Of a DNA stretch of 64,000 bases, positions 1 through 64,000 are shown piece after piece. The notes beneath the pieces were generated by a model. The model had not been told where the DNA came from. It worked only from the letters and a program-made list of their open reading frames with translations, and searched no databases. Source of the stretch: Thermosipho melanesiensis BI429. GTDB taxonomy: Bacteria > Thermotogota > Thermotogae > Thermotogales > Fervidobacteriaceae. Location: contig NC_009616.1 of the NCBI RefSeq assembly GCF_000016905.1, forward strand, positions 1,426,001-1,490,000, in the 5' to 3' direction. The position numbers and the translations under genes were made by a program. Every line of letters starts with the position of its first letter. Within the stretch, counting starts at the first letter, position 1.

Positions 1-159
1 TTAAATTTAAGTGGTAATGTTTTAAAGGAGAAGTTTAAAATAAAATCCAGTCCTGAAATTGGAAAGATTATGGGAGAAATTTTTTGTATGAAGCTTGATA
101 ATCCTTATATAAACGAAATGGAAAAGTTGAAAGAAATTTTGGGAGGGAGAAATGGATGA
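1..159 (+). CDS. C-terminal end of a possible tRNA nucleotidyltransferase / poly(A) polymerase-like protein (partial)
   Basis: The window opens inside a rightward reading frame (frame 1) that ends in TGA at 157-159, giving about 52 residues. The tail contains SPEIGKIMGEIF followed by a charged helix ending KLKEIL. That pattern resembles the C-terminus of HD-containing CCA-adding enzymes, where a glycine-containing turn is followed by an amphipathic helix. The assignment is an inference from a short tail and is weak. The stop codon overlaps the ATG of the next gene (ATGA), and the Shine-Dalgarno GGGAGGGAG for that gene lies inside this reading frame, so the two are translationally coupled. Confidence 0.4.
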   Translation, partial: LNLSGNVLKEKFKIKSSPEIGKIMGEIFCMKLDNPYINEMEKLKEILGGRNG

Positions 160-1304
160 AAAAATTTTTTTTAGTTTTTTTGTTTTTTTCTTCAAGTTTA
201 TTCGCATTTTCAATTGGTGTTATTACACAATACAGTACAGAAACATACGATATTTTGCTTGATGCAAGTAATCTATTAAACAATTATAAAGACTATGAGA
301 TCTATTTTTTAACTGATTCTACCACGGCATCTGTTGACTATTACGTAAATCTTTATCTTACATATGATGCTACCGACGATATATATAAGGCAACCTATGA
401 AGATGGAGAATATTTTGTTAGTACACATTTTTCGTTTAATGGTTATAAAAAGTATAGTACTTTTTTGAAGGAAGTCATCTATTATCCTCTTGAAAAAATT
501 TCTATTTATAGGTTAAAAACAAAAGACTTTAAAGATTATCTTCAATTAACCTTTTATCCAGGTGTAGATGAATATGGGGATTTTAAAGATGGAAAATACA
601 TATTTATTACAGATAGATTAGGTGGAAATAGAAATATTGCTTATATAGACCTTTCAAATGAATCTTTAAACATACTTCCAGTTTGGGGAAGTAGTGAATA
701 TTACCCAAAATTTTCACCTGATTTGAAAAACATAGTATTTCAAGGGTCTTTGCATGGGGCTTGGAATGTTTATGTGATGCCGTTTGAAAGGGATTATGCG
801 AAAAAAATAAAAAGAATTTCTACTGGTACAGCGTATACCCCTGTATGGTATGATAATGAAAACCTCTTATATATCCAAGATTTAGAAAAGGGGAATTTAT
901 TGGTAAAGTACAACTTAAAGACAAGAAAGTATGAGGAAATTCATACATTTGGGGATATGGTATTTACACCATTTGCAAGTGGTACAGAAATTTTCTATAC
1001 ATCTTTAAATGGTGCAAATTTTGGTATTTATAAGTATATAGATGGAGAAAATGAAAAGGTGGAAGACACTTTTTACAACGAACATGATCCTGTTATATAC
1101 AACGATAAATTGATATTTACTTCTAATCGTGATGGTATATATAGGATTTGGATGAAGGATTTAAAAACTTCTAGTGTTACTTGCTTAACAAAAGATATAA
1201 ATTATGACGTATTTTATCCTGTTATTTCTAATGGACTTTTGTTTTTTTCTGTTTACAAAGATAATGAGGAACCAGATATTTTTGTTAAAAAATTAGATTT
1301 TTAG
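156..1304 (+). CDS. Secreted TolB-like beta-propeller protein
   Basis: A 382-residue protein starting at an ATG that overlaps the upstream stop. Residues 1-18 (MKKFFLVFLFFSSSLFAF) form a signal peptide, so it is exported. Residues about 140-370 hold repeated propeller blades of the TolB/WD40-like type, with recognisable blade motifs such as ITDRLGGNRNIAYIDL, YPKFSPDLKNIVF and FTSNRDGIYRIWM. TolB-like propellers usually bind partners in the periplasm. The N-terminal 120 residues look like a separate alpha/beta domain, as in TolB. No pal or tolA gene lies nearby, so its role under the toga envelope cannot be stated. It is convergent with, and overlaps by 12 bases, the end of the leftward flagellar cluster. 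Confidence 0.75.
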   Translation: MKKFFLVFLFFSSSLFAFSIGVITQYSTETYDILLDASNLLNNYKDYEIYFLTDSTTASVDYYVNLYLTYDATDDIYKATYEDGEYFVSTHFSFNGYKKYSTFLKEVIYYPLEKISIYRLKTKDFKDYLQLTFYPGVDEYGDFKDGKYIFITDRLGGNRNIAYIDLSNESLNILPVWGSSEYYPKFSPDLKNIVFQGSLHGAWNVYVMPFERDYAKKIKRISTGTAYTPVWYDNENLLYIQDLEKGNLLVKYNLKTRKYEEIHTFGDMVFTPFASGTEIFYTSLNGANFGIYKYIDGENEKVEDTFYNEHDPVIYNDKLIFTSNRDGIYRIWMKDLKTSSVTCLTKDINYDVFYPVISNGLLFFSVYKDNEEPDIFVKKLDF

Positions 1305-2210
1305 TATGTGCTTTTTTATTTCTTTATCCCAATCTCTAAAGTTATCTTTTGAGATAATTTTTGCCCCTTTAGATTTTGATAGATATATAATAAGTTCATC
1401 AGCAGGTGAATGGAAATATACATTCTGAAAATTTAAAACTTTGCTATTTTTGAATATGTATTTTGCATTTTTGTCAAATACTATGTAATAAGGAAAATAA
1501 AATTTTTTACCTTCCGAAAGTCTATCGAATACCATTAAAATATTTTCCGGATTTGGATGGGATGTCCAATAACAAATATTGTTACCATCAAGAATAACAG
1601 GACATTCTGGTTTTGAAAATATTGCCCTTAGGAGGTATGGATGAATTTTGGAAGAGGATTTGATTTTTTCTTTGCTTATTGGGTCTAGTTCTTTTATAAT
1701 ATCCTTGATCCAGAATATCTTTTCAAAATTGAAAAAAGTTATTTCGTTTATTTCTGTTGTTATATCATTTAAAAAATTTTGTTTTTTAAATGTTTCAAGA
1801 GCATATAGTTCAAGAAAGTTTTCTAGTTGTTTTTTTAAGAGTTTTTTTTCCATTTTTTTTATAAACTTTCTATCGTATTCCTTACAAGGAGAAGGAAAAG
1901 GAAATTTTAAAGGATTTGACCAAAATAGTAATTCAGCGATTTCTTTTGTTTGAATGCCTATTTCTTCGAAAAGCTTTAATCTATTAAAAAGCTTTCCTTT
2001 TCCATAAAGAAGGTTATAAGTGTATAAAGCAAATAAATCTATTTTGGTTTTTTTTAGTTTCTTTTTTAATTCTTTATTTTCGAGATTTTTAATTAAGATT
2101 ATGTATTTGCTTTCTGTAAGATTATTCAATGATTTTAGAATATTTAAAATAACTTTTTGTTTTCCTTTTAGTTCTTCTAGTCTAAAAAGAAAATCTTGTT
2201 CATATATCAT
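1293..2210 (-). CDS. Uncharacterised protein with C-terminal NYN/PIN-like nuclease domain
   Basis: A 305-residue protein, last gene of the leftward flagellar cluster. Residues 1-190 are charged and mostly helical with no family I recognise. The C-terminal 110 residues look like an NYN/Zc3h12a-type RNase fold: CPVILDGNNICYW supplies the first acidic position, SPADELIIYLSK a middle one, and AKIISKDNFRDW a final acidic strand-loop. Such domains are single-strand RNA nucleases. The start codon overlaps the stop of the upstream gene at 2207, so it belongs to the same transcription unit as fliA. Its link with motility is by position only. The nuclease call rests on motifs and is moderate. Confidence 0.55.
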   Translation of the reverse strand: MIYEQDFLFRLEELKGKQKVILNILKSLNNLTESKYIILIKNLENKELKKKLKKTKIDLFALYTYNLLYGKGKLFNRLKLFEEIGIQTKEIAELLFWSNPLKFPFPSPCKEYDRKFIKKMEKKLLKKQLENFLELYALETFKKQNFLNDITTEINEITFFNFEKIFWIKDIIKELDPISKEKIKSSSKIHPYLLRAIFSKPECPVILDGNNICYWTSHPNPENILMVFDRLSEGKKFYFPYYIVFDKNAKYIFKNSKVLNFQNVYFHSPADELIIYLSKSKGAKIISKDNFRDWDKEIKKHILKI

Positions 2211-2884
2211 TTAATTACCTCCAATTTATACTTTCCATCTATTTTAAAAATAACAACATTGGAGACGAAATTTTTTCCCTTTTTGTTTAAAATAACTGTT
2301 AACTTATTGTTTGTTATTATTATTTTTTCAGCGTAACCTAATGGAACATTTTTAAAAAAACCAATAAATTTTATGTCTTTGTTTTTTTGTGTTAGGATAT
2401 ATTCTCTGAGTATTTTTAATATTTTTTCTTTGCTTACTACTTTTGAAGGATAGATAATAACTTCAAATAAGATTGGAGGAATTTTTGATTTTATTTTTGG
2501 TTTAGGAATGTCTATGGCATTAATTGTGGTTTTAAAGTAGATATCTTCTTCGTATATATTTACATCTTTACTTTGAAAGGTAAGCGATTTATTATTTATA
2601 TTTAAATTCTCAAAGGAAATGTTTTTAATTTTAACTCTGCTTTGTGTTATTTCTTCTTTAGCTACATTGATTGTGGTATTCGAAATGCTTGTACTTGAAA
2701 GTTTTGGTGTAAACTTAAAATTTCTGGTTACAATATTTGCTTTGATAGATTCATCGTAAAGATTAGTTTTTAGATTAACTTTTTCAAAGGTAACGGTTAC
2801 ATTCATATTTGTTTTTATATCATTGATTTTTATAAGTCCTAACTCTTGTTTGAGGGTTTTTATTACATTTTTTATGATTCGCAT
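2207..2884 (-). CDS. Conserved-position hypothetical protein downstream of fliA
   Basis: A 225-residue protein I do not recognise. It begins MRIIKNVIKTLKQELGLIKI and is rich in beta-strand-like alternation, with no signal peptide, transmembrane segment or catalytic motif visible. It overlaps the gene upstream (start at 2884, upstream stop at 2872) and the gene downstream (ATG/TGA overlap at 2207-2210), so it is translated from the flagellar polycistron. An assembly or envelope function tied to flagella is possible but not shown by the sequence. Confidence 0.6.
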   Translation of the reverse strand: MRIIKNVIKTLKQELGLIKINDIKTNMNVTVTFEKVNLKTNLYDESIKANIVTRNFKFTPKLSSTSISNTTINVAKEEITQSRVKIKNISFENLNINNKSLTFQSKDVNIYEEDIYFKTTINAIDIPKPKIKSKIPPILFEVIIYPSKVVSKEKILKILREYILTQKNKDIKFIGFFKNVPLGYAEKIIITNNKLTVILNKKGKNFVSNVVIFKIDGKYKLEVIK

Positions 2885-3315
2885 ATATAACTCAACGCCT
2901 TTTCCAATCTTGAAAAAGGTTCTGTAATTTCTATCTTTTCAGAAATCTCTAATATCTTTCCTTTTATTGTATCGTTAAAAGGTGTAATTTTGAAAAATCT
3001 ATTGTTTATTTCTATGGTTTCACTTGAAGAGGTGTTTATTTCAATTATTAATACAATGTTTTCTTTAAAAGTTAGTGATGGATCGTTTACAAAAATTATT
3101 TCGGGTTTGTTTTCTATCTTTTCTATTAAGGTTTTTCCTATTATTTCCACACTTAAGTATTCTTCTAAAGAAGAACCATAAATTATCTTTTGAAGTCCAG
3201 TTGGAGTAATTGGTTCGGTATATTTAAATTCAATAGGAATACCCCTTTCATCTATTATTAAAATACCACCTAAGTATTTTTCATTTATCTTTCTTACTGA
3301 GAAGTATCCAATCAA
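2872..3315 (-). CDS. Hypothetical protein in the fliA cluster
   Basis: A 147-residue protein starting at TTG, overlapping the stop of the upstream gene (TTGA). It begins MIGYFSVRKINEKYLGGILI and contains PITPTGLQKIIYGSSLEEYL, which looks like a small alpha/beta domain. No known motif is visible. The tight overlaps on both sides show it belongs to the operon. Function unknown. Confidence 0.6.
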   Translation of the reverse strand: MIGYFSVRKINEKYLGGILIIDERGIPIEFKYTEPITPTGLQKIIYGSSLEEYLSVEIIGKTLIEKIENKPEIIFVNDPSLTFKENIVLIIEINTSSSETIEINNRFFKITPFNDTIKGKILEISEKIEITEPFSRLEKALSYICES

Positions 3316-3614
3316 ATTCTCACATCCAATATATGCGAATTTTCTGCTTCGACTATTTTATTTTCATTTTTGCGTCCTTTTTTATTGTAAAAATCCCTTT
3401 TATTTTTGTTACCTTCATCAGTTGAACTTCTAACATTTTTATTGGGGGTTTTTTCAATGTTTTTTGGAGATGTTCTTTCCTTTTTTATTCTCTCATTTAG
3501 TTGTTGGGCACTTATTTCAGCTGCAATGTTGGTGTAATTTTGTAGATTACTAAATTGCGTTGATTTTTCTACACTACTTCTTAAATAAATTGGATGTAAT
3601 TCGATGGGTTCCAT
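3312..3614 (-). CDS. Small polar protein immediately downstream of fliA, probably flagellar-operon associated
   Basis: A 100-residue, highly polar protein (many Lys, Glu, Asn), probably disordered in the middle. The N-terminus MEPIELHPIYLRSS and the C-terminus ending ILDVRI resemble small uncharacterised proteins often encoded after sigma-28 in flagellar operons, which end in a similar hydrophobic-Asp-hydrophobic strand. That comparison is from memory. It begins 3 bases downstream of the fliA stop, with its Shine-Dalgarno (GGGGGG) inside the end of fliA. Confidence 0.55.
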   Translation of the reverse strand: MEPIELHPIYLRSSVEKSTQFSNLQNYTNIAAEISAQQLNERIKKERTSPKNIEKTPNKNVRSSTDEGNKNKRDFYNKKGRKNENKIVEAENSHILDVRI

Positions 3615-3617
3615 AAA

Positions 3618-4298
3618 TTATCCCCCCAACATTTTTTTTAGTTTTAAAATAATTGAGCTTAGAATTTGGGAAACTCTTGATTCCGTTAAGTTTAATATCT
3701 TTCCAATTTCTTTTAAAGATAATTCATGTTCAAATCTTAAATTTAGTATTATTTTTTCCTTTTCATCCAATTTATTTATCGCCTTTTTTAATTCTTCCTT
3801 TATGATTTCTTTAAATGCCGTTTCTTCTGGGGTATAATCAGAAGAAGAAATTGTTTCATTAATTTCTAGATCTTCTGTTAGGTAATCATCAAGCATTAGA
3901 AATTGCTTTCTTACCATTTCGTTATATGCTCTTTTGACATTTTCAAGTGGGAGATTAGTTATTTTTGAAATTTCATTAAAATCTATTATTTTTCCCGAAT
4001 TTTCCATCTTGGAGATAGCATCTTCAACTACTTTTACATCGTGCCTTAGGTTTTTTGGCATCCAGTCTATCTTTCTAAGATAGTCGTACATCGCACCTTT
4101 TACTCTGGTTAAAATATACGATCTTAGCTTTGCTCCTTTTTTGGGGTTATAACGTTCTATTGCTTGTAATAATCCAATAAGACCTTCTTGTATTAAGTCA
4201 TCAATTTCAATATTATGTGGTAGATTTTTCTTTAAATCATACGCAATTCTTTTTATATAAGGTAGATATTCTTGTATAATTTTTTCTTTGTCTATCAA
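3618..4298 (-). CDS. fliA: Flagellar sigma factor sigma-28
   Basis: A 226-residue sigma-70 family factor directing RNA polymerase to late flagellar and chemotaxis promoters. Region 2 is clear (EIDDLIQEGLIGLLQAIERY at residues about 30-50, then GAKLRSYILTRVKGAMYDYL). A short region 3 follows, and region 4 ends the protein with a helix-turn-helix (LSLKEIGKILNLTESRVSQI). There is no region 1, as expected for FliA. The start is TTG, overlapping the cheD stop (TTGA), with GGAGG about nine bases upstream. Being last in a cheC-cheD-fliA string, it is likely translationally coupled. Confidence 0.95.
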   Translation of the reverse strand: MIDKEKIIQEYLPYIKRIAYDLKKNLPHNIEIDDLIQEGLIGLLQAIERYNPKKGAKLRSYILTRVKGAMYDYLRKIDWMPKNLRHDVKVVEDAISKMENSGKIIDFNEISKITNLPLENVKRAYNEMVRKQFLMLDDYLTEDLEINETISSSDYTPEETAFKEIIKEELKKAINKLDEKEKIILNLRFEHELSLKEIGKILNLTESRVSQILSSIILKLKKMLGG

Positions 4299-4777
4299 AT
4301 TTCTATTACCTCCACATTTTCACCTGTTTTTACTTTTCTAATCATGAGTTTACCGGTTTCTACGTCGTATTCAATACTCCTTGCTCTGTTTCCTCCAGTA
4401 TCTTCAGAAACAATTTTAATTCCGAGTTTGTTTAGTATCTTTTTTACTGCCTCTACGTTTCTTTGGCCTACATTCATTGCAGAATTATTAAACATAGCAG
4501 CACCACCTGCTATTTTCGCCTCAAAATTTTTCCCGCCTAATTTTTTTAATTCGTTAACTACGACAGTGATTCCAGTATCGGCATATTTTCCTGGCTTGTT
4601 GACTTCCTTTCCACCACTTTCTGGGAGCATAACATGGACCATTCCGCCAATTTGCTTTGATTTATCTCTAATACAGACTCCGACACAAGAACCCAATCCT
4701 AAAGTTACTAAAATTGTATTTTGATCACCAATTGCATATTCGCCTATTCCAATGATTTTTTTAACTTTTTGTGACAT
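4295..4777 (-). CDS. cheD: Chemoreceptor glutamine deamidase CheD
   Basis: About 160 residues. CheD deamidates glutamines of chemoreceptors and also binds CheC, raising CheC activity on CheY-P. The catalytic cysteine lies in GLGSCVGVCIRD and the histidine in HVMLPESG, with the conserved Thr and Gly region in KYADTGITVVVNEL. I chose the ATG that overlaps the cheC stop (TAATG, 4777). The in-frame GTG three codons upstream sits too close to GGGG to be read well. It lies between cheC and fliA, the expected partner arrangement. Confidence 0.95.
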   Translation of the reverse strand: MSQKVKKIIGIGEYAIGDQNTILVTLGLGSCVGVCIRDKSKQIGGMVHVMLPESGGKEVNKPGKYADTGITVVVNELKKLGGKNFEAKIAGGAAMFNNSAMNVGQRNVEAVKKILNKLGIKIVSEDTGGNRARSIEYDVETGKLMIRKVKTGENVEVIEI

Positions 4778-5394
4778 TAATTCCACATCCCCAATTTTTC
4801 CAATATCTTTTTAAGAGATTGTTCATCTGGAAGAAGAAGCAAGTAACCTGTTAACATTTTGTCAATACCTTCTATTTCAATAGAAGTTTCAATAAGTAAT
4901 ATGTAGTCTTCTGTTTTAGAAACTTGCAAAGAAACTTCTGCAAGTATTGCACTTATCATATCGACTGCTATCTCAGGTGGTTCTGGGTTTATAAAGAAAT
5001 TTGTAAATCCTGAGAGTGCGGTAACGTATGAACCACACATTATATTTCCTATTTCTTTCAACATAGAAACGGAAAATTCATCAAGGGTTGTTATATCTTG
5101 AAGCTCTATGCCTGTTAAAAGTTTTGTTATTTCTTTCACTGTTATGGAGTTTAAGATTAACAATATTTCACCTTCTACATCTTCTTGCATTTTCATTTTT
5201 ACAGCGCAAACAATTTCTTCAGGGTTTTCAAATATAAATGGGATATTTGAAATAGGTACCACTTTTGTTGATGGTACCGAAATTTCTACTTTTCTTCCAA
5301 TCATCATTGAAAGAGCAGTTGCTGCATTACCTGTACCTATATTTCCAATTTCATTTAGAAGGTCAAGTTGTTTTTCATTTAATTTTTCAAGCAT
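4777..5394 (-). CDS. cheC: CheY-P phosphatase CheC
   Basis: A 205-residue CheC/CheX/FliY-family phosphatase that dephosphorylates CheY-P and tunes chemotactic adaptation. Two active-site repeats are visible: EIGNIGTGNAATALS at residues about 14-29 and EIGNIMCGSYVTALS at about 114-128, each with the Glu-x2-Asn pair needed for catalysis. Both being intact suggests a two-site CheC rather than a receptor-only variant. It overlaps cheD and follows a PilZ gene by about 10 bases. Confidence 0.95.
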   Translation of the reverse strand: MLEKLNEKQLDLLNEIGNIGTGNAATALSMMIGRKVEISVPSTKVVPISNIPFIFENPEEIVCAVKMKMQEDVEGEILLILNSITVKEITKLLTGIELQDITTLDEFSVSMLKEIGNIMCGSYVTALSGFTNFFINPEPPEIAVDMISAILAEVSLQVSKTEDYILLIETSIEIEGIDKMLTGYLLLLPDEQSLKKILEKLGMWN

Positions 5395-5404
5395 TTTTTC
5401 CCTC

Positions 5405-6067
5405 CTACTTCTTTGCTTTTAGTTCTTTTTGAAATACAAATCTTACTAGTTTGTTTTCTAGATTTGTAGGTACATCTAAAAACTCAACACCATATTGAAA
5501 TCCTTCTTCTGTTTTCTGATCAGCTCTAATTATCTTTGATTTTTGATTTTCAAGCTGTAAATTTTCGTCTAATTTTAGATTTATATATATTATATCATCT
5601 AAATGTAGAATTGCATCAGTTACAATTTTTATTCCTCCTGCACTGAAGTCTTTGGTCATGAACTGGATAGCTTCAGCATTAGTTTTTGGGGATAATTTAA
5701 ACGTTCCAAATAGAAATAATGGAATTCTTTTAAATCTTCTTCTCTCAGTTTTATTTACATATTCGGGTGCTGGCACGGGGATCATGTATAGATTATCTTT
5801 TTTAATTACTCCAAGCGATATAGTAGAAAATGTATACATCGAACTTCTATCAAAAAATTTTACATTCATTCTTGTACCTTTAGGTATTGGGATGAAATGT
5901 CCTTTGTAAGTTGGAATAGATAGAAAGATTAGGTTTTTTTTAAAGTCAATATCTGATATTGAAGTCTTATATGTGCCTTCGAGTTCTTTAAGCATTGTAA
6001 TTTCAATTATACCTGGTAATCCAATCTTTAAAGCTTTTGGTGTTGGAACTTTTGTTACATATGGCAT
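5405..6067 (-). CDS. PilZ-domain protein, YcgR-like flagellar brake
   Basis: A 220-residue protein with an N-terminal YcgR-type beta barrel (residues about 1-100) and a C-terminal PilZ domain. The c-di-GMP binding signature is visible as RRRFKR (arginine motif, about residue 108) and DFSAGGIKI (the D/NxSxxG motif). YcgR-type proteins couple c-di-GMP to motor torque or direction. Its place between flhG and cheC fits motility control. Confidence 0.85.
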   Translation of the reverse strand: MPYVTKVPTPKALKIGLPGIIEITMLKELEGTYKTSISDIDFKKNLIFLSIPTYKGHFIPIPKGTRMNVKFFDRSSMYTFSTISLGVIKKDNLYMIPVPAPEYVNKTERRRFKRIPLFLFGTFKLSPKTNAEAIQFMTKDFSAGGIKIVTDAILHLDDIIYINLKLDENLQLENQKSKIIRADQKTEEGFQYGVEFLDVPTNLENKLVRFVFQKELKAKK

Positions 6068-6081
6068 AGTGACACCCTTTC

Positions 6082-6615
6082 TTATTTTTTAATTATTTCT
6101 TGCCATTTTTTAATGGAATCTTCTGATATTTTACAACCTATTCTATAAATTTCTTCTTCAAATATTCGCCAAAGAGGTATTATTTTAATCTTATCATTAT
6201 CTATTAAAATTTCGGTTGGTTTTTCAAGTTCTAATTCTTTTTCTGATAGCATTTGAAGCCCTGAACGTGAGACATCGATTATTAAAATGGAATTGTTTGC
6301 ATTTTTTGCAGATTTAAAAAAAGGAAATCTTTTTTCTTTCCTTCGTTGAATAATTCCTATTTTTTCGTTTGTTTTTAGAAAATATCTTTTGCCTTCATTA
6401 TCTGCTACTTCTCCAATTAATGCTAATAACGCCTCTTTTACTGGAATATTTAAAAGTAATTTTTTGCCAATTGTAAATGTTTCATCAGCTTCTATTTCAA
6501 CAATCCCATTTTTTTTGATAATAATAAGCCGAACTTGATACTCTTTGTTTTCAGTGTCTTTTGCTATAAGATAAATACCACTTAAATTTTTATTTATATA
6601 TTCAATTATTGTCAA
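6082..6615 (-). CDS. Second PilZ-type protein
   Basis: A 177-residue protein starting at TTG directly after the flhG stop, with GGAGGG six bases upstream. It has the same two-part layout as its neighbour: an N-terminal barrel (residues 1-85) and a PilZ-like half with QRRKEKRFPF and DVSRSGLQML, matching the arginine motif and the DxSxxG motif. It is therefore probably a c-di-GMP receptor. Two tandem PilZ genes suggest duplication with divergence. Overall identity to the neighbour appears low. Confidence 0.75.
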   Translation of the reverse strand: MTIIEYINKNLSGIYLIAKDTENKEYQVRLIIIKKNGIVEIEADETFTIGKKLLLNIPVKEALLALIGEVADNEGKRYFLKTNEKIGIIQRRKEKRFPFFKSAKNANNSILIIDVSRSGLQMLSEKELELEKPTEILIDNDKIKIIPLWRIFEEEIYRIGCKISEDSIKKWQEIIKK

Positions 6616-7446
6616 TTAATTCCCTCCTTTGAAGAAAGAAAGTATTTTATCCATTAAATTTTCTTTTGGTGCTATTTCCTTTTTGCTTAAAATAGAAGCT
6701 ATTCTATAAAGTGCAAAAGTTGGCTGAATTTTTGGATTATCTATTACAAATGGTTTTCTTTCAAAAACACTTTTTTCAACGTTTGGATGTTTTTTTATTA
6801 AGGTTAATGAACCAATTTTTTCACCGGTAAATTTTTCCAAAACAGCAGAAAATCTATTTAAATTTTCAGATGATTCTTTGTACTTTTCTATTAAATTACC
6901 AACAAGGTGAATGTTGTTTGCAGGTATGCCTTTATGGATTAAAATTTTAACGAATGTGTATGAGTTAACTAGCGATGTAGGTTGCGTTGTAGTTATGACT
7001 AGTGTATGGTTTGCACTGTTAAAAAATGGTGCAAAGTTTTCATTGTATCCAGGCGGAAGGTCAATAAGTATGTAATCATAATTTTGTGCTATCTGTGCGA
7101 AATTTATATAAAATTCTTTTATATTATTTTCGCTAAATAAAAAGATTGTTTCTATATCACTACCTACATTCATCAAATCTATACCGTATTCTGTTTTAAA
7201 GATTATATCTTCCTTTTTGCATTTTTTCATTATAAGGTCACTAAGGGAGTACTTTGGGTGTATGTTTAATAGAACATCTGAGTTTGTAAAACCCACATCA
7301 AGATCAAAAATTAAGACTTTAAATCCGAGTTTTTGAAGTATAATGGAAAGATTAACAGTGATTAGAGTTTTTCCCACACCACCTTTACCGCTGCCAATTA
7401 AAACAATATTTCCAAGATTAAGCAAATTTCTAGCTTGATTTAACAT
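6616..7446 (-). CDS. flhG: Flagellar number regulator FlhG (MinD/ParA-like ATPase)
   Basis: A 276-residue ParA/MinD-type ATPase. The deviant Walker A is GSGKGGVGKT at residues about 18-27, followed by a switch aspartate in LIFDLDVGFTNSDVLL and the Walker B-like YDYILIDLPPGYN. FlhG acts with FlhF to set the place and number of flagella and stimulates the FlhF GTPase. It overlaps flhF by 17 bases and is also called YlxH. A C-terminal amphipathic helix of the MinD type (ENLMDKILSFFKGG) is visible, suggesting membrane binding. Confidence 0.93.
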   Translation of the reverse strand: MLNQARNLLNLGNIVLIGSGKGGVGKTLITVNLSIILQKLGFKVLIFDLDVGFTNSDVLLNIHPKYSLSDLIMKKCKKEDIIFKTEYGIDLMNVGSDIETIFLFSENNIKEFYINFAQIAQNYDYILIDLPPGYNENFAPFFNSANHTLVITTTQPTSLVNSYTFVKILIHKGIPANNIHLVGNLIEKYKESSENLNRFSAVLEKFTGEKIGSLTLIKKHPNVEKSVFERKPFVIDNPKIQPTFALYRIASILSKKEIAPKENLMDKILSFFKGGN

Positions 7447-8551
7447 AATTGAGCACCTCTCTAGCTAAAATAATTGATAATTCTTTATTACTTGCTTCAA
7501 TAATGTCATCGGGTACACGTTGACCATTTGTAATATAGATAATTGGTTTATTGATAAAATGGCCAGCGTTTAAGAAATGTCCCAAAGAAGATGTTTCATC
7601 CATTTTAGTTAGAATTATGTGTGTAGGTGAAACATCATTGAATTTTTTTGAAATAAGTTCAAGATCACTACTTCTATATTGCATTCCCACAACTAAAAAT
7701 TTGTAATCTGGGGAAATAATTTCAGCCATTGCCTTTATTTCATTCATTTGAAGTTCATTTTTTTGGCTTCTACCTGCGGTGTCTATAAATACCACCTCAA
7801 AATCTGCCATTGCTTCAAGCTCGATTTTTGCTTCTTTGGGGGTGTATGCAACACGCATTGGTATATCCATTAATGTTGCATATGTTTTTAGTTGTTCTGT
7901 AGCCGCTATTCTATAAGTGTCTAATGTTAATATACCAACCTTTTTGTGTTCATTTATGGACATTTTTGCTGCTAGCTTAGCAAGTGTAGTAGTTTTTCCT
8001 ACGCCCGTTGGACCTACAAACATTACTTTTCCTGTAATATCTGGGTTGTCTGTTTTTATAAATGGAAGGAATATTTCAGAGAGAACAAATCTTGTGTTTT
8101 CATCCTCAAAATCTATTTTCCCGTATTTTATTCTTATGTATTCTATAACTTTTTCAATTATTTCTTGATTTACATCGTGAAAGTTTAAAGCTTTTCTCAA
8201 ATCTCTTATCCATTCAGGTTCATTGTCAGATTTTTGCATAGAAACCATAGTTTTTAATTCGTACATCATCTTTTTTATTTCATTAAGTTCATCAGTGCTC
8301 CTTTTTTGTGAATTTTTTGATAGTATTTCTTGTAATTGATATATTTGTTGTGTTTTCATTTCATTGTTTTGCTTTACTTCATTTTCTTCAACAGCAGCAG
8401 TAACTTCGAGAAAGGTTTTTGCACCAATTCCCAGAAATCCACCTTTTTTAATTTTTCTTGTTCCAAGAATTACTGCATCTTTTCCAAGTTCAATTTTTAT
8501 TTTTTCAAGAGCTTCCTTGATGTCTTTGACTAAGTATTTTTTTACGATCAT
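7430..8551 (-). CDS. flhF: Flagellar SRP-type GTPase FlhF
   Basis: A 373-residue SRP-family GTPase. The N-terminal B domain (residues 1-110) includes the typical start VKKYLVKDIKEALEKIKIEL. The NG domain begins near 115, with P-loop GPTGVGKTTTLAKLAAK, the DTYRIAATEQL motif, DTAGRS and the specificity motif TKMDE. FlhF recruits early basal-body parts to the membrane. It overlaps flhA by four bases and flhG by 17, so the three are coupled. Confidence 0.95.
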   Translation of the reverse strand: MIVKKYLVKDIKEALEKIKIELGKDAVILGTRKIKKGGFLGIGAKTFLEVTAAVEENEVKQNNEMKTQQIYQLQEILSKNSQKRSTDELNEIKKMMYELKTMVSMQKSDNEPEWIRDLRKALNFHDVNQEIIEKVIEYIRIKYGKIDFEDENTRFVLSEIFLPFIKTDNPDITGKVMFVGPTGVGKTTTLAKLAAKMSINEHKKVGILTLDTYRIAATEQLKTYATLMDIPMRVAYTPKEAKIELEAMADFEVVFIDTAGRSQKNELQMNEIKAMAEIISPDYKFLVVGMQYRSSDLELISKKFNDVSPTHIILTKMDETSSLGHFLNAGHFINKPIIYITNGQRVPDDIIEASNKELSIILAREVLNYVKSS

Positions 8552-10590
8552 AATTTTATCACTCCTTCAATTTGCATTGTAATGTTTTCTGGTATTTCAT
8601 CGTAAGAAACAACGTAAATTCCTGGGATAAATTTTATGATTAAATCTGCTATCAATGGTCTTAATGATGACGAACATATAAGTACAGGATTATACCCCTT
8701 TTTCATCAGATTTTCTAAATTTTTGGATATATTTTCAATTAATTCTCGCATTATTTCCGGATTTAAATCTAAATATTTTTCTCCATCTAAATCTTTTACT
8801 AAGTTAACGAGACTTTTTTCTAAGTTGTTATCAAATGCTATTGCATGTAGGATATTATCATTAGATATTAATGGCGTAATTATCTGCCTTTTTAGAGCTT
8901 TTCTAACCTTTTCCGTCAGATACACAATGTCTTTTGTGTATTCACCATATTCGAGAAGTGTTTCAAAAATTAAAGGTAAGTTTCTAATTGAAATTCCTTC
9001 TTTTAGAAGTTTTTGCAGAACTTTTTTTACTTCAGTTGGTTTTAAAACATTAAATAAGTTATCAACTAATTTATCAAATCTATCTCTTAAGCCTTCCACA
9101 AGTAAGTCAAATTCTTTACTTCCAAGTAATTCATGAGCGTGTCTTTTTAATATTTCTGTTAAATGTGTAGCAAAAACTGTAGGTGGATCAACAACTGTGT
9201 AACCTAATCTGGTGGCTTCCTCTTTTCTCGATTCATCTATCCAAAAAGCTTGAAGACCAAAAGCGGGTTCTTTTGTTTCAATTCCAGGAATTTTTTCCAA
9301 GACAGTTCCCGGGTTTATGGCCAAAAGTCTGTTTGGAAGTAATTCGTATTTTGCAACTTCTGCTCCTCTAATAAATATAGCATATTCGTTAGATTTTAAT
9401 AAAACGCTATCTCTTACCCTAATTGGAGAAATCACCAATCCAAGTTCATATGCTATTTGTTTCCTTACCATTGTAACTCTTTCAAGTAAATCTCCACCTT
9501 GCGACGTATCAGCAAGTGGTATAAGTCCGTAACCTATTTCTATTTCTACAGTATCAGTTTGTATTATTTCAGAAACTTCTTGAGGGGTTGAAAGAACAGG
9601 TCCCATAGGGCGTTCACTTATTTCACTGATAGAAGCAGTTTCCATTTCAGGTTCTGAGACACTTTTAATTAGACTACCTGTTATTAAGAAAAGTAGTCCA
9701 ATTAAAACTGCTGTAAAAGGGATTGGTGTAAACAAACCTAAAAATATAAGTATTCCACCTGTTAATATTATAACTTTCTTTTCGCTTCCAAGTTCTTTTA
9801 CAAGTTCAGTCCCGAGATTATCTTCAGATGCTGCTCTTGAAACTAAAATACCTGTTGCAGTTGATACCATTAATGCAGGTATTTGAGTTACCAACCCATC
9901 TCCAACTGTAAACAAAGTAAAAGTTTGAGCAGCTTCTGTAACTGTCATTTTGTGAGTTAAAATACCTATAATTAGTCCTCCAATAATATTAACAAGTACA
10001 ATTATTATACTTGCAATTGCATCTCCTCTTACAAATTTCGAAGCTCCATCCATTGCGCCATAAAAATCTGCTTCTCGTCTAATCTCGTCTCTTCTTCTTC
10101 GTGCTTCATCTTCAGTTATAAGTCCTGCATTTAAATCTGCGTCAACACTCATTTGTTTTCCTGGCATTGCATCAAGGGTAAACCTTGCTGCAACTTCTGC
10201 AATCCTTTCTGAACCCCTTGTTATAACTATAAATTGTATGATTACCAAGATTAGAAACACCACAAGACCAACGACGTAATTTCCACCAACAACAAAATCC
10301 CCAAAAGCACGGATTACCTTTCCTGAAAACTTTGGCCCTTGTAGTAATATTAATCTTGTTGATGCGACGTTTAATCCGAGTCTAAATAAAGTAACAACTA
10401 ATAATATAGTAGGAAATGAAGAAAGTTCTAATGCTTTTCTAATGTACATTGTTGAGAATAAAATAACTAGAGAAAGTGATATATTTAAGAGTTGAAAAAA
10501 GTCCAATAAAAAACCTGGAATGGGGAGAATCATCAATAAAACAATAGCTGCAACCATTATTGCAACAATTACATCAGTTCCTTTTGACAT
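8548..10590 (-). CDS. flhA: Flagellar type III export gate protein FlhA
   Basis: A 680-residue export gate component. The N-terminal half has about eight transmembrane segments and the conserved FHIPEP-type signature region (VDADLNAGLITEDEARRRRD). The C-terminal cytoplasmic half (about 340 onwards) forms the ring that docks chaperone-substrate complexes. It is the first gene of the leftward cluster as far as the window shows. Upstream on the minus strand, 10591-10680 is AT-rich with TATACT-like and TAAAAT-like hexamers, but no convincing sigma-28 or sigma-70 promoter could be fixed. Confidence 0.96.
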   Translation of the reverse strand: MSKGTDVIVAIMVAAIVLLMILPIPGFLLDFFQLLNISLSLVILFSTMYIRKALELSSFPTILLVVTLFRLGLNVASTRLILLQGPKFSGKVIRAFGDFVVGGNYVVGLVVFLILVIIQFIVITRGSERIAEVAARFTLDAMPGKQMSVDADLNAGLITEDEARRRRDEIRREADFYGAMDGASKFVRGDAIASIIIVLVNIIGGLIIGILTHKMTVTEAAQTFTLFTVGDGLVTQIPALMVSTATGILVSRAASEDNLGTELVKELGSEKKVIILTGGILIFLGLFTPIPFTAVLIGLLFLITGSLIKSVSEPEMETASISEISERPMGPVLSTPQEVSEIIQTDTVEIEIGYGLIPLADTSQGGDLLERVTMVRKQIAYELGLVISPIRVRDSVLLKSNEYAIFIRGAEVAKYELLPNRLLAINPGTVLEKIPGIETKEPAFGLQAFWIDESRKEEATRLGYTVVDPPTVFATHLTEILKRHAHELLGSKEFDLLVEGLRDRFDKLVDNLFNVLKPTEVKKVLQKLLKEGISIRNLPLIFETLLEYGEYTKDIVYLTEKVRKALKRQIITPLISNDNILHAIAFDNNLEKSLVNLVKDLDGEKYLDLNPEIMRELIENISKNLENLMKKGYNPVLICSSSLRPLIADLIIKFIPGIYVVSYDEIPENITMQIEGVIKL

Positions 10591-10726
10591 TACATCACCT
10601 CTAATTTGGTTTCTTGATATATTTTACCATATTTTTATTTATATAGTATAATTATTTTTAAAATAGGTTTTTGGAAATTAACATCATATTTTTTCACCTG
10701 TCAGAGAAAAGTTACAAAACTAGTAG

Positions 10727-10755
10727 TTGACAAAAAAAATAATTTTTGATATTAT
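10727..10755 (+). promoter_or_regulatory. Sigma-70-type promoter of the tRNA operon
   Basis: TTGACA at 10727-10732 and TATTAT at 10750-10755, separated by exactly 17 bases. It lies about 40 bases upstream of tRNA-Glu and reads into the three-tRNA operon. This is the clearest housekeeping promoter in the host part of the window. Confidence 0.85.
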
Positions 10756-10793
10756 TGATTACGGTCGCTTTGAAAAAAGAAATAGGAACTTAG

Positions 10794-10869
10794 GCCCCCA
10801 TCGTCTAGCGGTCTAGGACACTGGCCTTTCAAGCCAGAGGCACGGGTTCGAATCCCGTTGGGGGCGCCA
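10794..10869 (+). tRNA. tRNA-Glu (TTC)
   Basis: A 76-nt cloverleaf with acceptor GCCCCCA pairing TGGGGGC, anticodon loop CTTTCAA (anticodon TTC) closed by CTGGC/GCCAG, T-arm GGGTTCGAATCCC, and CCA encoded. First gene of the operon. Confidence 0.97.
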
Positions 10870-10874
10870 GGAGT

Positions 10875-10949
10875 GGGCGCGTAGCTCAGAGGGAGAGCGC
10901 ATGCCTTACAAGCATGAGGCCGTAGGTTCAAGTCCTACCGCGCCCACCA
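10875..10949 (+). tRNA. tRNA-Val (TAC)
   Basis: A 75-nt cloverleaf with acceptor GGGCGCG pairing CGCGCCC, anticodon loop CTTACAA (anticodon TAC) closed by CATGC/GCATG, and CCA encoded. It follows tRNA-Glu by five bases. Confidence 0.97.
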
Positions 10950-10963
10950 AAGGTTGTTTGGGT

Positions 10964-11039
10964 GGCGAGGTAGCTCAGTTGGTAGAGCAGTGGACTGAAA
11001 ATCCACGTGTCGACGGTTCGATTCCGTCCCTCGCCACCA
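10964..11039 (+). tRNA. tRNA-Phe (GAA), prophage integration target
   Basis: A 76-nt cloverleaf with acceptor GGCGAGG pairing CCTCGCC, anticodon GAA in the loop CTGAAAA, and CCA encoded. The last 24 bases, from the T-arm to CCA, are identical to a copy at 48175. So the prophage brought its own 3' end and the tRNA stays functional after integration. Confidence 0.97.
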
Positions 11040-11040
11040 G
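11016..11040 (+). other. attL core, tRNA-Phe side
   Basis: 25 bases starting GTTCGATTCCGTCCCTCG and ending at the base after CCA. They are perfectly repeated at 48175-48199 in the same orientation. The bases just outside differ on both sides (11015 G against 48174 A, and 11041 A against 48200 T), which fixes the core. The tRNA is complete on this side. Confidence 0.93.
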
Positions 11041-11093
11041 AGTTAGCGTTCAAAAGTGCGTTTTCGGTTCGGTCAAAAAGTCAAGTATTCAAG

Positions 11094-11121
11094 CCAAAAA
11101 AAGCCCCCTTAATTGGGGGCT
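11094..11121 (-). terminator. Rho-independent terminator ending the late operon
   Basis: The minus-strand stem AGCCCCC/GGGGGCT (11102-11108 with 11115-11121) has a six-base loop and is followed by a run of seven T. It lies just downstream of the endolysin stop and keeps late transcription out of the tRNA genes. Confidence 0.9.
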
Positions 11122-11132
11122 AATGTTTTGAT

Positions 11133-11531
11133 CTATTTTGAGGGGGTTACTAATCTATAAAATTGATGTGCAAAATAATTCGGGGTAGGTACCGGTTCAA
11201 CTTTGACCCCGAAAATCTCGTTCGGATCTTTTTCCTTTATATATTTTTTTGTTGCAAAGAAAGTGGCTCCCTTTGTTGGATCAATTCCAACAAGGTGTTC
11301 ATAAAAAGCAAGTACAGCAGCATTTACTGCATCGGTCATTGCTTCCCTTTCTAACTCTTCATCAATATCTATAGCTCTTCTGTATCCAATAAAATCTTTC
11401 TCAATTGGTCTGAATTTTCCATGTTTAAGTCTGTTAAGTATTACATGAGCTATCCATTTTTTCTCTTCGAAACTTTGTCCTTCAGCTTCTCCCATTACAA
11501 CAAGTGCAGCTTTGCCTATATCATATGTCAC
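11133..11531 (-). CDS. Phage endolysin, SleB-type cell-wall hydrolase domain
   Basis: About 132 residues, matching the catalytic domain of SleB/Hydrolase_2 lytic enzymes. The signature is GEAEGQSFEEKKWIAHVILN, with a conserved catalytic Glu in GEAEG and the helix that follows, then GATFFATKKY and a C-terminal aromatic strand. It would cut peptidoglycan at the end of the lytic cycle. There is no signal peptide, so it needs a holin. I chose GTG at 11531, preceded by GGAGGTG at ideal distance; the open frame begins earlier inside the upstream gene. It is the last gene before the terminator. Confidence 0.75.
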   Translation of the reverse strand: MTYDIGKAALVVMGEAEGQSFEEKKWIAHVILNRLKHGKFRPIEKDFIGYRRAIDIDEELEREAMTDAVNAAVLAFYEHLVGIDPTKGATFFATKKYIKEKDPNEIFGVKVEPVPTPNYFAHQFYRLVTPSK

Positions 11532-11535
11532 ATTA

Positions 11536-11817
11536 TCACCTCCAGAAGAATCTGCCTGCAAGAGCTCCTGTTATAAGCGATAGTACTATCGATACTGCGA
11601 ACGCAAGGGCTCTTTTCCCTGCGAGTTTGGCATATGCGTTAATTGCTATTTCTTCAATATAGCCAGACATTGTTTTTACTTTATTTTCTATCCTTTTATC
11701 TAAATACCCATTCAGCATCTTTTTTATATCTTTGATATCACTTTTCATTTCTTGGATATCTTCTTTAATACCCTTAATTTCAACGTCATGTTCAATTACT
11801 TTATCTTCAATTCCCAT
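11536..11817 (-). CDS. Lysis-cassette membrane protein with coiled coil (XhlA-like hemolysin/holin helper)
   Basis: About 93 residues. A charged heptad-like coiled coil (DVEIKGIKEDIQEMKSDIKDI) spans the first 50. A C-terminal transmembrane segment follows (ALAFAVSIVLSLITGALAGRFF), ending in Arg. This layout matches XhlA-type proteins found between holin and endolysin. The chosen ATG (11817) has GGCGGTG upstream. It overlaps the holin-like gene by 11 bases and ends four bases before the endolysin GTG. Confidence 0.6.
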   Translation of the reverse strand: MGIEDKVIEHDVEIKGIKEDIQEMKSDIKDIKKMLNGYLDKRIENKVKTMSGYIEEIAINAYAKLAGKRALAFAVSIVLSLITGALAGRFFWR

Positions 11818-11992
11818 TGTTGTCACCGCCTTTAGCAAACTTTGTCAAAACGTTAGCACCGCTATATATGCCAAACAGTGTTAAAACCGCTTGTGTATAG
11901 TTGTCTGCGTCTAGTTTTTCAAACCATAAAAGCAAAGTAAATACTACAATTAACGCTAATGCAAGCCAAAGCTTTCTGCTTTTTAGCTTCAT
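11807..11992 (-). CDS. Small holin-like membrane protein
   Basis: About 61 residues. It begins MKLKSRKLWLALALIVVF with a strong first transmembrane helix. A second weaker hydrophobic stretch (AVLTLFGIYSGANVLTKF) follows, then a polar tail. Size, charge pattern and place directly before the coiled-coil protein and endolysin fit a holin. I prefer ATG at 11992, with AGGTGG upstream, over the upstream GTG. Confidence 0.6.
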   Translation of the reverse strand: MKLKSRKLWLALALIVVFTLLLWFEKLDADNYTQAVLTLFGIYSGANVLTKFAKGGDNNGN

Positions 11993-12002
11993 ATGTTCCA
12001 CC

Positions 12003-12383
12003 TCACTTTATGAAGAGTAATACAGTTGCACCTAAAGCAACCACAGCAACGACAGTCCAGGTTTTTATTTGCTCAGCTTTTAGCATTGCTTCAAGTTTCT
12101 TTTTTTCGTCATTTAAAATTGCCACTTGTTGTTCAAGATTTAAAATTTGCTTTTCTAAGTTAGAAATTTGTGCCTTAAGATTTTCAATTTGCTTTTTGTA
12201 ATTTTCGTTGAGATCTTGCAATTGTTTAATATAATTTGCAAGTTCTACCACAGTATCTTCTTCAAGATAAAATTTTCCGTCTGGAGCTTGTTTGATAAAT
12301 TGGTATTCATTTTCGTTTGCGAAGAGCGTCATTGAGAAACTTAGCAGCAGAATCAGGATTGTCAAAATATTTCGTTTTCTCAA
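12003..12383 (-). CDS. Exported coiled-coil protein with C-terminal membrane anchor, spanin-like
   Basis: 126 residues. The N-terminal signal segment (NILTILILLLSFSMTLFA) is followed by a periplasmic coiled coil about 60 residues long (LKAQISNLEKQILNLEQQV) and a C-terminal transmembrane helix (WTVVAVVALGATVLLFIK). No lipobox cysteine is present. An exported coiled coil tethered at both ends is the shape expected of a spanin that spans the periplasm. Its start lies inside the preceding gene in another frame (77-base overlap). Confidence 0.5.
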   Translation of the reverse strand: MRKRNILTILILLLSFSMTLFANENEYQFIKQAPDGKFYLEEDTVVELANYIKQLQDLNENYKKQIENLKAQISNLEKQILNLEQQVAILNDEKKKLEAMLKAEQIKTWTVVAVVALGATVLLFIK

Positions 12384-12549
12384 TTTCCTCAGCCTCCTTT
12401 TCCAATCGCTTTTGCTCTTTCTTAAGTTCTTTTTGCTTTTTTTGTAATTCTTTTCTTTCTCTTTCCAATAAGGAAATTCCTAATACAAAAGTAAATATTG
12501 CTAATACAAGCCACCAGAATTTTTTAAAGAATTCAAGTACTTTCTTCAT
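12307..12549 (-). CDS. Membrane-anchored coiled-coil protein, possible inner spanin partner
   Basis: 80 residues. It has an N-terminal transmembrane helix (FWWLVLAIFTFVLGISLL) and then an extremely charged coiled coil (ERKELQKKQKELKKEQKRLE), ending in a short polar tail. The type II membrane topology matches an i-spanin (Rz). It overlaps the next exported coiled-coil gene by 77 bases in a different frame, which recalls Rz/Rz1. Assignment is by architecture and position only. Confidence 0.5.
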   Translation of the reverse strand: MKKVLEFFKKFWWLVLAIFTFVLGISLLERERKELQKKQKELKKEQKRLEKEAEEIEKTKYFDNPDSAAKFLNDALRKRK

Positions 12550-12553
12550 ATTT

Positions 12554-13241
12554 TCACCTCATTTCTACATAAATATCTTTATAAACAGTTCCTCTATTTT
12601 TGACATGAAATCCAAGATGAAGCTTTGCAATACCACCCGCACTTGGTTTCATAAACTTTCTACGTGCATATTTTTCAAAGCCTAACCAGCTCGGAACTGT
12701 TATGATATAATAATCTTGCTCCAGGATTTTCTTGTTTCTTGGATCTATAAGCATTCTTCTTTGCTTAACTACAGAAGGTTGGTGTGTATGTGCAGTTATT
12801 TCAGAAATTCTTGCATTTGCAGTTATTTTTCCTCCAACCGTTCGTGCAGCTGAGTATCCATGACCTGCAACTATGAGAAATGGAAGCCTTTTTTTGGAAC
12901 CATAACTGACTTTTCTTAGAGACACTTTAAGTGTTGCTATTTCTGATTCATAAGGAATTCCAAAGTCTTCACATAACAATTCAACAGGATCCAAACCAAC
13001 AGCACGCTGAATTCTTGTTTCATGATTTCCATTTACAACCACAAGAATCCTTTCTTTATACTTCCGCAAGAAATTGGCTAACAGCCTTGTGGCACTCTGT
13101 GGATTTTCAATTTGAATCTTTGTCTATATCTAAATATTTAACTAATTCTTCAAATCGACTTTCAGGACTGCCAAGATGTACATCGGCAATACCAATAATT
13201 GATACTGATTGTTCAAACTCATATTCAATAACTTTTTGCAT
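12554..13241 (-). pseudogene. Broken calcineurin-like metallophosphoesterase
   Basis: Two frames make one gene. The 5' part (13107-13241) starts MQKVIEYEFEQSV and holds metal motif I in IGIADVHLGSPESRF, then stops after KYLDIDKDSN. The 3' part (12554-13069 and a few codons before) holds motif III GNHE, HG in VAGHGYS, and the final HxH-like motif THQP. The NGD metal motif expected between them is absent and the frames differ by one base. So an internal deletion of roughly 100 bases removed an essential metal ligand and shifted the frame. The two halves are contiguous in family order. A reinitiated 3' fragment would lack half of the active site. Confidence 0.8.
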
Positions 13242-13242
13242 T

Positions 13243-13257
13243 CGAAACCCCCTTTCG
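13243..13257 (-). promoter_or_regulatory. Hairpin presenting the ribosome binding site (copy 1)
   Basis: On the minus strand CGAAA-GGGGG-TTTCG forms a five-pair hairpin with the Shine-Dalgarno GGGGG as its loop, ending one base before the ATG at 13241. The same element precedes the late regulator at 34759. Confidence 0.6.
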
Positions 13258-13261
13258 GCAT

Positions 13262-13285
13262 GAAAAAAGCCCTCGAATGAGGGCA
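13262..13285 (-). terminator. Rho-independent terminator
   Basis: The minus-strand stem GCCCTC/GAGGGC (13269-13274 with 13279-13284) has a four-base loop and is followed by six T. It lies after the HExxH membrane-protein gene and separates tail genes from the metallophosphoesterase and lysis genes. Confidence 0.8.
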
Positions 13286-13302
13286 TAAGCTCGCCGTGTC
13301 GA

Positions 13303-13656
13303 TTATTCATGATTTCGTGCATTTATTTCAAATGGATTATACCAATAAGCCAATTTGTGAGCTTTAAATGAATCTATATATCTTACCCAAAATATTACAA
13401 ATAACACAAAATAAAACATCAAATACAAAATTAACATGCCTGCTGGACTAAGTATTCGCTGTTGCTTAATATGTTGGTTTTCATGATTACGAAGTCGTGT
13501 CTCACCATAAATAGATTTGTAAGTATTGTAATATTTGTCATTATAGAATATAAACGGAGCTATTGACATTGCTACGGCTGGTACAGGAGCTTTAACCCAC
13601 ATGGGTTTTACAAAAGCAAATACCCACCAGATCAACCAAATTACTATTATCCACAA
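13303..13656 (-). CDS. Membrane protein with HExxH zinc-peptidase-like motif
   Basis: 117 residues starting at TTG, with GGAGGG eight bases upstream. The N-terminus is a transmembrane helix (MWIIVIWLIWWVFAFV). The motif NHENQHIKQQ contains HExxH. A second hydrophobic stretch (GMLILYLMFYFVLFVIFWV) and then YNPFEINAR follow, and the Glu there could be the third zinc ligand. This arrangement recalls minimal gluzincin-like membrane proteins seen in some phage tail/lysis regions. It could help degrade envelope or process a phage protein. It is a motif-based call. Confidence 0.55.
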   Translation of the reverse strand: MWIIVIWLIWWVFAFVKPMWVKAPVPAVAMSIAPFIFYNDKYYNTYKSIYGETRLRNHENQHIKQQRILSPAGMLILYLMFYFVLFVIFWVRYIDSFKAHKLAYWYNPFEINARNHE

Positions 13657-13688
13657 TACATTTTCCCTCCTTATTTTGTAAGTCTTTA

Positions 13689-16600
13689 TTAATATCCTAT
13701 TACAGAATAGGTAATCATGGCATTCGCTGATTCTTTTAGTGTGCTCGGCGTGTAACTTACCAATGTCGCTGTAACATTCGAAGATGATGAAGGGCTATCT
13801 CGCAATGCCCACTCTGTTATTGTTCCGTCACCCCAATCAATATGACCGAGTTTGGCAAAATAAATGCCGTCTGGAAGAATTTTTTTCAGCTCCCATGTAT
13901 ACGACACTTTAATCGTATAAGGTGGTGTTCCAGAGTAACGGTGCAAATATTCAACAGAAAGATCGGGGCCATTTATCCGCACAACAGCCTCATCTACAGC
14001 AACCGTAATTGTATACAAAGTATAATATGTTTCTGTGGAGTCATTGTATTCAACTGTGACTTGAGCGTTTGGATATTGTTTTGGCTGCACGAGTTGTGTA
14101 TATGCTAATATTTTAAAACTTTGGTTATCAATTTTTTGCCAATCTAATATTAATTTTCTTGAATAATTTGGGGCGAAAGTAGAACGCCAATACTCAAAAT
14201 TACTAATACCAAGCAAGACAAAATACTCAGTCAATGCAACTGGTAATGTTATTGTTTGTTCTGTAATTCCATTCATATTTATTGAATATGGCCCATAAAT
14301 AATTCCTAAAACTGGGTAATCTGAATTATTCAAAACTCTAACAAGCCCGTTAGTACCGTCAATCGCCCATCGGTTAACTCCTGTCCCCACATCGATGCGT
14401 TTGCCTGCATATATTGTATTTGCTGCAATCAAATCACCCACAACACTACCTTCAGGCGCATTTTCTGGAATAAGCGTAACCCTTGGGGCGAGATTAACCT
14501 CCGTATATCCCTCAGGCATTATCTGATTTGCTTCGTCGATGAGAGAGTTAGTCCAGTAGGCGAGGGTGCCTGAGGGCAATGAGAACGCAGGTGACACCGC
14601 GAGTTTATCGAGGGTGATGCTGCGGGCCTGGATGCGGTCAGCGTCGAGGTAACCGGTCGTTATCACACCAGCATCAAGCTCGCTGATCCATGCTGTATCG
14701 ATTTTTCCGTTTTGAATAATAGCGTCCTTAATTGCAGCATAGTCGTAGTAACTCGCATCGTCCAACTTCACCGTTGAGGCCGTCACGGCAGAACTCCAAT
14801 CGCTCGCATTTCCAGACTTATCAACAGCTTTGATTCTCAGGTAATAAGTCGTATTAACCGCCAAATCTTTTATAACAGCCGATGTAGCGTTCAAAACTAT
14901 CTCTTTTGCTGTTGAAAAATCACTCTTAGTGTCGTACTGCAAGACATAGTGGTCGAAGTCATCTTCAGTGTTTGGATTCCACTTAACCATGATCGTCTGA
15001 AAGAGTCCCGTCGGTGTTAAACCTGTTGGAACAGCAGGCGGCACCTCGTCTTTTGCGCTCGTTATGGAAGCTGCGCTCGACCAATCTGACTTCTTTCCTT
15101 CCGCATCCAGAGCCCGCACCTTTACATACACGGTGGTGTTTCCGGGCACCACAAACTGCGACAGCGTTTCTGCTGTTGTATAATAGTGCCAGTGAACACC
15201 ATCAAGACTCCAAGTTACTTCATACCCTATTACATCAGCTTCCGGTACAGGGTCAAAGCTTACTCTAACTACGCTTTCGCCTTTATCATTCATAGTTGTG
15301 GAAAGCGACAAATTCTGCGGCACAGAAGGTGCTGCACTGTCAATATAGTTCGTTCTCTCATCAACCTCATTCACCTGCTCCTGAAGCTCTTGAATCTGTC
15401 CCTGAACCTCAGTGATTTGCTGCTGCGTTTGGTTTTCGACGGGGTCAGGAGAGCGAGTAGCGCGGGTGAAGGTCTTATCGCCTGTCGTGAATTCGATATC
15501 CTTCCACTCGACGATATCGAGCGATGTCTGAAACTTAGCAGACTGCAGGCTGTGCTCTACCTTCAGAACAAGGAATGTTCCTGAACTAATCCCTTTAAGC
15601 GGTACTGCGAATTCGATAAGATTTCCCGCATACACATCCGCGTAGAACTCGTTCATCGCAAGACCGAAGCGGATCGTTTTGTTGATGTTTTCGTACAGCA
15701 CATCGGCTATATTGCTCATCACAGCTTGCGAGTCAAAGAAGGTTCTGACGCTGTATTCTTTGTCGGGCTCGCCTGTGGTGTTTTCTTTGATCAGCTTGTT
15801 TACACTGACCTTCTTGACCTGCCGCCCCTGAATTTTCACATGGTTTATTACGACGTTTTCTGATGTCGTAAGGGCTTTTATCTCGATAACGGCTTTATCG
15901 GCGTATCTTTCGTACTTGGTGATCTGGATATGCTCATTTGAAGGCTGTGGGGTGCTCTCCAAGACCGTGAACGGCACGTCCTCCTGAAAGCCCGCACCGA
16001 CAGAATAGCTTATGTATATCGTATCGCTCACAGCCACCGCGTAGTCTGATACATACTCAAGTTCAAAGGTCGCAGTAGTTCCAGGGGCTATTGTGTTGTT
16101 GCCCTGAAGCTCAAAGTCAATCACCCACGACAGGTCGTCATCGACGCGGTATCCTTCGCTTTCAAGCGTGATCTTGTTGAACCGTCTTTCGGTTCCAAGA
16201 TCGTAGCGTTTGAAAGTGTCCTGCTGAAGCGAGAGTGCGGGGTTGGGATCGGAATACGAACTTGTGTCCATTCTTGTTCTGTATATGATTTTGCCTTCGG
16301 GTGTTGTGGATATCTTCCCTGCTGTGCCGCGAACGAGGTTTATCACGGTTTGCCAAATTGTGCTGTCTTTCCTTGCGAGAAATGTGCAGGGATATTGGAC
16401 TTCCTGAAAGTCAAACTGCGACGAGTCGAGGCCTGCACGCTGAAAGAGATCAGCGAGTATCTCGTGCGGTTTCATATCGATGTAAAGTATGTCTGTATCG
16501 AGTTTTTTCTTCGTTGCGTAGTAGCATATATCAGCCACTTTCATTTCTGCTTCTTTGTGCCGTTCTGTGAGCTGGGTTTTGACACCGTAGAAGAGCGGGA

Positions 16601-16958
16601 CATCGATATATTCGGTATCGCTCTTGTACACACGGAGCAGGATTTTGACTTCCCATTCCTTGCTGAGGTAAGCCTGATCTACGGTACCGTTGAATTTGCC
16701 GCTTGAAGGATCGAATGCGTCGTTATACTGCGTCGGTGTCCATTCGTTGCTGAGATTAGCGAGAATTATCGTGGCCGAGTCAATAGCGGGGCTTTCGAGA
16801 AATTCGAGTTTGTTGACGATGCGGACTTCCTTGACCCACTCGGTGATGTCGTACCAGTTTGTGCCGTCGATTTTGGCGAAAACTGCAACACTTTTGTAGC
16901 GTGTTGGGTGGCGTATATACGGAATGTAGCTGGAATCCACATTAAGTTTTGGGAACAC
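13689..16958 (-). CDS. Tail tip / baseplate protein with fibronectin III domains
   Basis: 1089 residues starting at GTG after GAGGTGG. The N-terminal 480 residues look like a tail hub (WYDITEWVKEVRIVNKLEFLE, then the hub-like region with KYERYADKAVIEIKAL). A coiled coil follows (TQQQITEVQGQIQELQEQVN), then two fibronectin type III domains (starting PSVPQNLSLS and PPAVPTGLTP), and a C-terminal beta-rich part ending near 1089 that probably contacts the cell. DNA from about 14500 to 16950 is clearly GC-richer than the rest, while the last 800 bases (C-terminus) are AT-rich, so the gene is a recombinational mosaic. Confidence 0.8.
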   Translation of the reverse strand: MFPKLNVDSSYIPYIRHPTRYKSVAVFAKIDGTNWYDITEWVKEVRIVNKLEFLESPAIDSATIILANLSNEWTPTQYNDAFDPSSGKFNGTVDQAYLSKEWEVKILLRVYKSDTEYIDVPLFYGVKTQLTERHKEAEMKVADICYYATKKKLDTDILYIDMKPHEILADLFQRAGLDSSQFDFQEVQYPCTFLARKDSTIWQTVINLVRGTAGKISTTPEGKIIYRTRMDTSSYSDPNPALSLQQDTFKRYDLGTERRFNKITLESEGYRVDDDLSWVIDFELQGNNTIAPGTTATFELEYVSDYAVAVSDTIYISYSVGAGFQEDVPFTVLESTPQPSNEHIQITKYERYADKAVIEIKALTTSENVVINHVKIQGRQVKKVSVNKLIKENTTGEPDKEYSVRTFFDSQAVMSNIADVLYENINKTIRFGLAMNEFYADVYAGNLIEFAVPLKGISSGTFLVLKVEHSLQSAKFQTSLDIVEWKDIEFTTGDKTFTRATRSPDPVENQTQQQITEVQGQIQELQEQVNEVDERTNYIDSAAPSVPQNLSLSTTMNDKGESVVRVSFDPVPEADVIGYEVTWSLDGVHWHYYTTAETLSQFVVPGNTTVYVKVRALDAEGKKSDWSSAASITSAKDEVPPAVPTGLTPTGLFQTIMVKWNPNTEDDFDHYVLQYDTKSDFSTAKEIVLNATSAVIKDLAVNTTYYLRIKAVDKSGNASDWSSAVTASTVKLDDASYYDYAAIKDAIIQNGKIDTAWISELDAGVITTGYLDADRIQARSITLDKLAVSPAFSLPSGTLAYWTNSLIDEANQIMPEGYTEVNLAPRVTLIPENAPEGSVVGDLIAANTIYAGKRIDVGTGVNRWAIDGTNGLVRVLNNSDYPVLGIIYGPYSINMNGITEQTITLPVALTEYFVLLGISNFEYWRSTFAPNYSRKLILDWQKIDNQSFKILAYTQLVQPKQYPNAQVTVEYNDSTETYYTLYTITVAVDEAVVRINGPDLSVEYLHRYSGTPPYTIKVSYTWELKKILPDGIYFAKLGHIDWGDGTITEWALRDSPSSSSNVTATLVSYTPSTLKESANAMITYSVIGY

Positions 16959-17039
16959 ATTACCACCTCGCTTTTCTTCACTTCCTTCACAATACTACAA
17001 CCATCCTTATCACAAAAAGCATCGCCGTCTTCTCCCCAT

Positions 17040-17169
17040 CCCTCTCACAATACTCTTAAATACATGAGAGGGTTTCTCAGCCTTACAGGCTGAGCAACAC
17101 GTGGGCTGGGACAAGCCCACGTGGAGGTGGGAAGTCCCCCACTACTCAGCCCGAAGCTGAGATACTTTA
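17040..17169 (-). ncRNA. Five-helix structured element, copy A
   Basis: Read on the minus strand from TAAAGTAT, five hairpins follow. P5 is CTCAGC/GCTGAG with loop TTCGG, P4 GTGGG/CCCAC, P3 CACGTGGGCT/AGCCCACGTG, P2 CTCAGCC/GGCTGAG with loop TGTAA, and P1 CCCTCTCA/TGAGAGGG. Linkers TA, TTG and AA(A) are shared with copy B. It begins 10 bases after the stop of the fibre gene. Conserved linkers with different but fully paired stems indicate selection on structure. What it does is unknown. Alternatives are a tnpB-less IS200/IS605 end or omegaRNA-like remnant, or an mRNA processing or stability element. Confidence 0.75.
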
Positions 17170-17178
17170 CCCGCCACC

Positions 17179-18405
17179 TCATACTATCGGTAACTTTGGC
17201 GGCACTGAGAATGGGCGGCGAGCTTCGTAGAGTTGTTGAATATAAGAGTCGGTCCAGATGTTGGGGTCGTACTTGGCGATGAGGAGGTTGGAAATTAAGC
17301 CGTTCATGCCATGTATTGCAGACAAATCTGAGGGCCTATAACCTATTTTTATATGAGTAAAATTACCAAGATTTAAACTTACTGTGATTGTTCGTCTTAA
17401 ACTTCCATTTAAATATATTTTTAATACAGAACCATCATATACAAATACAACAAAATGCCAATCATGAAAATCTACATCGAAAGCTTCTATTGTTACATTA
17501 GCTGCCGGAGCACCATCTTTTTGAATTACAATTCTTTGTGTTTGGTTATCAGGATATGTAAAAGAAGCGATACTATCCTGATAATAATCATCCGCTTGAA
17601 TTGTAATATCATGCTGAGCTGCTGTCGTTGGTTTATTATTTTTCCGCCAAAACGCAATAACAAAAGGTTCAGTAATTGGAATGTTAATTTTAAACCTTCC
17701 ATCAGGTCTCGTCCCATCTACAAAGCTTGTTGCGAAGGGTTTTATTTCTAACTGTAACTTATTCAAATAGCCCGAAATTCCACTTACATATGCTTTATAA
17801 AAATCCCAAATAAAATATAAATATCGTGTATCTTCTGGTAATGTATAAGTAATAATTACATCATACCATCTATCTAATAACAATTCTGGATTACCATAAT
17901 ACTCGGTTCTATGGCCGTTTATTTTTATATGCAATCCTTGCCTTTCCCAAAAATTCAGTGTTGCATCTCCTTTAACTTCTACTGTATCACCATCATTGAA
18001 ATCCATCCAATTGCTACCATCAATACTATATCTGGCGACAACAAACCATAGACATCCTTTGTGTTTCCAGCTTAAGGTTATCTTTGTTCCGGCTGGATAA
18101 ATTTGTCCTAAATCAATCGTGTGTGTCTCAATTTTATATACAGTAATACCTTGTCCACCAATATATGCTTTTTGTGTTTCGTCCCAACAATCTGCCCATG
18201 TTTTTCCTGAAGCCAAAGCATAAGGAAAAAATACCACTTGCCCAGCATCAAAATTCCACGAATATTGCCCGAAATAATTCATCGTCCCCTCTTCCACAGC
18301 AAAACTTTTCACGCCTGGAAACGGGACGTCGTCTTTTCGGAGCGTGACGCAGAGAGAGCCGTCGTCGTTGTAAATCAAGTTATAAGGGGTTTTAATCAAA
18401 GCCAT
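17179..18405 (-). CDS. Tail fibre with lectin/LamG-like domain
   Basis: About 408 residues from ATG 18405, which has GGAGG upstream; the frame opens earlier inside element B. It begins MALIKTPYNLIYNDDGSL, a common small N-terminal adaptor in phage fibres. The C-terminal half (about 240-400) looks like a concanavalin/LamG jelly roll (FKINIPITEPFVIAFWRKN, WHFVVFVYDGSVLKIYLNGS, then GLISNLLIAKYDPN). It probably binds a surface sugar. The gene is flanked on both sides by the five-helix elements. Its two ends are GC-richer than the middle. Confidence 0.7.
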   Translation of the reverse strand: MALIKTPYNLIYNDDGSLCVTLRKDDVPFPGVKSFAVEEGTMNYFGQYSWNFDAGQVVFFPYALASGKTWADCWDETQKAYIGGQGITVYKIETHTIDLGQIYPAGTKITLSWKHKGCLWFVVARYSIDGSNWMDFNDGDTVEVKGDATLNFWERQGLHIKINGHRTEYYGNPELLLDRWYDVIITYTLPEDTRYLYFIWDFYKAYVSGISGYLNKLQLEIKPFATSFVDGTRPDGRFKINIPITEPFVIAFWRKNNKPTTAAQHDITIQADDYYQDSIASFTYPDNQTQRIVIQKDGAPAANVTIEAFDVDFHDWHFVVFVYDGSVLKIYLNGSLRRTITVSLNLGNFTHIKIGYRPSDLSAIHGMNGLISNLLIAKYDPNIWTDSYIQQLYEARRPFSVPPKLPIV

Positions 18406-18466
18406 TCTATTTCCTCCTTCTTGCTTTACACTGCCAATTCCTAAACAATAAACAGAAACCCCTAAT

Positions 18467-18597
18467 CCCCCTGTGTTCTCGCAGAACTTCACAGAGGGTT
18501 CACAACCCCTTATAGGGGCTGTGCAACACGCTGGCCAGCCTTACCAGCGTGGGTGTTAGGGGACACCCACTACTCACCCCGCGGGCGAGATACTTTA
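18467..18597 (-). ncRNA. Five-helix structured element, copy B
   Basis: Same layout as copy A. P5 is CTCGCCC/GGGTGAG, P4 GGTGT/ACACC (extendable), P3 CACGCTGG/CCAGCGTG, P2 CACAGCCCC/GGGGTTGTG with loop TATAA, and P1 CCCTCTGTG/CACAGGGGG. P1, P2 and P5 each contain a G-U pair on the minus strand that would be an A-C mismatch on the plus strand, so the functional strand is minus. Its first three bases TAA are the stop codon of the gene at 18595-18939, as if insertion of the element had ended that gene. Confidence 0.75.
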
Positions 18598-18939
18598 ATC
18601 TTCCTCATCTACACTTATCTCGCTCGGCACTTCAGCTGAAGCGTACCCTGCGTTGGCTTCCAGAACCGGCTTTGCCTTGTCATACATTGTCTTCAAGATC
18701 GCATCAAGGGAAGGCTTAAGGTAAAGCGGAAGTTCGATCTCATCCACGAACTCTTCATACTGCCATGCAGGAACTTCTTTTTGGGTTACATTACCTTCTT
18801 CGTCGTACTCCTCAATGGTCGTTGTTGTCTCCTGTATCGCCACTCTGAACGCATACCTAACCTTGAAAATCCCCCTTTTTACATCATCCTGCACGCTGAG
18901 AACCTTTATCTCGGCAGGTTTAGAAGTTGAAATAACCAC
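18595..18939 (-). CDS. Tail-region hypothetical protein
   Basis: About 114 residues between the tape measure and the fibre. An in-frame GTG at 18948 touches the Shine-Dalgarno, whereas GTG at 18939 has GAGGGGGTG six bases upstream and is preferred. The sequence (VKRGIFKVRYAFRVAIQETTT, then acidic EIELPLYLKPSLDAILKTMY) is not a family I recognise. The acidic C-terminus ends at a TAA that is the first codon of element B, so the protein may be truncated. It could be a tail assembly or fibre accessory protein. Confidence 0.6.
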   Translation of the reverse strand: MVISTSKPAEIKVLSVQDDVKRGIFKVRYAFRVAIQETTTTIEEYDEEGNVTQKEVPAWQYEEFVDEIELPLYLKPSLDAILKTMYDKAKPVLEANAGYASAEVPSEISVDEED

Positions 18940-18958
18940 ACCGGTCACCCCCTCAATT

Positions 18959-21900
18959 TCACGTAATTACCAACGTGCCCTCTTCGAGTGCTTCTCTTAC
19001 AGCTTTTACTACCATCTCTTTAAAAGCCTCTGCACTATCCAAGAAATTACTGTTTTGGAAGTACTGATAGATATTCACTGTTTCCGGTCCACTTCTTGTT
19101 ACATTCGCCGTATACGTCTGCGTTATTTCGGCTCCGAAGTTCTCATCGCTGATGTTTATTTTTCCGATCTTCTCCTCAGCCTCTTTTGTTATCTGCTCCC
19201 AGGATTTCACGGCGCGTTTTCCCATGTTAACAAATCCGAACGTAAGCGCTCTCACAACGTCAGAAACCATGTTGTAGAGCCAATTGAAAGCGTTAACTAT
19301 CATTGCGAATGCTATATAAAATCCTCTTGCTATCGGCACAATCACCGTGTTGTATGCCCAAACGAGAATGTTTGCAAACGCCTGAAGCAGGCCAAGGAAC
19401 GGCTCCAGTAACGGAAGCAGGAGCGTTCCAAGTAATCTACCGAAAATCTGCAGGATCTTTACGAACGGCTCCAGCGCACGGTTGATGACGGTGCCAAGTA
19501 CTTCCATGATGCCCTGGACAACCACACCGATGGGATCAAGCAATTGCATTACGTTTTCAAGAGTTGCAAGCATAGGGCCAAGCTTTCCGAGAATGCTTTC
19601 AAACAGACTTCCTAAACTACTACCCAGCCCTTTAAACCCTTCTATTGTTGTTTTAAACGGTGCGAGAATATCAAAACCTGCAAGTGATCCAGTTTTTGCA
19701 GTTTTTACAAGCGCGGTTCCCAAGTCTTTCAACCACGTCAGTTGCGGCGTTGCAGCCTGCGCAACCTTTATCGCGTTTATAAAAGTATCGAACAGCCCTT
19801 TATTAGCTTGATAGTATTTTGCCACTGCCCCGCGTACCATATCTATGAGCATTTGCAGTTTGCTTTTACTCTTTTTAGCGTCCTGTTGTTGTTCCCCGAT
19901 TTTTTCAGCGATGATCTTTAAAGCTTCCGCAGACTCAGGGCCCGTCTTTTTAATTATATCCGCTATTTGCTTTAGCGTTCCCGCTACCGTTTTTACGTCG
20001 TTTGCTATCCCTCCATCTGTGAAATAGCTTATAATTGCATCTACAATTCCACCTTTGTTGTATCCTCTCGTTCTAATCTTTTCCAGCACTGAAACCATCG
20101 ATGGATACTTTTTAACCATCCACGCCGGGACAACGTATTCCCCTTTGTGCACTATGCCAGCCGGTTCATGTTTGCCTCCATTGCCTGTATATCCACCTTC
20201 GGCATATCCTGGTTGATAGAACAGTCCCATCCATGCTAATATTTTCATCCACCAAGGAGTTTGTTTATCATCCATTATTTCCTTTGCCATTTCCTGTTTT
20301 TTTAATTCAATTTCTCCTTGTTTTTCAAAGCCTTTTTTGAAGAAATCTATAACATCGCCCGAGATCTTCACAGCAATTTCCCATGTTGTTTGAACAAGAC
20401 CGCCAAAGTATTTCATTATTTCTTTTATAAACTCCAATCCCTGAATAATCCAATCCCATGTTGTTTGTAAAGCTTCCCATGTTCCTTCTCCTATTGGTTT
20501 TAAAACATTTTCCCAGAGCCATTCAATATCTGAAACAGTCCATTCCCAAGTAGAAGAAATAGTTTCCCATATTGCTTGACCAATAGGTTGTAAAATGTTA
20601 TCCCATAACCACGTTAAGCCATTTACAATCCAGTCCCAAGTTGTCTTCAATGTTTCCCATATTCCAGTTCCTAATGGTTGTAAAACATTCTCCCAGAGCC
20701 AATCAACACCGTTTACAAGCCAATCCCATGCCGTTTCTATACCTTCCCAAGCTTTTTCTCCAATCCATGACATAATATCCCAAAGTTTTTCTAAACCTGT
20801 AACTGTCCAATCCCAAACAGTTTTAAATCCTTTCGTAAGCCCATTCCACAGCCAACCAAATACATCTTTTACTCCTTTCCAAATGTTTTCCCAATCAATT
20901 GATTGTATCCAATTTAATAGTTTTATAAATATATTAACCATTAGGTTGAACAACCATTGCAAGAAATCTGCAAAATCTTTTCCTTCATTTTTGCTCTTCC
21001 AAAGCATGTATAGAGCAGTTACTGCTCCTATTAAAGCTAACGTAAATGGTCTTAGTAAGAAAGTTCCTATCTGTGCAATTTGAGTAAACAATTTTAAAGA
21101 TATTAATATGCCTATTAAAGTAGCCCCCAACCTGAGCAACGCCCAAACTGCTTTTCCTACTGTTTCTTTATTTTCATCAATCCATTTTGTTAACTGCCTT
21201 ATTCCGGCAATTAGCTTGCTCAAGAAGTCAATTACTCCACTTCTTACTGCGTTGAATAAAGTCATGTTTAAAGCTCCTAAACTTGCTTTCAATTTATCAA
21301 GTAAATAAGAAACAGATTGTGTTTGTAGCTGATATGCTTCATTTAAAGCTTCTGTATCACCCTTTATCCCGCTTAATACGTCTTCAAATTTTTCATAATT
21401 GTTGATCCATGTTAATAACGCTCTCGAACCTGTTTCAGAAAGTGCAAGTTGTTGCAAAAAAGCTCTTTTTTCATCATCGGTAAGTCCTTCAAGTTTCTTT
21501 CTAAATTGTTCTACGACCTTTGTTAGCCCAACAAATTTTCCATTTGCATCATAAAGGTTAATCCCTAATTCCTTGAACTTATCTGCTTGCTGGAGCATAT
21601 CCATAAATGCTCCTTCTGCTGCATTTGCTGCCTCAGAAGATCTAAAACCTGCTGTTGTAAGTGCGGTATATCCTGCAAGTGCTTCCTTTAGTCCTACTCC
21701 TAAGTTTCTTGCGGCTGGGATTAACTGGCCAAAGTCCCTTGCAAGTTCTTCATAAGTCAATAACCCTTTTTTAACTGCTTCAAACTGCATTGCATACACT
21801 GTGGTGAGTTTATCTATGCTCAATCCATATGCATTGATGATAGAAATAGCACTTTGAAATGTAGTTGTTAAATCCGTTGCACCTGCAATTGAAGAAACAG

Positions 21901-22321
21901 CAGTTGCTTTTAACACGTTTAAGCTATCTTTTGCTTCAACGCCAGCAGACCCCAGCATGTATAAAGCGTTATTAAGCTCATCTAAAGGTTTTCCTGTTGC
22001 TACGGATAAATTAATTAATTGTTTTTGCATCTCTCTTGCTTGTTCGCCTGTCATTTTCATCATTGTGCGTGCATTTTGAAATGACTTTTCTACCTTGGCT
22101 GCAAAATAAGTTGAAGCACTAACTGCTCCAGCTAAAGCCCCTGTGAATGCAACTGTGTATTTTAAAGCAGTATTGATTGCACTTGAAAATTGCTGAAGAT
22201 TTTTTCTCACATTATCAATTTTCTTTTGAAAAGTATCCAAGTTTCTTGACACGGTTCTTAGAACAGGACTCGCTGAATCTGAAGCTTTTATTACTACTCC
22301 AAGTGTTTCTTGTTTTGGCAT
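18959..22321 (-). CDS. Tape measure protein
   Basis: About 1120 residues, setting tail length. The N-terminal third is a helical TP901-type core (GALAGAVSASTYFAAKVEKS, AREMQKQLINLSVATGKP). Next come membrane-like segments (VGKAVWALLRLGATLIGILI), a tryptophan-rich tandem repeat (20459-20815), a G-rich linker (YAEGGYTGNGGKHEPAG) and hydrophobic helices (ILGKLGPMLATLENVMQLL, LLGTLLLPLLEPFLGLL). ATG 22321 is preferred over GTG 22330. Base composition changes near 20100: the 3' part is GC-richer than the 5' part, so a recombination boundary lies inside the gene. Confidence 0.9.
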   Translation of the reverse strand: MPKQETLGVVIKASDSASPVLRTVSRNLDTFQKKIDNVRKNLQQFSSAINTALKYTVAFTGALAGAVSASTYFAAKVEKSFQNARTMMKMTGEQAREMQKQLINLSVATGKPLDELNNALYMLGSAGVEAKDSLNVLKATAVSSIAGATDLTTTFQSAISIINAYGLSIDKLTTVYAMQFEAVKKGLLTYEELARDFGQLIPAARNLGVGLKEALAGYTALTTAGFRSSEAANAAEGAFMDMLQQADKFKELGINLYDANGKFVGLTKVVEQFRKKLEGLTDDEKRAFLQQLALSETGSRALLTWINNYEKFEDVLSGIKGDTEALNEAYQLQTQSVSYLLDKLKASLGALNMTLFNAVRSGVIDFLSKLIAGIRQLTKWIDENKETVGKAVWALLRLGATLIGILISLKLFTQIAQIGTFLLRPFTLALIGAVTALYMLWKSKNEGKDFADFLQWLFNLMVNIFIKLLNWIQSIDWENIWKGVKDVFGWLWNGLTKGFKTVWDWTVTGLEKLWDIMSWIGEKAWEGIETAWDWLVNGVDWLWENVLQPLGTGIWETLKTTWDWIVNGLTWLWDNILQPIGQAIWETISSTWEWTVSDIEWLWENVLKPIGEGTWEALQTTWDWIIQGLEFIKEIMKYFGGLVQTTWEIAVKISGDVIDFFKKGFEKQGEIELKKQEMAKEIMDDKQTPWWMKILAWMGLFYQPGYAEGGYTGNGGKHEPAGIVHKGEYVVPAWMVKKYPSMVSVLEKIRTRGYNKGGIVDAIISYFTDGGIANDVKTVAGTLKQIADIIKKTGPESAEALKIIAEKIGEQQQDAKKSKSKLQMLIDMVRGAVAKYYQANKGLFDTFINAIKVAQAATPQLTWLKDLGTALVKTAKTGSLAGFDILAPFKTTIEGFKGLGSSLGSLFESILGKLGPMLATLENVMQLLDPIGVVVQGIMEVLGTVINRALEPFVKILQIFGRLLGTLLLPLLEPFLGLLQAFANILVWAYNTVIVPIARGFYIAFAMIVNAFNWLYNMVSDVVRALTFGFVNMGKRAVKSWEQITKEAEEKIGKINISDENFGAEITQTYTANVTRSGPETVNIYQYFQNSNFLDSAEAFKEMVVKAVREALEEGTLVIT
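20459..20815 (-). repeat. Four tandem 29-30-residue tryptophan-rich repeats in the tape measure gene
   Basis: Units begin WDW or WEW and run about 90 bases. They follow the pattern W-D-W-x3-G-x2-WLW-x-N-x-LQP-x-G-x3-WE. Coding units end near 20815, 20728, 20638, 20548 and 20458. The spacing of 87, 90, 90 and 90 bases is regular, so changes in copy number would shift tail length in steps. Confidence 0.85.
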
Positions 22322-22326
22322 CTGAA

Positions 22327-22830
22327 TCACCTGCCTTTATTCTTATTTGCAAGTTGTTCTACAAAGACTGTTTTGAAATTAATCAGAAATATTATCCAGT
22401 CTACTGGTTGATCGAAAATTCCTCCAGATTCTGGAAGATTAATTATATTCCCCTTGTGATCCACATATGCAAGAACGAATTGGAAGTAATTCTCTTTTAT
22501 AAAGTCATACATTTGTCTATCTTCTTCTGGAACATTGTTTCCCATTTTGATATCAGAAAGCATTAAATTTAGCCATCTTTTAAGTTTATAACCTTCAATA
22601 CTCAGCAATGGTTCAACGCTTTCAAGTAATTTCTGTCTTAATAGCTCAACAGTTTCATGTTTTAGCATTCCGCAAGTCTTGGTAGTTATCGGCACATTTT
22701 CACTCCATCTAATAATATGAAAAGGGAGAGCTTCAATCACTCTCCCCTTTCTTAGTAATTCAATTCCTCTAACAGTTAATTTCTTATATTCTATCCAGCC
22801 ATCTTCAAACTCCAAAAGCATTGCTACCAC
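22327..22830 (-). CDS. Second tail assembly chaperone, possibly made by frameshift
   Basis: 167 residues, starting within the end of the preceding chaperone gene, in the +1 frame relative to it. It repeats part of its neighbour: IIRWSENVPIT here against VIKSWSESVPVT there, followed by similar helices, so the two are paralogous domains. It may be read by its own start (ATG after GGTGG) or as an extension after a +1 shift at GTT TGA. It lies directly before the tape measure, the usual place for the G/GT pair. Confidence 0.7.
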   Translation of the reverse strand: MVAMLLEFEDGWIEYKKLTVRGIELLRKGRVIEALPFHIIRWSENVPITTKTCGMLKHETVELLRQKLLESVEPLLSIEGYKLKRWLNLMLSDIKMGNNVPEEDRQMYDFIKENYFQFVLAYVDHKGNIINLPESGGIFDQPVDWIIFLINFKTVFVEQLANKNKGR

Positions 22831-23170
22831 CGAGATTATACATCTCTTGTAACTTTATCCAGATATTTAAAAGAGTAGTTGCCTCTACTTTCTTTATGTT
22901 TTCCAGTGTCACAGGAACACTTTCACTCCAGGATTTTATTACTTTTGTTAAAAATTTGTATGGAACAGCATTTACTGCAGCTAAATCCAGTATTGCATTC
23001 CCATCTCTTGTTACTTCTACCTTTGAGTTTTGGAAAATAGTTACTGCTTCTTCTCTGAGTTCTGCAGTAAGCTCTTTTGGAACTTCAATCCATGTTTCAG
23101 TTTCCTTATTTACAACTTTCTTATCCTTAATATAAAGTTTCACTGTTTCATTACTTGCAAAAAGGCTCAT
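22805..23170 (-). CDS. Tail assembly chaperone
   Basis: 121 residues between the tail tube and the tape measure, matching the position of lambda gpG. It has an N-terminal beta part (VKLYIKDKKVVNKETETWIEVP) and a helical C-terminus (LTKVIKSWSESVPVTLEN). It ends GSNAFGV with stop TGA preceded by GTT. The next gene overlaps by 26 bases in the +1 frame. Confidence 0.75.
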   Translation of the reverse strand: MSLFASNETVKLYIKDKKVVNKETETWIEVPKELTAELREEAVTIFQNSKVEVTRDGNAILDLAAVNAVPYKFLTKVIKSWSESVPVTLENIKKVEATTLLNIWIKLQEMYNLGGSNAFGV

Positions 23171-23181
23171 TTAATCACCCC

Positions 23182-24144
23182 TTAATATGTTCCTGTCCCG
23201 TTAGTATAATCTGCGATTTCGATTATGTCTCCACTCAATGGAATTAGAGCTGTGAATTCAGCCTTAAACATTATTTTGTCTGGTCCTGCAATATCGTGTG
23301 TCATGTTTGAGAAGAGAAGTCTTGGAATGTATATTGTAAGTTTGTTAGTTGCATCTTTTGCAAGTTCTATACCTAATGCTGCCTCAGTAAAATTCTTGAA
23401 TTTAGTATATTCGCCAGAAATTACTGAACTATCGAAGATAATATCAATTGATCCTGTAATTTCCAATGTTCCAGGATCTAAACTCTTCCTTTTGCCTGTG
23501 CCATCTAATCTGTAATCGTCAGAGTCAAGATTGTTGTTTATTGTAAGTTCAATACTTGAGTAAAGATCTGTAGCTGTTGTGAATTGATCTGTGTAAAGTT
23601 TAAGTTCTTTAAAGTAGTATGGATCATATCCTGGAACAGTTAAAGTCCCCTGTGTTAAGGAACCGCTTAGTTCTTCTTTCCCTACAAAATCAGCAGTTAC
23701 TGAAGGAATTGCACCGACCGAACCAGAAAATCTTAGTTGATTAATTTTCATTCCAAGATATTTGAATGATTGTCCACCGTGGTTTACTTCTATACTTGCA
23801 CTCGGAAGATCTTCAGTTAGGCCGATTGGTTTAATATTTGTATATTCATCCCCGCTCGAGGGAGTACCATCAGGATCAACAAGTGCTGCTTTTCCAAGAG
23901 CAAGATAGAAAAGAACACCTGCAGTTTCTGGATAAAGTTCTACATCAATACTTCCTTCAGCACCTAATTTTCCAGGAGCAAGAGATTTTATTCCTCTTGT
24001 ACCCAGCAATGCTTCTGATCTAACTGCTTCAACTTTATGATTTAAGCTTTCGCTTTTGAAAGGCAATTTCCATATAGCAGTTGCTTCAGTTGCAAAGCTT
24101 GTTTCAACGCCAAGTAATACGCTTGATTTAGCGCCTGTATTCAT
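23182..24144 (-). CDS. Major tail tube protein
   Basis: 320 residues with a strong ribosome site (GGAGGTG). It is beta-rich throughout with typical tube features: an N-terminal strand hairpin (KSSVLLGVETSFATEATAIW), a loop (GTRGIKSLAPGKLGAEGSID) and a repeated half (LEITGSIDIIFDSSVISGEY). The order tube, chaperones, tape measure fits siphoviruses. It could form the single-ring tube around the tape measure. Confidence 0.85.
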   Translation of the reverse strand: MNTGAKSSVLLGVETSFATEATAIWKLPFKSESLNHKVEAVRSEALLGTRGIKSLAPGKLGAEGSIDVELYPETAGVLFYLALGKAALVDPDGTPSSGDEYTNIKPIGLTEDLPSASIEVNHGGQSFKYLGMKINQLRFSGSVGAIPSVTADFVGKEELSGSLTQGTLTVPGYDPYYFKELKLYTDQFTTATDLYSSIELTINNNLDSDDYRLDGTGKRKSLDPGTLEITGSIDIIFDSSVISGEYTKFKNFTEAALGIELAKDATNKLTIYIPRLLFSNMTHDIAGPDKIMFKAEFTALIPLSGDIIEIADYTNGTGTY

Positions 24145-24158
24145 TTAACTCACCTCCA

Positions 24159-24518
24159 TTATTCATCCCACTTGAAACTTACTTGCACAAATACAAATAA
24201 GCGTTTGAGATTTTGAACATAGCTGTATTGAATCTCGGAAATCTCATAATAATTGAATGATGTATCTAATATTGTTTCAATTTGTCCTAACTTTGTATCT
24301 GCTGTGTCATATGCAGGATCTGGTGTTCCTTCAACTGAGAATAGAATAGCCATATCGCAAGTATTGCGTTTTCTTGAGCTTGTTAGATATTCAGGAGTAA
24401 TTTTGTCTATAAACACCGTTGCATTATTCGCTTTTTGTAAAGCTTTATCATCTGCAATAGTTACATTATCAAAGATAGTTTCTAATTGAGTTATAAAATT
24501 TCTTACCGTGCTAAACAT
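24159..24518 (-). CDS. Tail terminator/tail completion protein
   Basis: 119 residues just upstream of the tube gene and overlapping the gp10-like gene by eight bases. It is alpha/beta (MFSTVRNFITQLETIFDNV, NATVFIDKITPEYLTSS, then FVFVQVSFKWDE). Size and position fit a tail terminator, which caps the tube and binds the connector. No motif is decisive. Confidence 0.6.
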   Translation of the reverse strand: MFSTVRNFITQLETIFDNVTIADDKALQKANNATVFIDKITPEYLTSSRKRNTCDMAILFSVEGTPDPAYDTADTKLGQIETILDTSFNYYEISEIQYSYVQNLKRLFVFVQVSFKWDE

Positions 24519-24981
24519 TTTCCCACGTCCTTATTAGCTCATCTACCCATTTAGAAAGGCTAAACTTATCAACTGCATCTCTTAGATACCTTTTTTCCTG
24601 TGTTCCTTTTTTTGCAATGGAGTGCCATATTGCCCATGCTCTCCTATAAGTCCATTTCGCCCTTGATTTCTCCTTTAACTGAACCCATCTTAAGATTGGT
24701 TTATATGGTGGTCTATGTGGTCGTGTTCCATATTCTACAAAAGGAGCATATTGTAAGTTTGTAAATACTTTTATTTTGTCATAACTTATATCTTTTACTG
24801 TCCAGGATTGTCCTAAACGGCCTGTATTGCTCGTTCTCTCGTCTATGTTAGTAACTATCATATCTTCAAGTTCTAAACCCGCGGCTATTAGCACCTTTCT
24901 CAATACTTCTTTAAACCTATCATCTGACATATATCGCTTTATTTTAGTCAGTTGCTTTTTGTCAACTGAGACTTCAATCAT
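24511..24981 (-). CDS. HK97 gp10-like head-tail joining protein
   Basis: About 156 residues, from an ATG overlapping the upstream stop (ATGA). It shows the gp10-like signature of an N-terminal helix (KKQLTKIKRYMSDDRFKEVL), basic strands (RTSNTGRLGQSWTVKD) and YAPFVEYGTRPHRPPYKPIL. That last aromatic-Gly-Thr-Arg-Pro segment is typical of the family. Members bind the head-tail interface and help tail attachment. Confidence 0.8.
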   Translation of the reverse strand: MIEVSVDKKQLTKIKRYMSDDRFKEVLRKVLIAAGLELEDMIVTNIDERTSNTGRLGQSWTVKDISYDKIKVFTNLQYAPFVEYGTRPHRPPYKPILRWVQLKEKSRAKWTYRRAWAIWHSIAKKGTQEKRYLRDAVDKFSLSKWVDELIRTWENV

Positions 24982-25463
24982 AAGTCCCACCCTCGAGGAC
25001 TTCTGTAGTAATTTACAAGATATCTAAGATGTGCCTTTGTATCATCCATCTGCTGTGAAGCGTTTTGTATGGAATATGAGTTAAGCTTATTTATATCACC
25101 CATAATCATCTCGTAACAGTCCGCAAGTACATCGTTCCAGTTAATCACTTTTGCTTGAACATAGACGTCAGCCCCAACAGCATCATCAAAATAAATAATT
25201 CCTGCTTCTTTATCCATGGTAAATCCTGATGTTAACTCGTTTTCTGGATATGGCAATCCAATAAATATCCTTTCTACATATGTTTCATCTAATCTGTACA
25301 CAGGAATTTTGAACACTTTGCTATCAACGTCCATTTGTGTGGCTTGCATTACTTTAATTTCAGAGTGGATTTTTATAATCTCACTTAGTTCGTCGTCCGT
25401 GAAAAGTTGATTTGTTATATCTTTATCAGGAATTTTCATTCTTAAAAACTCAAGATTAGTCAT
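24978..25463 (-). CDS. Head-tail connector (gp6-like)
   Basis: 161 residues. It starts MTNLEFLRMKIPDKDITNQL, then a helix-rich body with GAGVDVYVQ-like strands (YFDDAVGADVYVQAKVINW) and a final helical segment (MIMGDINKLNSYSIQN). Its place after the capsid and before the gp10-like gene fits the connector that plugs the portal. It is coupled with the next gene by ATGA. Confidence 0.65.
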   Translation of the reverse strand: MTNLEFLRMKIPDKDITNQLFTDDELSEIIKIHSEIKVMQATQMDVDSKVFKIPVYRLDETYVERIFIGLPYPENELTSGFTMDKEAGIIYFDDAVGADVYVQAKVINWNDVLADCYEMIMGDINKLNSYSIQNASQQMDDTKAHLRYLVNYYRSPRGWDL

Positions 25464-25476
25464 TTAAACCACTTCC

Positions 25477-25671
25477 TTATTTGGTTTCTCCTTTCGCTTT
25501 GCTTCCTTCGGTTTGTTTTTTTGTTTTTCCTTCGATAGGTTTCAAAAATTTCTCTTTTACTTCTACATCGTCTGGAATTTCAACGTATTTCTGTTTTCCA
25601 CTTATTTTGACGGGATATGCTTTACCATTTACAATCACAAACTTTGTATTACCTATAAATTCATATTTCAT
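25477..25671 (-). CDS. Small head-region protein
   Basis: 64 residues with a beta N-terminus (YEFIGNTKFVIVNGKAYPV) and a Lys-rich, probably disordered tail. A GGAGGGAA ribosome site precedes it. It comes after the attenuating terminator downstream of the capsid gene. Such proteins may decorate the head or aid head-tail joining, but no motif is decisive. Confidence 0.6.
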   Translation of the reverse strand: MKYEFIGNTKFVIVNGKAYPVKISGKQKYVEIPDDVEVKEKFLKPIEGKTKKQTEGSKAKGETK

Positions 25672-25694
25672 ATTTTTCCCTCCTTAGTTTTTGT

Positions 25695-25722
25695 TATAAA
25701 AAGAGGGGCCATAAGCCCCTCT
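25695..25722 (-). terminator. Terminator/attenuator after the capsid gene
   Basis: The minus-strand stem AGAGGGGC/GCCCCTCT (25702-25709 with 25715-25722) is followed by T residues and lies three bases after the capsid stop. Being inside the late operon, it would leave capsid mRNA more abundant than that of the downstream tail genes. Confidence 0.8.
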
Positions 25723-25725
25723 GAA

Positions 25726-26814
25726 TTATTGGATATAGAATATTCCAGCACCGTCAGGATTTCTAAACTCAAGAGTGTATTCTCCTACAATTTGTCCTTT
25801 TACACTATCTCCGGTCTTTGCAAGTGGTTCGTATGCCATATTCCTACCAGATAGAGGTTTAATCTTCAAATTGCTTGTATCAACTACAATAATCATACCT
25901 TCGGGAATATGAGGAGAAGTCTTCAAGGAAATTTGTCCGTATTCTGAGAGGTATCCATCAACTAACCTACCAGCAGTTCTTTCATCTTGGGTAACGATTA
26001 ATTTATCAGAATTAAGGGAATTGAAGTATTGTTTTGTGGAAGCGTTCATCCATGCTTCGGTTATATAACCACCATTGTCGTAGATGAGTTTTAAGAATGC
26101 TCTAAAATTATCCTCACTCCAAGTGTTAGTTGAGGTTATACCATCACTATCAATAAAGTATTTAATACCACCCATCATTCTTGGACCAGAATTATCGTTT
26201 GGGTCAACCCTTATACCGAGCCAAGCGGTTCTTTCGAGGAGTATTTTTAACTTTTTAAGTTTTCTTTGAACTTCGTTTAAAAATACATCTTCGTTTACAT
26301 ATTGTTTCACAGCGAGTTGAGATCCAGAGAATTTTACGTAATCGGAGAAAATTTGAGTGACATTGTATCTCTTAACTTTTTGTTCATAATTGCTATCGTT
26401 ATAATCTTGCCCTTCTGGTTGAGCATCTCCAATAAGTTCTACATCTACGTTTGCGGCGTGGTCTGCGTCACCAGAAACAACTGCAACAGACAAGACATCT
26501 CCATTAATTGCTGTCACTCTATAAATGGAATTTTCGACTTTGATTACGTTACCAACTTTAAATTTCTTCCCAGCACCAGTTTCAACAGTTAAAGAACCTC
26601 CACCTGCAGTATATGCAGCAGCAAGTTTAACTTTTAATACAGGGAGAACATCGTCCCACCATTCATACCTTGTTGAATCAACTGTTTCATTACTTATACC
26701 AATCGCATTCAATAATGGAGTGTTAGGAAGTTTTAACATTGATAAAACAGGAGATACATCAATTTTATTTTCAGCAACATCGTAAGTTGTTACCATACCA
26801 TTTATTGTTCCCAT
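25726..26814 (-). CDS. Major capsid protein
   Basis: 362 residues, SU10/DUF5309-like capsid fold. Landmarks are the N-terminal MVTTYDVAENKIDVSPVLSM, ERTAWLGIRVDPNDNSGPRM, GGIKYFIDSDG and ISLKTSPHIPEGMIIVVDTS. It follows the scaffold gene and precedes the terminator, as expected for a highly expressed shell protein. There is no sign of a protease gene in the head module, so maturation cleavage is not evident. Confidence 0.85.
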   Translation of the reverse strand: MGTINGMVTTYDVAENKIDVSPVLSMLKLPNTPLLNAIGISNETVDSTRYEWWDDVLPVLKVKLAAAYTAGGGSLTVETGAGKKFKVGNVIKVENSIYRVTAINGDVLSVAVVSGDADHAANVDVELIGDAQPEGQDYNDSNYEQKVKRYNVTQIFSDYVKFSGSQLAVKQYVNEDVFLNEVQRKLKKLKILLERTAWLGIRVDPNDNSGPRMMGGIKYFIDSDGITSTNTWSEDNFRAFLKLIYDNGGYITEAWMNASTKQYFNSLNSDKLIVTQDERTAGRLVDGYLSEYGQISLKTSPHIPEGMIIVVDTSNLKIKPLSGRNMAYEPLAKTGDSVKGQIVGEYTLEFRNPDGAGIFYIQ

Positions 26815-26830
26815 AGATAACTACCTCCTT

Positions 26831-27544
26831 TTATTTCTTTTTTTGAGAAAATAATTGCTTTAGAGCTTCTTTGGGGTCAGTTGGCAATGCTTTCTCCGTG
26901 TTTTTTGTGCCAGTAAATGTACCAGATTCCATAGTTTTTAGCTTTTCATTTACTTTTGCTTCCACTATTTCGTTGATTTTAGTTGCTATAGTTTCCACTG
27001 CATCTACAAGTTCCTCTTTTGCTTCTGTAAGAGATTTGTCTACAAGTGGGTCGACTGTGATTAATACACCAAATTCCTGTGGTAATCCTTTAGCTTGCAA
27101 ATAAGTATTTTTGAGGTCCTCCAAAGCCTCTCTTCTTTCTTGCCTCAATAATTGCTCATATTGACCTTTTTCCTTCATTTTCTCTATTTCTGCCTTCTTT
27201 TTAAGTTTTTCTTCTCTTGTTTTAATTGCCTGTGTCACTGCTCTGTCAATTTGGCTTTGGAGTTCCTTTTTTGTCATAATAGCAACGTCATCAGGATTTA
27301 GTCCCAGCTCTATCGCTGTTGCTTTTAATGCTTCAATGGGGTCTTTATCATCATACAAAACTTCTTCGTTAGTTCCGGATTGAGTGTTATCTCCTGTAAA
27401 AGTTACATTAACGCTCGGTGTTCCATTATTTGCGGTTGAAGTTCCGTTCGAATAAGTTATCTTTACATCATTATTTTGAGTGGCTTGACTATCCCCCTCT
27501 GCAAAGAGTTGGATGTCAATGCCCCTCTTTTTCATTTCCAACAT
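26831..27544 (-). CDS. Scaffold protein
   Basis: 237 residues, strongly helical and charged (REEKLKKKAEIEKMKEKGQY), with an N-terminal FAEGDSQATQNNDV segment typical of phage scaffolds next to DUF5309 capsids. It directs procapsid assembly and leaves. ATG 27544 with GGAGG eight bases upstream is used. An alternative ATG three codons later is possible. Confidence 0.8.
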   Translation of the reverse strand: MLEMKKRGIDIQLFAEGDSQATQNNDVKITYSNGTSTANNGTPSVNVTFTGDNTQSGTNEEVLYDDKDPIEALKATAIELGLNPDDVAIMTKKELQSQIDRAVTQAIKTREEKLKKKAEIEKMKEKGQYEQLLRQERREALEDLKNTYLQAKGLPQEFGVLITVDPLVDKSLTEAKEELVDAVETIATKINEIVEAKVNEKLKTMESGTFTGTKNTEKALPTDPKEALKQLFSQKKK

Positions 27545-27560
27545 GCTTTATACCTCCTTC

Positions 27561-27827
27561 TTATTTGTTTGCCCACGGACATTTGTATTGAATAGCTAAA
27601 CTCCTTGCCTTGTTTGCTATTTCGGAATCTTTATTCATAATCGCTCTTCTATATGCCGCTAAAAGTCCAGCACAGCTTACTTTCCACTTCCCATCAACAT
27701 ATTTTTTGTATGGATATCTTTTATTTTTGGGATCTAAAAACACATGTGCTGGCATATCTTCACGTTTTGAAGAACCTGCAGGTGGAATATTTTTCCAACT
27801 GCGGTCGTTTTTCATAACATCAGCCAT
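27561..27827 (-). CDS. Small conserved head-region protein
   Basis: 88 residues containing PAHVFLDPKNKRYPYKKY and SCAGLLAAYRRAIMN. This is a pattern seen in small proteins between minor head and scaffold genes of many Firmicutes phages. It probably binds DNA or heads, but that is an inference. The C-terminus ends CPWANK. Confidence 0.65.
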   Translation of the reverse strand: MADVMKNDRSWKNIPPAGSSKREDMPAHVFLDPKNKRYPYKKYVDGKWKVSCAGLLAAYRRAIMNKDSEIANKARSLAIQYKCPWANK

Positions 27828-27831
27828 TCTC

Positions 27832-28650
27832 TCACCTCGCTCTTAAAACCTCCTTTATAGCTTCATTAACAACTACCTTTGGTGATTCTGGAATTGCTAA
27901 GAGCCTGTGCCTGCATTGTATATGCGGATGCAAGAATGTACCGTGATCCGCTCTTATTTCTTTCCCTTTTAGTTTTTTTGGGTTTGTCTGAATGTATTTT
28001 TGAATTTGTTCATAAGTCCAAGGTTTTTTTTGTGTAAGCTTATATCTGTTTTCGCACCATTTAGTTGTTCTTTTATCTTGTGGACCAGACCATTTGTATG
28101 CCTTGATAACATCCTGATATTCCTGATATGTTTGCCATATTCCATGTTGCATAGCAAGTCCTAATTGGTCTCTTACCATTACTTGTACTCTTCTTTTTGC
28201 ATTTGGTGGTATTTCTTTTATAAGCATTTTTGCAATTACATCAGTCGGTGTTCCAGAAATTATTCCAGCCGTTATTGTATTTTCTATCTTTCTCATAAGA
28301 TCTCCTGCATAATTTTTCATGATTGTATCTTCGAAGTTCATGAAGTTATTGTTAAACCATACCATAACATTAGTCGGCACACCTCTGAATGGTACATTTA
28401 TGCTTTCGTGTGCTACTTTGCTTGATAGGTTAAATATCGATAATGTTTCTTTGTCAAGATATTTTTTAAATTCTTTTATATATTCATCAACTTGTGCTTC
28501 TATTTGTAGTTTTATCCAGTTAAAGGTTTTTTGTCTCATTTCTCCTGTTACAAGCATACCGATAATTCTTTCAAGTAGAGCTTTTAAAAGGCGTAAATTG
28601 CGATTTATAAGATATTTTTCACTCCTGTTCAGTCTTCTGTCCAGATTCAT
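27832..28650 (-). CDS. Minor head protein, Mu gpF/SPP1 gp7-like
   Basis: 272 residues. The N-terminal half is helical. The C-terminal domain carries TKWCENRYKLTQKKPWTY and HPHIQCRHRLL, a Cys/His pattern of Mu gpF/SPP1 gp7 head morphogenesis proteins. It probably sits near the portal and aids ejection. The start overlaps the portal end by 32 bases, and its ribosome site is weak, so coupling is likely. Confidence 0.8.
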   Translation of the reverse strand: MNLDRRLNRSEKYLINRNLRLLKALLERIIGMLVTGEMRQKTFNWIKLQIEAQVDEYIKEFKKYLDKETLSIFNLSSKVAHESINVPFRGVPTNVMVWFNNNFMNFEDTIMKNYAGDLMRKIENTITAGIISGTPTDVIAKMLIKEIPPNAKRRVQVMVRDQLGLAMQHGIWQTYQEYQDVIKAYKWSGPQDKRTTKWCENRYKLTQKKPWTYEQIQKYIQTNPKKLKGKEIRADHGTFLHPHIQCRHRLLAIPESPKVVVNEAIKEVLRAR

Positions 28651-29860
28651 CGCCCATCAACTCCATATACCAGGAATTTTCTTCTTCAATTTTCCTGGCT
28701 TCTTCGTTAAAATCAAATCCCAATGCTTCTGCAACTGTTTGTCTGGATACAAGTTCAGATTGCATTAACATTATCCATTTATTAAGATCCTCAACCTCAT
28801 CTGCAGGAATAACTGGATCAACTTTAATTGCAACCTCGTCAACAACGACCCCGTCCATTGCGAGTGCAAGTTTGCAAGCTTTTTTAATTCCAGCAAAATA
28901 TACGTCTCTATAGTTCTTTATCTTCTTGATAAGTTTTGTAAGTTTCAGTTTTAATGCATATCCTGAAATATTTCCAAGATCGTTAAGGATAAGTTCAGGA
29001 CATTTGTTTCTGAGATAGTTTTCTAACTTTTCATATTTTTCAAGCATTGAAGGAATTACATTTCCGTTGTATTCCAAAATCTTAAGTTCTGCGTTGTCTG
29101 GAGTTGCCCATACGTTATGTTCTTGCCTTAAATTACTTGCGTCTCTGATCCCCGATGCTATAATTCGTGGTTTAGCATAAATATCTTCAATAGCTGAGAT
29201 TCTGGATAGTGTTGAATTCATTTCATCTATCGTGTCGCCTATTCTCTCAAGCTCTGATTCTCCCCAAACTGGATCCTGAAGTGAAGGTATATTTGCCACG
29301 TGAATTAGCCAGAATTCTCCATAACGATTCGGAAGATTAATTTTTAGTTTGCCATCTACATAAATTTGCACTCTATCTTTTGTATAGATTTCTTTTACTT
29401 GCAAATATGACTCGTGATGCTTCATTGAGTATTCATACACCCACGCAACGACTTGCCCATATTCCATTACATAGTCAAGTGTTCCATTTAATAACTTAAC
29501 AATCCCCATTCTAACGTTACCATCTGTGTCTCTTCCTAATTTCAGCGCGGTATCACCAAGAATAAGTCCTTGGATAACAAACAATCTTGCAAGTTTGTTG
29601 AAATTATTTGCCTCAAACAACTCTTTCAATCTTTTTGTGGCATTTTCATTATTAGGAATATAAATTTCAAAATTGTCTCCAAATATTAAGTTGTAATCAG
29701 TTGTAATGATTTCATATGCGTAATCAATTAAGGATTTGGTTATGTGTTTTATATTGTTTTTGCTGTCATAATCAATAAACAACTGGTTTTGTTGACAATA
29801 TTCAGGTGTATATTCTCCATAAAACAAATCAAAAAGTTCTTGGTAATTTTTTTTAGCCAT
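28619..29860 (-). CDS. Portal protein
   Basis: 413 residues. The ring protein at the packaging vertex, with a helical wing region (DYAYEIITTDYNLIFGDNFE), an alpha/beta crown and a long C-terminal helix (VEDLNKWIMLMQSELVSRQT). It is placed between terminase and minor head protein, as usual. The call rests on position plus the typical composition. DUF935/SPP1-like types are the best match I can suggest. Confidence 0.8.
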   Translation of the reverse strand: MAKKNYQELFDLFYGEYTPEYCQQNQLFIDYDSKNNIKHITKSLIDYAYEIITTDYNLIFGDNFEIYIPNNENATKRLKELFEANNFNKLARLFVIQGLILGDTALKLGRDTDGNVRMGIVKLLNGTLDYVMEYGQVVAWVYEYSMKHHESYLQVKEIYTKDRVQIYVDGKLKINLPNRYGEFWLIHVANIPSLQDPVWGESELERIGDTIDEMNSTLSRISAIEDIYAKPRIIASGIRDASNLRQEHNVWATPDNAELKILEYNGNVIPSMLEKYEKLENYLRNKCPELILNDLGNISGYALKLKLTKLIKKIKNYRDVYFAGIKKACKLALAMDGVVVDEVAIKVDPVIPADEVEDLNKWIMLMQSELVSRQTVAEALGFDFNEEARKIEEENSWYMELMGDESGQKTEQE

Positions 29861-29870
29861 CTATCTCACC

Positions 29871-31157
29871 TCACAAAATATCCAATTGTGTGCTAAAAGC
29901 TTCTTGTCTTCTAGTTTGTCCCCACACAGCAAGAGCTAAAGCCATAACACAGTCATCGTGGTAGCCTTCCTGAGCTTCTAACTTAAATCCAGAACCAGAT
30001 TGAATACGTCTAAAAAATCTCAGCTCATCTCTTAAAATTGTATTTGAAGCAGGTAATTGTAATTTTTGTTGTTCAAAGTTAAGTAATAAATTATGTAGTA
30101 GCTCAGATTTGGATTTCTGAGAAAAAACAAATGGAACGCAAGCATTTATTCTTTCACTTATGGGGTCTCCTACACCTGTTGCATCAAGATACACTTGTGC
30201 CCGATACTTTGCTTGTAAGTCATTTACTATTCTTATAACTTCTTCATATGGAATTTGATTAAATCTATGAAATTCAGCTATTTTAAACGGTTCTTCTGTT
30301 ACATCAAGTACTATAATCACCGTGTAGTCCCTATATTTTGCAAGATCAACACCAATTGAATACTTTCTCCCATCTTTATATCCTTCAGGTTTGTAATCTT
30401 CAAAAGCTTCAACTAAGATCTTCCATGGGAAGAACACTGTATCATCATCAACAAACTCCGCCAGATATTCTTGCCTCCAAACGTAATCAGGAGTTTTTGC
30501 CTTTGCATTTTCAATTTCTTCTTGATCTAAAAACGGATTATCGTATACAGTTGCATGGAAAGAAATAGTATGCTTTTTGTTTTTTAAACCTCTTTGATAT
30601 TCTTCATAAAAATAATTCATTCCGTTAGGGGTTGATTCTAATATTACCGGTGCTCCTGTATCAAGCTTCATTGGAGTTATAACTTGCTCATACACTGAGT
30701 CTTTAATAAACGCAGCTTCAGTAAGAACTACTAAATTAACCTTTCTTCCTCTGAGATACTTACCATTATGTGCAGTCGATCTTACAGTAATTGAAGAACC
30801 ATTTTTGAGATATATTGTTGGAAAAGGAGAATCTTTTGTTTTCTTGACAAATCCTTTCAGTGGTGATAGTTCTATCGCCTCTGTTAATAGGTCATAATAT
30901 ATCTTCGCCTGATCCAAAGATGGACCACCTACAATAACCCTGCTTTTTGGATGTATAGTTGCATAATAAAAGATCTTGCCAGCTACATAATTTGTTTTTC
31001 CAAATCTTCTCCCAGCACATATCACCTGAGTTGAACCATTTAAATATAAAAGCTCCCTTTGTTTGGGAGCTATTTCAGAATATCCAAATAAAAGCTTTGT
31101 AAAAGTTTCAATATTTCTAAGCTTCCTCGCTATCATCTCCATTTGTGCCTTTGTCAT
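29871..31157 (-). CDS. Terminase large subunit
   Basis: 428 residues. ATPase motifs: Walker A as [10 protein letters not shown] (about 49-58), Walker B as [12 protein letters not shown], and a coupling motif in [13 protein letters not shown]. The RNase H-like nuclease carries acidic residues in [23 protein letters not shown] and [11 protein letters not shown]. It packages DNA through the portal and cuts concatemers. It overlaps the small subunit by 41 bases. Confidence 0.95.
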
Positions 31158-31668
31158 TTTTTATCAACTCCATAAGTTTTACAAATGGATCTTCTGTATC
31201 TTGATCAAGTTGTTTGAATTCTTCAGCTGCTGTATAACGTACTTGATTGGTGGCAGTGTTATACAAAGATTGCATGGCCTTAAATGTTTCTGGATGTAGT
31301 CTTTTCCATTTTCCACTTTTAAGAAGCCCAAAGAAAATGGTCCTAAGTTCCTTTGCAAGTTTGAAATTTTCTTCTCGTTCTGTTCTAAGTGTTTCCAACC
31401 TCGTAAGTCCTTTTTTTACTTCTTCTTCAAATAATTCTTCCGATTCTTTTCGTGCTGCACGCTTTTTAATTTCCTTGCTAACATTCCAGTGTTTTTTCTT
31501 GTGATTGAGAATAGCATTATCAGAAATACTTTCGTTGTATTTGTCTTTCAACCATTTTGAGATTCTTCTCGTTCCCCACCCTTCTGCAAGTAATTTTTCA
31601 ATTTCTGTTCTATGTTCACTATTACATACTTTGCATTGTTTATTATGAATAACTGGCATATCTATCAC
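31117..31668 (-). CDS. Terminase small subunit
   Basis: 183 residues. The N-terminus has a CxxC zinc-like pair ([19 protein letters not shown]) and a helix-turn-helix ([26 protein letters not shown]), followed by coiled coil ([20 protein letters not shown]) for oligomerisation. It recognises the pac/cos site and recruits the large subunit. Its C-terminus overlaps the large-subunit gene. Confidence 0.8.
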
Positions 31669-31711
31669 CTTCTTACGAAGTCAATTTAAAGTTTACGAAG
31701 TCTACGAAGCT

Positions 31712-31975
31712 TCATAACCATCGTTCGCCCTTAATAACTTCCTTCAAAGCTCTGTTTTGTTCGATAATTGTATTCTTTGTATGCTTCAGCTTCTCGACTA
31801 TAATCCGCCATTTACCTAATTCATTAGAAGCTTCAAGTAACAGGTTGTTTATTCTTGCTAAAAGATTTATATTGCGCTGTATCCTCATCTGCGCTTCTTG
31901 AATGGATATTTGGCTTAGTTCTTCTGCAGTTAATTCATCCAGAGTTAATTCCTGATCCAATTCTTCCCACTTCAT
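31712..31975 (-). CDS. Small coiled-coil protein before terminase
   Basis: 87 residues, acidic N-terminus (EELDQELTLDELTAEELSQ) then helices ending LKEVIKGERWL. It overlaps the end of the HNH frame by 41 bases. I do not recognise it. Position suggests a packaging accessory. Confidence 0.55.
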   Translation of the reverse strand: MKWEELDQELTLDELTAEELSQISIQEAQMRIQRNINLLARINNLLLEASNELGKWRIIVEKLKHTKNTIIEQNRALKEVIKGERWL

Positions 31976-32287
31976 GCTCTTCCACCCACTTTCGAACTCC
32001 TTTTGTAAGCTTTTTCTTTTTGTTTTGCTTAATGAGTAAATCTATATCTATCTTTAACCCTCGATGTATCTTTAAATGACATTCTGGACATAACAAAACA
32101 AGGTTATACGGATGATTGTTGCGCGGGACCCAGGGGATTGCGTATTCTGATGGTATAGTTGCGTTGCGTCTAAAAAGATGATGAATTTGACCTGTTCCGT
32201 TTACATATCGTCCACAAATGCGACATTTTTCCTTATCTCGCTTATGAACATAATCTCGGATAACCCTTGGAATAGAGCCTATCCCAT
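31935..32287 (-). pseudogene. HNH endonuclease with a start-proximal frameshift
   Basis: The frame encodes a clear HNH protein: zinc pair CRICG, HH in QIHHLF, later PYNLVLLCPECHLKIHRG. HNH enzymes often sit beside terminase and stimulate packaging cleavage. No usual start lies in this frame. The only ATG with a ribosome site (AAAGGAG then ATG at 32287) reads MG-stop, because ATGGGATAGG is one base short. Adding one base (GGAATAGG) would give MGIGSIPRVIRDYV and a 117-residue protein. It is either a real one-base deletion or a sequence error. Initiation at a rare codon is possible. Confidence 0.75.
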
Positions 32288-32306
32288 CGTATCGCTCCTT
32301 TCGATA

Positions 32307-32331
32307 TAAAAAAAGAAGCCAAATGGCTTCT
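32307..32331 (-). terminator. Rho-independent terminator upstream of the HNH gene
   Basis: The minus-strand stem AGAAGCC/GGCTTCT has a four-base loop (32314-32331) and is followed by seven T. It closes the small zinc-protein gene and separates it from the packaging operon. Confidence 0.85.
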
Positions 32332-32337
32332 GGTTAG

Positions 32338-32511
32338 TCAGTTTTTGTCTTTTTGTTCTTTTTCCTTTTTCTTAACTTTATTTTCTCTCATCTCAAACTT
32401 CTTACAAGCTGTCGTTTTTTCCCATTCAATTTTACCTGTACGAGTACACAAACCATCCCAAAAATTAGGAATTATTGCAAAATACTTGCAGTTCTTACAA
32501 GTATACCTCAT
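32338..32511 (-). CDS. 57-residue Cys-rich small protein
   Basis: Begins MRYTCKNCKYFAIIPNFWDG and continues LCTRTGKIEWEKTTACKKF, then a Lys/Glu tail. Four cysteines (CxxC, C, C) could bind zinc. ATG 32511 has AGGAGTG eight bases upstream. It is directly followed by a terminator, so it is the last gene of a short leftward transcript. It is likely an early/regulatory phage protein. Function unknown. Confidence 0.7.
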   Translation of the reverse strand: MRYTCKNCKYFAIIPNFWDGLCTRTGKIEWEKTTACKKFEMRENKVKKKEKEQKDKN

Positions 32512-32737
32512 TTGTTCACTCCTAACTATCCTGAACTTCTTTTACGAGCTAAAGTAAAATTTTTGATCCTATATTGATTGTAATATTGGAGTTTTTTTAG
32601 TAGAAATCTTTGTATTAATAAGAAATCTACATATATTTGTTTATAATTTATTTTAATAACTGATAATAGGTGATCACAGGATTTTTAATTTAGAATTTAT
32701 TCATATATAATTAATTCGGAAAATAAAAATAATATCT

Positions 32738-32787
32738 GCCGGTGTCCACTCCTTGGGGTTCCGTCCACCAAGGGAAAGTGCACCGGC
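32738..32787 (+). ncRNA. Long hairpin leader upstream of the NYN gene
   Basis: In the plus-strand leader, GCCGGTG pairs CACCGGC, then CACT with AGTG, then CCTTGG with CCAAGG. This makes 17 base pairs with a two-base bulge (TC) on one side and a three-base bulge (GAA) on the other, and an 11-base loop. It ends 27 bases before the ATG and precedes a GGAGGG ribosome site. GTCCAC occurs once at the 5' side and once in the loop. No known riboswitch is recognised. A weak promoter (TTTTAA, 17 bases, TATAAT) lies about 25 bases upstream of the hairpin. Confidence 0.7.
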
Positions 32788-32814
32788 CTATTATTTTATA
32801 AATGGAGGGATTTT

Positions 32815-33381
32815 ATGCGTGCTATTATTATTGTTGATGGTAATTATCTATATAAAAGTTGTATGAATGAATGGAAAAAAGCTCCAAAATATGATTTCTG
32901 TTTTCAAAATATTATTAAATTTTATTCAAAGGTGATAAATACTGAAATGCATCTTATTCGTGTAAGATTTCATGATAGCCCTCCTTGTGAAGGTGGGGAT
33001 AATAATTTTAGAACAAAAAAAGAAAAAGTTCTGAATAAACTTAGAAGTATACAAAGAATAGATGTAGTACTTGGCCGCTGCCGTAAAATTGGAAATACTT
33101 TTTCTCAAAAAGGTGTGGATGTAAATATGGCATTAGATATTGTACGCTATGCTAATGACATTGATACAATTATTATAATTAGTGGTGATAGTGATTTGGT
33201 TCCTGCTTTTGATGAAGCCCGTAACAGGGGAGCGGAAATTGTGTTATTATTGTCCCCGCATCATTTCAATTCTACTGGTTCTGCAGATGAATCTATAAAA
33301 AAACTTATAGTTGCCTCAGATTTTTATTTTACTTTTGATGATAAAATGATGTTTAATACTTCAAAAAATTATACTCCATAA
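32815..33381 (+). CDS. NYN-domain ribonuclease-like protein
   Basis: 188 residues, the only rightward gene between the late and early modules. NYN/LabA motifs are visible: VDGNYLY near the N-terminus (Asp), KGVDVNMALDIVRYA in the middle (two Asp), and ISGDSDLVPAFDEARNRG (Asp). The fold is that of PIN-like Mg-dependent RNases. Ribosome site GGAGGG, ATG 32815. Its isolation, opposite direction and own leader hairpin suggest a lysogeny-expressed accessory gene (moron). Its target is unknown and could include its own leader. Confidence 0.85.
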   Translation: MRAIIIVDGNYLYKSCMNEWKKAPKYDFCFQNIIKFYSKVINTEMHLIRVRFHDSPPCEGGDNNFRTKKEKVLNKLRSIQRIDVVLGRCRKIGNTFSQKGVDVNMALDIVRYANDIDTIIIISGDSDLVPAFDEARNRGAEIVLLLSPHHFNSTGSADESIKKLIVASDFYFTFDDKMMFNTSKNYTP

Positions 33382-33405
33382 AAAAATGGGGCTTTTTGCC
33401 CCATT
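33379..33405 (-). terminator. Terminator next to the NYN gene end
   Basis: The stem AATGGGGC/GCCCCATT (33385-33392 with 33398-33405) is followed on the minus strand by T residues. On the plus strand the tail is TAAGTA, so minus-strand termination is more likely. A minus promoter lies just 25 bases upstream. Confidence 0.75.
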
Positions 33406-33430
33406 AAGTATACTTACCCATTCTACAAAA

Positions 33431-33458
33431 ATTATATCATTTTTGTGGGGGTTGTCAA
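33431..33458 (-). promoter_or_regulatory. Strong minus-strand promoter
   Basis: TTGACA (33458-33453) and TATAAT (33436-33431) with a 16-base spacer. Transcription would start near 33424 and meet a terminator about 20 bases later (33405-33379), giving a transcript of about 45 nt unless antiterminated. Read-through would be antisense to the NYN gene and continue toward the late genes. Confidence 0.75.
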
Positions 33459-33466
33459 GTAAATTA

Positions 33467-33553
33467 TCACTCTTTTTCCACCCCCATAGCTTTAAACAAC
33501 TCATATAACAATTCAATAATAGTTTCTGTTCTATTTTAATATTCTTCAAACAC
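33467..33553 (-). pseudogene. Remnant of a small phage gene with an in-frame stop
   Basis: GTG 33553 after GGAGAGGTG reads VFEEY-stop and then NRTETIIELLYELFKAMGVE continues in frame to TGA. Codon five to six would be intact if TAA were AAA. The downstream helix is amphipathic and looks coding. It is a weak call because the segment is 28 residues long. Confidence 0.35.
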
Positions 33554-33559
33554 GCTCCT

Positions 33560-33754
33560 TCACCTCTCCTTCTTTTCTTCCCACATTTTTTCTGCTTCTT
33601 TCCAAACTTCTTTTATCCATGAGTTATTGAATTGTCCAAGAAACTCCCACCATTGTGCGTCGCAATATGCTTCCCAGCAATCTTGACAAAGTTGAATAAC
33701 AGACCCAATTGAATCTTCTTCCATGAATTCTTTGCCACATTTCTTGCATTTCAT
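33560..33754 (-). CDS. Small zinc-ribbon protein
   Basis: 64 residues with CKKCGKEF and LCQDCWEAYC, four cysteines in two CxxC pairs, then a Trp-rich helix (WWEFLGQFNNSWIKEVWKEA). ATG has AAGGAG upstream. Probably a DNA-binding or adaptor protein of the early operon. No known family. Confidence 0.65.
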   Translation of the reverse strand: MKCKKCGKEFMEEDSIGSVIQLCQDCWEAYCDAQWWEFLGQFNNSWIKEVWKEAEKMWEEKKER

Positions 33755-33766
33755 AGTATCATCTCC

Positions 33767-34042
33767 TTATTTCACTTCAATAAATCTCTTGGCTAAAAAT
33801 TTTAGTGTGTAGAGCACAACGTGAATTAAATATTCACTGTCATAGATTGTGTCTGGTATTTTTTCGTTTGCAAATGTTATAATACGCCTCGAAATATCAA
33901 TTGTAATTCCAGTAGGATAACCTATAACTGAGAAATGGTAACCATTTAAGTCAAAGGAAACAACAGTTTTTATTCCTAAAAGATAATTCTTGCATAATTG
34001 CTTTATTTGCTTTCGTTTTTCCTTTGTTATTGTTAATTTCAT
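33767..34042 (-). CDS. Early-operon hypothetical protein
   Basis: About 91 residues from ATG 34042, with GGGGTG six bases upstream. It begins MKLTITKEKRKQIKQLCKNY, then beta strands (VVSFDLNGYHFSVIGYPTGI), and ends in a helix. Function unknown. Confidence 0.6.
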   Translation of the reverse strand: MKLTITKEKRKQIKQLCKNYLLGIKTVVSFDLNGYHFSVIGYPTGITIDISRRIITFANEKIPDTIYDSEYLIHVVLYTLKFLAKRFIEVK

Positions 34043-34059
34043 GTTATTCACCCCAAAAA

Positions 34060-34244
34060 TCAAAATTCGAGATAAAAATACAATTTTTCTTTAATTAAAT
34101 ACCCGATTTGAATTATTCCGCAATAACTCCAATCCCTAAGTAATTCAACCCCATCAACAAAATGAAATAACTCAGCTATCATACCATCGTTTTTACATTG
34201 AATACTTTTATCGATAAAATCCACAAAACAACCGCTTTAAACAT
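34060..34244 (-). pseudogene. Small early gene with a one-base frameshift in a T run
   Basis: ATG 34244 follows a good AGAGGAG ribosome site but reads only 21 codons. One base in the T run after GCGGTTG would restore MFKAVVFVDFIDKSIQ and continue in the open frame (GMIAELFHFVDGVELLRDW) to TGA at 34060, a 61-residue protein. The restored frame looks coding. The deletion is either real or a homopolymer error. Confidence 0.55.
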
Positions 34245-34291
34245 GTTATCACTCCTCTAAAGGTTTTCTTGTAAACATCTCTCTATATACT

Positions 34292-34759
34292 TTACTTTGC
34301 ACCTTCAATCAACTCCTCAATTTTCTCAATCCCTTCTTGCACATATGTCCAAACTGTTTTTTCGTTAAGATCCATCTTTTTTGCAATTTCTCTATATGAC
34401 AATGTTTTATATTTTAGTCCTGAACATTCTACAGAATTACAAGGCTCAAAATCGTGATTTATAATTCTCCAGAATATAGCTTCTCGTTGTCTTAATGAAA
34501 GTAACTGCAACCAATACTCAGTTCTTCTAATTTTGTTCCACATCCTCCGTTTCTTTTCTATTGTTAGTCTATCTAATACCTCTGGTGTTCTCATTGCATT
34601 CTTATTGAATATAACCAAAACACCATTGGGTAGTGTGAATTGTATTTTGATTTCTCCGTTAATAAAATTTAAATGTATTTTTCTTTTCAAAAGTGCTTGC
34701 CAGTATGATTTGTACCTTTGTAATTCAGAAATGATAAAATTCTGTGTAGAAGTTAACAT
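34292..34759 (-). CDS. Sigma-region-4/ArpU-like late gene regulator
   Basis: 155 residues. The C-terminus is a sigma-70 region 4 type helix-turn-helix (LSYREIAKKMDLNEKTVWTYVQEGIEKIEELI). The middle has LLSLRQREAIFWRII, as in ArpU/RinA-type phage late regulators. It probably activates late transcription. ATG 34759 is preceded by the GGGGG hairpin. It is located downstream in the early operon, as usual for late activators. Confidence 0.75.
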   Translation of the reverse strand: MLTSTQNFIISELQRYKSYWQALLKRKIHLNFINGEIKIQFTLPNGVLVIFNKNAMRTPEVLDRLTIEKKRRMWNKIRRTEYWLQLLSLRQREAIFWRIINHDFEPCNSVECSGLKYKTLSYREIAKKMDLNEKTVWTYVQEGIEKIEELIEGAK

Positions 34760-34776
34760 CCGAAACCCCCTTTCGG
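34760..34776 (-). promoter_or_regulatory. Hairpin presenting the ribosome binding site (copy 2)
   Basis: CCGAAA-GGGGG-TTTCGG on the minus strand forms six pairs with the Shine-Dalgarno in the loop, touching the ATG at 34759. It is nearly identical to 13243-13257. Confidence 0.6.
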
Positions 34777-34785
34777 GATTCCCGG

Positions 34786-35013
34786 TTACTTAACCGGGCT
34801 TTTTAATTTGATACGTTGAATATCACCCTCCAGTTGAATCGTTACTAACACGTTTTTGATGGATCTTATGTCTACAACATTTTCTTCATCTTCTTTAATA
34901 TACGTTGGTAGTTGAAGTTTAAGCAGAAGCTTTATTGCGGTGTCTATATTTTCTGTTGTGATTACTGCTTTTTTGTCTAGTAATCCAATCGAATAATCTT
35001 TTGAATTCTTCAT
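34786..35013 (-). CDS. Early-operon hypothetical protein
   Basis: About 75 residues from ATG 35013, after a GGGGG run. It begins MKNSKDYSIGLLDKKAVITT, then VVDIRSIKNVLVTIQLEGD. It overlaps the preceding small gene by 95 bases in another frame. A hairpin CCCGGTTA/TAACCGGG (34781-34798) covers its stop codon. Function unknown. Confidence 0.5.
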   Translation of the reverse strand: MKNSKDYSIGLLDKKAVITTENIDTAIKLLLKLQLPTYIKEDEENVVDIRSIKNVLVTIQLEGDIQRIKLKSPVK

Positions 35014-35131
35014 AATCTTTGTTCCCCCCTTTGACAATAATAGTAACTTCCTCAAAGTTTATCTTAGATAATTCTCTTAAATAATTCAGTACTTTATGCT
35101 TGTTTTTGATAGTTATACCCTGTACCCACAT
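34919..35131 (-). CDS. Early-operon small protein overlapping its neighbour
   Basis: 70 residues: VQGITIKNKHKVLNYLRELS, then FEEVTIIVKGGNKDYEEFKR and a basic tail. The first 50 residues look coding. The last 20, in the overlap, look unnatural, so the gene may be shorter or the two may once have been one frame. Confidence 0.45.
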   Translation of the reverse strand: MWVQGITIKNKHKVLNYLRELSKINFEEVTIIVKGGNKDYEEFKRLFDWITRQKSSNHNRKYRHRNKASA

Positions 35132-35152
35132 TTATTAGCACCTCCATCTTTG

Positions 35153-35329
35153 CTATTCCTTTTTAATTTCTCCCCTTTTCTGAATGTTTTTGGCTATTAT
35201 TCCATTTATGATATTGAGTGCCACAGTTAATTGTATTTTCTCTTCTGTATTCAAACCTTTTTTCTTTTTAGCTATCTTTGCCAAATCATTTGCAATTTTT
35301 GCAACCTCTCTTAAAACATCTTCTTTCAT
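35153..35329 (-). CDS. Early-operon small helical protein
   Basis: About 58 residues from ATG 35329, which overlaps the stop of the upstream gene (TGATG). It is helical and basic (EVAKIANDLAKIAKKKKGLN). Function unknown. Confidence 0.6.
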   Translation of the reverse strand: MKEDVLREVAKIANDLAKIAKKKKGLNTEEKIQLTVALNIINGIIAKNIQKRGEIKKE

Positions 35330-36081
35330 CAACACCACCCCAATGCTTTTTTATATTCATACTCGATTTTTTCGTTGAGCCGTGAAAAGAGCTTTTTTAA
35401 CTGCTCTAACTCATCCTTGGTAAAAATCAACCGGCCATTAATGTATCTTTTTGGGAGTTTACCAGTTTTGACATATCTTTGAATCGTTTTGGAAGGAACA
35501 TTTAAATATAATGTTACTTCTTTTACGGTAAAAGTTGTTTTTCCTGGCATTTGTTTTATCAAAAGTTCTAATTTTTCTTTTATTGTGTTATAATCCCCAA
35601 CTGTTTGTAGAATTGTATCAGAAGCATAACTAACTGTTAAAAGATAATACTTTTCGTCCATTTGGTATAATTCAATCCTATACCCCATCTTTTCCAATTG
35701 CTTTGCTTCTTTAAATTTGTTAGCTACGTTTTCGATATCTACTTCAGCAAAAAGCAGTGCAAAATCTATATTTTCAGTAAACAGCGGTTCGAACCGCAGT
35801 TCAACTTTGCTCCGAGTTCTTGCCGTTTTTGTAGCTCTTTCAAAAATTTCCGCAAAAAAGTCTGGAAGATCGGTTTTACTAAGCATTTTGTAAAACCTTC
35901 TATTTGATAATATGCCACCTTCTATAAATCTATAAACAACATCCATAAATTGATCTTCTAACTTCATAAATTGCTTTAAAAAACTGATTTGTTCATAATC
36001 ATTTTTATCTTTAACCTGTTTTTCAATGTATAAATCCAGCTCATTATAAATTGCATTTAGTAACTTCGAAGCATAAGTCAT
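35329..36081 (-). CDS. MerR/excisionase-type helix-turn-helix protein
   Basis: 250 residues. The first 170 are helical with no family I recognise. The C-terminal 60 form a helix-turn-helix of the HTH_17/excisionase type (FTVKEVTLYLNVPSKTIQRYVKTGKLPKRYINGRLIFTK is that span; key residues are T-VKE, S-K-T-IQRY, G-KLP and GR). Such domains bend DNA at att sites or operators, so it could serve as the excision factor of the serine recombinase or as an early regulator. The large N-terminal domain is unusual for an excisionase. Confidence 0.65.
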   Translation of the reverse strand: MTYASKLLNAIYNELDLYIEKQVKDKNDYEQISFLKQFMKLEDQFMDVVYRFIEGGILSNRRFYKMLSKTDLPDFFAEIFERATKTARTRSKVELRFEPLFTENIDFALLFAEVDIENVANKFKEAKQLEKMGYRIELYQMDEKYYLLTVSYASDTILQTVGDYNTIKEKLELLIKQMPGKTTFTVKEVTLYLNVPSKTIQRYVKTGKLPKRYINGRLIFTKDELEQLKKLFSRLNEKIEYEYKKALGWC

Positions 36082-36112
36082 AACTTTACCACCTCTTTGG
36101 TAACGAATGCTT

Positions 36113-36298
36113 TTACTTCAAATTCGAATTTTTTCGTTTAAATTCTGGATCCAATATACGTTCATTTTTATCCCTCTCTTTGAGAAGTCTCCAGGTAAGC
36201 TTAGTGTGTCTATCGTAATCTGAAGCTACTTTGCAAAGTCCCCAGTTAAAAAATACTAATAATCCCCACAAAATTAAAATTGATATTATCGTAGACAT
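36113..36298 (-). CDS. Small membrane protein
   Basis: 61 residues with an N-terminal transmembrane helix (ISILILWGLLVFFNWGLCKV) and a basic cytoplasmic tail. A phage early gene. Function unknown. It could modify the membrane or exclude other phages, but nothing in the sequence shows it. Confidence 0.6.
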   Translation of the reverse strand: MSTIISILILWGLLVFFNWGLCKVASDYDRHTKLTWRLLKERDKNERILDPEFKRKNSNLK

Positions 36299-36307
36299 AA
36301 TCTCACC

Positions 36308-36427
36308 TCATTTTGAATTAGTTTGTTTGTTAAATAACATTCTCAAAATTTCCACAAAATTGACTTTGGTGTAGGCATAATTCCAATATTTTGATTTATT
36401 CTGTTCAACTATGATTATTAGTCGCAT
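36308..36427 (-). CDS. 39-residue early-operon protein
   Basis: MRLIIIVEQNKSKYWNYAYT, then KVNFVEILRMLFNKQTNSK. ATG 36427 has GGGGGC seven bases upstream and starts right after the helicase-loader stop. Its stop lies near the ribosome site of the next gene. Short but tightly packed, so probably real. Confidence 0.55.
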   Translation of the reverse strand: MRLIIIVEQNKSKYWNYAYTKVNFVEILRMLFNKQTNSK

Positions 36428-36429
36428 AA

Positions 36430-37005
36430 TTATGCCCCCTTCGTTAAGGCCTTCTTTTTATTTGGGGTAAGTACTGGTTTTGCGGCTGGAGCAAGTGTTC
36501 CAACAAGCACGGAAACAAGCTGTTGTAATTGTGGACTTTGTATTGTTTCCGCTGTTTTTTCTCTTTGCTTTAAACTGTCATATATTCTCATAAAATGTGC
36601 TCTTATTACCCCTTTTTCGTTCTCTGTCATATCGCATAGCGTTTGCCAGCCTATAGCGTTTTTGGCTGCTTCTAGTTTCCAATCCTCATAATGAGGTTCG
36701 TTATAGTATCCTTTTGCATGGATATCAGAATATACAAGAGCCCAAGCTTCTTCAGCTGAAAGTTCAGCCTGATGGTTGTATTCCACAGCCTTTTCTCTAA
36801 TTTCAGAGATAGTTGGTGCAAATTTCTGGGTCTTAACTATAATTTCTATGGCATACCTAAATTGTGCATCAGTTAAATCAGAAAGCATTTTGTACCATTG
36901 TTCGCTTAGAAATTTATCTGTTGTTATTCTTTCAAGTTTTTCATATACGCTTGCAAGTAATGCTATACCAGCAGCAAAAGTCTTCTTACTAAGCACTTTC
37001 TTCAC
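36430..37005 (-). CDS. Replicative helicase loader, G39P-like
   Basis: 191 residues. The N-terminal 75 match the pattern of SPP1 gp39-type loaders (FLSEQWYKMLSDLTDAQFRY, then TQKFAPTISEIREKAVEY). The rest is helical with SAEEAWALVYSD, as in DnaD/loader-type phage proteins. It overlaps the replication initiator by 17 bases, the standard initiator-loader pairing. It would bring the host DnaB to the phage origin. Confidence 0.75.
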   Translation of the reverse strand: MKKVLSKKTFAAGIALLASVYEKLERITTDKFLSEQWYKMLSDLTDAQFRYAIEIIVKTQKFAPTISEIREKAVEYNHQAELSAEEAWALVYSDIHAKGYYNEPHYEDWKLEAAKNAIGWQTLCDMTENEKGVIRAHFMRIYDSLKQREKTAETIQSPQLQQLVSVLVGTLAPAAKPVLTPNKKKALTKGA

Positions 37006-37819
37006 CTTCTTCCAGGAATTGTTTTAGTCCTGTAAGTTTACTGGCAAATCCTGTAGGAGTTTTTTTCTTCTTTTTGGAACGTTTGCCAAATACCCCTTTC
37101 AGCAAAGGTTCAACAACATACTCAAAGCCCTGCTCTTTCATTACATCGGCTTTTGTTTTTGCAAGCGTTACTATTGCATTTTTAATCTGTGCTGGGTAGC
37201 ATTCACGTAGAACTTCTGTTACTAGCGGAAGCCATTTAGGATCGAAAGGGCCTATTAGTGTACGCCATGTATCTACTATGCCTTTTTTCCGTTCGTCTAG
37301 TTTGAGATACCATTTTGGTGGTTCGTTCGCGACAGGTGTCGCAGAATTCCCGTTAGGGAATTCTATATTACTTTCTTTATTTACTATATTCTTGTTTTCT
37401 TGTATTAATATATTATTATTTATATTATTACTACTGTTTCCACTACGGTTTTCACTTCGATTTTCACTTCGGTTTTCACTACTGTTTCTACTTCGATAAT
37501 CGAAGTGATTAATATTTTCACTACTGTTTTCACTACGACTATCGAAGTAAAGTTGTGGAAACCAGAAAGCTGAATGTTTTCCTTTCCTTTCATATGTAAT
37601 TAGTCCTCTACTTTTTAAATCACTTATAGCTCGCCCCAAGGTTTCTGGTGAAAACCCCAGGACTCGCCCCAGGTACTCCCAGGAGATCACGATTGGACCC
37701 TTCCAGAAGCTTCTGTTTGCTTCATATATAAGCCTGAAATATAAAATAATTGCGCTTTTGTTTAAACGGGCCCTCTCATGCTCCCCCCAAAGAGTCCCCA
37801 GTAATTTGTAGATATCCAT
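36989..37819 (-). CDS. Phage replication initiator with winged-helix domain and embedded origin
   Basis: About 276 residues from ATG 37819 (GAGGTG upstream). The N-terminal winged helix (ISWEYLGRVLGFSPETLGRA) binds DNA. A low-complexity SEN-repeat linker (about residues 95-140) is encoded by the iterons. The C-terminal helical domain (KWYLKLDERKKGIVDTWRTL) probably binds the loader. This follows lambda O / SPP1 gp38-type initiators, whose origin lies within their own gene. Confidence 0.8.
   Translation of the reverse strand: MDIYKLLGTLWGEHERARLNKSAIILYFRLIYEANRSFWKGPIVISWEYLGRVLGFSPETLGRAISDLKSRGLITYERKGKHSAFWFPQLYFDSRSENSSENINHFDYRSRNSSENRSENRSENRSGNSSNNINNNILIQENKNIVNKESNIEFPNGNSATPVANEPPKWYLKLDERKKGIVDTWRTLIGPFDPKWLPLVTEVLRECYPAQIKNAIVTLAKTKADVMKEQGFEYVVEPLLKGVFGKRSKKKKKTPTGFASKLTGLKQFLEEGEESA
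37424..37537. other. Putative phage replication origin (12-bp iterons)
   Basis: Tandem 12-bp units near GTTTTCACTTCG occur at 37436, 37448, 37460, 37472, 37484 and, after a gap, at 37514 and 37526. A perfect 17-bp palindrome ACTTCGATAATCGAAGT lies at 37490-37506. An AT-only-like tract (37370-37430) flanks one side and could be the unwinding region. All lie inside the initiator gene. Confidence 0.7.
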
Positions 37820-37882
37820 TATTATCACCTCTTTTATAAATAATCCCCACCCCAAGAAGGGGCAGGGAAAGAAGGGAGGTAT

Positions 37883-38785
37883 TTATTCTTTTACAAAAGG
37901 ATTTAGAATTTCCTTTTGTTTAGGTTTATCTACTTTTCCATTTTCTGATTCTTCTGTTTCTACCTTTTTTTCTTCTTTCTCATTTGCTGGGATTTCTTTT
38001 GCTTCTACGTCGATTATTTCCCAATCGGTTTCGTCTGGTGCTTCATCCATATGTTCTGATAATTCAATCTTTGTAGTTTCATCAGTTGAAAGTTTCCTTT
38101 GGAGTTCAACACTGAGAGGCATATATTTAAGCAACTGCTTAATGACTGTCTTTTTTGCCATTGCATCATAATCAGTTATCCATGGACCTTCGTTTGGTGT
38201 TTTTGAACGTTTTCGTATCTTCTCAATGTCATCAACGCTCATAACCATAAAAGAATATCCACCGTCTTTTAAGTGGGCAACTGCATAATATGCTATTACT
38301 TTTCCTCTACCATTTAAGGATGGCTTATGGTACAATTTAGGATGAAGTCCATACTCAAATTCAAATTCATCATTTTCGCAAACTTCGTGTGCATCGATAT
38401 TTAGTGCTTGTTCTGAACGATAAAATAGATCAATGATTCCTTTATATCCAAGTTGGAACTGAGCTAGCGTTTTACCAAGTTTTCTGTTGTAATAAGGAAT
38501 AATATAAGCTTGCCCAAGATGTGAGCCAGGCTCTAAACCTAATTGAGCGGCAGTCATCATTGCAGCCATGAAAGACATTGGGTCACAGTCCAACAATTTC
38601 GGGTTTTTCCTAACTTCTGTTAGAATTATCCTTGTGAATCTTTCAACGTTTAAATGTTTTGGAAGAGCTCTTTTTATCTGTGGTTCCATTTTCTTTATTA
38701 AGTCGGCTAAAGTATTTCCTTTTGCTGGGGGCTTTGTGCCTCCCTTTTTCTGAAGTTGCGCTTTTATCTCGTTCACTTTAGCCAT
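37883..38785 (-). CDS. recT: RecT single-strand annealing protein
   Basis: 300 residues. RecT core: MSFMAAMMTAAQLGLEPGSH, AYIIPYYNRKLGKTLAQFQL, GYKGIIDLFYRSEQ and WITDYDAMAKKTVIKQLLKY. Anneals single strands after exonuclease trimming. The acidic C-terminal tail may bind SSB. Directly downstream of the YqaJ exonuclease gene with which it forms a RecE/RecT-like pair. Confidence 0.93.
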   Translation of the reverse strand: MAKVNEIKAQLQKKGGTKPPAKGNTLADLIKKMEPQIKRALPKHLNVERFTRIILTEVRKNPKLLDCDPMSFMAAMMTAAQLGLEPGSHLGQAYIIPYYNRKLGKTLAQFQLGYKGIIDLFYRSEQALNIDAHEVCENDEFEFEYGLHPKLYHKPSLNGRGKVIAYYAVAHLKDGGYSFMVMSVDDIEKIRKRSKTPNEGPWITDYDAMAKKTVIKQLLKYMPLSVELQRKLSTDETTKIELSEHMDEAPDETDWEIIDVEAKEIPANEKEEKKVETEESENGKVDKPKQKEILNPFVKE

Positions 38786-38796
38786 ATTTCCCCCTC

Positions 38797-39717
38797 CTAT
38801 TCTTCTTTAATTGTGAATCTTCTATATGTAGAAGTTTTCAAAAATTGTTTATAAAGATCTGGATACTCTTTCTTAAATGTTCTGCTATCAAACCTATTTG
38901 AAGTTATGTTTTTCCATATGACTTTGTATTTTCCAACTACAGCCATTTCATGTTCACCAATAGCTTCTTTAAGCTTGTTTTCTTTTTCAGCTTTTAATTC
39001 TTCAAGTTGTTTTATTTGTGCATTCAAGGATTGAATTTCATCAATGAGATTTTCATATGCAGGAAGTTCAATGTAGGATCCTTCTTCTGCCTTAGGATAA
39101 AGATATTCCAGAATCTCATTAGCATCTTTGCTGCCATCAAGTTCAGGAGGTGTTCGATTTTCAACCATTTTCCAGAATTTCCTTTCTCCCTCGATTATCA
39201 TGTTTATAAGTTCGTCATCTCTTTCAAGCTCCTTCCAAATAAATTTGTTGCCTCCTATCAAAACCGCAATGTATGCTTTATCGTATCCCGTGACTGCTAA
39301 ATAGTGTTGAAGTTGAATTATGTATTCCTGAGGTATTTCATCGTCTTTCCATTCGTCTTTGTTCCAGGCGGATGTGGTTTTGCATTCCAGAATCGCATTT
39401 TCTCCGACAACCTTCCTATCTATATTTGCTATCATCCATTCATGTTTTGAATGAATCAATATAGCATTGACTCTTTTAACCTTCTTTCCAGTTCTTTTCT
39501 CAAATTCTTTTGCGACAATATCTTCGAGGATATTTCCCCAATATGCTGCTTCTGTATCCACATCACTTTTTATTTCTCCGATTTTTTCAAGATAAAGCCT
39601 TAGAGGAGATTTCCATCTTGATAATCCTAATGCTGGTGCAGCATCTGAGCCTCCTATGCCTTTTCTGCGTAACTCTTTCCATTCTTCATAACTCATTTTT
39701 GTCGTTGAAATTCTCAT
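38797..39717 (-). CDS. YqaJ-type alkaline exonuclease
   Basis: 306 residues. The YqaJ nuclease core: GIGGSDAAPALGLSRWKSPL, YWGNILEDIVAKEFEKRTGK, then IANIDRKV with Asp and ILECKTTSAWNKDEW with the ExK pair, and YIIQLQHYLAVTGYDKAYIAVLIGG with the Gln and Tyr of the family. Degrades dsDNA ends to feed RecT. The C-terminal coiled coil (QIKQLEELKAEKENKLKE) is common in the family. Confidence 0.93.
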   Translation of the reverse strand: MRISTTKMSYEEWKELRRKGIGGSDAAPALGLSRWKSPLRLYLEKIGEIKSDVDTEAAYWGNILEDIVAKEFEKRTGKKVKRVNAILIHSKHEWMIANIDRKVVGENAILECKTTSAWNKDEWKDDEIPQEYIIQLQHYLAVTGYDKAYIAVLIGGNKFIWKELERDDELINMIIEGERKFWKMVENRTPPELDGSKDANEILEYLYPKAEEGSYIELPAYENLIDEIQSLNAQIKQLEELKAEKENKLKEAIGEHEMAVVGKYKVIWKNITSNRFDSRTFKKEYPDLYKQFLKTSTYRRFTIKEE

Positions 39718-39986
39718 GCTTTCACCTCTTCCTTTTTGTTTTCAAAAATATAATTCGTGAAAGCCTCTGCTAAAAGTTTTGTTGCCATATATTTTTCTAG
39801 AAATGAAAAACTTTCTTTCAATTCTTGAAAATTCTCTATGAATTGTGATATACTATCTTTTGGGTTTTGTTGAAAGGTTTTATTCCATGTTTCAAAGAAA
39901 ATTCTTTTGATAGGTTCCCTTTCTTCTTGGGGAACCTTTTTTATTACTTCGTCGATTTCCGATAAGAATTTTGCGTAACTTTCCAT
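39714..39986 (-). CDS. Early-operon hypothetical protein
   Basis: About 90 residues from ATG 39986 (GGAGG upstream), helical. It begins MESYAKFLSEIDEVIKKVPQ and ends in FENKKEEVKA, overlapping the exonuclease start by four bases. Function unknown. Confidence 0.6.
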   Translation of the reverse strand: MESYAKFLSEIDEVIKKVPQEEREPIKRIFFETWNKTFQQNPKDSISQFIENFQELKESFSFLEKYMATKLLAEAFTNYIFENKKEEVKA

Positions 39987-40393
39987 GTTCCCCACCTCCT
40001 GTGTACTTCAAAGTTAAAAAGTGGTGCATAAAATGCTCTTTTTGGCATTCCATATCTTCCCTGGACATCATATTGTTTCCAAAGATTGTTGGATTCTCTA
40101 TTGATTTCAAACATGTGAATGAGTTTTAATAATATCTTTTCCAGAATCTCATCTTGAGTCTTGTCAATTTCTTCGATTTTTTTAAGGATATATTCGAGTT
40201 TTTCGCGATCCTTTGTAGAAGGATCATCCAACCAACGCTTAATGGTTTCTTTAAGATCATCTTCCTCACTCTCCCAATTGTGATGAATTCCCAGAAGTTC
40301 CTTCGCTTCCAATGAGGATGCTATCGTTTCTGTGTTTTCTAGAATTTGCTTCGTTATTTTCTTGTGCTCCACTATCACCTGTTTTTTCAACAT
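39944..40393 (-). CDS. Early-operon hypothetical protein
   Basis: 149 residues, mostly helical (KKITKQILENTETIASSLEA), with a Trp/Asp-rich middle. It overlaps the next gene by 43 bases and the preceding small frame by 128 bases. The whole length looks coding except possibly the last 15 residues. Function unknown. Confidence 0.55.
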   Translation of the reverse strand: MLKKQVIVEHKKITKQILENTETIASSLEAKELLGIHHNWESEEDDLKETIKRWLDDPSTKDREKLEYILKKIEEIDKTQDEILEKILLKLIHMFEINRESNNLWKQYDVQGRYGMPKRAFYAPLFNFEVHRRWGTWKVTQNSYRKSTK

Positions 40394-40496
40394 AGGGCAT
40401 TCCCCCTTTCAAAACTTTCCATTTGCCTCTTTCATATAAATCTGCCAGTATTTCGGCTAGAAGTTGTTCTTTGTTCATTGCCTGAAAGTTTTTCAT
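40266..40496 (-). CDS. Early-operon small protein with doubtful C-terminus
   Basis: 76 residues. The first 40 (MKNFQAMNKEQLLAEILADL, then ERGKWKVLKGGMPYVEKTG) look coding. The remainder overlaps the next gene and is low-complexity, so the real gene may end early or may once have been fused with the next frame. The promoter of the reversed gene at 40559 lies over its start. Confidence 0.45.
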   Translation of the reverse strand: MKNFQAMNKEQLLAEILADLYERGKWKVLKGGMPYVEKTGDSGAQENNEANSRKHRNDSILIGSEGTSGNSSQLGE

Positions 40497-40520
40497 ATTT
40501 TCACCTACCTTTGATATAAT
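40492..40520 (+). promoter_or_regulatory. Promoter of the reversed accessory gene
   Basis: TTCATA at 40492-40497 and TATAAT at 40515-40520, spacing 17. Start of transcription near 40527, so the message would begin almost at the inverted repeat. Confidence 0.55.
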
Positions 40521-40529
40521 TTTTTTGTA

Positions 40530-40544
40530 GTGCTGATGGGCTTA
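40530..40544 (+). repeat. Left arm of a perfect 15-bp inverted repeat
   Basis: GTGCTGATGGGCTTA, exactly reverse-complementary to 41065-41079. Together they bracket the gene at 40559-41053. Confidence 0.9.
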
Positions 40545-40558
40545 ATAGGGGGGATAGA

Positions 40559-41053
40559 ATGATATTAATTGAAATTGATTTACATTCAATTGAAAAAATA
40601 ACGGTGTCTGATAATAATTCAGTATTTTTTGTTGCACTCAATAATTATTTGAAACTTGCTGATTTCCCAGAAAATTTCAATGATTATGGTAATAAGTTAA
40701 ATTTTCATTTAGGCATTATTACTCGAGATGATGATAGCTATATCGAGTATTGTAAAAAAACTGGAGAAGGCTTTTATAATTTTCTTAAGTATCTTAAAAG
40801 CAAATATTATAAAATTTCTGCAAGTAACACCCTTAATAATATTTATTCTCCAATTGTGGTTGGAGCATTTGAAGAAATCAAGAATTGTATAAAAGAAAAA
40901 TTTGATCCGAAATATGTTTTTGGAAAGTACGAAATTCTGGAACTGGGAGAATTTGAAAAATATGTTCATGCTGAGAGCAATTTAATAATTCCTCTTTTTT
41001 CTCGTAGCGAAGAACTAAACTCATCAGCTGGAAGTTTAAACATGGATATTTGA
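40559..41053 (+). CDS. Reversed accessory gene (moron), function unknown
   Basis: 164 residues, starting after GGGGGGATAG. It runs opposite to the early operon in which it sits. The protein begins MILIEIDLHSIEKITVSDNN and is alpha/beta with no signal peptide or known motif (NFHLGIITRDDDSYIEYCKK, ILELGEFEKYVHAESNLIIP). With its own promoter and 15-bp inverted repeats at both ends, it is probably an insertable cassette expressed in the lysogen. A defence, exclusion or anti-defence function is possible but not shown. Confidence 0.75.
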   Translation: MILIEIDLHSIEKITVSDNNSVFFVALNNYLKLADFPENFNDYGNKLNFHLGIITRDDDSYIEYCKKTGEGFYNFLKYLKSKYYKISASNTLNNIYSPIVVGAFEEIKNCIKEKFDPKYVFGKYEILELGEFEKYVHAESNLIIPLFSRSEELNSSAGSLNMDI

Positions 41054-41064
41054 TCATAATTTTC

Positions 41065-41079
41065 TAAGCCCATCAGCAC
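41065..41079 (+). repeat. Right arm of the 15-bp inverted repeat
   Basis: TAAGCCCATCAGCAC, 12 bases after the stop codon of the reversed gene. Pairs perfectly with 40530-40544. No target-site duplication is seen outside the arms. Confidence 0.9.
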
Positions 41080-41100
41080 CTATTTAAGTATTTCTAATTA

Positions 41101-41355
41101 TCAAAGATTTATAGTGGCAAAGAAACTGTCAATAGTTGATTTGATCTTTTGTTTTACTTCTTCTTCGTTGTTAACTGTTATTAATAAACCAAGAGTTTCA
41201 TCAGATTTAGATTTGTACAAAATTATCGAAGAATTTTTTAGTATCGTTGTTCTGATATCATTGAGAAGATCTTCTACTCGGTTAAAAAATCCTTTGGTAT
41301 GTTCATTTGTATATACCGGTACTTTAAATTCACCGTCAGCATAGTATACTTTCAT
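41101..41355 (-). CDS. Small early protein after the Cro-like gene
   Basis: 84 residues (MKVYYADGEFKVPVYTNEHT, then VEDLLNDIRTTILKNSSIIL). ATG has GGAGG eight bases upstream. First or second gene of the leftward early operon. No family recognised. Confidence 0.6.
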   Translation of the reverse strand: MKVYYADGEFKVPVYTNEHTKGFFNRVEDLLNDIRTTILKNSSIILYKSKSDETLGLLITVNNEEEVKQKIKSTIDSFFATINL

Positions 41356-41378
41356 GGCATTACCTCCTTTTTAATTTT

Positions 41379-41597
41379 TTATTCACTAGGAGATTGAGAA
41401 CTCTTCCCCTCCACCCACGCCTCGAAAACGTCCTCTACGCTTACGCCCAGCGCTTTGGCAAGTCTTATCGCTACGTCCAAAGATGGTTTTGCTTGTCCTA
41501 TTTCATAAGCACTAATTGTCCTCTGAGTCACTCCAATAAGCTTTGCAAGTTGTTGCTGGGTAAGCATCTTCTTTTCACGCAATTCTCTTAATGTCAT
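41379..41597 (-). CDS. Cro-like helix-turn-helix regulator
   Basis: About 72 residues from ATG 41597 (GGAGGTG upstream). The HTH_3 domain is clear (LREKKMLTQQQLAKLIGVTQ, RTISAYEIGQAKPSLDVAIR). It is divergent from the repressor at 41855 and first gene of the leftward early operon, the position of Cro. A short acidic tail follows the HTH. Confidence 0.85.
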   Translation of the reverse strand: MTLRELREKKMLTQQQLAKLIGVTQRTISAYEIGQAKPSLDVAIRLAKALGVSVEDVFEAWVEGKSSQSPSE

Positions 41598-41681
41598 ACT
41601 TTCACCTCCGATTTGTTGCCGAGAAAAATATTCACTTTTCAAAGACCAGAATTTTCAATTCTTATATTATAGAATTTTTAT

Positions 41682-41695
41682 TTCTATTCATAGAA
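41682..41695. promoter_or_regulatory. Palindromic operator candidate
   Basis: TTCTAT-TC-ATAGAA, perfect arms of six. An ATAGAA at 41669-41674 adds another half site. It overlaps the -10 of the leftward early promoter, a place where repressor binding would block RNA polymerase. Confidence 0.65.
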
Positions 41696-41721
41696 TAGCA
41701 CATTCAATTTAGAAATGTCAA
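41692..41721 (-). promoter_or_regulatory. Leftward early promoter
   Basis: On the minus strand, TTGACA (41721-41716), 18 bases, TATTCT (41697-41692). It lies about 95 bases upstream of the Cro-like ATG and is overlapped by the palindromic operator. Confidence 0.7.
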
Positions 41722-41854
41722 TACTATAATAGTTAAAATTAAGTAAAATTATATTTTCGTTTAGGTAACGATAGAGAAGTTGATGGTTATAAGTTCTAAT
41801 TTTAATTCTATGGGTTACAATTAACTTAGAAATCTAAATGCTAAGGATGATAAT

Positions 41855-42475
41855 GTGAATATTGGTGAAAAAATTAAGTTTTTAAGATTACAAAAAGGAT
41901 TAACGCAGGAACAATTAGGAAATATAATAAATGTTGGGCAACGAACTATATCCGCTTATGAAAGTGGAAAAGCTACTCCTTCGGTAGAGGTATTAAAATC
42001 TCTTGCTGACTACTTTGATGTAGCGGTTGACTACTTCCTTTCCGATAAACCTGGACAAACCGAGGTTGAGTTTGTGGATATTAAGTTCAAGAAAGTACCA
42101 CTTTATTCTGCTCCTGTTTCAGCTGGTAATGGCGCTTTTCCTAACGATATATACGTGTTGGGTGAAATCAATGCTATAAATCATGATGTTGACTTCGCTG
42201 TTAAAGTTGTAGGGAATAGCATGGAGCCAATTGCTCCAGATGGCTCTGTTTTGTTTGTCAAGAAACAAAATTATGCTTTTAACGGAGATATGATTGTGTG
42301 TACTTATGATGGCTGGATCTATGTTAAATGGTATGTAAAACAGAATGATAAAATTTTGCTTCTTTCAGAAAATCCTACTTATACTCCTATTGTTGTTGAG
42401 CCAAAAGATAGGTTTATAATACACGGTGTAGTGCAGGAGGTTATGCTGCAAAAGCCTAAAAAAGTTGTTAAATAA
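41855..42475 (+). CDS. CI/LexA-type prophage repressor
   Basis: 206 residues from GTG 41855 (AAGGATG upstream). The N-terminal HTH_3 (LRLQKGLTQEQLGNIINVGQ, RTISAYESGKATPSVEVLKS) and the C-terminal S24 peptidase domain (VVGNSMEPIAPDGSVLFVKK with catalytic Ser, VKWYVKQ with Lys) show a self-cleaving repressor like LexA/CI, so induction via RecA is likely. It is the first gene of the rightward lysogeny arm and overlaps the frame of the methyltransferase gene. Confidence 0.93.
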   Translation: MNIGEKIKFLRLQKGLTQEQLGNIINVGQRTISAYESGKATPSVEVLKSLADYFDVAVDYFLSDKPGQTEVEFVDIKFKKVPLYSAPVSAGNGAFPNDIYVLGEINAINHDVDFAVKVVGNSMEPIAPDGSVLFVKKQNYAFNGDMIVCTYDGWIYVKWYVKQNDKILLLSENPTYTPIVVEPKDRFIIHGVVQEVMLQKPKKVVK

Positions 42476-42485
42476 GGAGGTTATT

Positions 42486-43253
42486 ATGAGAAATTGGGAA
42501 GCAATACAAGGAATTAAGTTGATAAATGAGGATTTTCTCAAAACACGTATTCCTGAAAATAGTATTGATTTAATAGTAACTTCACCACCATATAACGTTG
42601 GAATACCGTACAACTCCCACAATGACAAAATTACTTATAAAGATTATCTTATTTGGACTGAGAAGTGGTTAACAAAAGCTTTCCAATTATCAAAACCAGA
42701 TGGTAGAATGTGTCTTAATATTCCTTTAGATAAAAATAAAGGTGGCCAGCAAAGTGTTTATGCTGATATTGTATATTTAGCTAAAAAAATTGGCTGGAAG
42801 TATCATTCTACGATAATTTGGAATGAAGGTAATATTTCTAGAAGAACAGCTTGGGGTAGTTGGCTTTCTGCTTCCGCCCCATATGTGATTGCTCCTGTTG
42901 AAACAATAGTAATTTTATATAAGGAAACTTGGAAAAAACAAAAAAGAGGAAAATCTGATATTTTAAGAGAGGAATTTATTGAATGGACTAATGGGCTCTG
43001 GACTTTTTCTGGCGAGAGCAAAAAGAAAATTGGACATCCTGCTCCCTTTCCTTTTGAATTGCCGAAACGGTGTATTAAACTTTTTAGTTACGTTGGAGAT
43101 GTTATATTGGATCCTTTTTTAGGGAGTGGTACTACTGCGATTGCTGCCTTTAGGCTAAAAAGAAAGGTTATTGGTGTTGAAATAGACAAAAAATATTTTG
43201 AATTAGCTATTAAAAGAATTTCAAAACAATGTTTTAGATTAGAAGGTTTTTGA
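42486..43253 (+). CDS. DNA methyltransferase of a restriction-modification pair (beta class)
   Basis: About 255 residues from ATG 42486 (AAGGAGG upstream). Catalytic motif IV TSPPYNVG near the start, then SAM-binding motif I at the end (DPFLGSGTTAIAAFRLKRKV), the order typical of beta-class N4-cytosine or N6-adenine enzymes. The region between (about residues 90-190) would be the target-recognition domain. Followed by the endonuclease gene after 52 bases. The target sequence cannot be read off. Confidence 0.9.
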   Translation: MRNWEAIQGIKLINEDFLKTRIPENSIDLIVTSPPYNVGIPYNSHNDKITYKDYLIWTEKWLTKAFQLSKPDGRMCLNIPLDKNKGGQQSVYADIVYLAKKIGWKYHSTIIWNEGNISRRTAWGSWLSASAPYVIAPVETIVILYKETWKKQKRGKSDILREEFIEWTNGLWTFSGESKKKIGHPAPFPFELPKRCIKLFSYVGDVILDPFLGSGTTAIAAFRLKRKVIGVEIDKKYFELAIKRISKQCFRLEGF

Positions 43254-43305
43254 TTTTTTAACAAACTAATTTTATTTACATTGATTCTGATAAAGGAGGA
43301 GCATT

Positions 43306-43983
43306 ATGGAATCAAATGATGTTTCTAAGTTTCTAGAAATTCAAAAAAAAGCATATGTTAAAAAGAAAATTAGTGAATATATTTCAAAAGGATTCGATGA
43401 AAAAACTGCTAGTAATAAAGCAAGTCAATCCTGGAGATCTTATGTTGGTAAGATGCTTGAAAAAATCATTTTTGAAAGTCTGAAAGAACCTTTGGAAAAA
43501 CAAGGATTAAAGTTAGTGACTGACAACGACTTAATTAGAAACAGGAACTTAACTAAAGAACTTGAATTAGTAAAAAGATTAATATCTATAGATTATGGTG
43601 AATACTTATTCTTGCCTGATGCTGATATTATCGTTTATAAGGTCACAAAAAAGAAAGCGATAGATGAGTTAGACGAAAACGATATAAAAATTTTAGCAAT
43701 AATTTCTGTAAAAAATTCATTTAGAGAAAGAGGGTTTGAAACAGCATATTGGAAAAAGAAGCTGAGTGAATCTATAATTACCTCACATATTAAAGTGTTT
43801 ATGGCTACTCCAGACCCAGATAATGAAATTTCTTATATAGCTCCAAATCACAAGCCAAAAAAGATGAGAGTAATATTAGAGTATGAATTAGATGGAATTT
43901 ATCTATTAAAAAATGAATTTGATGAAACGAAAAAAACAAAACATTTCGATGAAATAGCAAATGATATTTTATCGATAAAATAA
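43306..43983 (+). CDS. Type II restriction endonuclease (PD-(D/E)xK type)
   Basis: 225 residues. The catalytic core is LPDADIIVY, then IISVKNSFRERGFETAYWKK; Ser-x-Lys-Asn-Ser-x-Arg-Glu-Arg resembles the active-site region of the CCGG-cutting family (BsaWI, Cfr10I, Bse634I). That comparison is from memory. Helical N-terminus (MESNDVSKFLEIQKKAYVKK). Located right after its methyltransferase. Together they would protect the lysogen from incoming phage or stabilise the prophage. Confidence 0.8.
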   Translation: MESNDVSKFLEIQKKAYVKKKISEYISKGFDEKTASNKASQSWRSYVGKMLEKIIFESLKEPLEKQGLKLVTDNDLIRNRNLTKELELVKRLISIDYGEYLFLPDADIIVYKVTKKKAIDELDENDIKILAIISVKNSFRERGFETAYWKKKLSESIITSHIKVFMATPDPDNEISYIAPNHKPKKMRVILEYELDGIYLLKNEFDETKKTKHFDEIANDILSIK

Positions 43984-44056
43984 TGAGTGATATTTTAAGC
44001 ATTTTACATTTTTAGCCAATAAATAAAAACGATATTTTGAATAGGGGGCGTCATAA

Positions 44057-44902
44057 ATGAGTAAAGTAGTGTTTTTTGTGCTAGTTGTTTTTATTATAAT
44101 GGGATTTTTCCTATTATCTAGTTGTGACGTTTTAAACTCATTTTTTAGAAAAGATGTTGGAGCAAATAATATTTTAACTAATGTAGAAGAGAAACAGTCT
44201 GCTGTTTCCAACGAAAATATAGAAGCTGAAAAACAACTTGATATTTCCAAGGAAGCTACCTCTATTATTCCATTTACTGCTCATATGTATGGTATAAAAG
44301 ACTTTGATGCTCCAGCATCTTTTTTATCTACTATTGAAAAAGCCTCGAAGTTTGCTTTTTCAAGTAAGATAAAAGGTATAAAAGAAAACGACTATATTCA
44401 TTTGTTTATAACGCCAAACTCAACTGATGTAATTTATTTCAAATTGGATGATCTAGACATATATTATAATGGGCAAGTTTTTATAATTCCTTATCAATGG
44501 CGTGATTGGATCAAAGAAACATATACTAGGGTAGTGGGTAGCATTCAATTTCTAGGTGAAAACACCACATTTACTTCTGCGCTTCTAAGTTTTAGCGGAG
44601 GTACTTCATATGTTCCTTTATGTTACATTCTCAAAATCCGCAACCAAAATGGTGATTATTACAAATTAATAGTAACTACAAATTACAAAGGGCCAACCTC
44701 ATATGAAGCTATATATGAGCTTTATAATCAACTCTTTAATAATTTTGATTCTACTGAACAACTAGGATTTGTTGTGGTTTATGGAGTGTTTTCAGATGAT
44801 AAATATGTTGATGATTTTGCATTGGGAATATTATATACAGGTCTTAATGAGACAATTCCGAATCAAAATACTTATTTTATACCAATTACTGGATTGAAAT
44901 AA
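44057..44902 (+). CDS. Prophage-encoded lipoprotein
   Basis: 281 residues with signal peptide and lipobox (FIIMGFFLLSSC, Cys about 24). The mature protein begins polar and Asn/Glu-rich, then a beta-rich body (SKIKGIKENDYIHLFITPNS, then YVVYGVFSDDKYVDDFALGIL-like strands). It could alter the cell surface to exclude other phages, but no motif decides. Ribosome site AGGGGGCG. Confidence 0.75.
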   Translation: MSKVVFFVLVVFIIMGFFLLSSCDVLNSFFRKDVGANNILTNVEEKQSAVSNENIEAEKQLDISKEATSIIPFTAHMYGIKDFDAPASFLSTIEKASKFAFSSKIKGIKENDYIHLFITPNSTDVIYFKLDDLDIYYNGQVFIIPYQWRDWIKETYTRVVGSIQFLGENTTFTSALLSFSGGTSYVPLCYILKIRNQNGDYYKLIVTTNYKGPTSYEAIYELYNQLFNNFDSTEQLGFVVVYGVFSDDKYVDDFALGILYTGLNETIPNQNTYFIPITGLK

Positions 44903-44963
44903 TTAACTAATACAACAAAACAAAAGGAGAAATGAAAGTTTTTTAACAAAAGGAGGTATATTT

Positions 44964-45674
44964 ATGGAATTTTTTAAACTTTTAAATTTATCTTTTGGAA
45001 TAAAAGCTGATTTCTCAAAAATTTATGAGAAATTAGCAATTGACAAAAAAACACCCATATCAGATTTATCATTGGACGTTCTAGGGATGCACGAAAAACA
45101 TGTATTATTTGTAAAAAAGGGTCAGGAAAATGAGATAGTTTATGTTTTATTTAATCAACCTAATATGAATAACAATTTTTCTTTACAAAGATATGCTTTG
45201 ACATACAATGAGCGACCCAATACTCCAGAAGAAACTAATTTGGACGAGTTAAAGCAAAAGATTAGTAATGTTCTAACAAAAATTTCTGTTTTGATGCAGA
45301 GAGAAAGTCTCAAGTTTATTTCTTATCCCTTTTTTCATATAGAACTCGTGTATTTTGATAATGAAAAGGATTATGCAAAACTTCTAACAAAGAAAGTTTT
45401 CCCGATAGATCATTTAGAAAATTCAAATTTAATGAAATCTACTTTAGGATTTACCCTAACCAAAAAAATACCAAACTCTGATGAAAGTAATTATGTGCTT
45501 GAAATACTAGTGGAACATTGGCTTCAGAATAAAAAATTCTTATTTATTAGTGGAACTGCTCAATGGAATATAATTGAATATCAGTATAAGAATTTGGATT
45601 TTTTTAAATTATGGCTTGATGAAATTTATAATTCTGCTTATAGAACAATAATTAAACTTGAGGAGGTTAAATAA
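44964..45674 (+). CDS. First gene of a three-gene accessory cassette, unknown
   Basis: 236 residues with a strong ribosome site (AAAGGAGG). It begins MEFFKLLNLSFGIKADFSKI, and contains alternating strands (FLFISGTAQWNIIEYQYKNL). The layout of strands and a final helix is somewhat like TIGR04255-type sporadically distributed proteins, but I am not sure. It ends 2 bases before the next ATG. Confidence 0.6.
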   Translation: MEFFKLLNLSFGIKADFSKIYEKLAIDKKTPISDLSLDVLGMHEKHVLFVKKGQENEIVYVLFNQPNMNNNFSLQRYALTYNERPNTPEETNLDELKQKISNVLTKISVLMQRESLKFISYPFFHIELVYFDNEKDYAKLLTKKVFPIDHLENSNLMKSTLGFTLTKKIPNSDESNYVLEILVEHWLQNKKFLFISGTAQWNIIEYQYKNLDFFKLWLDEIYNSAYRTIIKLEEVK

Positions 45675-45676
45675 CA

Positions 45677-46192
45677 ATGTTTCTGAATGAAAGAATGGGG
45701 AATACTATCATAAATGAGAACAATTTAATTCCCAGAGTTGATGCAGATACAATTAAAAAGTTTGTTAAAAACCCTATTAGCAAAGCAAATTCCGCTTTTA
45801 AATATGATATAATAACTAATAATAATCCTTTTATTTTAATGGATATGGTGGAGGAGACGATTATGAATAATATTATTAATAACCCATTAAAAGCTAAACA
45901 GTTACAAAGTATTTCAAAAGAGAAAGCCATTGAATATATAAAAGATAAAATTAGAAATCTTGGATACAAAGAAATGTATGTGAGTTTTGAGGAAACGATC
46001 GGAAAGTTATATGTATATTTATATTTAAAAAATGGATCAGTAGAGAATTATAAAGAATTGATAGATGAGTATAAATCATTGATGAAATTAGAAAGAGAAG
46101 TGGCAGAAAGATATCCTTTAATAAATTGTGAAATATTATCACTCTCAGATGAGGAGTTTATTGGTAAAAATATGATACACTTTGAGTTTTAG
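45677..46192 (+). CDS. Second gene of the accessory cassette, unknown
   Basis: 171 residues (MFLNERMGNTIINENNLIPR). The C-terminal half is alpha/beta (EMYVSFEETIGKLYVYLYLK, then SLMKLEREVAERYPLINCEIL) and ends in FIGKNMIHFEF. Start GAGGAGG-TTAAATAAC-ATG inside the preceding end, so coupled. No nucleotidyltransferase or nuclease motif is seen. Confidence 0.6.
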   Translation: MFLNERMGNTIINENNLIPRVDADTIKKFVKNPISKANSAFKYDIITNNNPFILMDMVEETIMNNIINNPLKAKQLQSISKEKAIEYIKDKIRNLGYKEMYVSFEETIGKLYVYLYLKNGSVENYKELIDEYKSLMKLEREVAERYPLINCEILSLSDEEFIGKNMIHFEF

Positions 46193-46203
46193 GGGTGATT
46201 TTA

Positions 46204-46605
46204 ATGTCTCAGCATAGAAAGCAAATTTCTCAATATCAAAAAGATCAATATATGGAAAAGCAAAAATCTTATGAGAGGTTAACCAGTTACATCAAGAAAC
46301 ATGAAGAATATTCTGAAGATAATGAATGGGGGAGCCACGAAATTCTTTCTTTGTTTCATGAAGTCGTTTTAGCAGCAAAAATTTTTCTTGCGAATAAATA
46401 TAAAATAAGGATTAATAGTCATAGTGAAATAGAAGAAAAATTGTCCGGATTCAATAAAGATTTGGGGGCAATTTATAAGAATTTAAAGGATATAGCAAGA
46501 GAGTTTAGGTATGAAAAAGTATTACCAGATAAAATGAAAAAAGAATTATTTGTTTATTCATATAAAGATTTTTTTCAAAAGTTGGAAAATAACAGTCAAG
46601 TATAG
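46204..46605 (+). CDS. HEPN-like helical protein, third gene of the cassette
   Basis: 133 residues from ATG 46204 (AGGGGTG six bases upstream). The GTG at 46195 is too close to its site. The helix pattern (EILSLFHEVVLAAKIFLANK, IRINSHSEIEEKLSGF, then AIYKNLKDIAREFRYEKV) resembles small HEPN-domain proteins with a conserved SHxEI and terminal RxxRY. Such proteins are common toxins or effectors in toxin-antitoxin and defence cassettes. The classical Rx4-6H RNase motif is not clear. Confidence 0.6.
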   Translation: MSQHRKQISQYQKDQYMEKQKSYERLTSYIKKHEEYSEDNEWGSHEILSLFHEVVLAAKIFLANKYKIRINSHSEIEEKLSGFNKDLGAIYKNLKDIAREFRYEKVLPDKMKKELFVYSYKDFFQKLENNSQV

Positions 46606-46709
46606 ATTTTTGAACAGAAGAAGGATTAGAAATATTATTTTTTAGTACTACATTTCTAAGTATTTTTATTTTACCTTTATTATGTTATTTTGTGTAAAGG
46701 AGAGAAATT

Positions 46710-48167
46710 GTGAAACGCGCTGCGGCATATGCAAGATATTCGTCTGATAGACAAAGCGATACTTCTATTGAAGCCCAGCTTGAGAAAATTAGAAAATACT
46801 GTGAAGAAAAAGGGTATGTAGTTGTAAAAGAATATATAGACAGAGCACAATCTGCTGCGACTGATAAACGTATTGCATTTCAGCAGATGTTTAAAGATGC
46901 TGAAAATCATGAATTTGATGTTGTGGTTGTGTATAAGCTTGACAGGTTTGCAAGAAACTTGTATGACTCCGTTGTATATACTAAAAAACTGGAAGAGCTT
47001 AATATTGCTCTTGAAAGCACAACAGAGCCCATCACCCAGGACATCGCAGGAAAATTCTTTCGTAATATCATGGGGGCTATAAATGAACTTTATATAGAGA
47101 ATTTAAAGCAAGAAATTCGAGACAAAGCAATTGTAGTTGCTAAAAAAGGCTATTTTATGGGTGGAGTCCCTCCTTTCGGCTTTAAGCTTGTAGAAGAAAC
47201 TGATGAGTATGGTAAGAAACGCAAAAGATACGAAATAGATGAGAATGAAGCACCGTATGTTCGTGAGATATTTCAATTAGCAAGTCAGGGTGTAACTTTA
47301 AGACAAATAGCAGATAAACTTAATCAAAAAGGTTTAAAAACACGTCGTGGTAACAAATGGACTGTTAGAGCTTTATACGAGATGATTTTAAATGAGAAAT
47401 ATGCCGGGATATATACATACCAAAAAGGCACAAAGCATAATTATCATGCCAATCGCGAAGATGTTATTAGAATTCCTGGAGTAATTCCCGCAATAGTTGA
47501 TGAAGAAACATACTGGAACGCAAGGAATAAACTTGGAATTGGCAGTAAGAGAGTCAAAAGACATCATTATTTATTGAACGGTATTCTATATTGCGCTGTA
47601 TGTGGAAACCCAATGAATGGTGGTGCTCAAAGCGGAGATTATCCCAGATATATGTGCTCATATGCTAAACGTTTTAAAGAAAAAGGACATGTAAGTATTG
47701 GTAAAAAGAAAATAGAAGATTATGTTTTAACTCATATAAAACATACCTTTTTTACCAATGTTGATTTTGAAAAACTTGCCAAACAATTGAACAAAGAGCT
47801 AAACAAAACAAACAAAACTAAGGAAAAACAAATCCAGAAATTAAAAGCTGAACTTGCTGAAATAAATTTAAAATTACAGAGAGCAACACAAGCTATTTTA
47901 GCTGGAGTTGAACTTGACACTTTAAAAGATGAAATTGAGAAATTGAAACAACAAAAAATTGAAAAAGAATTTAAACTTGAAAAAGTAGTAAATGAAGAAA
48001 CGCCATCCCTTATAACTCCTGAAGGATTGCAACTTCTTTGGAATGAACTACAAAAACTGCTTGAAACAGAAAAAGAACTTGTTATCAAGAAGTTAATTGA
48101 GCGAATAACCGTTTATCCAGACGGTTTCATAGACATAAAATACCGAAACGTAATATCATATATTTAG
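46710..48167 (+). CDS. Large serine recombinase (prophage integrase)
   Basis: 485 residues from GTG 46710 (AAAGGAGAG upstream). The resolvase domain has the catalytic serine in AYARYSSDRQSDTSIEAQ and the arginines in VVYKLDRFARNLYDSV. A recombinase domain follows (GVTLRQIADKLNQKGLKTRR), then a zinc ribbon (YCAVCGNPMNGGAQ, YMCSY) and a C-terminal coiled coil (KEKQIQKLKAELAEINLKLQ). The stop lies seven bases from attR. Serine recombinases cut and religate att sites without ligase. An excision partner would be needed. Confidence 0.95.
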   Translation: MKRAAAYARYSSDRQSDTSIEAQLEKIRKYCEEKGYVVVKEYIDRAQSAATDKRIAFQQMFKDAENHEFDVVVVYKLDRFARNLYDSVVYTKKLEELNIALESTTEPITQDIAGKFFRNIMGAINELYIENLKQEIRDKAIVVAKKGYFMGGVPPFGFKLVEETDEYGKKRKRYEIDENEAPYVREIFQLASQGVTLRQIADKLNQKGLKTRRGNKWTVRALYEMILNEKYAGIYTYQKGTKHNYHANREDVIRIPGVIPAIVDEETYWNARNKLGIGSKRVKRHHYLLNGILYCAVCGNPMNGGAQSGDYPRYMCSYAKRFKEKGHVSIGKKKIEDYVLTHIKHTFFTNVDFEKLAKQLNKELNKTNKTKEKQIQKLKAELAEINLKLQRATQAILAGVELDTLKDEIEKLKQQKIEKEFKLEKVVNEETPSLITPEGLQLLWNELQKLLETEKELVIKKLIERITVYPDGFIDIKYRNVISYI

Positions 48168-48174
48168 CTATTTA

Positions 48175-48199
48175 GTTCGATTCCGTCCCTCGCCACCAG
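48175..48199 (+). other. attR core
   Basis: Direct copy of 11016-11040, the T-arm to CCA portion of tRNA-Phe without the rest of the gene. It marks the right end of the prophage. Confidence 0.93.
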
Positions 48200-48580
48200 T
48201 TTTCTTTAAATTGTTCTTTGCGAATTAATAATCCTCTTGATAAGAAGATTCTTTTGTTGGAATTTATTTCTTTCTCCACTTTCTACTGGCTTTTATATCT
48301 CTTTTAGATGTATGTTTCTTTAATAAGTAACTTTTTATTTAATACAATAATTAGATATTCATGTTTTACCAAAGTTACTTAGAGGTTAAAAGGAAAGGGA
48401 TAACTTGCATTTTGTTTTAATTATAAATTTCGGACAAAATAACTGTCTCTCAACCATTTATACTTGTATCACATAATGATACGTTTTTATGAGTAATTCT
48501 AGGTAAATGGGTTGCGTTTTATATATAAAACATGAAAGATAGTGATATAATTTTGTTAGGAAAAGATTTTTTGGTTTTGG
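48200..48580. other. Intergenic region right of the prophage
   Basis: About 380 bases of AT-rich DNA that would normally follow tRNA-Phe. A weak stem GTATCA/TGATAC followed by GTTTTTA (around 48465-48495) may terminate the tRNA operon. No gene or other tRNA is seen. Confidence 0.6.
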
Positions 48581-49312
48581 TTAATAAATTAGATATTTTG
48601 TAGCAGAGATAATTATCATTATGAATACAACTATTCTGACAAATTTTGCTCCACTTTTTAAGGTTGCTTTGGTTCCAATTTTAGCGCCTACCATTGTTCC
48701 TGTTGCAAGTATAATCCCTTTTAAAATATCTACTTTTCCATTTGTTAAAAATATTATAAAAGAAAAGGAAGTATAACAAAGCACTATGAATACTTTTAGT
48801 GCATTTGTCTTTATTATATCATTTCCTTCAACAAACACTAAACTTGCTATTAGAAAAAATCCAACGCCTGCTTGTATGAATCCTCCGTAGAATCCTACAA
48901 TAAAGAACACAAAAAAGCTTATTAAATAATTTTTCTTTACTTTTTTACCTTCTTCCCAAACCTTTGGTTTATATAGTATAAAAAAACTCATAAATAAAAA
49001 GATTATACCAACAATTTTTTCAAGTATATCTTTGTTTATGTTTAAAACTGTAAAAGTTCCAAAAATTGCTCCGATAGTTGCAGGTATTGCCAAAAAAATT
49101 GCTTCTTTTGCTTTAAATACCTTGTTTTTGTGAAAATTTATTGAGCTAACAACATTTTGTAATAATATTCCCACCCTATTTGTTCCATTGGCAACTGATA
49201 AATCAAGTCCCATTAAAGAAAGTATTGGTAGTGTTAGCATTGAGCCTCCACCGGCAAGTACATTAACAAATCCAGCACCAATACCTGATACAAAAAGTAA
49301 AAGATAAAACAT
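48581..49312 (-). CDS. TauE/SafE-family membrane transporter
   Basis: 243 residues with about eight hydrophobic segments and the family signature GIGAGFVNVLAGGGSMLTLP near the N-terminus and GFYGGFIQAGVGFFLIASLV as the internal repeat. Family members export or import sulfite, sulfonates or related anions. ATG has GGAGG upstream. The start overlaps the extended end of the M42 frame by 79 bases. Confidence 0.88.
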   Translation of the reverse strand: MFYLLLFVSGIGAGFVNVLAGGGSMLTLPILSLMGLDLSVANGTNRVGILLQNVVSSINFHKNKVFKAKEAIFLAIPATIGAIFGTFTVLNINKDILEKIVGIIFLFMSFFILYKPKVWEEGKKVKKNYLISFFVFFIVGFYGGFIQAGVGFFLIASLVFVEGNDIIKTNALKVFIVLCYTSFSFIIFLTNGKVDILKGIILATGTMVGAKIGTKATLKSGAKFVRIVVFIMIIISATKYLIY

Positions 49313-50271
49313 TCTTTTACCTCCTCAATGATAGCAATAACAAGATTTATTAAATGTTCAAGATCTTTTTTATGTAACATTTCAACAGTTGAATGTAGAT
49401 ATTTTACAGCAATGCTTAAAGCAACGAATGGAATACCATGTTCAACAAAAATACTTCCATCAGTGCCACCGCCCGTTGAGGCAACTTGAATTGGGATATT
49501 GTGTTTTTCTACCACTTTTATTATTTTCCTTGCATGATAAAAAGAGTTTATCCCAGAATTATCAACAAATCTTATGATTGGGCCTTTTCCAGGTTTAATG
49601 TGTTTGTTTTGATTAGAGCAGCAAGCAAATGAATCAATAGCTATAGCTAATTCGAAATTTTTAAAGTTGTTTGCAATTGCCTTTGCACCTTTCAATCCTA
49701 TTTCTTCCTGGACTGTCCATGCAAAAGTAGCAAATTTTGTAGCTTTATAAGCTTCTTCTAGAACAAAACAACCAAATCTGTCGTCTAAAGAACGGCAAGA
49801 AATGTAGTTTTTTAGTACTAAAAAATTTTTTGAAAATACCGCATAGTCCATTATATTAATTCCATACCTTAAAACTTGTTCTTTTGTTTCTAATCCTATA
49901 TCAGCATACAATTCCAATTTCACATTATCGTTTTTTAAATGTGGCGGAATAGAACTGATAATGCCATTTACTACACCTTGTTTGGTAATAATATCTAAAT
50001 GGCGACTTTGTATTATTTCATCAGTTATTCCTTCAATTTTTTTTTAAAAAAGTTTTCCATCGTCAGTTATACTTGAAATTAAAAATCCAATTTCGTCTAT
50101 ATGTGCTAAAAAGATTATTTTAGAATCAGGATTAATAATTAGATTTCCTATCTTGTCTATATGATAGTTTTTTGGTTTTAAATGATTAAGTATGTTATCT
50201 CTTATCAATTCTTCTCTTGATGATATTCCTGGGAGTAGACAAAGTTCCTTTAATCTCTCTATTTTTGGCAT
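49234..50271 (-). pseudogene. M42-family aminopeptidase with an in-frame stop
   Basis: Two parts lie in the same frame, separated by TAA at 50044-50046. Part one (50044-50271) starts MPKIERLKELCLLPGISSRE and holds the metal His-Asp in FLAHIDEIGFL. Part two (49234-49923 and codons just before) holds the rest: SCRSLDDRFG, WTVQEEIGLKGA (catalytic Glu pair), AIDSFA and GGGTDGSIF, HSTVEM. The TAA sits in TTTTTTAAAAAAAAA. A single changed base gives a full-length aminopeptidase of the FrvX/YsdC type. The C-terminus also runs on into the permease gene, so the original stop may be lost. Real inactivation or sequence error. Confidence 0.75.
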
Positions 50272-50341
50272 TTTCTTTCTCCTCCTTTTTGTTATTAATT
50301 ATATAATATTTTGTTCGTAATACAAAATATTAAGAATAGAA

Positions 50342-50369
50342 TTTTCCATTTAATAATTCGTGGTATAAT
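50342..50369 (+). promoter_or_regulatory. Possible promoter of the ricT-to-fliD operon
   Basis: TATAAT at 50364-50369 with TTTTCC 16 bases upstream, about 30 bases before the ATG of the PSP1 gene. The -35 match is weak. Confidence 0.4.
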
Positions 50370-50398
50370 TAATGAAGAGTGAAAAAGGAGGATGAAAC

Positions 50399-51283
50399 AT
50401 GGGATTAATTGCTGAAGTATACGGAGTGGAGTTAATACCCATTGGTCCGATAATTTATTACACTGACAATGGGGAAGATATAAAGGTTGGGGATAAAGTA
50501 GTTGTAATGAGTGAGTTTGGATTAGATCATGGGATTGTGAGAATAGGTAAGCGTCAAATGAGTATTGATGAGATTGGTTATGATTTAAAACCTATTTTCA
50601 GAAAGGCGACGAATGAGGATTTAGAGAAAATTAAGCAGAATAAAGAAATAGAAAACAAGGCAATTGAGACGACAAAACAGCTGGTAAAAAAACATGGATT
50701 AAACATGAAAATTCTTGATGCAAGATTAATGTTAGATGACTCAAGATTGGTTATTTATTTTAGTTCTAAGAATAGGGTGGATTTTAGAGAACTTGTAAAA
50801 GATATAGCAAAGGAGTTTAAAACGAGAATTGAATTAAGACAAGTTGGTGCAAGGGATGAAATGAAGTTTATTAAAGGACTAGGATTATGTGGTAAAAAGT
50901 CTTGTTGTTCATATTGGCTTAGAAGTTTTGATAGTATAACTTTGAAACATGCAAAACGTCAACAAATGATGATTAATACAGCTAAAATAACAGGTCCTTG
51001 TGGTAGATTACTTTGTTGTTTAAAGTTCGAATATGATTTTTATATTGATGCATTAAGAAATATACCTGATGAAGGAAGTACGATTCTTTATGAAGGAAAG
51101 GAAGCGAAAGTGATTACAGTTAATGTATTTTTATCAAGGGTGACGATATATACAAAAGATGGAGAAACTATTGCTTTACCATTTGAGTATTTTAGGAGTG
51201 GTAAGGATGTGGAAAGGATTGATAATAACGGGGATAATTTTGGTAGTGATGGGGATTTTGTGGATGATTATGGAAAAGATTAA
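50399..51283 (+). CDS. ricT: PSP1/RicT-family regulatory protein
   Basis: 294 residues. The PSP1 signature is the pair of cysteine clusters GLCGKKSCCSYWLRS and GPCGRLLCCLKFEYDFY, which in Bacillus RicT help carry Fe-S clusters in the RNase Y-associated RicTFA complex. The acidic Asn/Asp-rich tail (NNGDNFGSDGDFVDDYGKD) overlaps the next gene. ATG with GGAGG upstream. No ricA/ricF partner lies nearby in this window. Confidence 0.88.
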   Translation: MGLIAEVYGVELIPIGPIIYYTDNGEDIKVGDKVVVMSEFGLDHGIVRIGKRQMSIDEIGYDLKPIFRKATNEDLEKIKQNKEIENKAIETTKQLVKKHGLNMKILDARLMLDDSRLVIYFSSKNRVDFRELVKDIAKEFKTRIELRQVGARDEMKFIKGLGLCGKKSCCSYWLRSFDSITLKHAKRQQMMINTAKITGPCGRLLCCLKFEYDFYIDALRNIPDEGSTILYEGKEAKVITVNVFLSRVTIYTKDGETIALPFEYFRSGKDVERIDNNGDNFGSDGDFVDDYGKD

Positions 51284-51410
51284 AATCTTTCCATTACCTG
51301 GTGATATTTTTATAAAAAAAGAAAATTTAGTTATCTATATACCTATAACTACTATGATTTTAATTAGTTTAGTTTTAACTTTGTTAATAAATTTAATTTT
51401 CAAAAGGTGA
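51207..51410 (+). CDS. DUF2905 family small membrane protein
   Basis: About 67 residues from ATG 51207 (AGGAGTGG upstream). The family pattern is visible: MWKGLIITGIILVVMGILW, then PLPGDIFIKKENLVIYIPIT and a second transmembrane helix. It overlaps the tail of the RicT gene by 77 bases in another frame. Function unknown across bacteria. Confidence 0.8.
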   Translation: MWKGLIITGIILVVMGILWMIMEKIKIFPLPGDIFIKKENLVIYIPITTMILISLVLTLLINLIFKR

Positions 51411-51414
51411 TAGA

Positions 51415-51891
51415 GTGAGAGTAGAAGATATTTCATTGGAAGAATTAAAGACTTTAGCAAATATAATTGCTAAATATGTAAAGAGTTATGATTTAAATTT
51501 CATTTATCTCAATGGTGATCTTGGTACAGGTAAGACTACTTTTACAAAATATTTTTGTGAGAATTTTAGTGTAGAACCTTCACAAATAAGTAGTCCTACG
51601 TTTTCTATAGTAAATGTTTACAATGGAGTTAGGACAATTTATCACGTGGATCTTTATAGAATAGGTGATATTGATGAGGTTTTTTATGTTTTAGAGGAGA
51701 ACTTTGAAGACAAAGAAGGTATATTCATAATTGAATGGAGTGATTTGTTCAAAGAATATTTCACAGAGAAGGGAATTAAAATTAATTTTTATCATAAAGA
51801 TGAGTTTTTAAGAGATATTGACGTGATAACTGACTTGAGAAGTTTAGAAGAAGATTTAAGGAGGTGGGATTGTGAGCGAGAAAAAGTTTGA
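51415..51891 (+). CDS. tsaE: tRNA threonylcarbamoyladenosine ATPase TsaE
   Basis: 158 residues from GTG 51415. Walker A in LNGDLGTGKTTFTKYF, the switch in SSPTFSIVNVYNG, and YHVDLYRIGDIDEVFYV. TsaE works with TsaB and TsaD to make t6A37 in tRNAs. Overlaps the Lon start by 20 bases. Confidence 0.92.
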   Translation: MRVEDISLEELKTLANIIAKYVKSYDLNFIYLNGDLGTGKTTFTKYFCENFSVEPSQISSPTFSIVNVYNGVRTIYHVDLYRIGDIDEVFYVLEENFEDKEGIFIIEWSDLFKEYFTEKGIKINFYHKDEFLRDIDVITDLRSLEEDLRRWDCEREKV

Positions 51892-54265
51892 AAAACTTGA
51901 AAAAAAAGTAGCTAAGTTAAATGAAGAAGAAATAGAAATTCCGGAGGTATTGCCTGCTATTGCAATGAGAAGCAATGTTGTAGTTTATCCAAATACAGTA
52001 GTGCCTTTTTATGTAGGACGTGAAAAATCTTTATATGCTTTAGAAGATTCTATGGAAAATTACAATCAGTTGTTGTTTGTTGTTAATCAAAAAGATCCAA
52101 AGATAGAAGCTCCAAAAGAATTTGATTTGTTTAAGGTTGGAACGGTTGTAAAGATAATGCAAATTGGAAAGCTTCCTGATGGCACTTTTAAAGTGCTTGT
52201 AGAGGGTATTTCTAGGGCTCAATGGACAAAGTCTGTTGAAGGTAAGTATTTTAAGTTTCAGTTGAAACTTTTGAAAAGTAGATATAGAAAGACCAAAAGG
52301 TTATTAGCTCTGATGAGAGTGGTACGTGATGAGATGCAAAAGTATATACAATATTCTAGAAAATTACCTACGGAAGCTTTAATGTTTTTGGAAGATATGG
52401 AAGATCCAGATGTTTTTGCGGATTTGGCTGCGTCAATTTGCCCTGGAACACTGGAAGAAAAGCAACAGTTACTCGAGATTTTACATCCTGCTGAACGCTT
52501 GGAAAAGATTTTAAAACTTATTTCAAAGGAAACTGAACTTCTTGAAATAGAACATCAACTGGATCAAAAAGTAAAGCAAAGGATAGAAAAGTCCCAGAAA
52601 GAATATTTTCTTAGAGAAAAATTGAGGGTTATTAGAGAGGAATTAGGTGGAGAAGAAGATGCAGAGATAAAGGAATTGGAAGAAAAAATAGAAAATGGTG
52701 ATCTTCCAAAATATGTTAAAGAAAAGGCTCGTTTTGAGCTAAGAAGACTTGAAAAGATGTCTCCTTATTCACCGGAAGCCAATGTGATTAGAAATTATTT
52801 GGACTGGATTTTAAATTTGCCGTGGAATGTAAAAACCGAAGAAATAAATGATTTAAGTGTAGCAAGAAAAGTTTTGGAAAAACACCACTTTGGTTTAGAA
52901 GAACCAAAACAAAGAATTTTAGAGTTTTTGGCTACAAGGAGTGTTTCAAAAACAATGAAAGCTCCTATAATTTGTTTTGTGGGACCTCCAGGAGTTGGTA
53001 AAACTTCATTGGGTCGTTCTATTGCAGAAGCTTTGGGAAGAAAGTTCTTAAGGATGTCACTTGGAGGTTTAAGAGATGAAGCGGAAATTAGAGGCCATAG
53101 GAGAACGTATGTAGGGGCTTTGCCTGGACGAATAATTCAGTTGATTAGGAAAGCTGGGGTTAAAAATCCTGTTCTTTTATTAGATGAAATTGATAAAATG
53201 GGAATTAGTTTTCAAGGAGATCCAGCTTCTGCACTACTTGAAGTGCTTGATCCTGAACAAAATAAAGATTTTGTTGATCTTTATTTGGAATTACCATTTG
53301 ATTTGTCTCAGGTATTGTTTATTACAACTGCCAATACATTATACAATATTCCTGAACCTTTAAAGGATAGAATGGAAATTATAGAAATTCCAAGTTATAC
53401 AAATTTAGAGAAATTTCACATTGCAAAGGATTATATTATTCCGAGAATTTTTGATGAACTGAATTTTGAGAAAAAAAAGATAATATTTAGAAGTGATTCT
53501 ATAAAGAAGATAATTTCAGAGTATACCTTAGAGCCTGGGGTAAGGGAACTTGAAAGAAAGATTAGAAGTATTGTAAGAAAATCTATTTTAGAAATTTCAG
53601 AAGGGAAAGAAAAGGTTATTGTTACTCCAAAAAAAGTAAAAGAGTATATAGGACCACCTAGAATAAAAGATGAAAATCAATTGGATGCTCCGACAATTGG
53701 TGTTTCAACAGGTCTTGCGTGGGCTGCCTATGGGGGAACTACTTTATTCATTGAAAGTACGTTTTTCCCAGGAAAAGGCAGATTAATTTTAACGGGAAAA
53801 CTGGGAGATGTGATGAAAGAATCTGCTCAAATATCTTTCAGTTTGACCAAAAAGATTTGTGGAGAAGAATATAGCGAATTTTTTGAAAGAAATGATCTCC
53901 ATATACACGTTCCAGAAGGAGCTGTTCCAAAAGATGGCCCAAGTGCAGGTATTACAATTGTGACAAGTTTGGTGTCATCTGTGAAAAAGATTCCCGTGGA
54001 TAATAATATTGCCATGAGTGGTGAAATAACTCTTAGGGGTAGAGTATTACCTGTGGGAGGTATAAAGGAAAAAGTTTTGGCAGCTTATAGAAAGGGGATT
54101 AAAAAAATAATTCTACCATATTTAAACAGATATGATATAGAAAAAATACCTGATGAAGTTAGAAAAAACATAGAGTTCGTATTTGTAAATGATATATATG
54201 AAGTTTTAAAGGAGGCATTGGTTTGTGAAGATAAAGAATGTGGAATTAGTAAAAACAATTTATAG
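51872..54265 (+). CDS. lon: ATP-dependent protease Lon
   Basis: 797 residues from GTG 51872. N-terminal substrate domain (VLPAIAMRSNVVVYPNTVVP), AAA+ with Walker A GPPGVGKTSLGRS and DEIDKMG, and the C-terminal serine protease with PKDGPSAGITIVTSLVSS (Ser) and LAAYRKGIKK (Lys). Degrades misfolded proteins, full length for LonA. Ends 41 bases inside the next gene. Confidence 0.97.
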   Translation: MSEKKFEKLEKKVAKLNEEEIEIPEVLPAIAMRSNVVVYPNTVVPFYVGREKSLYALEDSMENYNQLLFVVNQKDPKIEAPKEFDLFKVGTVVKIMQIGKLPDGTFKVLVEGISRAQWTKSVEGKYFKFQLKLLKSRYRKTKRLLALMRVVRDEMQKYIQYSRKLPTEALMFLEDMEDPDVFADLAASICPGTLEEKQQLLEILHPAERLEKILKLISKETELLEIEHQLDQKVKQRIEKSQKEYFLREKLRVIREELGGEEDAEIKELEEKIENGDLPKYVKEKARFELRRLEKMSPYSPEANVIRNYLDWILNLPWNVKTEEINDLSVARKVLEKHHFGLEEPKQRILEFLATRSVSKTMKAPIICFVGPPGVGKTSLGRSIAEALGRKFLRMSLGGLRDEAEIRGHRRTYVGALPGRIIQLIRKAGVKNPVLLLDEIDKMGISFQGDPASALLEVLDPEQNKDFVDLYLELPFDLSQVLFITTANTLYNIPEPLKDRMEIIEIPSYTNLEKFHIAKDYIIPRIFDELNFEKKKIIFRSDSIKKIISEYTLEPGVRELERKIRSIVRKSILEISEGKEKVIVTPKKVKEYIGPPRIKDENQLDAPTIGVSTGLAWAAYGGTTLFIESTFFPGKGRLILTGKLGDVMKESAQISFSLTKKICGEEYSEFFERNDLHIHVPEGAVPKDGPSAGITIVTSLVSSVKKIPVDNNIAMSGEITLRGRVLPVGGIKEKVLAAYRKGIKKIILPYLNRYDIEKIPDEVRKNIEFVFVNDIYEVLKEALVCEDKECGISKNNL

Positions 54266-54815
54266 CAAAAAAGATAAATTTCCCGTCCCTTTAAATGGAG
54301 AATTTGTTTTTGTAGGTAGATCGAACGTTGGTAAATCTACTTTATTAAATACTTTAACCGGAACAAACATTGCAAAGATAAGTAAAAAACCCGGGAAAAC
54401 TGCTTCCGTTAATTTTTACAAAATAAACAACTTGTTTTACTTTGTTGATTTACCAGGATATGGTTTTGCAAAAGTTTCAGAAAAGGAAAGGATAAGATGG
54501 AAACAGATAATAGAGATGTATTTTGAAAGTAGATTCTGGAATATAAAAATAGTTTTTCTTTTGATAGATGGAAGACACGAATTACAAAAAAATGATGAGC
54601 AGATGATTAATTGGCTTAAAGATTTGGATTTGCAATTTTCCATTATATTAACAAAAATTGATAAGTTAAAAATGTCTGAAAAATCAAAGATGATTAGTTA
54701 TTATAAAAGACTTTTTGGGGAAAATTATATTATAATACCATATTCTGCTATTACAAAAGAAGGTGTAAATGAAATATTAAATCTTGTAGAGGTTCTTGGA
54801 GGTGCAAAGAATTGA
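54225..54815 (+). CDS. engB: GTP-binding protein EngB/YsxC
   Basis: 196 residues from GTG 54225 (AAAGGAGG upstream). G1 GRSNVGKSTL, G3 DLPGYGF, G4 TKID. Ribosome large-subunit assembly GTPase. Commonly follows lon. Confidence 0.95.
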   Translation: MKIKNVELVKTIYSKKDKFPVPLNGEFVFVGRSNVGKSTLLNTLTGTNIAKISKKPGKTASVNFYKINNLFYFVDLPGYGFAKVSEKERIRWKQIIEMYFESRFWNIKIVFLLIDGRHELQKNDEQMINWLKDLDLQFSIILTKIDKLKMSEKSKMISYYKRLFGENYIIIPYSAITKEGVNEILNLVEVLGGAKN

Positions 54816-56443
54816 TAAGAGAATTAATTGATGAGAGGTTAAGAAGTATTCTTGCAGAGGAAGGATTTAATTATAACTATAACATAGAAATCCCCGATGA
54901 AAAATTTGGTGATTACTCGACGAATGTAGCATTAATTGGAGCAAAGTATTTTAAAAAGCCTCCACGAGAGGTTGCTAAGTTATTTCAGGAAAAGCTACAA
55001 AGTGATCCTCTTTTTTCAGAAGTTTCCATAGCAGGACCGGGATTTATTAATTTTAGGATTTCCAAATCTGTATATGTAAGTATTTTAGGGAAAATGATAA
55101 AGAAAAAAGAAAATTATTGGAAACTACCACAGAAAAGTATAAAAATTCAGTTGGAATATGGTAGTGCAAATCCAACAGGTCCATTTACTGTTGGTCACGG
55201 TAGACAATTAGTAATTGGAGATGTTCTTGGGAATGTTTTGAGATTTTTGGGATATGAAGTTGATAAGGAGATGTACTTGAATGATGCAGGAAGACAAATT
55301 AGATTGTTGGCGAAATCTTTGTGGGTAAGATATAATGAGCTGTTTGGAAAAAAATATGATTTGCCTGAAGATGGTTACAAAGGAAGTTATTTGATCGATA
55401 TAGCCAAAAAACTTGTTAAGGAAATAGAAGATAAGTATGTTGATGTGTGGAATGAAAATGTAGAGAAATTTTTTATGCAACAGGCTGTGGCTAATATATT
55501 AAGTGATATGGAACAAACTCTTAGTATGATAGATTGTAAGTTTAATAATAAAATTAGAGAAAGCTTTGTTATTCAGTTAGGTTATGTGGATAAGGTGTTG
55601 AAAATTTTGAAAGAAAAAGATTTGGTTTATGAAAAAGATCAGGCGCTTTGGTTTAAGGTTTCAGAATTTATAGGTGAAAATGACAAAGTGTTAATCAGAA
55701 GAGATGGTACCTATACGTATTTTTTGACTGATATTGCTTATCATTTGTACAAGTTTGAGAGGAAATATGATAAAGTTTATGATATTTTTGGTAGTGATCA
55801 TCATGGGCATATTCCGAGAATGAAAGCTGCGATGAGTGCTTTGGATATAGATGAAGAATTTTTAAATTTTATCCTTCACCAATTTGTTACTTTGAAAAAA
55901 AGTAATGAAATAGTAAAGATGAGTACTCGAGCCGGTAACTTTATAACATTAGAAGAGCTTGTTAAGGAGGTTGGAAAGGATCCCACAAGATATTTTTTTG
56001 TTATGAATGATATAAATACTCATTTAGTCTTTGATTTAGATCTTGCAAAGTCAAAATCTAATGAAAATCCTGTGTATTATGTACAATATGCTTATGCAAG
56101 GATTAAAAGTATATTTGAAAAGGCAGGAGAGAAAGGAATAAAGGGAGATTTTCTTGAAAATATTGATCTTTTGGAAAATGATGAAGAAATGGGTATAATA
56201 AAGTTGTTGGATGAATTTGTTAACTCTTTAAAACAAGTGGAGGAAAAATTATCTCCTCACTTTTTAACGAATTATATATATGCCCTTTCTGAGAAATTTC
56301 ATAGTTATTATGCGAAATATAAAATTGTTGACGAAGAAAATATTTCTGTTAGTTTAGCAAGATTGGGATTATTGAGTGTTGTAAAGGAAATTTATAAAAT
56401 AGTATTTAAGCTATTGGGGATAGAGGCTCCTGAAAGGATGTAG
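54812..56443 (+). CDS. argS: Arginyl-tRNA synthetase
   Basis: 543 residues from TTG 54812, overlapping the engB stop (TTGA), with GGAGG upstream. Class I motifs: GSANPTGPFTVGHGRQL (HIGH variant) and IVKMSTRAGNFITL (KMSK variant). N-terminal Add-1 domain and C-terminal DALR-type helical domain. Charges tRNA-Arg. Confidence 0.97.
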   Translation: MIRELIDERLRSILAEEGFNYNYNIEIPDEKFGDYSTNVALIGAKYFKKPPREVAKLFQEKLQSDPLFSEVSIAGPGFINFRISKSVYVSILGKMIKKKENYWKLPQKSIKIQLEYGSANPTGPFTVGHGRQLVIGDVLGNVLRFLGYEVDKEMYLNDAGRQIRLLAKSLWVRYNELFGKKYDLPEDGYKGSYLIDIAKKLVKEIEDKYVDVWNENVEKFFMQQAVANILSDMEQTLSMIDCKFNNKIRESFVIQLGYVDKVLKILKEKDLVYEKDQALWFKVSEFIGENDKVLIRRDGTYTYFLTDIAYHLYKFERKYDKVYDIFGSDHHGHIPRMKAAMSALDIDEEFLNFILHQFVTLKKSNEIVKMSTRAGNFITLEELVKEVGKDPTRYFFVMNDINTHLVFDLDLAKSKSNENPVYYVQYAYARIKSIFEKAGEKGIKGDFLENIDLLENDEEMGIIKLLDEFVNSLKQVEEKLSPHFLTNYIYALSEKFHSYYAKYKIVDEENISVSLARLGLLSVVKEIYKIVFKLLGIEAPERM

Positions 56444-56454
56444 AAGGTGATATT

Positions 56455-57852
56455 TTGAACGTAGATACGTTATTTTCGAGTTTTTTACATGAGATTAGTA
56501 AGTCTAAAACAGAGAAAGAGGTTTACAAATCGCTTTTAAAATCGCTAAAAGCAATGCTAAAATACGATAGTGCTATTGTTATGAAAAATGACGAGGTTGT
56601 TTTTTTTGATCCGGAAAAGTTTGATGTGTCGGATTATATTGATTTTATGGAGTGGATTAAACAAAGATTGCTTCCTGCGTTTTTTTCTGATGAAGAGGGT
56701 TATGTTGGAATAATTCCCATAGTTAAGCAGGGAAAGATGCTTGGGAGTATAGTTGTTAAAACTCAAAAGGAGCCTAACAATGAACTTATGGTGTTATTAC
56801 AGGTGTTTGCGTTTTTAACGGGAATTACATTGGAAAACTTGATTTTGATTGAAAAGATAAAGAATTCAGAGCAATTTATGTTCGAAGTTTTAAATTCTAT
56901 TAATGAAGGTATTTTCGTTTTAAACAAAGATGGAGAGATTGAATTCACTAATAAATTTGGAAAAAGGATTTTGGAAAAAGAAGATTTGGAAGATTATTTC
57001 AACTTTTTCATATCAGATGAAAATAATATTTTTACAAAAGAATTTGGGGGGAATTATTTTACTATAGTAAAAACTAAGTTTGATTTTTTGGGTGATGAGA
57101 AATATATAATTGTTTTTAACAATGTTACTTACGAAATGGAGTTAGAAAAGTTAAAACAACTTGATAAGATAAAGACAGAATTTGTTGCGAATATTTCTCA
57201 CGAGCTTAGAACGCCTTTATCGGCTGTGAAAGCTTATACTGAAACCCTTTTAAATATGGAAATCGACCCTGAAAGTCAAAAAGAATTTCTTTCAATAATA
57301 TATGAACAAAGTGAAAGATTAGAATCCCTTCTCAATGATTTATTGGATTTTACTTTAATAGACTCTGGAAGTATGGAGTTGGAATATAGTAAATTTAACA
57401 TTTGCAATGTGGTAGATGATGTGTTAAAGAAGCTATTATCTTTTGCTCAAAAACAAGATGTAAAGTTAGAAAAAGAGTGTGAAGATGTTGAAATTTCTGC
57501 GGATAAAAGAAGAATTTTTCAAGTTATTTATAATTTGGTGGATAATGCCATAAAATTTAATGATAGGGAGAAACCTGAAAGATTTGTAAAAATTTTGGTA
57601 AAGAAGTTAGAAGATATTCTTATTATTGAAGTTGAGGACAATGGAATAGGTATTCCTAAAAGTGAACAAGAAAAAATTTTTGAAAAATTTTATAAAATTG
57701 ATAGAAGTTTAACTTATGAAGTACCTGGAACGGGGATGGGTTTAGCTATAGTTAAGGAGATTGTAAGATTACACGGTGGAAATATAGAGGTTGAATCTGA
57801 AGAGAAAAAAGGTTCAATATTTAGAGTGAACATTCCTATAAGGAGTGAGTAG
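56455..57852 (+). CDS. Sensor histidine kinase
   Basis: 465 residues from TTG 56455. No transmembrane segments; a GAF-like N-terminal half (residues 1-135), a PAS-like segment (EVLNSINEGIFVLNKDGEIE), then HisKA with FVANISHELRTPLSA (His) and HATPase_c (NLVDNAIKFN, DNGIGIP, GTGMGLAIVKEI). A soluble sensor. No response regulator is adjacent, so its partner is unknown. The following HDOD gene starts on the next base. Confidence 0.93.
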   Translation: MNVDTLFSSFLHEISKSKTEKEVYKSLLKSLKAMLKYDSAIVMKNDEVVFFDPEKFDVSDYIDFMEWIKQRLLPAFFSDEEGYVGIIPIVKQGKMLGSIVVKTQKEPNNELMVLLQVFAFLTGITLENLILIEKIKNSEQFMFEVLNSINEGIFVLNKDGEIEFTNKFGKRILEKEDLEDYFNFFISDENNIFTKEFGGNYFTIVKTKFDFLGDEKYIIVFNNVTYEMELEKLKQLDKIKTEFVANISHELRTPLSAVKAYTETLLNMEIDPESQKEFLSIIYEQSERLESLLNDLLDFTLIDSGSMELEYSKFNICNVVDDVLKKLLSFAQKQDVKLEKECEDVEISADKRRIFQVIYNLVDNAIKFNDREKPERFVKILVKKLEDILIIEVEDNGIGIPKSEQEKIFEKFYKIDRSLTYEVPGTGMGLAIVKEIVRLHGGNIEVESEEKKGSIFRVNIPIRSE

Positions 57853-58710
57853 GTGTTAATAGAATATGTAAAAGAAATTGAAGAAATTCCAACACCAGAT
57901 TTTCAGGTACGAAGAATAATAGATATTGCATCAAATCCAGATTCTTCAATAAAGGATCTGGAAAAGGCTATTTCAATAGATGCTTCTTTATCTTTAAAAG
58001 TTTTAAAGCTTGTTAATTCAGCTTATTACGGTCTTCCAAGAAAAATTACTAAAATTAGTGAAGCAGTTATGATTTTAGGTTTTAAGACCGTTAGAAATTT
58101 AGCTCTTTCGATATTCACTTATTCTTCTTTAAATAAGGGTTCATCTAATATAAATAAAAAGAAATTATGGAAACATTTTATGTCAACTGCAATAATTTCT
58201 GAAACCGTTTCAAAAATTATAGGTTATCCTGAGCAAGAAGAGGCTTTTATGGCTGGTTTATTACATGATGTGGGAAAAATAGTTTTGGATATAGCATTTC
58301 CAAGGTATATTAATAAAATTGTTGAAAAATCAATGAAAGAGAACATATGTTTTTATGAAATAGAAAAAAGTTTAGGTGTGGAGACACATAATCACTTGGG
58401 TGCGTTTTTAATAGAGGAATGGAAATTACCAGAACTTTTTCAGGTTGTTTCTATGTATCATGATGAACCTGAAGCTAATGAAAATGATGCTTTTAATATT
58501 ATTTTGTATATCGTGCATTTGTCAAATTATTTTTCTAACCTTTTGTACAAAGGTTATTCATGTTCATATTGCGAACCATTACTTTCTCTTAAAAGTTTTG
58601 AGATACTTGGAATAAAGCCATCAAATTTAACAGATATTTTTATTAAAATAAAGGATGCGTTAAGCAGAGCGAAAGATTTGTTAGAAGGGGGAGAAGATAA
58701 TGAATCCTGA
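57853..58710 (+). CDS. HDOD domain protein
   Basis: 285 residues from GTG 57853, immediately after the kinase stop, ribosome site AGGAGTG. HDOD motifs: ILKLVNSAYYGLPRKITKIS, EAVMILGFKTVRNLALSI and FMAGLLHDVGKIVLDI. Typically regulatory, linked to two-component or motility control. Sits with the kinase and before flaG and fliD. Confidence 0.9.
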   Translation: MLIEYVKEIEEIPTPDFQVRRIIDIASNPDSSIKDLEKAISIDASLSLKVLKLVNSAYYGLPRKITKISEAVMILGFKTVRNLALSIFTYSSLNKGSSNINKKKLWKHFMSTAIISETVSKIIGYPEQEEAFMAGLLHDVGKIVLDIAFPRYINKIVEKSMKENICFYEIEKSLGVETHNHLGAFLIEEWKLPELFQVVSMYHDEPEANENDAFNIILYIVHLSNYFSNLLYKGYSCSYCEPLLSLKSFEILGIKPSNLTDIFIKIKDALSRAKDLLEGGEDNES

Positions 58711-59077
58711 ATATAGGAATAAAAAGATAGAAAATAAAATAAGAGGATTGATTTCTGAAGGGCTTCAAAAAATAAAGGTCCCAGAAATTGATGCGTTAAA
58801 GAGTTATATTGTTATTTCAAGGGTTTTGGTATCAAAAGATAAAAGATTTGCGGATGTTTTTGTAAGTTATATAGGAGATGCTGATAGTAGAAAAAGGGCA
58901 GTAGAGCTTCTTGAAAAATACAAGGGTTTTTTTAGAAAATATATAGCCCAAAATTTGCGGATATATACTACTCCTGAACTCAGGTTTAAGGAAGATATAG
59001 GTATAGAAGAAAGTATAAGAATAAATAAACTTTTAGATGAAATTTCTAAAAATAATAAAAATATTTCCGATAAATAA
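58700..59077 (+). CDS. rbfA: Ribosome-binding factor A
   Basis: 125 residues. KH-like fold with YRNKKIENKIRGLISEGLQK, YIVISRVLVSKDKRFADVFV and the typical end RIYTTPELRFKEDIGIEESI. Late 30S maturation factor. Overlaps the HDOD gene end. Confidence 0.93.
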   Translation: MNPEYRNKKIENKIRGLISEGLQKIKVPEIDALKSYIVISRVLVSKDKRFADVFVSYIGDADSRKRAVELLEKYKGFFRKYIAQNLRIYTTPELRFKEDIGIEESIRINKLLDEISKNNKNISDK

Positions 59078-59107
59078 TATGGACACCTTTTCTTAGGAGG
59101 GATAACC

Positions 59108-59449
59108 ATGGATGGGGTGAAAGGAATAAATTCATCTGGATTGGAACGCCTGGAAAATAATGTTCGAAATATAGAGATTTCAGAAAAGAATGAAATATCA
59201 AGAAGAAAAGATGAAACCATAGATCCAAAATCAATTGCCGAAGAATTTAAAGAGAATTTGGAGAAATTAAAGAAGATCTTCAAAGGAGAGGCAGAATTTA
59301 AAATTGACAAGGATACAGGAATGATAGTTATAAAGATAAAGGATAAGGAAAGTGGAGAAATAATAAGGCAAATTCCCCCGGAAGTTGCTTTGAGACTTGC
59401 AAAGAATATAGAGGAGTTGATTGGTGTAATTTTTGATGAAAGAGCTTAG
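59108..59449 (+). CDS. flaG: FlaG family protein
   Basis: 113 residues. The C-terminal FlaG core is GEAEFKIDKDTGMIVIKIKD and SGEIIRQIPPEVALRLAKNI. Influences flagellar filament length in other bacteria. Immediately before fliD, the usual pair. Confidence 0.85.
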   Translation: MDGVKGINSSGLERLENNVRNIEISEKNEISRRKDETIDPKSIAEEFKENLEKLKKIFKGEAEFKIDKDTGMIVIKIKDKESGEIIRQIPPEVALRLAKNIEELIGVIFDERA

Positions 59450-59460
59450 GAGGGGAAACT

Positions 59461-61236
59461 ATGGATTATAGTTCAATTGCAAACAATATAAATTATAGGT
59501 ATACATCTAATGCACCGATGTTTCAATTTGGTGGTTTAAGCTCTGGTTTAGACACCGCTTCAATTATAGATAAAATTATGGAAGTTGAATCGCAACCATT
59601 AAATAGGCTTAATGAAAAATTTAAGACTTTAGATTATCAACAACAAGCATACAATAGGGTTTCAGAGCATTTGAGAGATTTTATGGATTATTTAACAGAT
59701 TTTAAATTACAATCGAATCTTGTTCCAAAGAGTGCTGCTGTTTCTGATAGTACAATTGTAAGTGCTACAGCGTCAGCTACAATCTTAGATGGTACTTATT
59801 CTGTAAATATAGATAAGCTAGCGTCAAGAAGTATTTTCAATGGCGGAAAAGTGGGAGTAGATATAACCGCTACTGATACTTATGCAAATCTTGATCACAA
59901 ATATACCCCTCAAGATTCAACAGTTGTACTAACGGTTAATGGTACCGATGTAAATATTGATATTATAGCAACAGATACTATAAATGATATTGTAACCAAG
60001 ATTTCTAACGCGTTTACAAGTGCAGGTTCTAGTGCTACTGTTACTTTTGATGACACGGAAAATAAACTAATTATACAATCTTCAGATGTTTTTTCTTTTA
60101 CGCAAACAAGTGGGAATTTTTTAAATGTTTTTAGGCTTGACGATGCAAATTTGGTAAATAATTCTGGGACATATACTCTCCAAAGTACGGGAGATATTGG
60201 AACTTATTCTACTTCCAAAACACTTGCGGATTTAGGTGTAACTGGAAGCGGAAGTTTTACAATTAATAACACCTCTGTTACATATGCTGACACAGATACT
60301 CTTTCCGATTTAATTTCTAGAATAAATAGTACAGTAAATGGTGTGACAGCAAGCTATGATGAATATAACAATAAAATAATTATTAGTGCAGATGATATGG
60401 GCGACGTCTTGATCAATATTTCAGGAGCACCATCTGGTCTTGGTTTAGATACTGGTACTTTCATCTTAGGTGAGGTAGGCCATGCAACGTTAACAACTGA
60501 TTCAGGGCTTGTTTATAATTTGTATTCTGATAATAATGTATTTTCTTACAATGGACTTGAGTTTACTGCATATAATACTGGAAACGTTACTATAAGTGTA
60601 AATACCGATACGGATAGTATTGTTGAAAAAGTAAAAGAATTTGTTGATAAATGGAATGAAACAATGGATTTTTTGTATACCAAATTAACGGAAGATAAAG
60701 TTACTAACAAAGATGAAAGTGAAATGTCTGATGATGAAAAAATACAAGGATATTTAAAGAATGACCAATATTTGAGGAAAATCTTTGATAAGATGAGGAG
60801 TTATTTGTATAACTCGTATGGTGAACATTATTTATGGGAACTTGGAATTTCTTCTGGAGATAGTGGTTCTGGTTTTGAAAATACAATGAAAGGACATATT
60901 GAATTAGATGAAGATAAATTACGTGATTATATTTCAAAAAATGGTGTAGATTCTGTTTGGGAGTTTTTTGGTACATCTGAAACAGGATTTGCAGAGCAAG
61001 TTAAGGATTATTTATATGAACTTACGAAATTTAATGGAGAGATTGACCAAGTTGCAGGTATTAGTGGAAGGATTGAAAGGGAAAAAAGGGTCCTTGCAAA
61101 GCAAATGGCTAATTGGATTGAAATATTGCAGAAAAAAGAACAGGATTTGTGGAAAAAATTTTCGGCGATGGAAGAAGCGTTGGCAAGGTTGAATGCACAG
61201 GGTATGTATATAGCACAAGCACTTTCTAAAAAATAA
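59461..61236 (+). CDS. fliD: Flagellar cap protein FliD
   Basis: 591 residues. N-terminus with FQFGGLSSGLDTASIIDKIM, ESQPLNRLNEKFKTL, central D2/D3 beta domains rich in Thr and Ser, C-terminal coiled coil (EKRVLAKQMANWIEILQKKE). Caps the filament and guides flagellin assembly. Last gene of the operon, followed by a terminator. Confidence 0.95.
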   Translation: MDYSSIANNINYRYTSNAPMFQFGGLSSGLDTASIIDKIMEVESQPLNRLNEKFKTLDYQQQAYNRVSEHLRDFMDYLTDFKLQSNLVPKSAAVSDSTIVSATASATILDGTYSVNIDKLASRSIFNGGKVGVDITATDTYANLDHKYTPQDSTVVLTVNGTDVNIDIIATDTINDIVTKISNAFTSAGSSATVTFDDTENKLIIQSSDVFSFTQTSGNFLNVFRLDDANLVNNSGTYTLQSTGDIGTYSTSKTLADLGVTGSGSFTINNTSVTYADTDTLSDLISRINSTVNGVTASYDEYNNKIIISADDMGDVLINISGAPSGLGLDTGTFILGEVGHATLTTDSGLVYNLYSDNNVFSYNGLEFTAYNTGNVTISVNTDTDSIVEKVKEFVDKWNETMDFLYTKLTEDKVTNKDESEMSDDEKIQGYLKNDQYLRKIFDKMRSYLYNSYGEHYLWELGISSGDSGSGFENTMKGHIELDEDKLRDYISKNGVDSVWEFFGTSETGFAEQVKDYLYELTKFNGEIDQVAGISGRIEREKRVLAKQMANWIEILQKKEQDLWKKFSAMEEALARLNAQGMYIAQALSKK

Positions 61237-61262
61237 CCTGGCAATTTGCCAGGTTATTTTTT
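61232..61262 (+). terminator. Bidirectional terminator between fliD and the vWA lipoprotein gene
   Basis: Stem AATAACCTGGC/GCCAGGTTATT (61232-61242 with 61248-61258) with a five-base loop and T residues after it on the plus strand. It serves fliD, and could also stop the leftward gene that ends at 61262. Confidence 0.9.
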
Positions 61263-62311
61263 TAATAGTTGATATTTTCTAGTTTTTTATAACCTTTTGC
61301 ACCATCGTGTTCTATAAATACTTCTATTGTATGGGTTGCATTTGGAGAATCACTTTCAAATGCCACAATCCAGCTTGAAGAGATGTACTCTATTAATCCA
61401 ATGTTTGTTAAATCAACGTTTCCTGAACTGTCTGTATAATTTATTATTCCACCAGTTTCCACTACTATTTCTCTTGGGTCTTCAGGTGCGGAAAAGTCTT
61501 CTGAATCCGTTGAAGAATAATAGTAGCCCGGTATAAATGCACCATGAACAGTTACAAACCCTTGAATTGTGTCGATTACTTTATCTTTGTCGTATAATGT
61601 TTCCCCTTCAGCATCTCCTGGATATGTTTCAGATTTATAATGTGCTGATGCATCTGTAATTAAAATAATGATTTTTTGAGAAGATGCTCGCCAAGAAGCA
61701 TTGTTAAACGCATACATTATACCTGCATATGGATTTTCGGGAAAATCAGCCCCTCCATACGCTGTTATATTTGAAACAAAGTCTTTTGCACTTCCTGCAT
61801 CTGAAAGATCAAGCCAATTAGGTGTAAGAGTAATATCTTTGGATGGAACTGCATCATCAAAAGGTATAATTCCAACCTTTGCATCCAAACCACTTGCTTG
61901 TAAAGTTTCAATTAAATTTTGTACGCTGTTTTTAACGCCTTCAATTGCATTATACATACTTCCAGTTGTATCTAATACAATCATTATGTCTACTTGATTT
62001 CTTGTTTCAGTTTCTTTGAAAAGCAGAAAACCTTGAGCTTTATCATCTTCAAAAACCTTTAGTTCATTTGCTTCTAAATTTTGTACGTCGGGAATATTAA
62101 TTTTTAACCTGACATAATCTGGAACGGAGATAGGAACAAGGAATGGATTTTTGTCTATTGTTAGGTAAAAATCAAAGTCAGTGTAAGACGCAGGAGATGG
62201 TTTTGTGACTCCTTCTGGATCACTCGGAATTAATTTTGGTAGTGTTGGAATATTTACACAACCAAAAGCAAAGATCAAAATAATAAAGGATAAAAATACA
62301 ATCTTTTTCAT
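61262..62311 (-). CDS. Lipoprotein with von Willebrand factor A domain
   Basis: 349 residues. Lipobox in FIILIFAFGC (Cys 18). vWA domain from about residue 105 with the metal-ion site DTTGSMYNAIEGV, then KVGIIPFDD and ILITDAS. Probably a metal-dependent adhesion or binding protein anchored to the outside of the inner or outer membrane. Pairs with the next gene. Confidence 0.88.
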   Translation of the reverse strand: MKKIVFLSFIILIFAFGCVNIPTLPKLIPSDPEGVTKPSPASYTDFDFYLTIDKNPFLVPISVPDYVRLKINIPDVQNLEANELKVFEDDKAQGFLLFKETETRNQVDIMIVLDTTGSMYNAIEGVKNSVQNLIETLQASGLDAKVGIIPFDDAVPSKDITLTPNWLDLSDAGSAKDFVSNITAYGGADFPENPYAGIMYAFNNASWRASSQKIIILITDASAHYKSETYPGDAEGETLYDKDKVIDTIQGFVTVHGAFIPGYYYSSTDSEDFSAPEDPREIVVETGGIINYTDSSGNVDLTNIGLIEYISSSWIVAFESDSPNATHTIEVFIEHDGAKGYKKLENINY

Positions 62312-62326
62312 ATTATCACCTCTTTC

Positions 62327-62815
62327 CTAGAATGTAAGACCTATACCAAGGTTAATTGTATAAATATCAGTGCTTAAAAATTCTAAATTAAATGTAGTAA
62401 TAGCTTCAAGTGAAATCGTTATGGGTGCGCCGGTTTTCAATCCTATTTTGCCGTGAAATATGTCTCGAGAGTAAAGTCCAAATTCAAATGTTTCAAGGTC
62501 TGCTATTAAAATAGGTGCAACTCCAACATAAATAGCTGAGCTTGAAATTTTTAAATTTAACGATAAGTATGGATCAATCTCTACTAATTTTATATTTGAA
62601 AAGTTGGTGTTTTCTAGATCTAGGTCCGTTCCCGACATAGGGTAATACAGGTTCAGTGAAAGAGCAATAATACTTGAATATGAACCTATTTCGGTTCCCA
62701 ATACATATCTATTTTTTCCTCCTAATTCCTTTCCAATGTTTGCACCTAAGAACATGGAAAAATAGATGTTCGAAAATATAAGTATAAATAGAATAAGTAG
62801 TTTTATTTTTTTCAT
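62327..62815 (-). CDS. Exported protein, possible small beta-barrel
   Basis: About 162 residues from ATG 62815 (GGAGG upstream). Signal segment KLLILFILIFSNIYFSMFLG, then short alternating strands (GSYSSIIALSLNLYYP, PYLSLNLKISSSAIYVGVAP) ending in a final strand YTINLGIGLTF with a terminal Phe, as in outer-membrane barrels. Upstream partner of the vWA lipoprotein. Confidence 0.65.
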   Translation of the reverse strand: MKKIKLLILFILIFSNIYFSMFLGANIGKELGGKNRYVLGTEIGSYSSIIALSLNLYYPMSGTDLDLENTNFSNIKLVEIDPYLSLNLKISSSAIYVGVAPILIADLETFEFGLYSRDIFHGKIGLKTGAPITISLEAITTFNLEFLSTDIYTINLGIGLTF

Positions 62816-63006
62816 AACTACCACCTCCTTAAATTCTATGATATCATTTTTTTTGAATAATTTTTATATAGGTTTATTGTTTGGATTTATGCCTTATATC
62901 TAAATAAAATCAATTAAGTTAATAATGCTTATCTTTTTGTATTTTGGTATGAAATTTCTTGGATTTATGTTAAAATAATAGTAGTAAAACATTTGGAGGG
63001 AATTGC

Positions 63007-64000
63007 ATGAAGAACATTTTGGATCTTAAATATGAAGAGTTGGTAAATGAATTTCAAAGAATTGGATTGGAAAAGTATAGAGTTGATCAAGTATTAAATT
63101 GGATTTATAAAAAGAAGGTATTCGAATTTGAAAAGATGACAAATCTTTCAAAGGAGCATAGAAAATTATTAAGTGAAAAATTTTTTATAGATCTTCCAAA
63201 GTTGTTAGATATGCAAATTTCAAAAATTGATAAAACCACAAAATTTTTATGGGAACTTAGGGATGGAAATACAATTGAATCAGTTGCATTATTTCATTCT
63301 GGAAGAGTTACTGCGTGTATTTCTACGCAAGTTGGTTGTCCTGTAAAATGTGAATTTTGTGCTACAGGCCAGAGTGGTTTTGTGCGAAATTTGACAGTAG
63401 GGGAGATTGTAAGTCAAATTTTGGCGATAGAGTTAAACAGAAAAATAAAAGTTGGAAATGTAGTATATATGGGAATGGGAGAACCTTTGTTAAATTTTGA
63501 AAATGTAATTGATAGTATAAAAATGTTAAACGATAAAAAAATGTTAAATATTGGCATTCGAAGAATTACAGTTTCTACAGTTGGAATTCCAGAAAAAATT
63601 ATTGCACTTGCTGAAAGTGGATTAAATGTAAAACTTGCATTGTCTTTGCATGCGGTTACTGATTATAAAAGAGATCAAATAATTCCCTTGAATAAAAAGT
63701 ACAGTGTAGAAGAATTGATATATTCGTTAAGAAAGTATCAGGAAATCACTGGGAACAGAGTTACAATTGAATATATTCTTATCAGAGAATTTAATGATTA
63801 TCCTGAAGATGCAATTAGATTAGTTGAATTACTTAGGGGATTAAGTGTTTATGTGAATCTTATACCGATAAACCCAGTAAATCCAAAATTTCATAGACCA
63901 AATAGATGGGCGTTAGAAAGATTTAAAGAGATTTTAGAGAAGAACGGAATTGAGTGCGAAATAAGAAAAGAAAAAGGAACTGATATAGATGCAGCTTGTG
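63007..64000 (+). CDS. rlmN: 23S rRNA (adenine2503-C2)-methyltransferase RlmN (partial at the window end)
   Basis: 331 residues visible from ATG 63007 (GGAGGG upstream), running off the end. Radical SAM cluster CPVKCEFC (CxxxCxxC) in ISTQVGCPVKCEFCATGQ, then MGMGEPLLNF and RITVSTVGIPEKI. Methylates A2503 of 23S rRNA and A37 of some tRNAs. The usual final Cys-containing segment begins right before the end. Confidence 0.95.
   Translation, partial: MKNILDLKYEELVNEFQRIGLEKYRVDQVLNWIYKKKVFEFEKMTNLSKEHRKLLSEKFFIDLPKLLDMQISKIDKTTKFLWELRDGNTIESVALFHSGRVTACISTQVGCPVKCEFCATGQSGFVRNLTVGEIVSQILAIELNRKIKVGNVVYMGMGEPLLNFENVIDSIKMLNDKKMLNIGIRRITVSTVGIPEKIIALAESGLNVKLALSLHAVTDYKRDQIIPLNKKYSVEELIYSLRKYQEITGNRVTIEYILIREFNDYPEDAIRLVELLRGLSVYVNLIPINPVNPKFHRPNRWALERFKEILEKNGIECEIRKEKGTDIDAAC

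Follow-up and report, generated by a model that had tools for sequence, protein, structure and literature searches.

Two probable TnpB omegaRNA scaffolds around a tail gene in the late operon of a Thermosipho prophage

What are the two structured elements that lie on either side of a single tail gene in a phage late operon, where did they come from and do they still act as RNA? The window analysed here is a stretch of 64,000 nucleotides from a Thermotogae genome of 1,915,238 bases. It contains a prophage whose late operon encodes a tape measure protein, a 117-aa protein, a LamG-domain tail protein and a large tail protein. The LamG tail gene sits between the two elements (A and B), each of which comes after a stop codon. 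An initial annotation, made from the sequence, had drawn A and B as five-helix elements and had offered three possible identities: a tnpB-less IS200/IS605 end, an omegaRNA-like remnant or a new mRNA element.

Fold and pseudoknot of the two elements

Both intergenic elements were confirmed on the minus strand, at 17040–17169 and 18467–18597. Their 5′ ends stand as first drawn; their 3′ ends, which had been placed at P1, do not, as the 8 nt that follow contain a strand of a pseudoknot. The elements therefore end at 17032 and 18459, and the bases beyond occupy the guide position. Scaffold A thus spans 17032–17169 (138 nt), reaching 8 nt further 3′ than first drawn, and scaffold B spans 18459–18597 (139 nt), its first three bases being the stop codon of the upstream gene (Table 1). 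Compared with 200 dinucleotide shuffles, the minimum-energy folds of the minus strand have z values of −8.4 (A) and −4.8 (B), and those of the plus strand are weaker (−6.9 and −3.1, respectively).

The linkers common to A and B are real, and the stems between them differ in sequence with all pairs kept, as had been described for P1, P2, P3 and P5. P4 belongs with these compensating helices too, once A is paired homologously (GUGGGGG/CCUCCAC). In the A–B alignment, all 26 pairs of P5 to P2 are standard in both copies, with both sides changed in five, and pairing falls to 36–44% when the partner is slid by 1–3 columns. All 34 counted stem positions are paired in A and in B, and every helix has a double compensation. 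P1 and the pseudoknot bring the count to 41 pairs, all of them kept in A and in B (10 doubly changed and 6 changed on one side), leaving zero unpaired positions in 82 cells (41 pairs in two copies). An invariant CAC after P4 could pair with the GUG of either P4 or P3. The three G–U pairs that had been noted on the minus strand of B (in P5, P2 and P1) are present, and A likewise has minus-strand G–U pairs, one in P5 and one in P4. With A and B alone, the observed covariation score is reached in 14 of 500 shuffles; as two sequences give no strong covariation statistic on their own, independent homologues are needed. The earlier statement that selection acted on the structure as an RNA of the late mRNA strand is supported for strand and structure, but the compensations may predate arrival at this locus.

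Table 1 Features of scaffolds A and B and of the gene between them, in window coordinates
Feature	Positions	Strand	Remark
A putative guide AAGACGGCGAUGCUUUUUGU	17012..17031	-	position inferred
A pseudoknot 3′ strand UGGGGAG	17032..17038	-	occupies the site of GUCAA/GUUC in TnpB omegaRNAs
A P1, terminal stem	17040..17072	-	last hairpin ahead of the pseudoknot strand
A P2	17076..17094	-	A–B alignment
A P3	17098..17123	-	A–B alignment
A P4	17121..17142	-	corresponds to stem 1 of the ISDra2 omegaRNA (PMC10097598); loop bears the pseudoknot 5′ strand
A pseudoknot 5′ strand CUUCCCA	17128..17134	-	7 pairs with 17032–17038
A P5, first hairpin	17145..17161	-	AAAGUAU-(CUCAGC..GCUGAG)-UAG is the 5′ hairpin of TnpB omegaRNAs
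Tail gene, C-terminal LamG/ConA-like domain	17179..18405	-	PF13385, E 1.6e-11; phrog_38142; ATG at 18405 from sequence
B putative guide UUUCUGUUUAUUGUUUAGGA	18439..18458	-	position inferred
B pseudoknot 3′ strand UUAGGGG	18459..18465	-	one nt past P1
B P1	18467..18498	-	last hairpin ahead of the pseudoknot strand
B P2	18501..18523	-	A–B alignment
B P3	18527..18551	-	A–B alignment
B P4	18549..18570	-	loop bears the pseudoknot 5′ strand
B pseudoknot 5′ strand CCCCUAA	18556..18562	-	7 Watson–Crick pairs with 18459–18465
B P5	18573..18589	-	A–B alignment

In each element, the P4 loop can pair with the 3′ end of the scaffold, one nucleotide past P1, in a pseudoknot of 7 bp; we consider its presence in both very likely. 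Its sequence differs between A and B and is compensated: when the strands are exchanged between the copies, at most 5 bp remain. Of the minus-strand sites, 0.1% (A) and 0.014% (B) have a 10-nt stretch that equals the observed one. The P value depends on the control, at about 0.008 (A) and 0.005 (B) with both strands shuffled, and 0.001 and 0.00014 against minus-strand background sites. In B, P4 could gain one more pair from the last loop base that the pseudoknot uses, at the expense of the latter. As a yardstick, 25 of 26 omegaRNAs examined have a pseudoknot of 6–8 bp that runs from the loop of the second stem (P4) to the last scaffold bases before the guide, the sole exception (L105) having one of 4 bp. 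Among clades, these pseudoknots change on both sides (UUGGCAC/GUGUCAA, UUGGCGUC/GACGUCAA, UUGACC/GGUCAA and GGACUA/UAGUUC). In the cryo-EM structure of ISDra2 TnpB, nucleotides −6 to −2 pair with nucleotides −106 to −102 in the stem-1 region (PMC10097598), and the pseudoknots of A and B are the same as this guide-proximal one. A kissing contact between the P4 and P3 loops of A (GGGAC/GUCCC) was dropped, as B, unlike for the pseudoknot, has no good counterpart.

Relation to TnpB omegaRNAs

The core pattern AAAGTATCTC..GAGTAGTGGG matched an element that Halanaerobiales carry in multiple copies; in L015, an intact tnpB gene precedes it, and the element starts at the stop codon of that gene. The remaining exact sites in public genomes are scattered and chance-like (Gammaproteobacteria, Planctomycetales, Cesiribacter and cyanobacteria). 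A search of Thermotogae with the L015 TnpB led to tnpB genes whose omegaRNAs have the same layout: A(A)GGUAU, a hairpin, UAG, a stem, one or more hairpins, a terminal hairpin and GUCAA. A covariance model (R2) was built from 11 tnpB-adjacent omegaRNAs of other Thermotogae, with the window sequences left out. On the minus strand, R2 matches A at 17038–17169, scoring 38 bits (E 9e-9 over 92 kb), and B at 18465–18597, scoring 27 bits (E 8.6e-7 over 8 kb, unfiltered); in the 92-kb search, the default filters had removed B. Both alignments span model positions 1 to 126, from the first base of each element. The opposite strand of A reaches 15 bits, the level expected of hairpins, and 119 kb of other loci gave zero matches up to an E value of 10. 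In the reciprocal search, a model made from the window (R1) was run on the omegaRNA loci and had a single match, in L053 at its omegaRNA (E 0.03). Matches of R1 in G067 and G083 fell in a tRNA gene and a coding region and were rejected. In whole-genome searches with R2, the first-look filter loses the window's own copies, so that negatives from such searches are uninformative for copies this divergent. R2 also misses more distant TnpB omegaRNAs (Halanaerobacter), and clade boundaries are therefore loose.

A and B share with the tnpB-adjacent, IS200/IS605-type omegaRNAs of Thermotogae (such as L045, L052 and L053) the AAAGUAU–hairpin–UAG start, P4 with its pseudoknot loop, P3, a GAA linker, the terminal hairpin and the pseudoknot strand before the guide; with L052 and L053 they share a GUUGC linker as well. 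They differ from the Thermotogae omegaRNAs in having no tnpB, in their length (138–139 nt versus about 160), in a pseudoknot strand that is not of the TCAA type and in the middle helices, which differ in sequence and of which they seem to have one hairpin fewer. The omegaRNAs of Halanaerobiales (L015, L008 and L016) have a nearly identical 5′ stretch, AAAGUAUCUC..GAGUAGUGGGUA, directly past the tnpB stop codon and follow the same pseudoknot logic; unlike A and B, they are attached to tnpB, occur in multiple copies, end in GUUCAC and are not detected by R2. R2 aligns its five helices to the five helices first drawn. The sequence alignment and the position of the pseudoknot suggest instead that P1 is the terminal hairpin and that A and B are one middle hairpin short of the Thermotoga type; under either helix mapping the scaffold is whole from the 5′ hairpin to the pseudoknot.

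Judged from sequence, A and B are very probably homologous to TnpB omegaRNAs. The suggestion that they are omegaRNA-like was right: a model of tnpB-adjacent omegaRNAs finds both, and the diagnostic guide-proximal pseudoknot is present. To call them remnants is doubtful, as no part of the fold has decayed, and a new mRNA element was the wrong family, since they belong to a known kind, although no model in Rfam 15 reports omegaRNAs of this class. HEARO (IscB omegaRNA), RAGATH-18 (IS607 reRNA) and other Rfam 15 families gave no relevant match at the gathering threshold or at E 5, what came up being weak and unrelated, the inclusion of each named family in Rfam 15 being taken as given; at the gathering threshold, Rfam 15 also leaves the tnpB-adjacent omegaRNAs of L015, L041, L045 and L052 unreported. 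An integron attC site, which is one imperfect hairpin, was considered because of the place of A and B after stop codons and was set aside on the positive omegaRNA match.

Missing partners and candidate roles

The window contains no tnpB gene. The TnpBs of the same genome are three fragments of another type and clade (HDRDINAA.N), truncated or broken (L021, L022 and L023), and the associated omegaRNA (GGGACUGUCCGAAAUUACGCC..) is of a different class from A and B. The L015 TnpB as query had no match in the genome, and neither a matching-clade TnpB nor a Cas12f-like protein or a TldR-like gene was found there. An adjacent nuclease-dead TnpB homologue was found neither among the prophage ORFs scanned nor by PF01385/PF07282 in the genome at this place. 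With no tnpB alongside, A and B were filed as derived, orphan members of the omegaRNAs and not as a standard TnpB system.

The marks of a transposon are missing as well. Past the terminal hairpin, the TCAA/TTCAC right-end motif is absent, and UGGGGAG (A) and UUAGGGG (B), unrelated to it and unlike each other, stand in its place; transposon-borne copies end in TCAA- or TTCAC-type sequence. Ends of this type are tied to transposase cleavage in IS200/IS605. A left end is absent upstream, where there is no room for one: the first bases of B are a stop codon, that of a conserved gene, and A starts 9 nt past a stop codon. We retain the IS200/IS605 ancestry proposed earlier and reject the description of A and B as transposon ends, for the right-end cleavage motif and the left end are not there; the ends have in all likelihood been lost from both. 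Solo omegaRNAs without tnpB that keep a TCAA/CCAA-type right end occur elsewhere (L083, L093, L102 and L105, in genomes G028, G038 and G021), and in G028 there are 16 R2 sites versus 9 matches to the TnpB query. The tnpB-less, MITE-like IS200/IS605 elements of Thermotogae among these (such as L083 and L102) resemble A and B in having an omegaRNA without tnpB but retain the TCAA-type right end.

The sequences that follow the scaffolds are wholly different between A and B, as expected of guides. Beyond chance, these putative guides have only self-matches in 21 genomes, and none of their exact 18-mers occurs in a viral contig collection. The elements themselves, used as queries against phage and plasmid DNA, gave no element match.

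Marinitoga viruses and prophages of related genera have the same gene order without A and B. In L034–L038 and Marinitoga camini virus 1, the stop codon that ends the 117-aa gene is a few bases ahead of the LamG start or overlaps it, and in L033 it is about 40 bases ahead; the second junction is short as well, with about 50 nt or less in L033, L035, L036, L038 and Marinitoga camini virus 1. No insert is present at these junctions in L033–L038 and Marinitoga virus 1. The corresponding gaps in the window are 189 and 220 nt. As the junctions of relatives are short and lack an insert, both scaffolds are additions to this phage. A search of IMG/VR with the neighbour gene returned no relative, and one with the LamG gene returned a single relative (L107), in which neither R1 nor R2 found an omegaRNA.

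We propose, with a probability of about 0.42, that A and B are liberated (exapted) omegaRNA scaffolds that arise from the late mRNA and either load a TnpB-type protein provided in trans or titrate it. Each has the complete set of parts of a TnpB-type scaffold: the 5′ hairpin, P4 with its pseudoknot loop, the middle hairpins, the terminal hairpin, the pseudoknot strand and the guide position. Having descended from an IS200/IS605-type element, the scaffolds would have separated from it and persisted as RNA, to be transcribed within the phage late mRNA and then processed out; TnpB has been described as trimming its own mRNA into omegaRNA (PMC10278001). They may then load a TnpB- or TldR-like protein of the host or infected cell, or of another mobile element, and this protein would be either redirected by the guides of the scaffolds or titrated. 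As no partner was found in the genome, it would have to come in trans. The protein-loading features are kept, the two pseudoknots both pair and the ends have been dropped, and A and B are thus best read as freed guide RNA. For a retained function as a trans-acting RNA of any kind, the odds are a little short of even. It is doubtful that A and B are working trans guides or decoys against the TnpB-type nucleases of infected cells, that is, protein-free and transposon-free OMEGA RNAs in a late operon around a host-range gene.

The main rival is that A and B are fossils, two tnpB-less IS200/IS605 copies or separate remnants with their ends lost and a fold that is inherited and has no present function, which we regard as possible though rather unlikely. 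Solo omegaRNAs without tnpB are known in other Thermotogae, as listed above, the TnpBs of this genome are all broken, no target was found for the putative guides and the compensations may have arisen while the ancestors were still in transposons, before insertion here. However, the solo copies elsewhere retain a TCAA/CCAA-type right end that A and B lack, the pseudoknot strands of A and B have diverged into two sequences with pairing kept, and the absence of unpaired positions from all 82 cells speaks against long neutral decay. It would also have to be a coincidence that two remnants share an orientation and both lie directly past stop codons, one on each side of a single gene. A special case of the freed-scaffold reading, improbable in itself, is an RNA decoy, in which phage mimics sequester TnpB- or Cas12-like proteins of the host during lytic growth. 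It is well established that phages use RNA decoys, type V-A being among the systems targeted (PMC10651486). In some Thermotogales genomes, TnpBs of the matching clade are frequent, and a kept scaffold with no nuclease and no guide target found is what a decoy needs. Against this, a matching TnpB was not found in this host genus, and TnpB is not established as an anti-phage defence in this group.

The position of A and B, intercistronic in one operon, on the sense strand, directly past stop codons and with strong folds, would also suit a cis-acting RNA, the omegaRNA fold having been exapted for processing or stability of the late mRNA or to insulate translation between tail genes. This is less probable still, because it leaves unexplained why the guide-proximal pseudoknot and the AAAGUAU and UAG flanks of protein-loading omegaRNAs were retained, and related phages do without A and B. 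That the elements are recombination borders for swapping the host-range tail gene between phages is very improbable: the two direct copies do enclose a single gene, and that gene is AT-rich relative to its neighbours, but the identity between the copies of 74% over 50 nt is low for homologous recombination, and relatives carry the same gene at the same place without borders.

Freed omegaRNA scaffolds would have two near parallels, of which TldR with its guide RNA is the closest domesticated one in phages. TldRs are prophage-borne, nuclease-dead TnpB repressors with guide RNAs, and it has been suggested that a tldR locus, once broken, can still provide guides in trans (PMC13418256). A and B resemble the TldR guide RNAs in being TnpB-derived, domesticated by a temperate phage and near a surface-structure gene (PMC13418256), and differ from TldR cassettes in that no TldR gene and no target were found here. 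Racr is an RNA-based anti-CRISPR made of solitary repeat units from phages, which titrate Cas proteins (PMC10651486). It too is a phage-encoded piece of guide RNA without a protein partner (PMC10651486), but it is a CRISPR repeat, whereas A and B are TnpB scaffolds and inhibition by them is putative.

Previously, TnpB guide RNAs were known in transposons and, lately, in domesticated TldR cassettes; TnpB is itself the transposon ancestor of CRISPR–Cas12. New here is an intact, doubly compensated scaffold with its own pseudoknot code, without protein or transposon ends, which points to domestication of the RNA only. If functional, A and B would mean that phages use OMEGA RNAs in trans, linking TnpB biology with phage–host conflict, and would provide a compact natural scaffold variant from a thermophile in which the pseudoknot has been rewritten twice.

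The surrounding prophage

A Pfam scan of the prophage proteins identified capsid, portal, terminase, RecT, YqaJ, a repressor, a BsaWI-type restriction enzyme with a methylase, and a serine recombinase; no TnpB-like domain was found among the proteins scanned. The DNA methylase and the BsaWI-type restriction endonuclease lie side by side at 42465–43983, adjoining the repressor. On the right side of the prophage (46710–49923), the large serine recombinase adjoins TauE and an M42 peptidase ORF. Of the family profile, this ORF spans the second part only, and the place is possibly the integration site.

The LamG tail gene (17250–18400) is AT-rich, at about 33% G+C versus 45–48% in its neighbours, which suggests a separate origin. 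In the Marinitoga phage MPV1 (L027, 3490–4000) and in the matching prophage of G091 (L037, 2965–3333), a stop-riddled gene relic lies between the LamG gene and the tail fibre, and in MPV1 a terminator-like GAGTAGCGGGC..GCCCGC hairpin comes after it. This place seems to be prone to insertion.

Follow-up and report, generated by a model that had tools for sequence, protein, structure and literature searches.

Genes and structured elements at the fibre locus

The window analysed here covers bases 1426001-1490000 of NC_009616, a stretch of 64 kb from Thermosipho melanesiensis BI429, an organism for which, as for strain 431, a prophage has been reported (PMC6211235), and the genes described below sit in the tail module of a prophage. 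They are read from the minus strand, in the order tape measure (18959-22330), a small gene of phrog_38476 (18595-18948), tail fibre (17179-18405) and a central, J-like tail protein (13689-16958). The fibre gene belongs to phrog_38142, runs from an ATG at 18405 to a stop at 17179 and encodes a receptor-binding-type protein of 408 amino acids with a match to Laminin_G_3 in its C-terminal half (E 1.3e-11); the small gene adjoins the fibre gene in relatives where both were found. Head genes lie upstream of the tail module and, further up, the same prophage carries a gene for a RecT-like single-strand annealing protein (37883-38785, minus strand; phrog_148, E 7e-99).

A GC-rich block with a GC3 of about 50-60% extends from the end of the tape-measure gene, which is GC-rich in its last ~200 codons only, as far as codon ~800 in J (positions ~14,500-20,200); the prophage outside this block has 30-37% G+C. 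The BI429 genome also contains broken genes of the IS200/IS605 type (Y1 transposase and TnpB-like pieces) at G000:C1:210222-210925, 1083443-1083731 and 1759245-1759322.

Both junctions of the fibre gene are occupied by a structured element consisting of five hairpins. Copy 1 (17040-17169) lies downstream and copy 2 (18467-18597) upstream of the gene, and both start with TAAAGTATCTC on the minus strand; the limits of the element (17169-17040 and 18597-18467) were set from the fifth hairpin, and the first three bases of copy 2 are the TAA stop of the preceding gene. The copies are homologous, have the same orientation and are 1,428 nt apart, confirming the first-pass annotation, which had described a LamG-like fibre gene framed by same-orientation copies at a distance of about 1.43 kb. 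The core of the element (17138-17169 and 18566-18597) has no mismatch to the common pattern in either copy, and no match was obtained in 100 shuffles. Overall, the two copies are only ~75-80% alike and their longest exact run is 11 nt.

The element has features of a folded RNA

Folded as the gene strand, copy 1 reaches -73.0 kcal/mol (z -7.75 against shuffles) and copy 2 -68.5 kcal/mol (z -4.62); the opposite strands fold more weakly, with -63.8 and -57.1 kcal/mol, respectively. Among 3,193 overlapping segments of 140 nt that cover the window, the two copies are the two best distinct folding places, with the tRNA cluster ranking behind. A long-range fold of copy 1 is absent in copy 2, and therefore only local hairpins were used for the comparison.

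The alignment of hairpins 1-4 has 28 or 29 pairs with 98-100% of the cells paired; when, as a control, the partner was slid by 1-3 columns, pairing was at most 47%. Six of 29 pairs are changed on both sides between the copies, a level of covariation that rests on a single comparison of two copies and that 8 to 10 of 500 shuffles reach; hairpin 5 contributes two further double changes. The copies differ mainly in the loops (8 of 24 positions identical) and by compensatory changes in the stems (43 of 61), and the linkers are fully conserved (15 of 15). All five pairs that are changed on one side only have a G.U pair on the gene strand and would have A.C on the other strand; with these five changes, the chance of such a bias is 1 in 32 if both strands were equal. 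With G.U pairs kept on the gene strand only, the element is likely to work as an RNA, within the late transcript.

Compensatory changes that keep the pairing are the mark of a functional folded RNA; here they come from two sequences only and are suggestive, not proof. Together, the covariation, the conserved linkers and the G.U-compatible changes suggest that the element is kept as a folded RNA that is read in gene sense, and an RNA function in this sense is supported but not proven by the sequence comparison. In both copies, a CAC triplet has two alternative pairing partners, a GUG with which hairpin 2 begins and one with which hairpin 3 ends; that the choice between the two acts as a switch is a guess.

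Searches for further copies

The two copies at the fibre gene are the only ones found, in one of 103 Thermotogota genomes: neither pattern search nor covariance model detected a third copy in the BI429 genome, and a covariance model of the element (R1) identified none in 11 + 19 loci of relatives. The expectation from the annotation that the same element would be found next to different fibre genes was not borne out, with no copy beside any other fibre gene in the genomes, viral contigs and relatives' loci searched. The strict pattern had no match in viral contigs, a second pattern search had none either, and a DNA comparison with plasmids and phages returned no relative of the element. A pattern with variable gaps matched seven stretches in genome contigs and one in a viral contig; none of the eight, when folded, has such an array of hairpins and we regard them as chance matches. 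Two looser patterns matched at least 120 and 30 stretches and these, too, were dismissed as chance after the loci had been tested with the covariance model: there was one weak match in 80 loci (L120, 18.2 bits, selected by its own seed) and none in 70.

Rfam covariance models gave nothing at gathering score on either element and, with the threshold relaxed to E 10, only matches at chance level (E 1.2-8.4). A known structured RNA family, including the HEARO / IscB-type RNAs, was rejected on this absence of an Rfam match. We also considered the IS200/IS605 remnants of the genome as a source of the element; the best match there had 15.3 bits, was AT-rich and lacked the conserved linkers. Literature searches on intergenic and structured RNAs of Thermosipho and on the siphovirus tails of Thermotogae (Marinitoga) found no paper. 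Judged by these searches, the articles cited here and Rfam only, we claim that the element is undescribed so far.

Fibre gene junctions in related phages

Relatives of the locus were found in the Marinitoga phages MPV1, MCV1 and MCV2, in 7 of 103 Thermotogota genomes including BI429 and at 16 loci of viral contigs. Outside the window, 28 loci were examined, many of them near-duplicates, so that the following counts are not independent. In the relatives, the genes follow one another in the same order and the element is missing. The gap that separates the small gene from the fibre gene measures -14 to 41 nt in each of the 23 measurable loci (all but L056, L057, L058, L068 and L081). The gap between fibre and J gene is 9-47 nt in 17 of 23 measurable loci; the remaining six have 253 nt (once; L064, with extra sequence), 510 nt (three times; MPV1 and its duplicates, 25% G+C) and 806 nt (twice; loci with a broken fibre frame). 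The corresponding gaps of BI429 are 189 nt upstream and 220 nt downstream of the fibre gene. One degraded prophage (G013) has the small gene and no recognised fibre gene, and is uninformative.

Several of these loci have peculiarities of their own. L034 (G060) and L066 have a fibre gene with a broken frame, in the form of open frames of 213 and 181 amino acids. The 510 nt between fibre and J gene of MPV1 (L007 6132-6641; 25% G+C) resemble decayed gene remnants. The Marinitoga phages (L007-L009) have varied extra genes between tape measure and small gene, a hot spot of insertion, and in MPV1 and MCV1 the extra genes at this position adjoin a strong hairpin. In four loci of one clade (L032, L061, L065, L069), small hairpins flank the fibre gene on either side and share one stem, TGCGTATAA...TTATACG; in two of these loci a T run comes after the downstream hairpin. 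The arrangement is like that of BI429 and the sequence is unrelated. These look-alike hairpins leave room for a link between hairpins and the fibre gene junctions.

A plain hairpin directly follows the fibre stop in MCV1, MCV2, G059, L064 and G057, in some cases with a T run, which would fit a reading of the BI429 elements as ordinary terminators or hairpin gene ends and nothing special. We consider this reading distinctly unlikely: a T run is absent from both elements, scans of 17040-17169 and 18467-18597 for a sigma-70-type promoter consensus and for terminators had no match, and five hairpins with conserved linkers far exceed a terminator.

Apparent insertion and possible origin of the elements

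Each element is bracketed by a short repeat. GAGGTGG is found directly before copy 1 (17174-17180, minus strand), where it overlaps the fibre stop and probably represents the ribosome-binding site native to the J gene. It recurs 211 nt away on the far side of copy 1, immediately ahead of the J start codon (16963-16969, minus strand). Likewise, GAGGAA directly before copy 2 (18601-18606, minus strand), inside the end of the preceding gene, is probably the site native to the fibre gene and recurs 190 nt further on, past copy 2 and directly before the fibre start codon (18411-18416, minus strand). In relatives, the ribosome-binding site is located at or across the stop of the preceding gene at many such junctions. 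Thus, each element looks as if inserted between an old and a new Shine-Dalgarno-like motif, and both the tight junctions of the relatives and the end repeats of 6-7 nt point to an ancestral site that was empty before the insertion. The repeats could have arisen by target duplication, or they could just be ribosome-binding sites.

How the elements arrived can be read in two ways. REP/BIME sequences and the palindromic repeats derived from IS200/IS605 are dispersed families of GC-rich palindromic intergenic insertions. The elements of BI429 could be copies of a mobile palindromic element of this kind (REP- or MITE-like) that entered two tight junctions of the operon and has since been retained or left to drift: they, too, are GC-rich palindromic intergenic insertions, the two junctions at which they add sequence measure ≤47 nt in most relatives, the 7-nt and 6-nt repeats bracket them at 211 and 190 nt, and the genome has broken genes of IS200/IS605 type. 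However, such families have multiple dispersed copies, whereas the genome has just two copies of the element, both beside one gene. Moreover, no cognate transposase was recognised for the elements and no convincing relative was found around the IS200/IS605 remnants, motifs of ribosome-binding sites are expected to repeat anyway, and the copies have diverged by ~20-25% and yet kept both pairing and linkers. On balance, we find a mobile origin rather doubtful.

The other reading starts from base composition. The GC-rich block was probably acquired as a module from a GC-richer phage, and the element pair may have been native to that donor, with the region from the C-terminus of the tape measure to about codon 800 of J imported together with both elements and the AT-rich fibre middle swapped in afterwards. 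The last part of the tape measure has a GC3 of 49-55%, the small gene 51% and J, over most of its first 800 codons, 51-62%, compared to 17-29% in the earlier codons of the tape measure and in the genes beyond the block. No donor with the block or the element was found, however, and import would account for the origin of the elements but not for their function; as it concerns origin only, it is compatible with the explanation as an RNA element. We hold this origin tentatively, at slightly less than even odds.

Exchange takes place inside the fibre gene

The annotation had further proposed that the direct copies are recombination sites that allow the whole fibre gene to be swapped or deleted as an exchangeable cassette. 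In a comparison of 153 pairs among 18 loci, 24 pairs have an alignable flank that reaches into the fibre gene, and three of these can be aligned across the whole gene. Similarity at the 5' side stops at nt 123-140 of the fibre gene in 16 pairs (12 when duplicate phages are left out), and similarity at the 3' side starts 81-128 nt before the stop in nine of eleven pairs; the remaining two, at 594, are one duplicated pair. Six close pairs have a swapped, largely unalignable middle between conserved ends with both flanks alignable, and in all six the limits are at nt 131-140 and at 107-128 nt before the stop. Flank identity in these pairs is 78-99.6% and crosses both junctions into the gene. The sharpest pair is L055/L060: the flanks are 99.6% and 98.8% identical and just one block of 54 nt aligns inside. 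As the flank identity crosses the junctions and stops inside the gene, the exchange is intragenic.

The fibre gene of BI429 itself is divided in a similar way. In the best two-break model of its GC3, the first break follows codon 50 (range 42-58) and the second precedes the stop by 129-162 nt; the three parts have a GC3 of 60%, 19% and 65%, and none of 200 shuffles was as good. The AT-rich, swapped middle thus defined comprises codons 51-365 (17311-18255, minus strand). The claim of the annotation that the gene ends are GC-richer, like the elements, and the middle AT-rich holds: the ends have 46.7% and 48.6% G+C and the middle 33.9%, with 53% and 57% in the elements. Identity between the fibres of BI429 and MPV1 is 86% in the first 45 residues and 8-26% in the 180 residues that follow; with L006 the values are 53% and 51-60%. 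This contrast between MPV1 and L006 indicates that the fibre middle has a separate history. Taken together, these sequence comparisons show the fibre gene to be a mosaic, with the first ~45 and the last ~40 codons fixed and the middle swapped.

Exchangeability of the fibre was therefore rightly predicted, but the copies are neither its agent nor its boundaries, with the breaks lying inside the gene both in the six pairs of relatives and in the composition of BI429. That the fibre gene family is clearly exchanged, that the copies are direct and lie on both sides of the gene, and that comparable promoter/stem-loop cassettes are reported for T4-like phages (PMC4503421) would fit a cassette. Against it, similarity between relatives breaks 107-140 nt inside the gene in phages without the element, and these relatives swap the fibre middle with no element at all; related phages carry this fibre gene in the corresponding place and have no elements, the very finding that the annotation had named as speaking against its idea. 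Both composition breaks of BI429 fall inside the fibre gene, the first separated from copy 2 by ~210 nt and the second from copy 1 by ~140 nt. The copies, with no identical run above 11 nt, are a poor substrate for homologous deletion or exchange, and no copy is found beside any other fibre gene. Exchange of the whole gene between the copies is mostly refuted and we consider it very improbable. Inversion between the copies, which the annotation had suggested looking for, is not expected with direct copies; an invertible tail-fibre cassette of the Gin/Min type needs inverted repeats and a site-specific invertase.

With crossovers in the conserved gene ends, the exchange unit is intragenic and the element is not needed. 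We infer that the agent is homologous recombination via short homology in the conserved ends, perhaps with the RecT of the phage. Intragenic mosaicism of phage receptor-binding and tail-fibre genes by homologous recombination, involving Rad52-like recombinases (Red-beta, RecT, Erf), has been described by De Paepe et al. 2014 (PMC3945230), where such recombinases are reported to promote exchange between diverged phage sequences experimentally. Conserved ends, an unrelated middle, fixed break points and a RecT-like protein in the prophage are shared with the mosaicism described there; the differences are that the phages studied here are those of thermophilic Thermotogota and that the role of the recombinase is one that we infer.

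Structured intergenic sequences that frame a gene are also known from T4-like phages: the PeSLs (promoter early stem-loops, composite promoter-terminator motifs; Arbiol et al. 2010 and Comeau et al. 2014, as cited in PMC4503421 and PMC3797505), for which module shuffling has been proposed. In contrast to the PeSLs as characterised in these citing articles, the elements of BI429 have no promoter or terminator match (by consensus scan only), belong to a late tail operon and not to early genes, and have two copies in the whole genome where PeSLs have many; furthermore, the break points are not at the element.

A possible role at the fibre cistron

Our reading consists of two separate parts, an intragenic mosaic in the fibre gene and a pair of inserted five-hairpin RNA elements at its junctions, and we give this account as a whole a probability of roughly 60%. 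One element would have been inserted at the upstream and at the downstream junction of the fibre gene, in this lineage only as far as seen, each insertion parting a start codon from what is probably its native ribosome-binding site, and would have been retained as a folded RNA in gene sense. Its most likely role is that of an RNA structure between cistrons that would bound the fibre cistron in the late message and determine how this cistron is processed, stabilised or translated compared with its neighbours.

Phage operons have intercistronic structures that process or stabilise RNA, with the RNase III sites of T7 as an example. Like these, the elements of BI429 would fold at the gene junctions of a polycistronic phage message and bound one cistron, the fibre; unlike these, they consist of five short hairpins and not of one long duplex. 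Two copies beside one gene and nowhere else in the genome are not explained by a general expression element.

A much bolder reading is that the elements represent a new class of phage RNA elements, paired at the ends of a receptor-binding cistron, which would allow the fibre message to be excised or controlled as a unit of its own while its coding middle is exchanged freely, with the pairing of CAC to the two GUG as the switch; we think this unlikely. In either case, the element is a candidate for an unclassified, strongly structured RNA in the operon of a thermophile phage. The break points, at about codon 44-47 and ~40 codons ahead of the gene end, delimit a receptor-binding module that Thermotogota phages can reuse, and the analysis separates two things that are easily confused, the repeats that frame the fibre gene and the real points of exchange.
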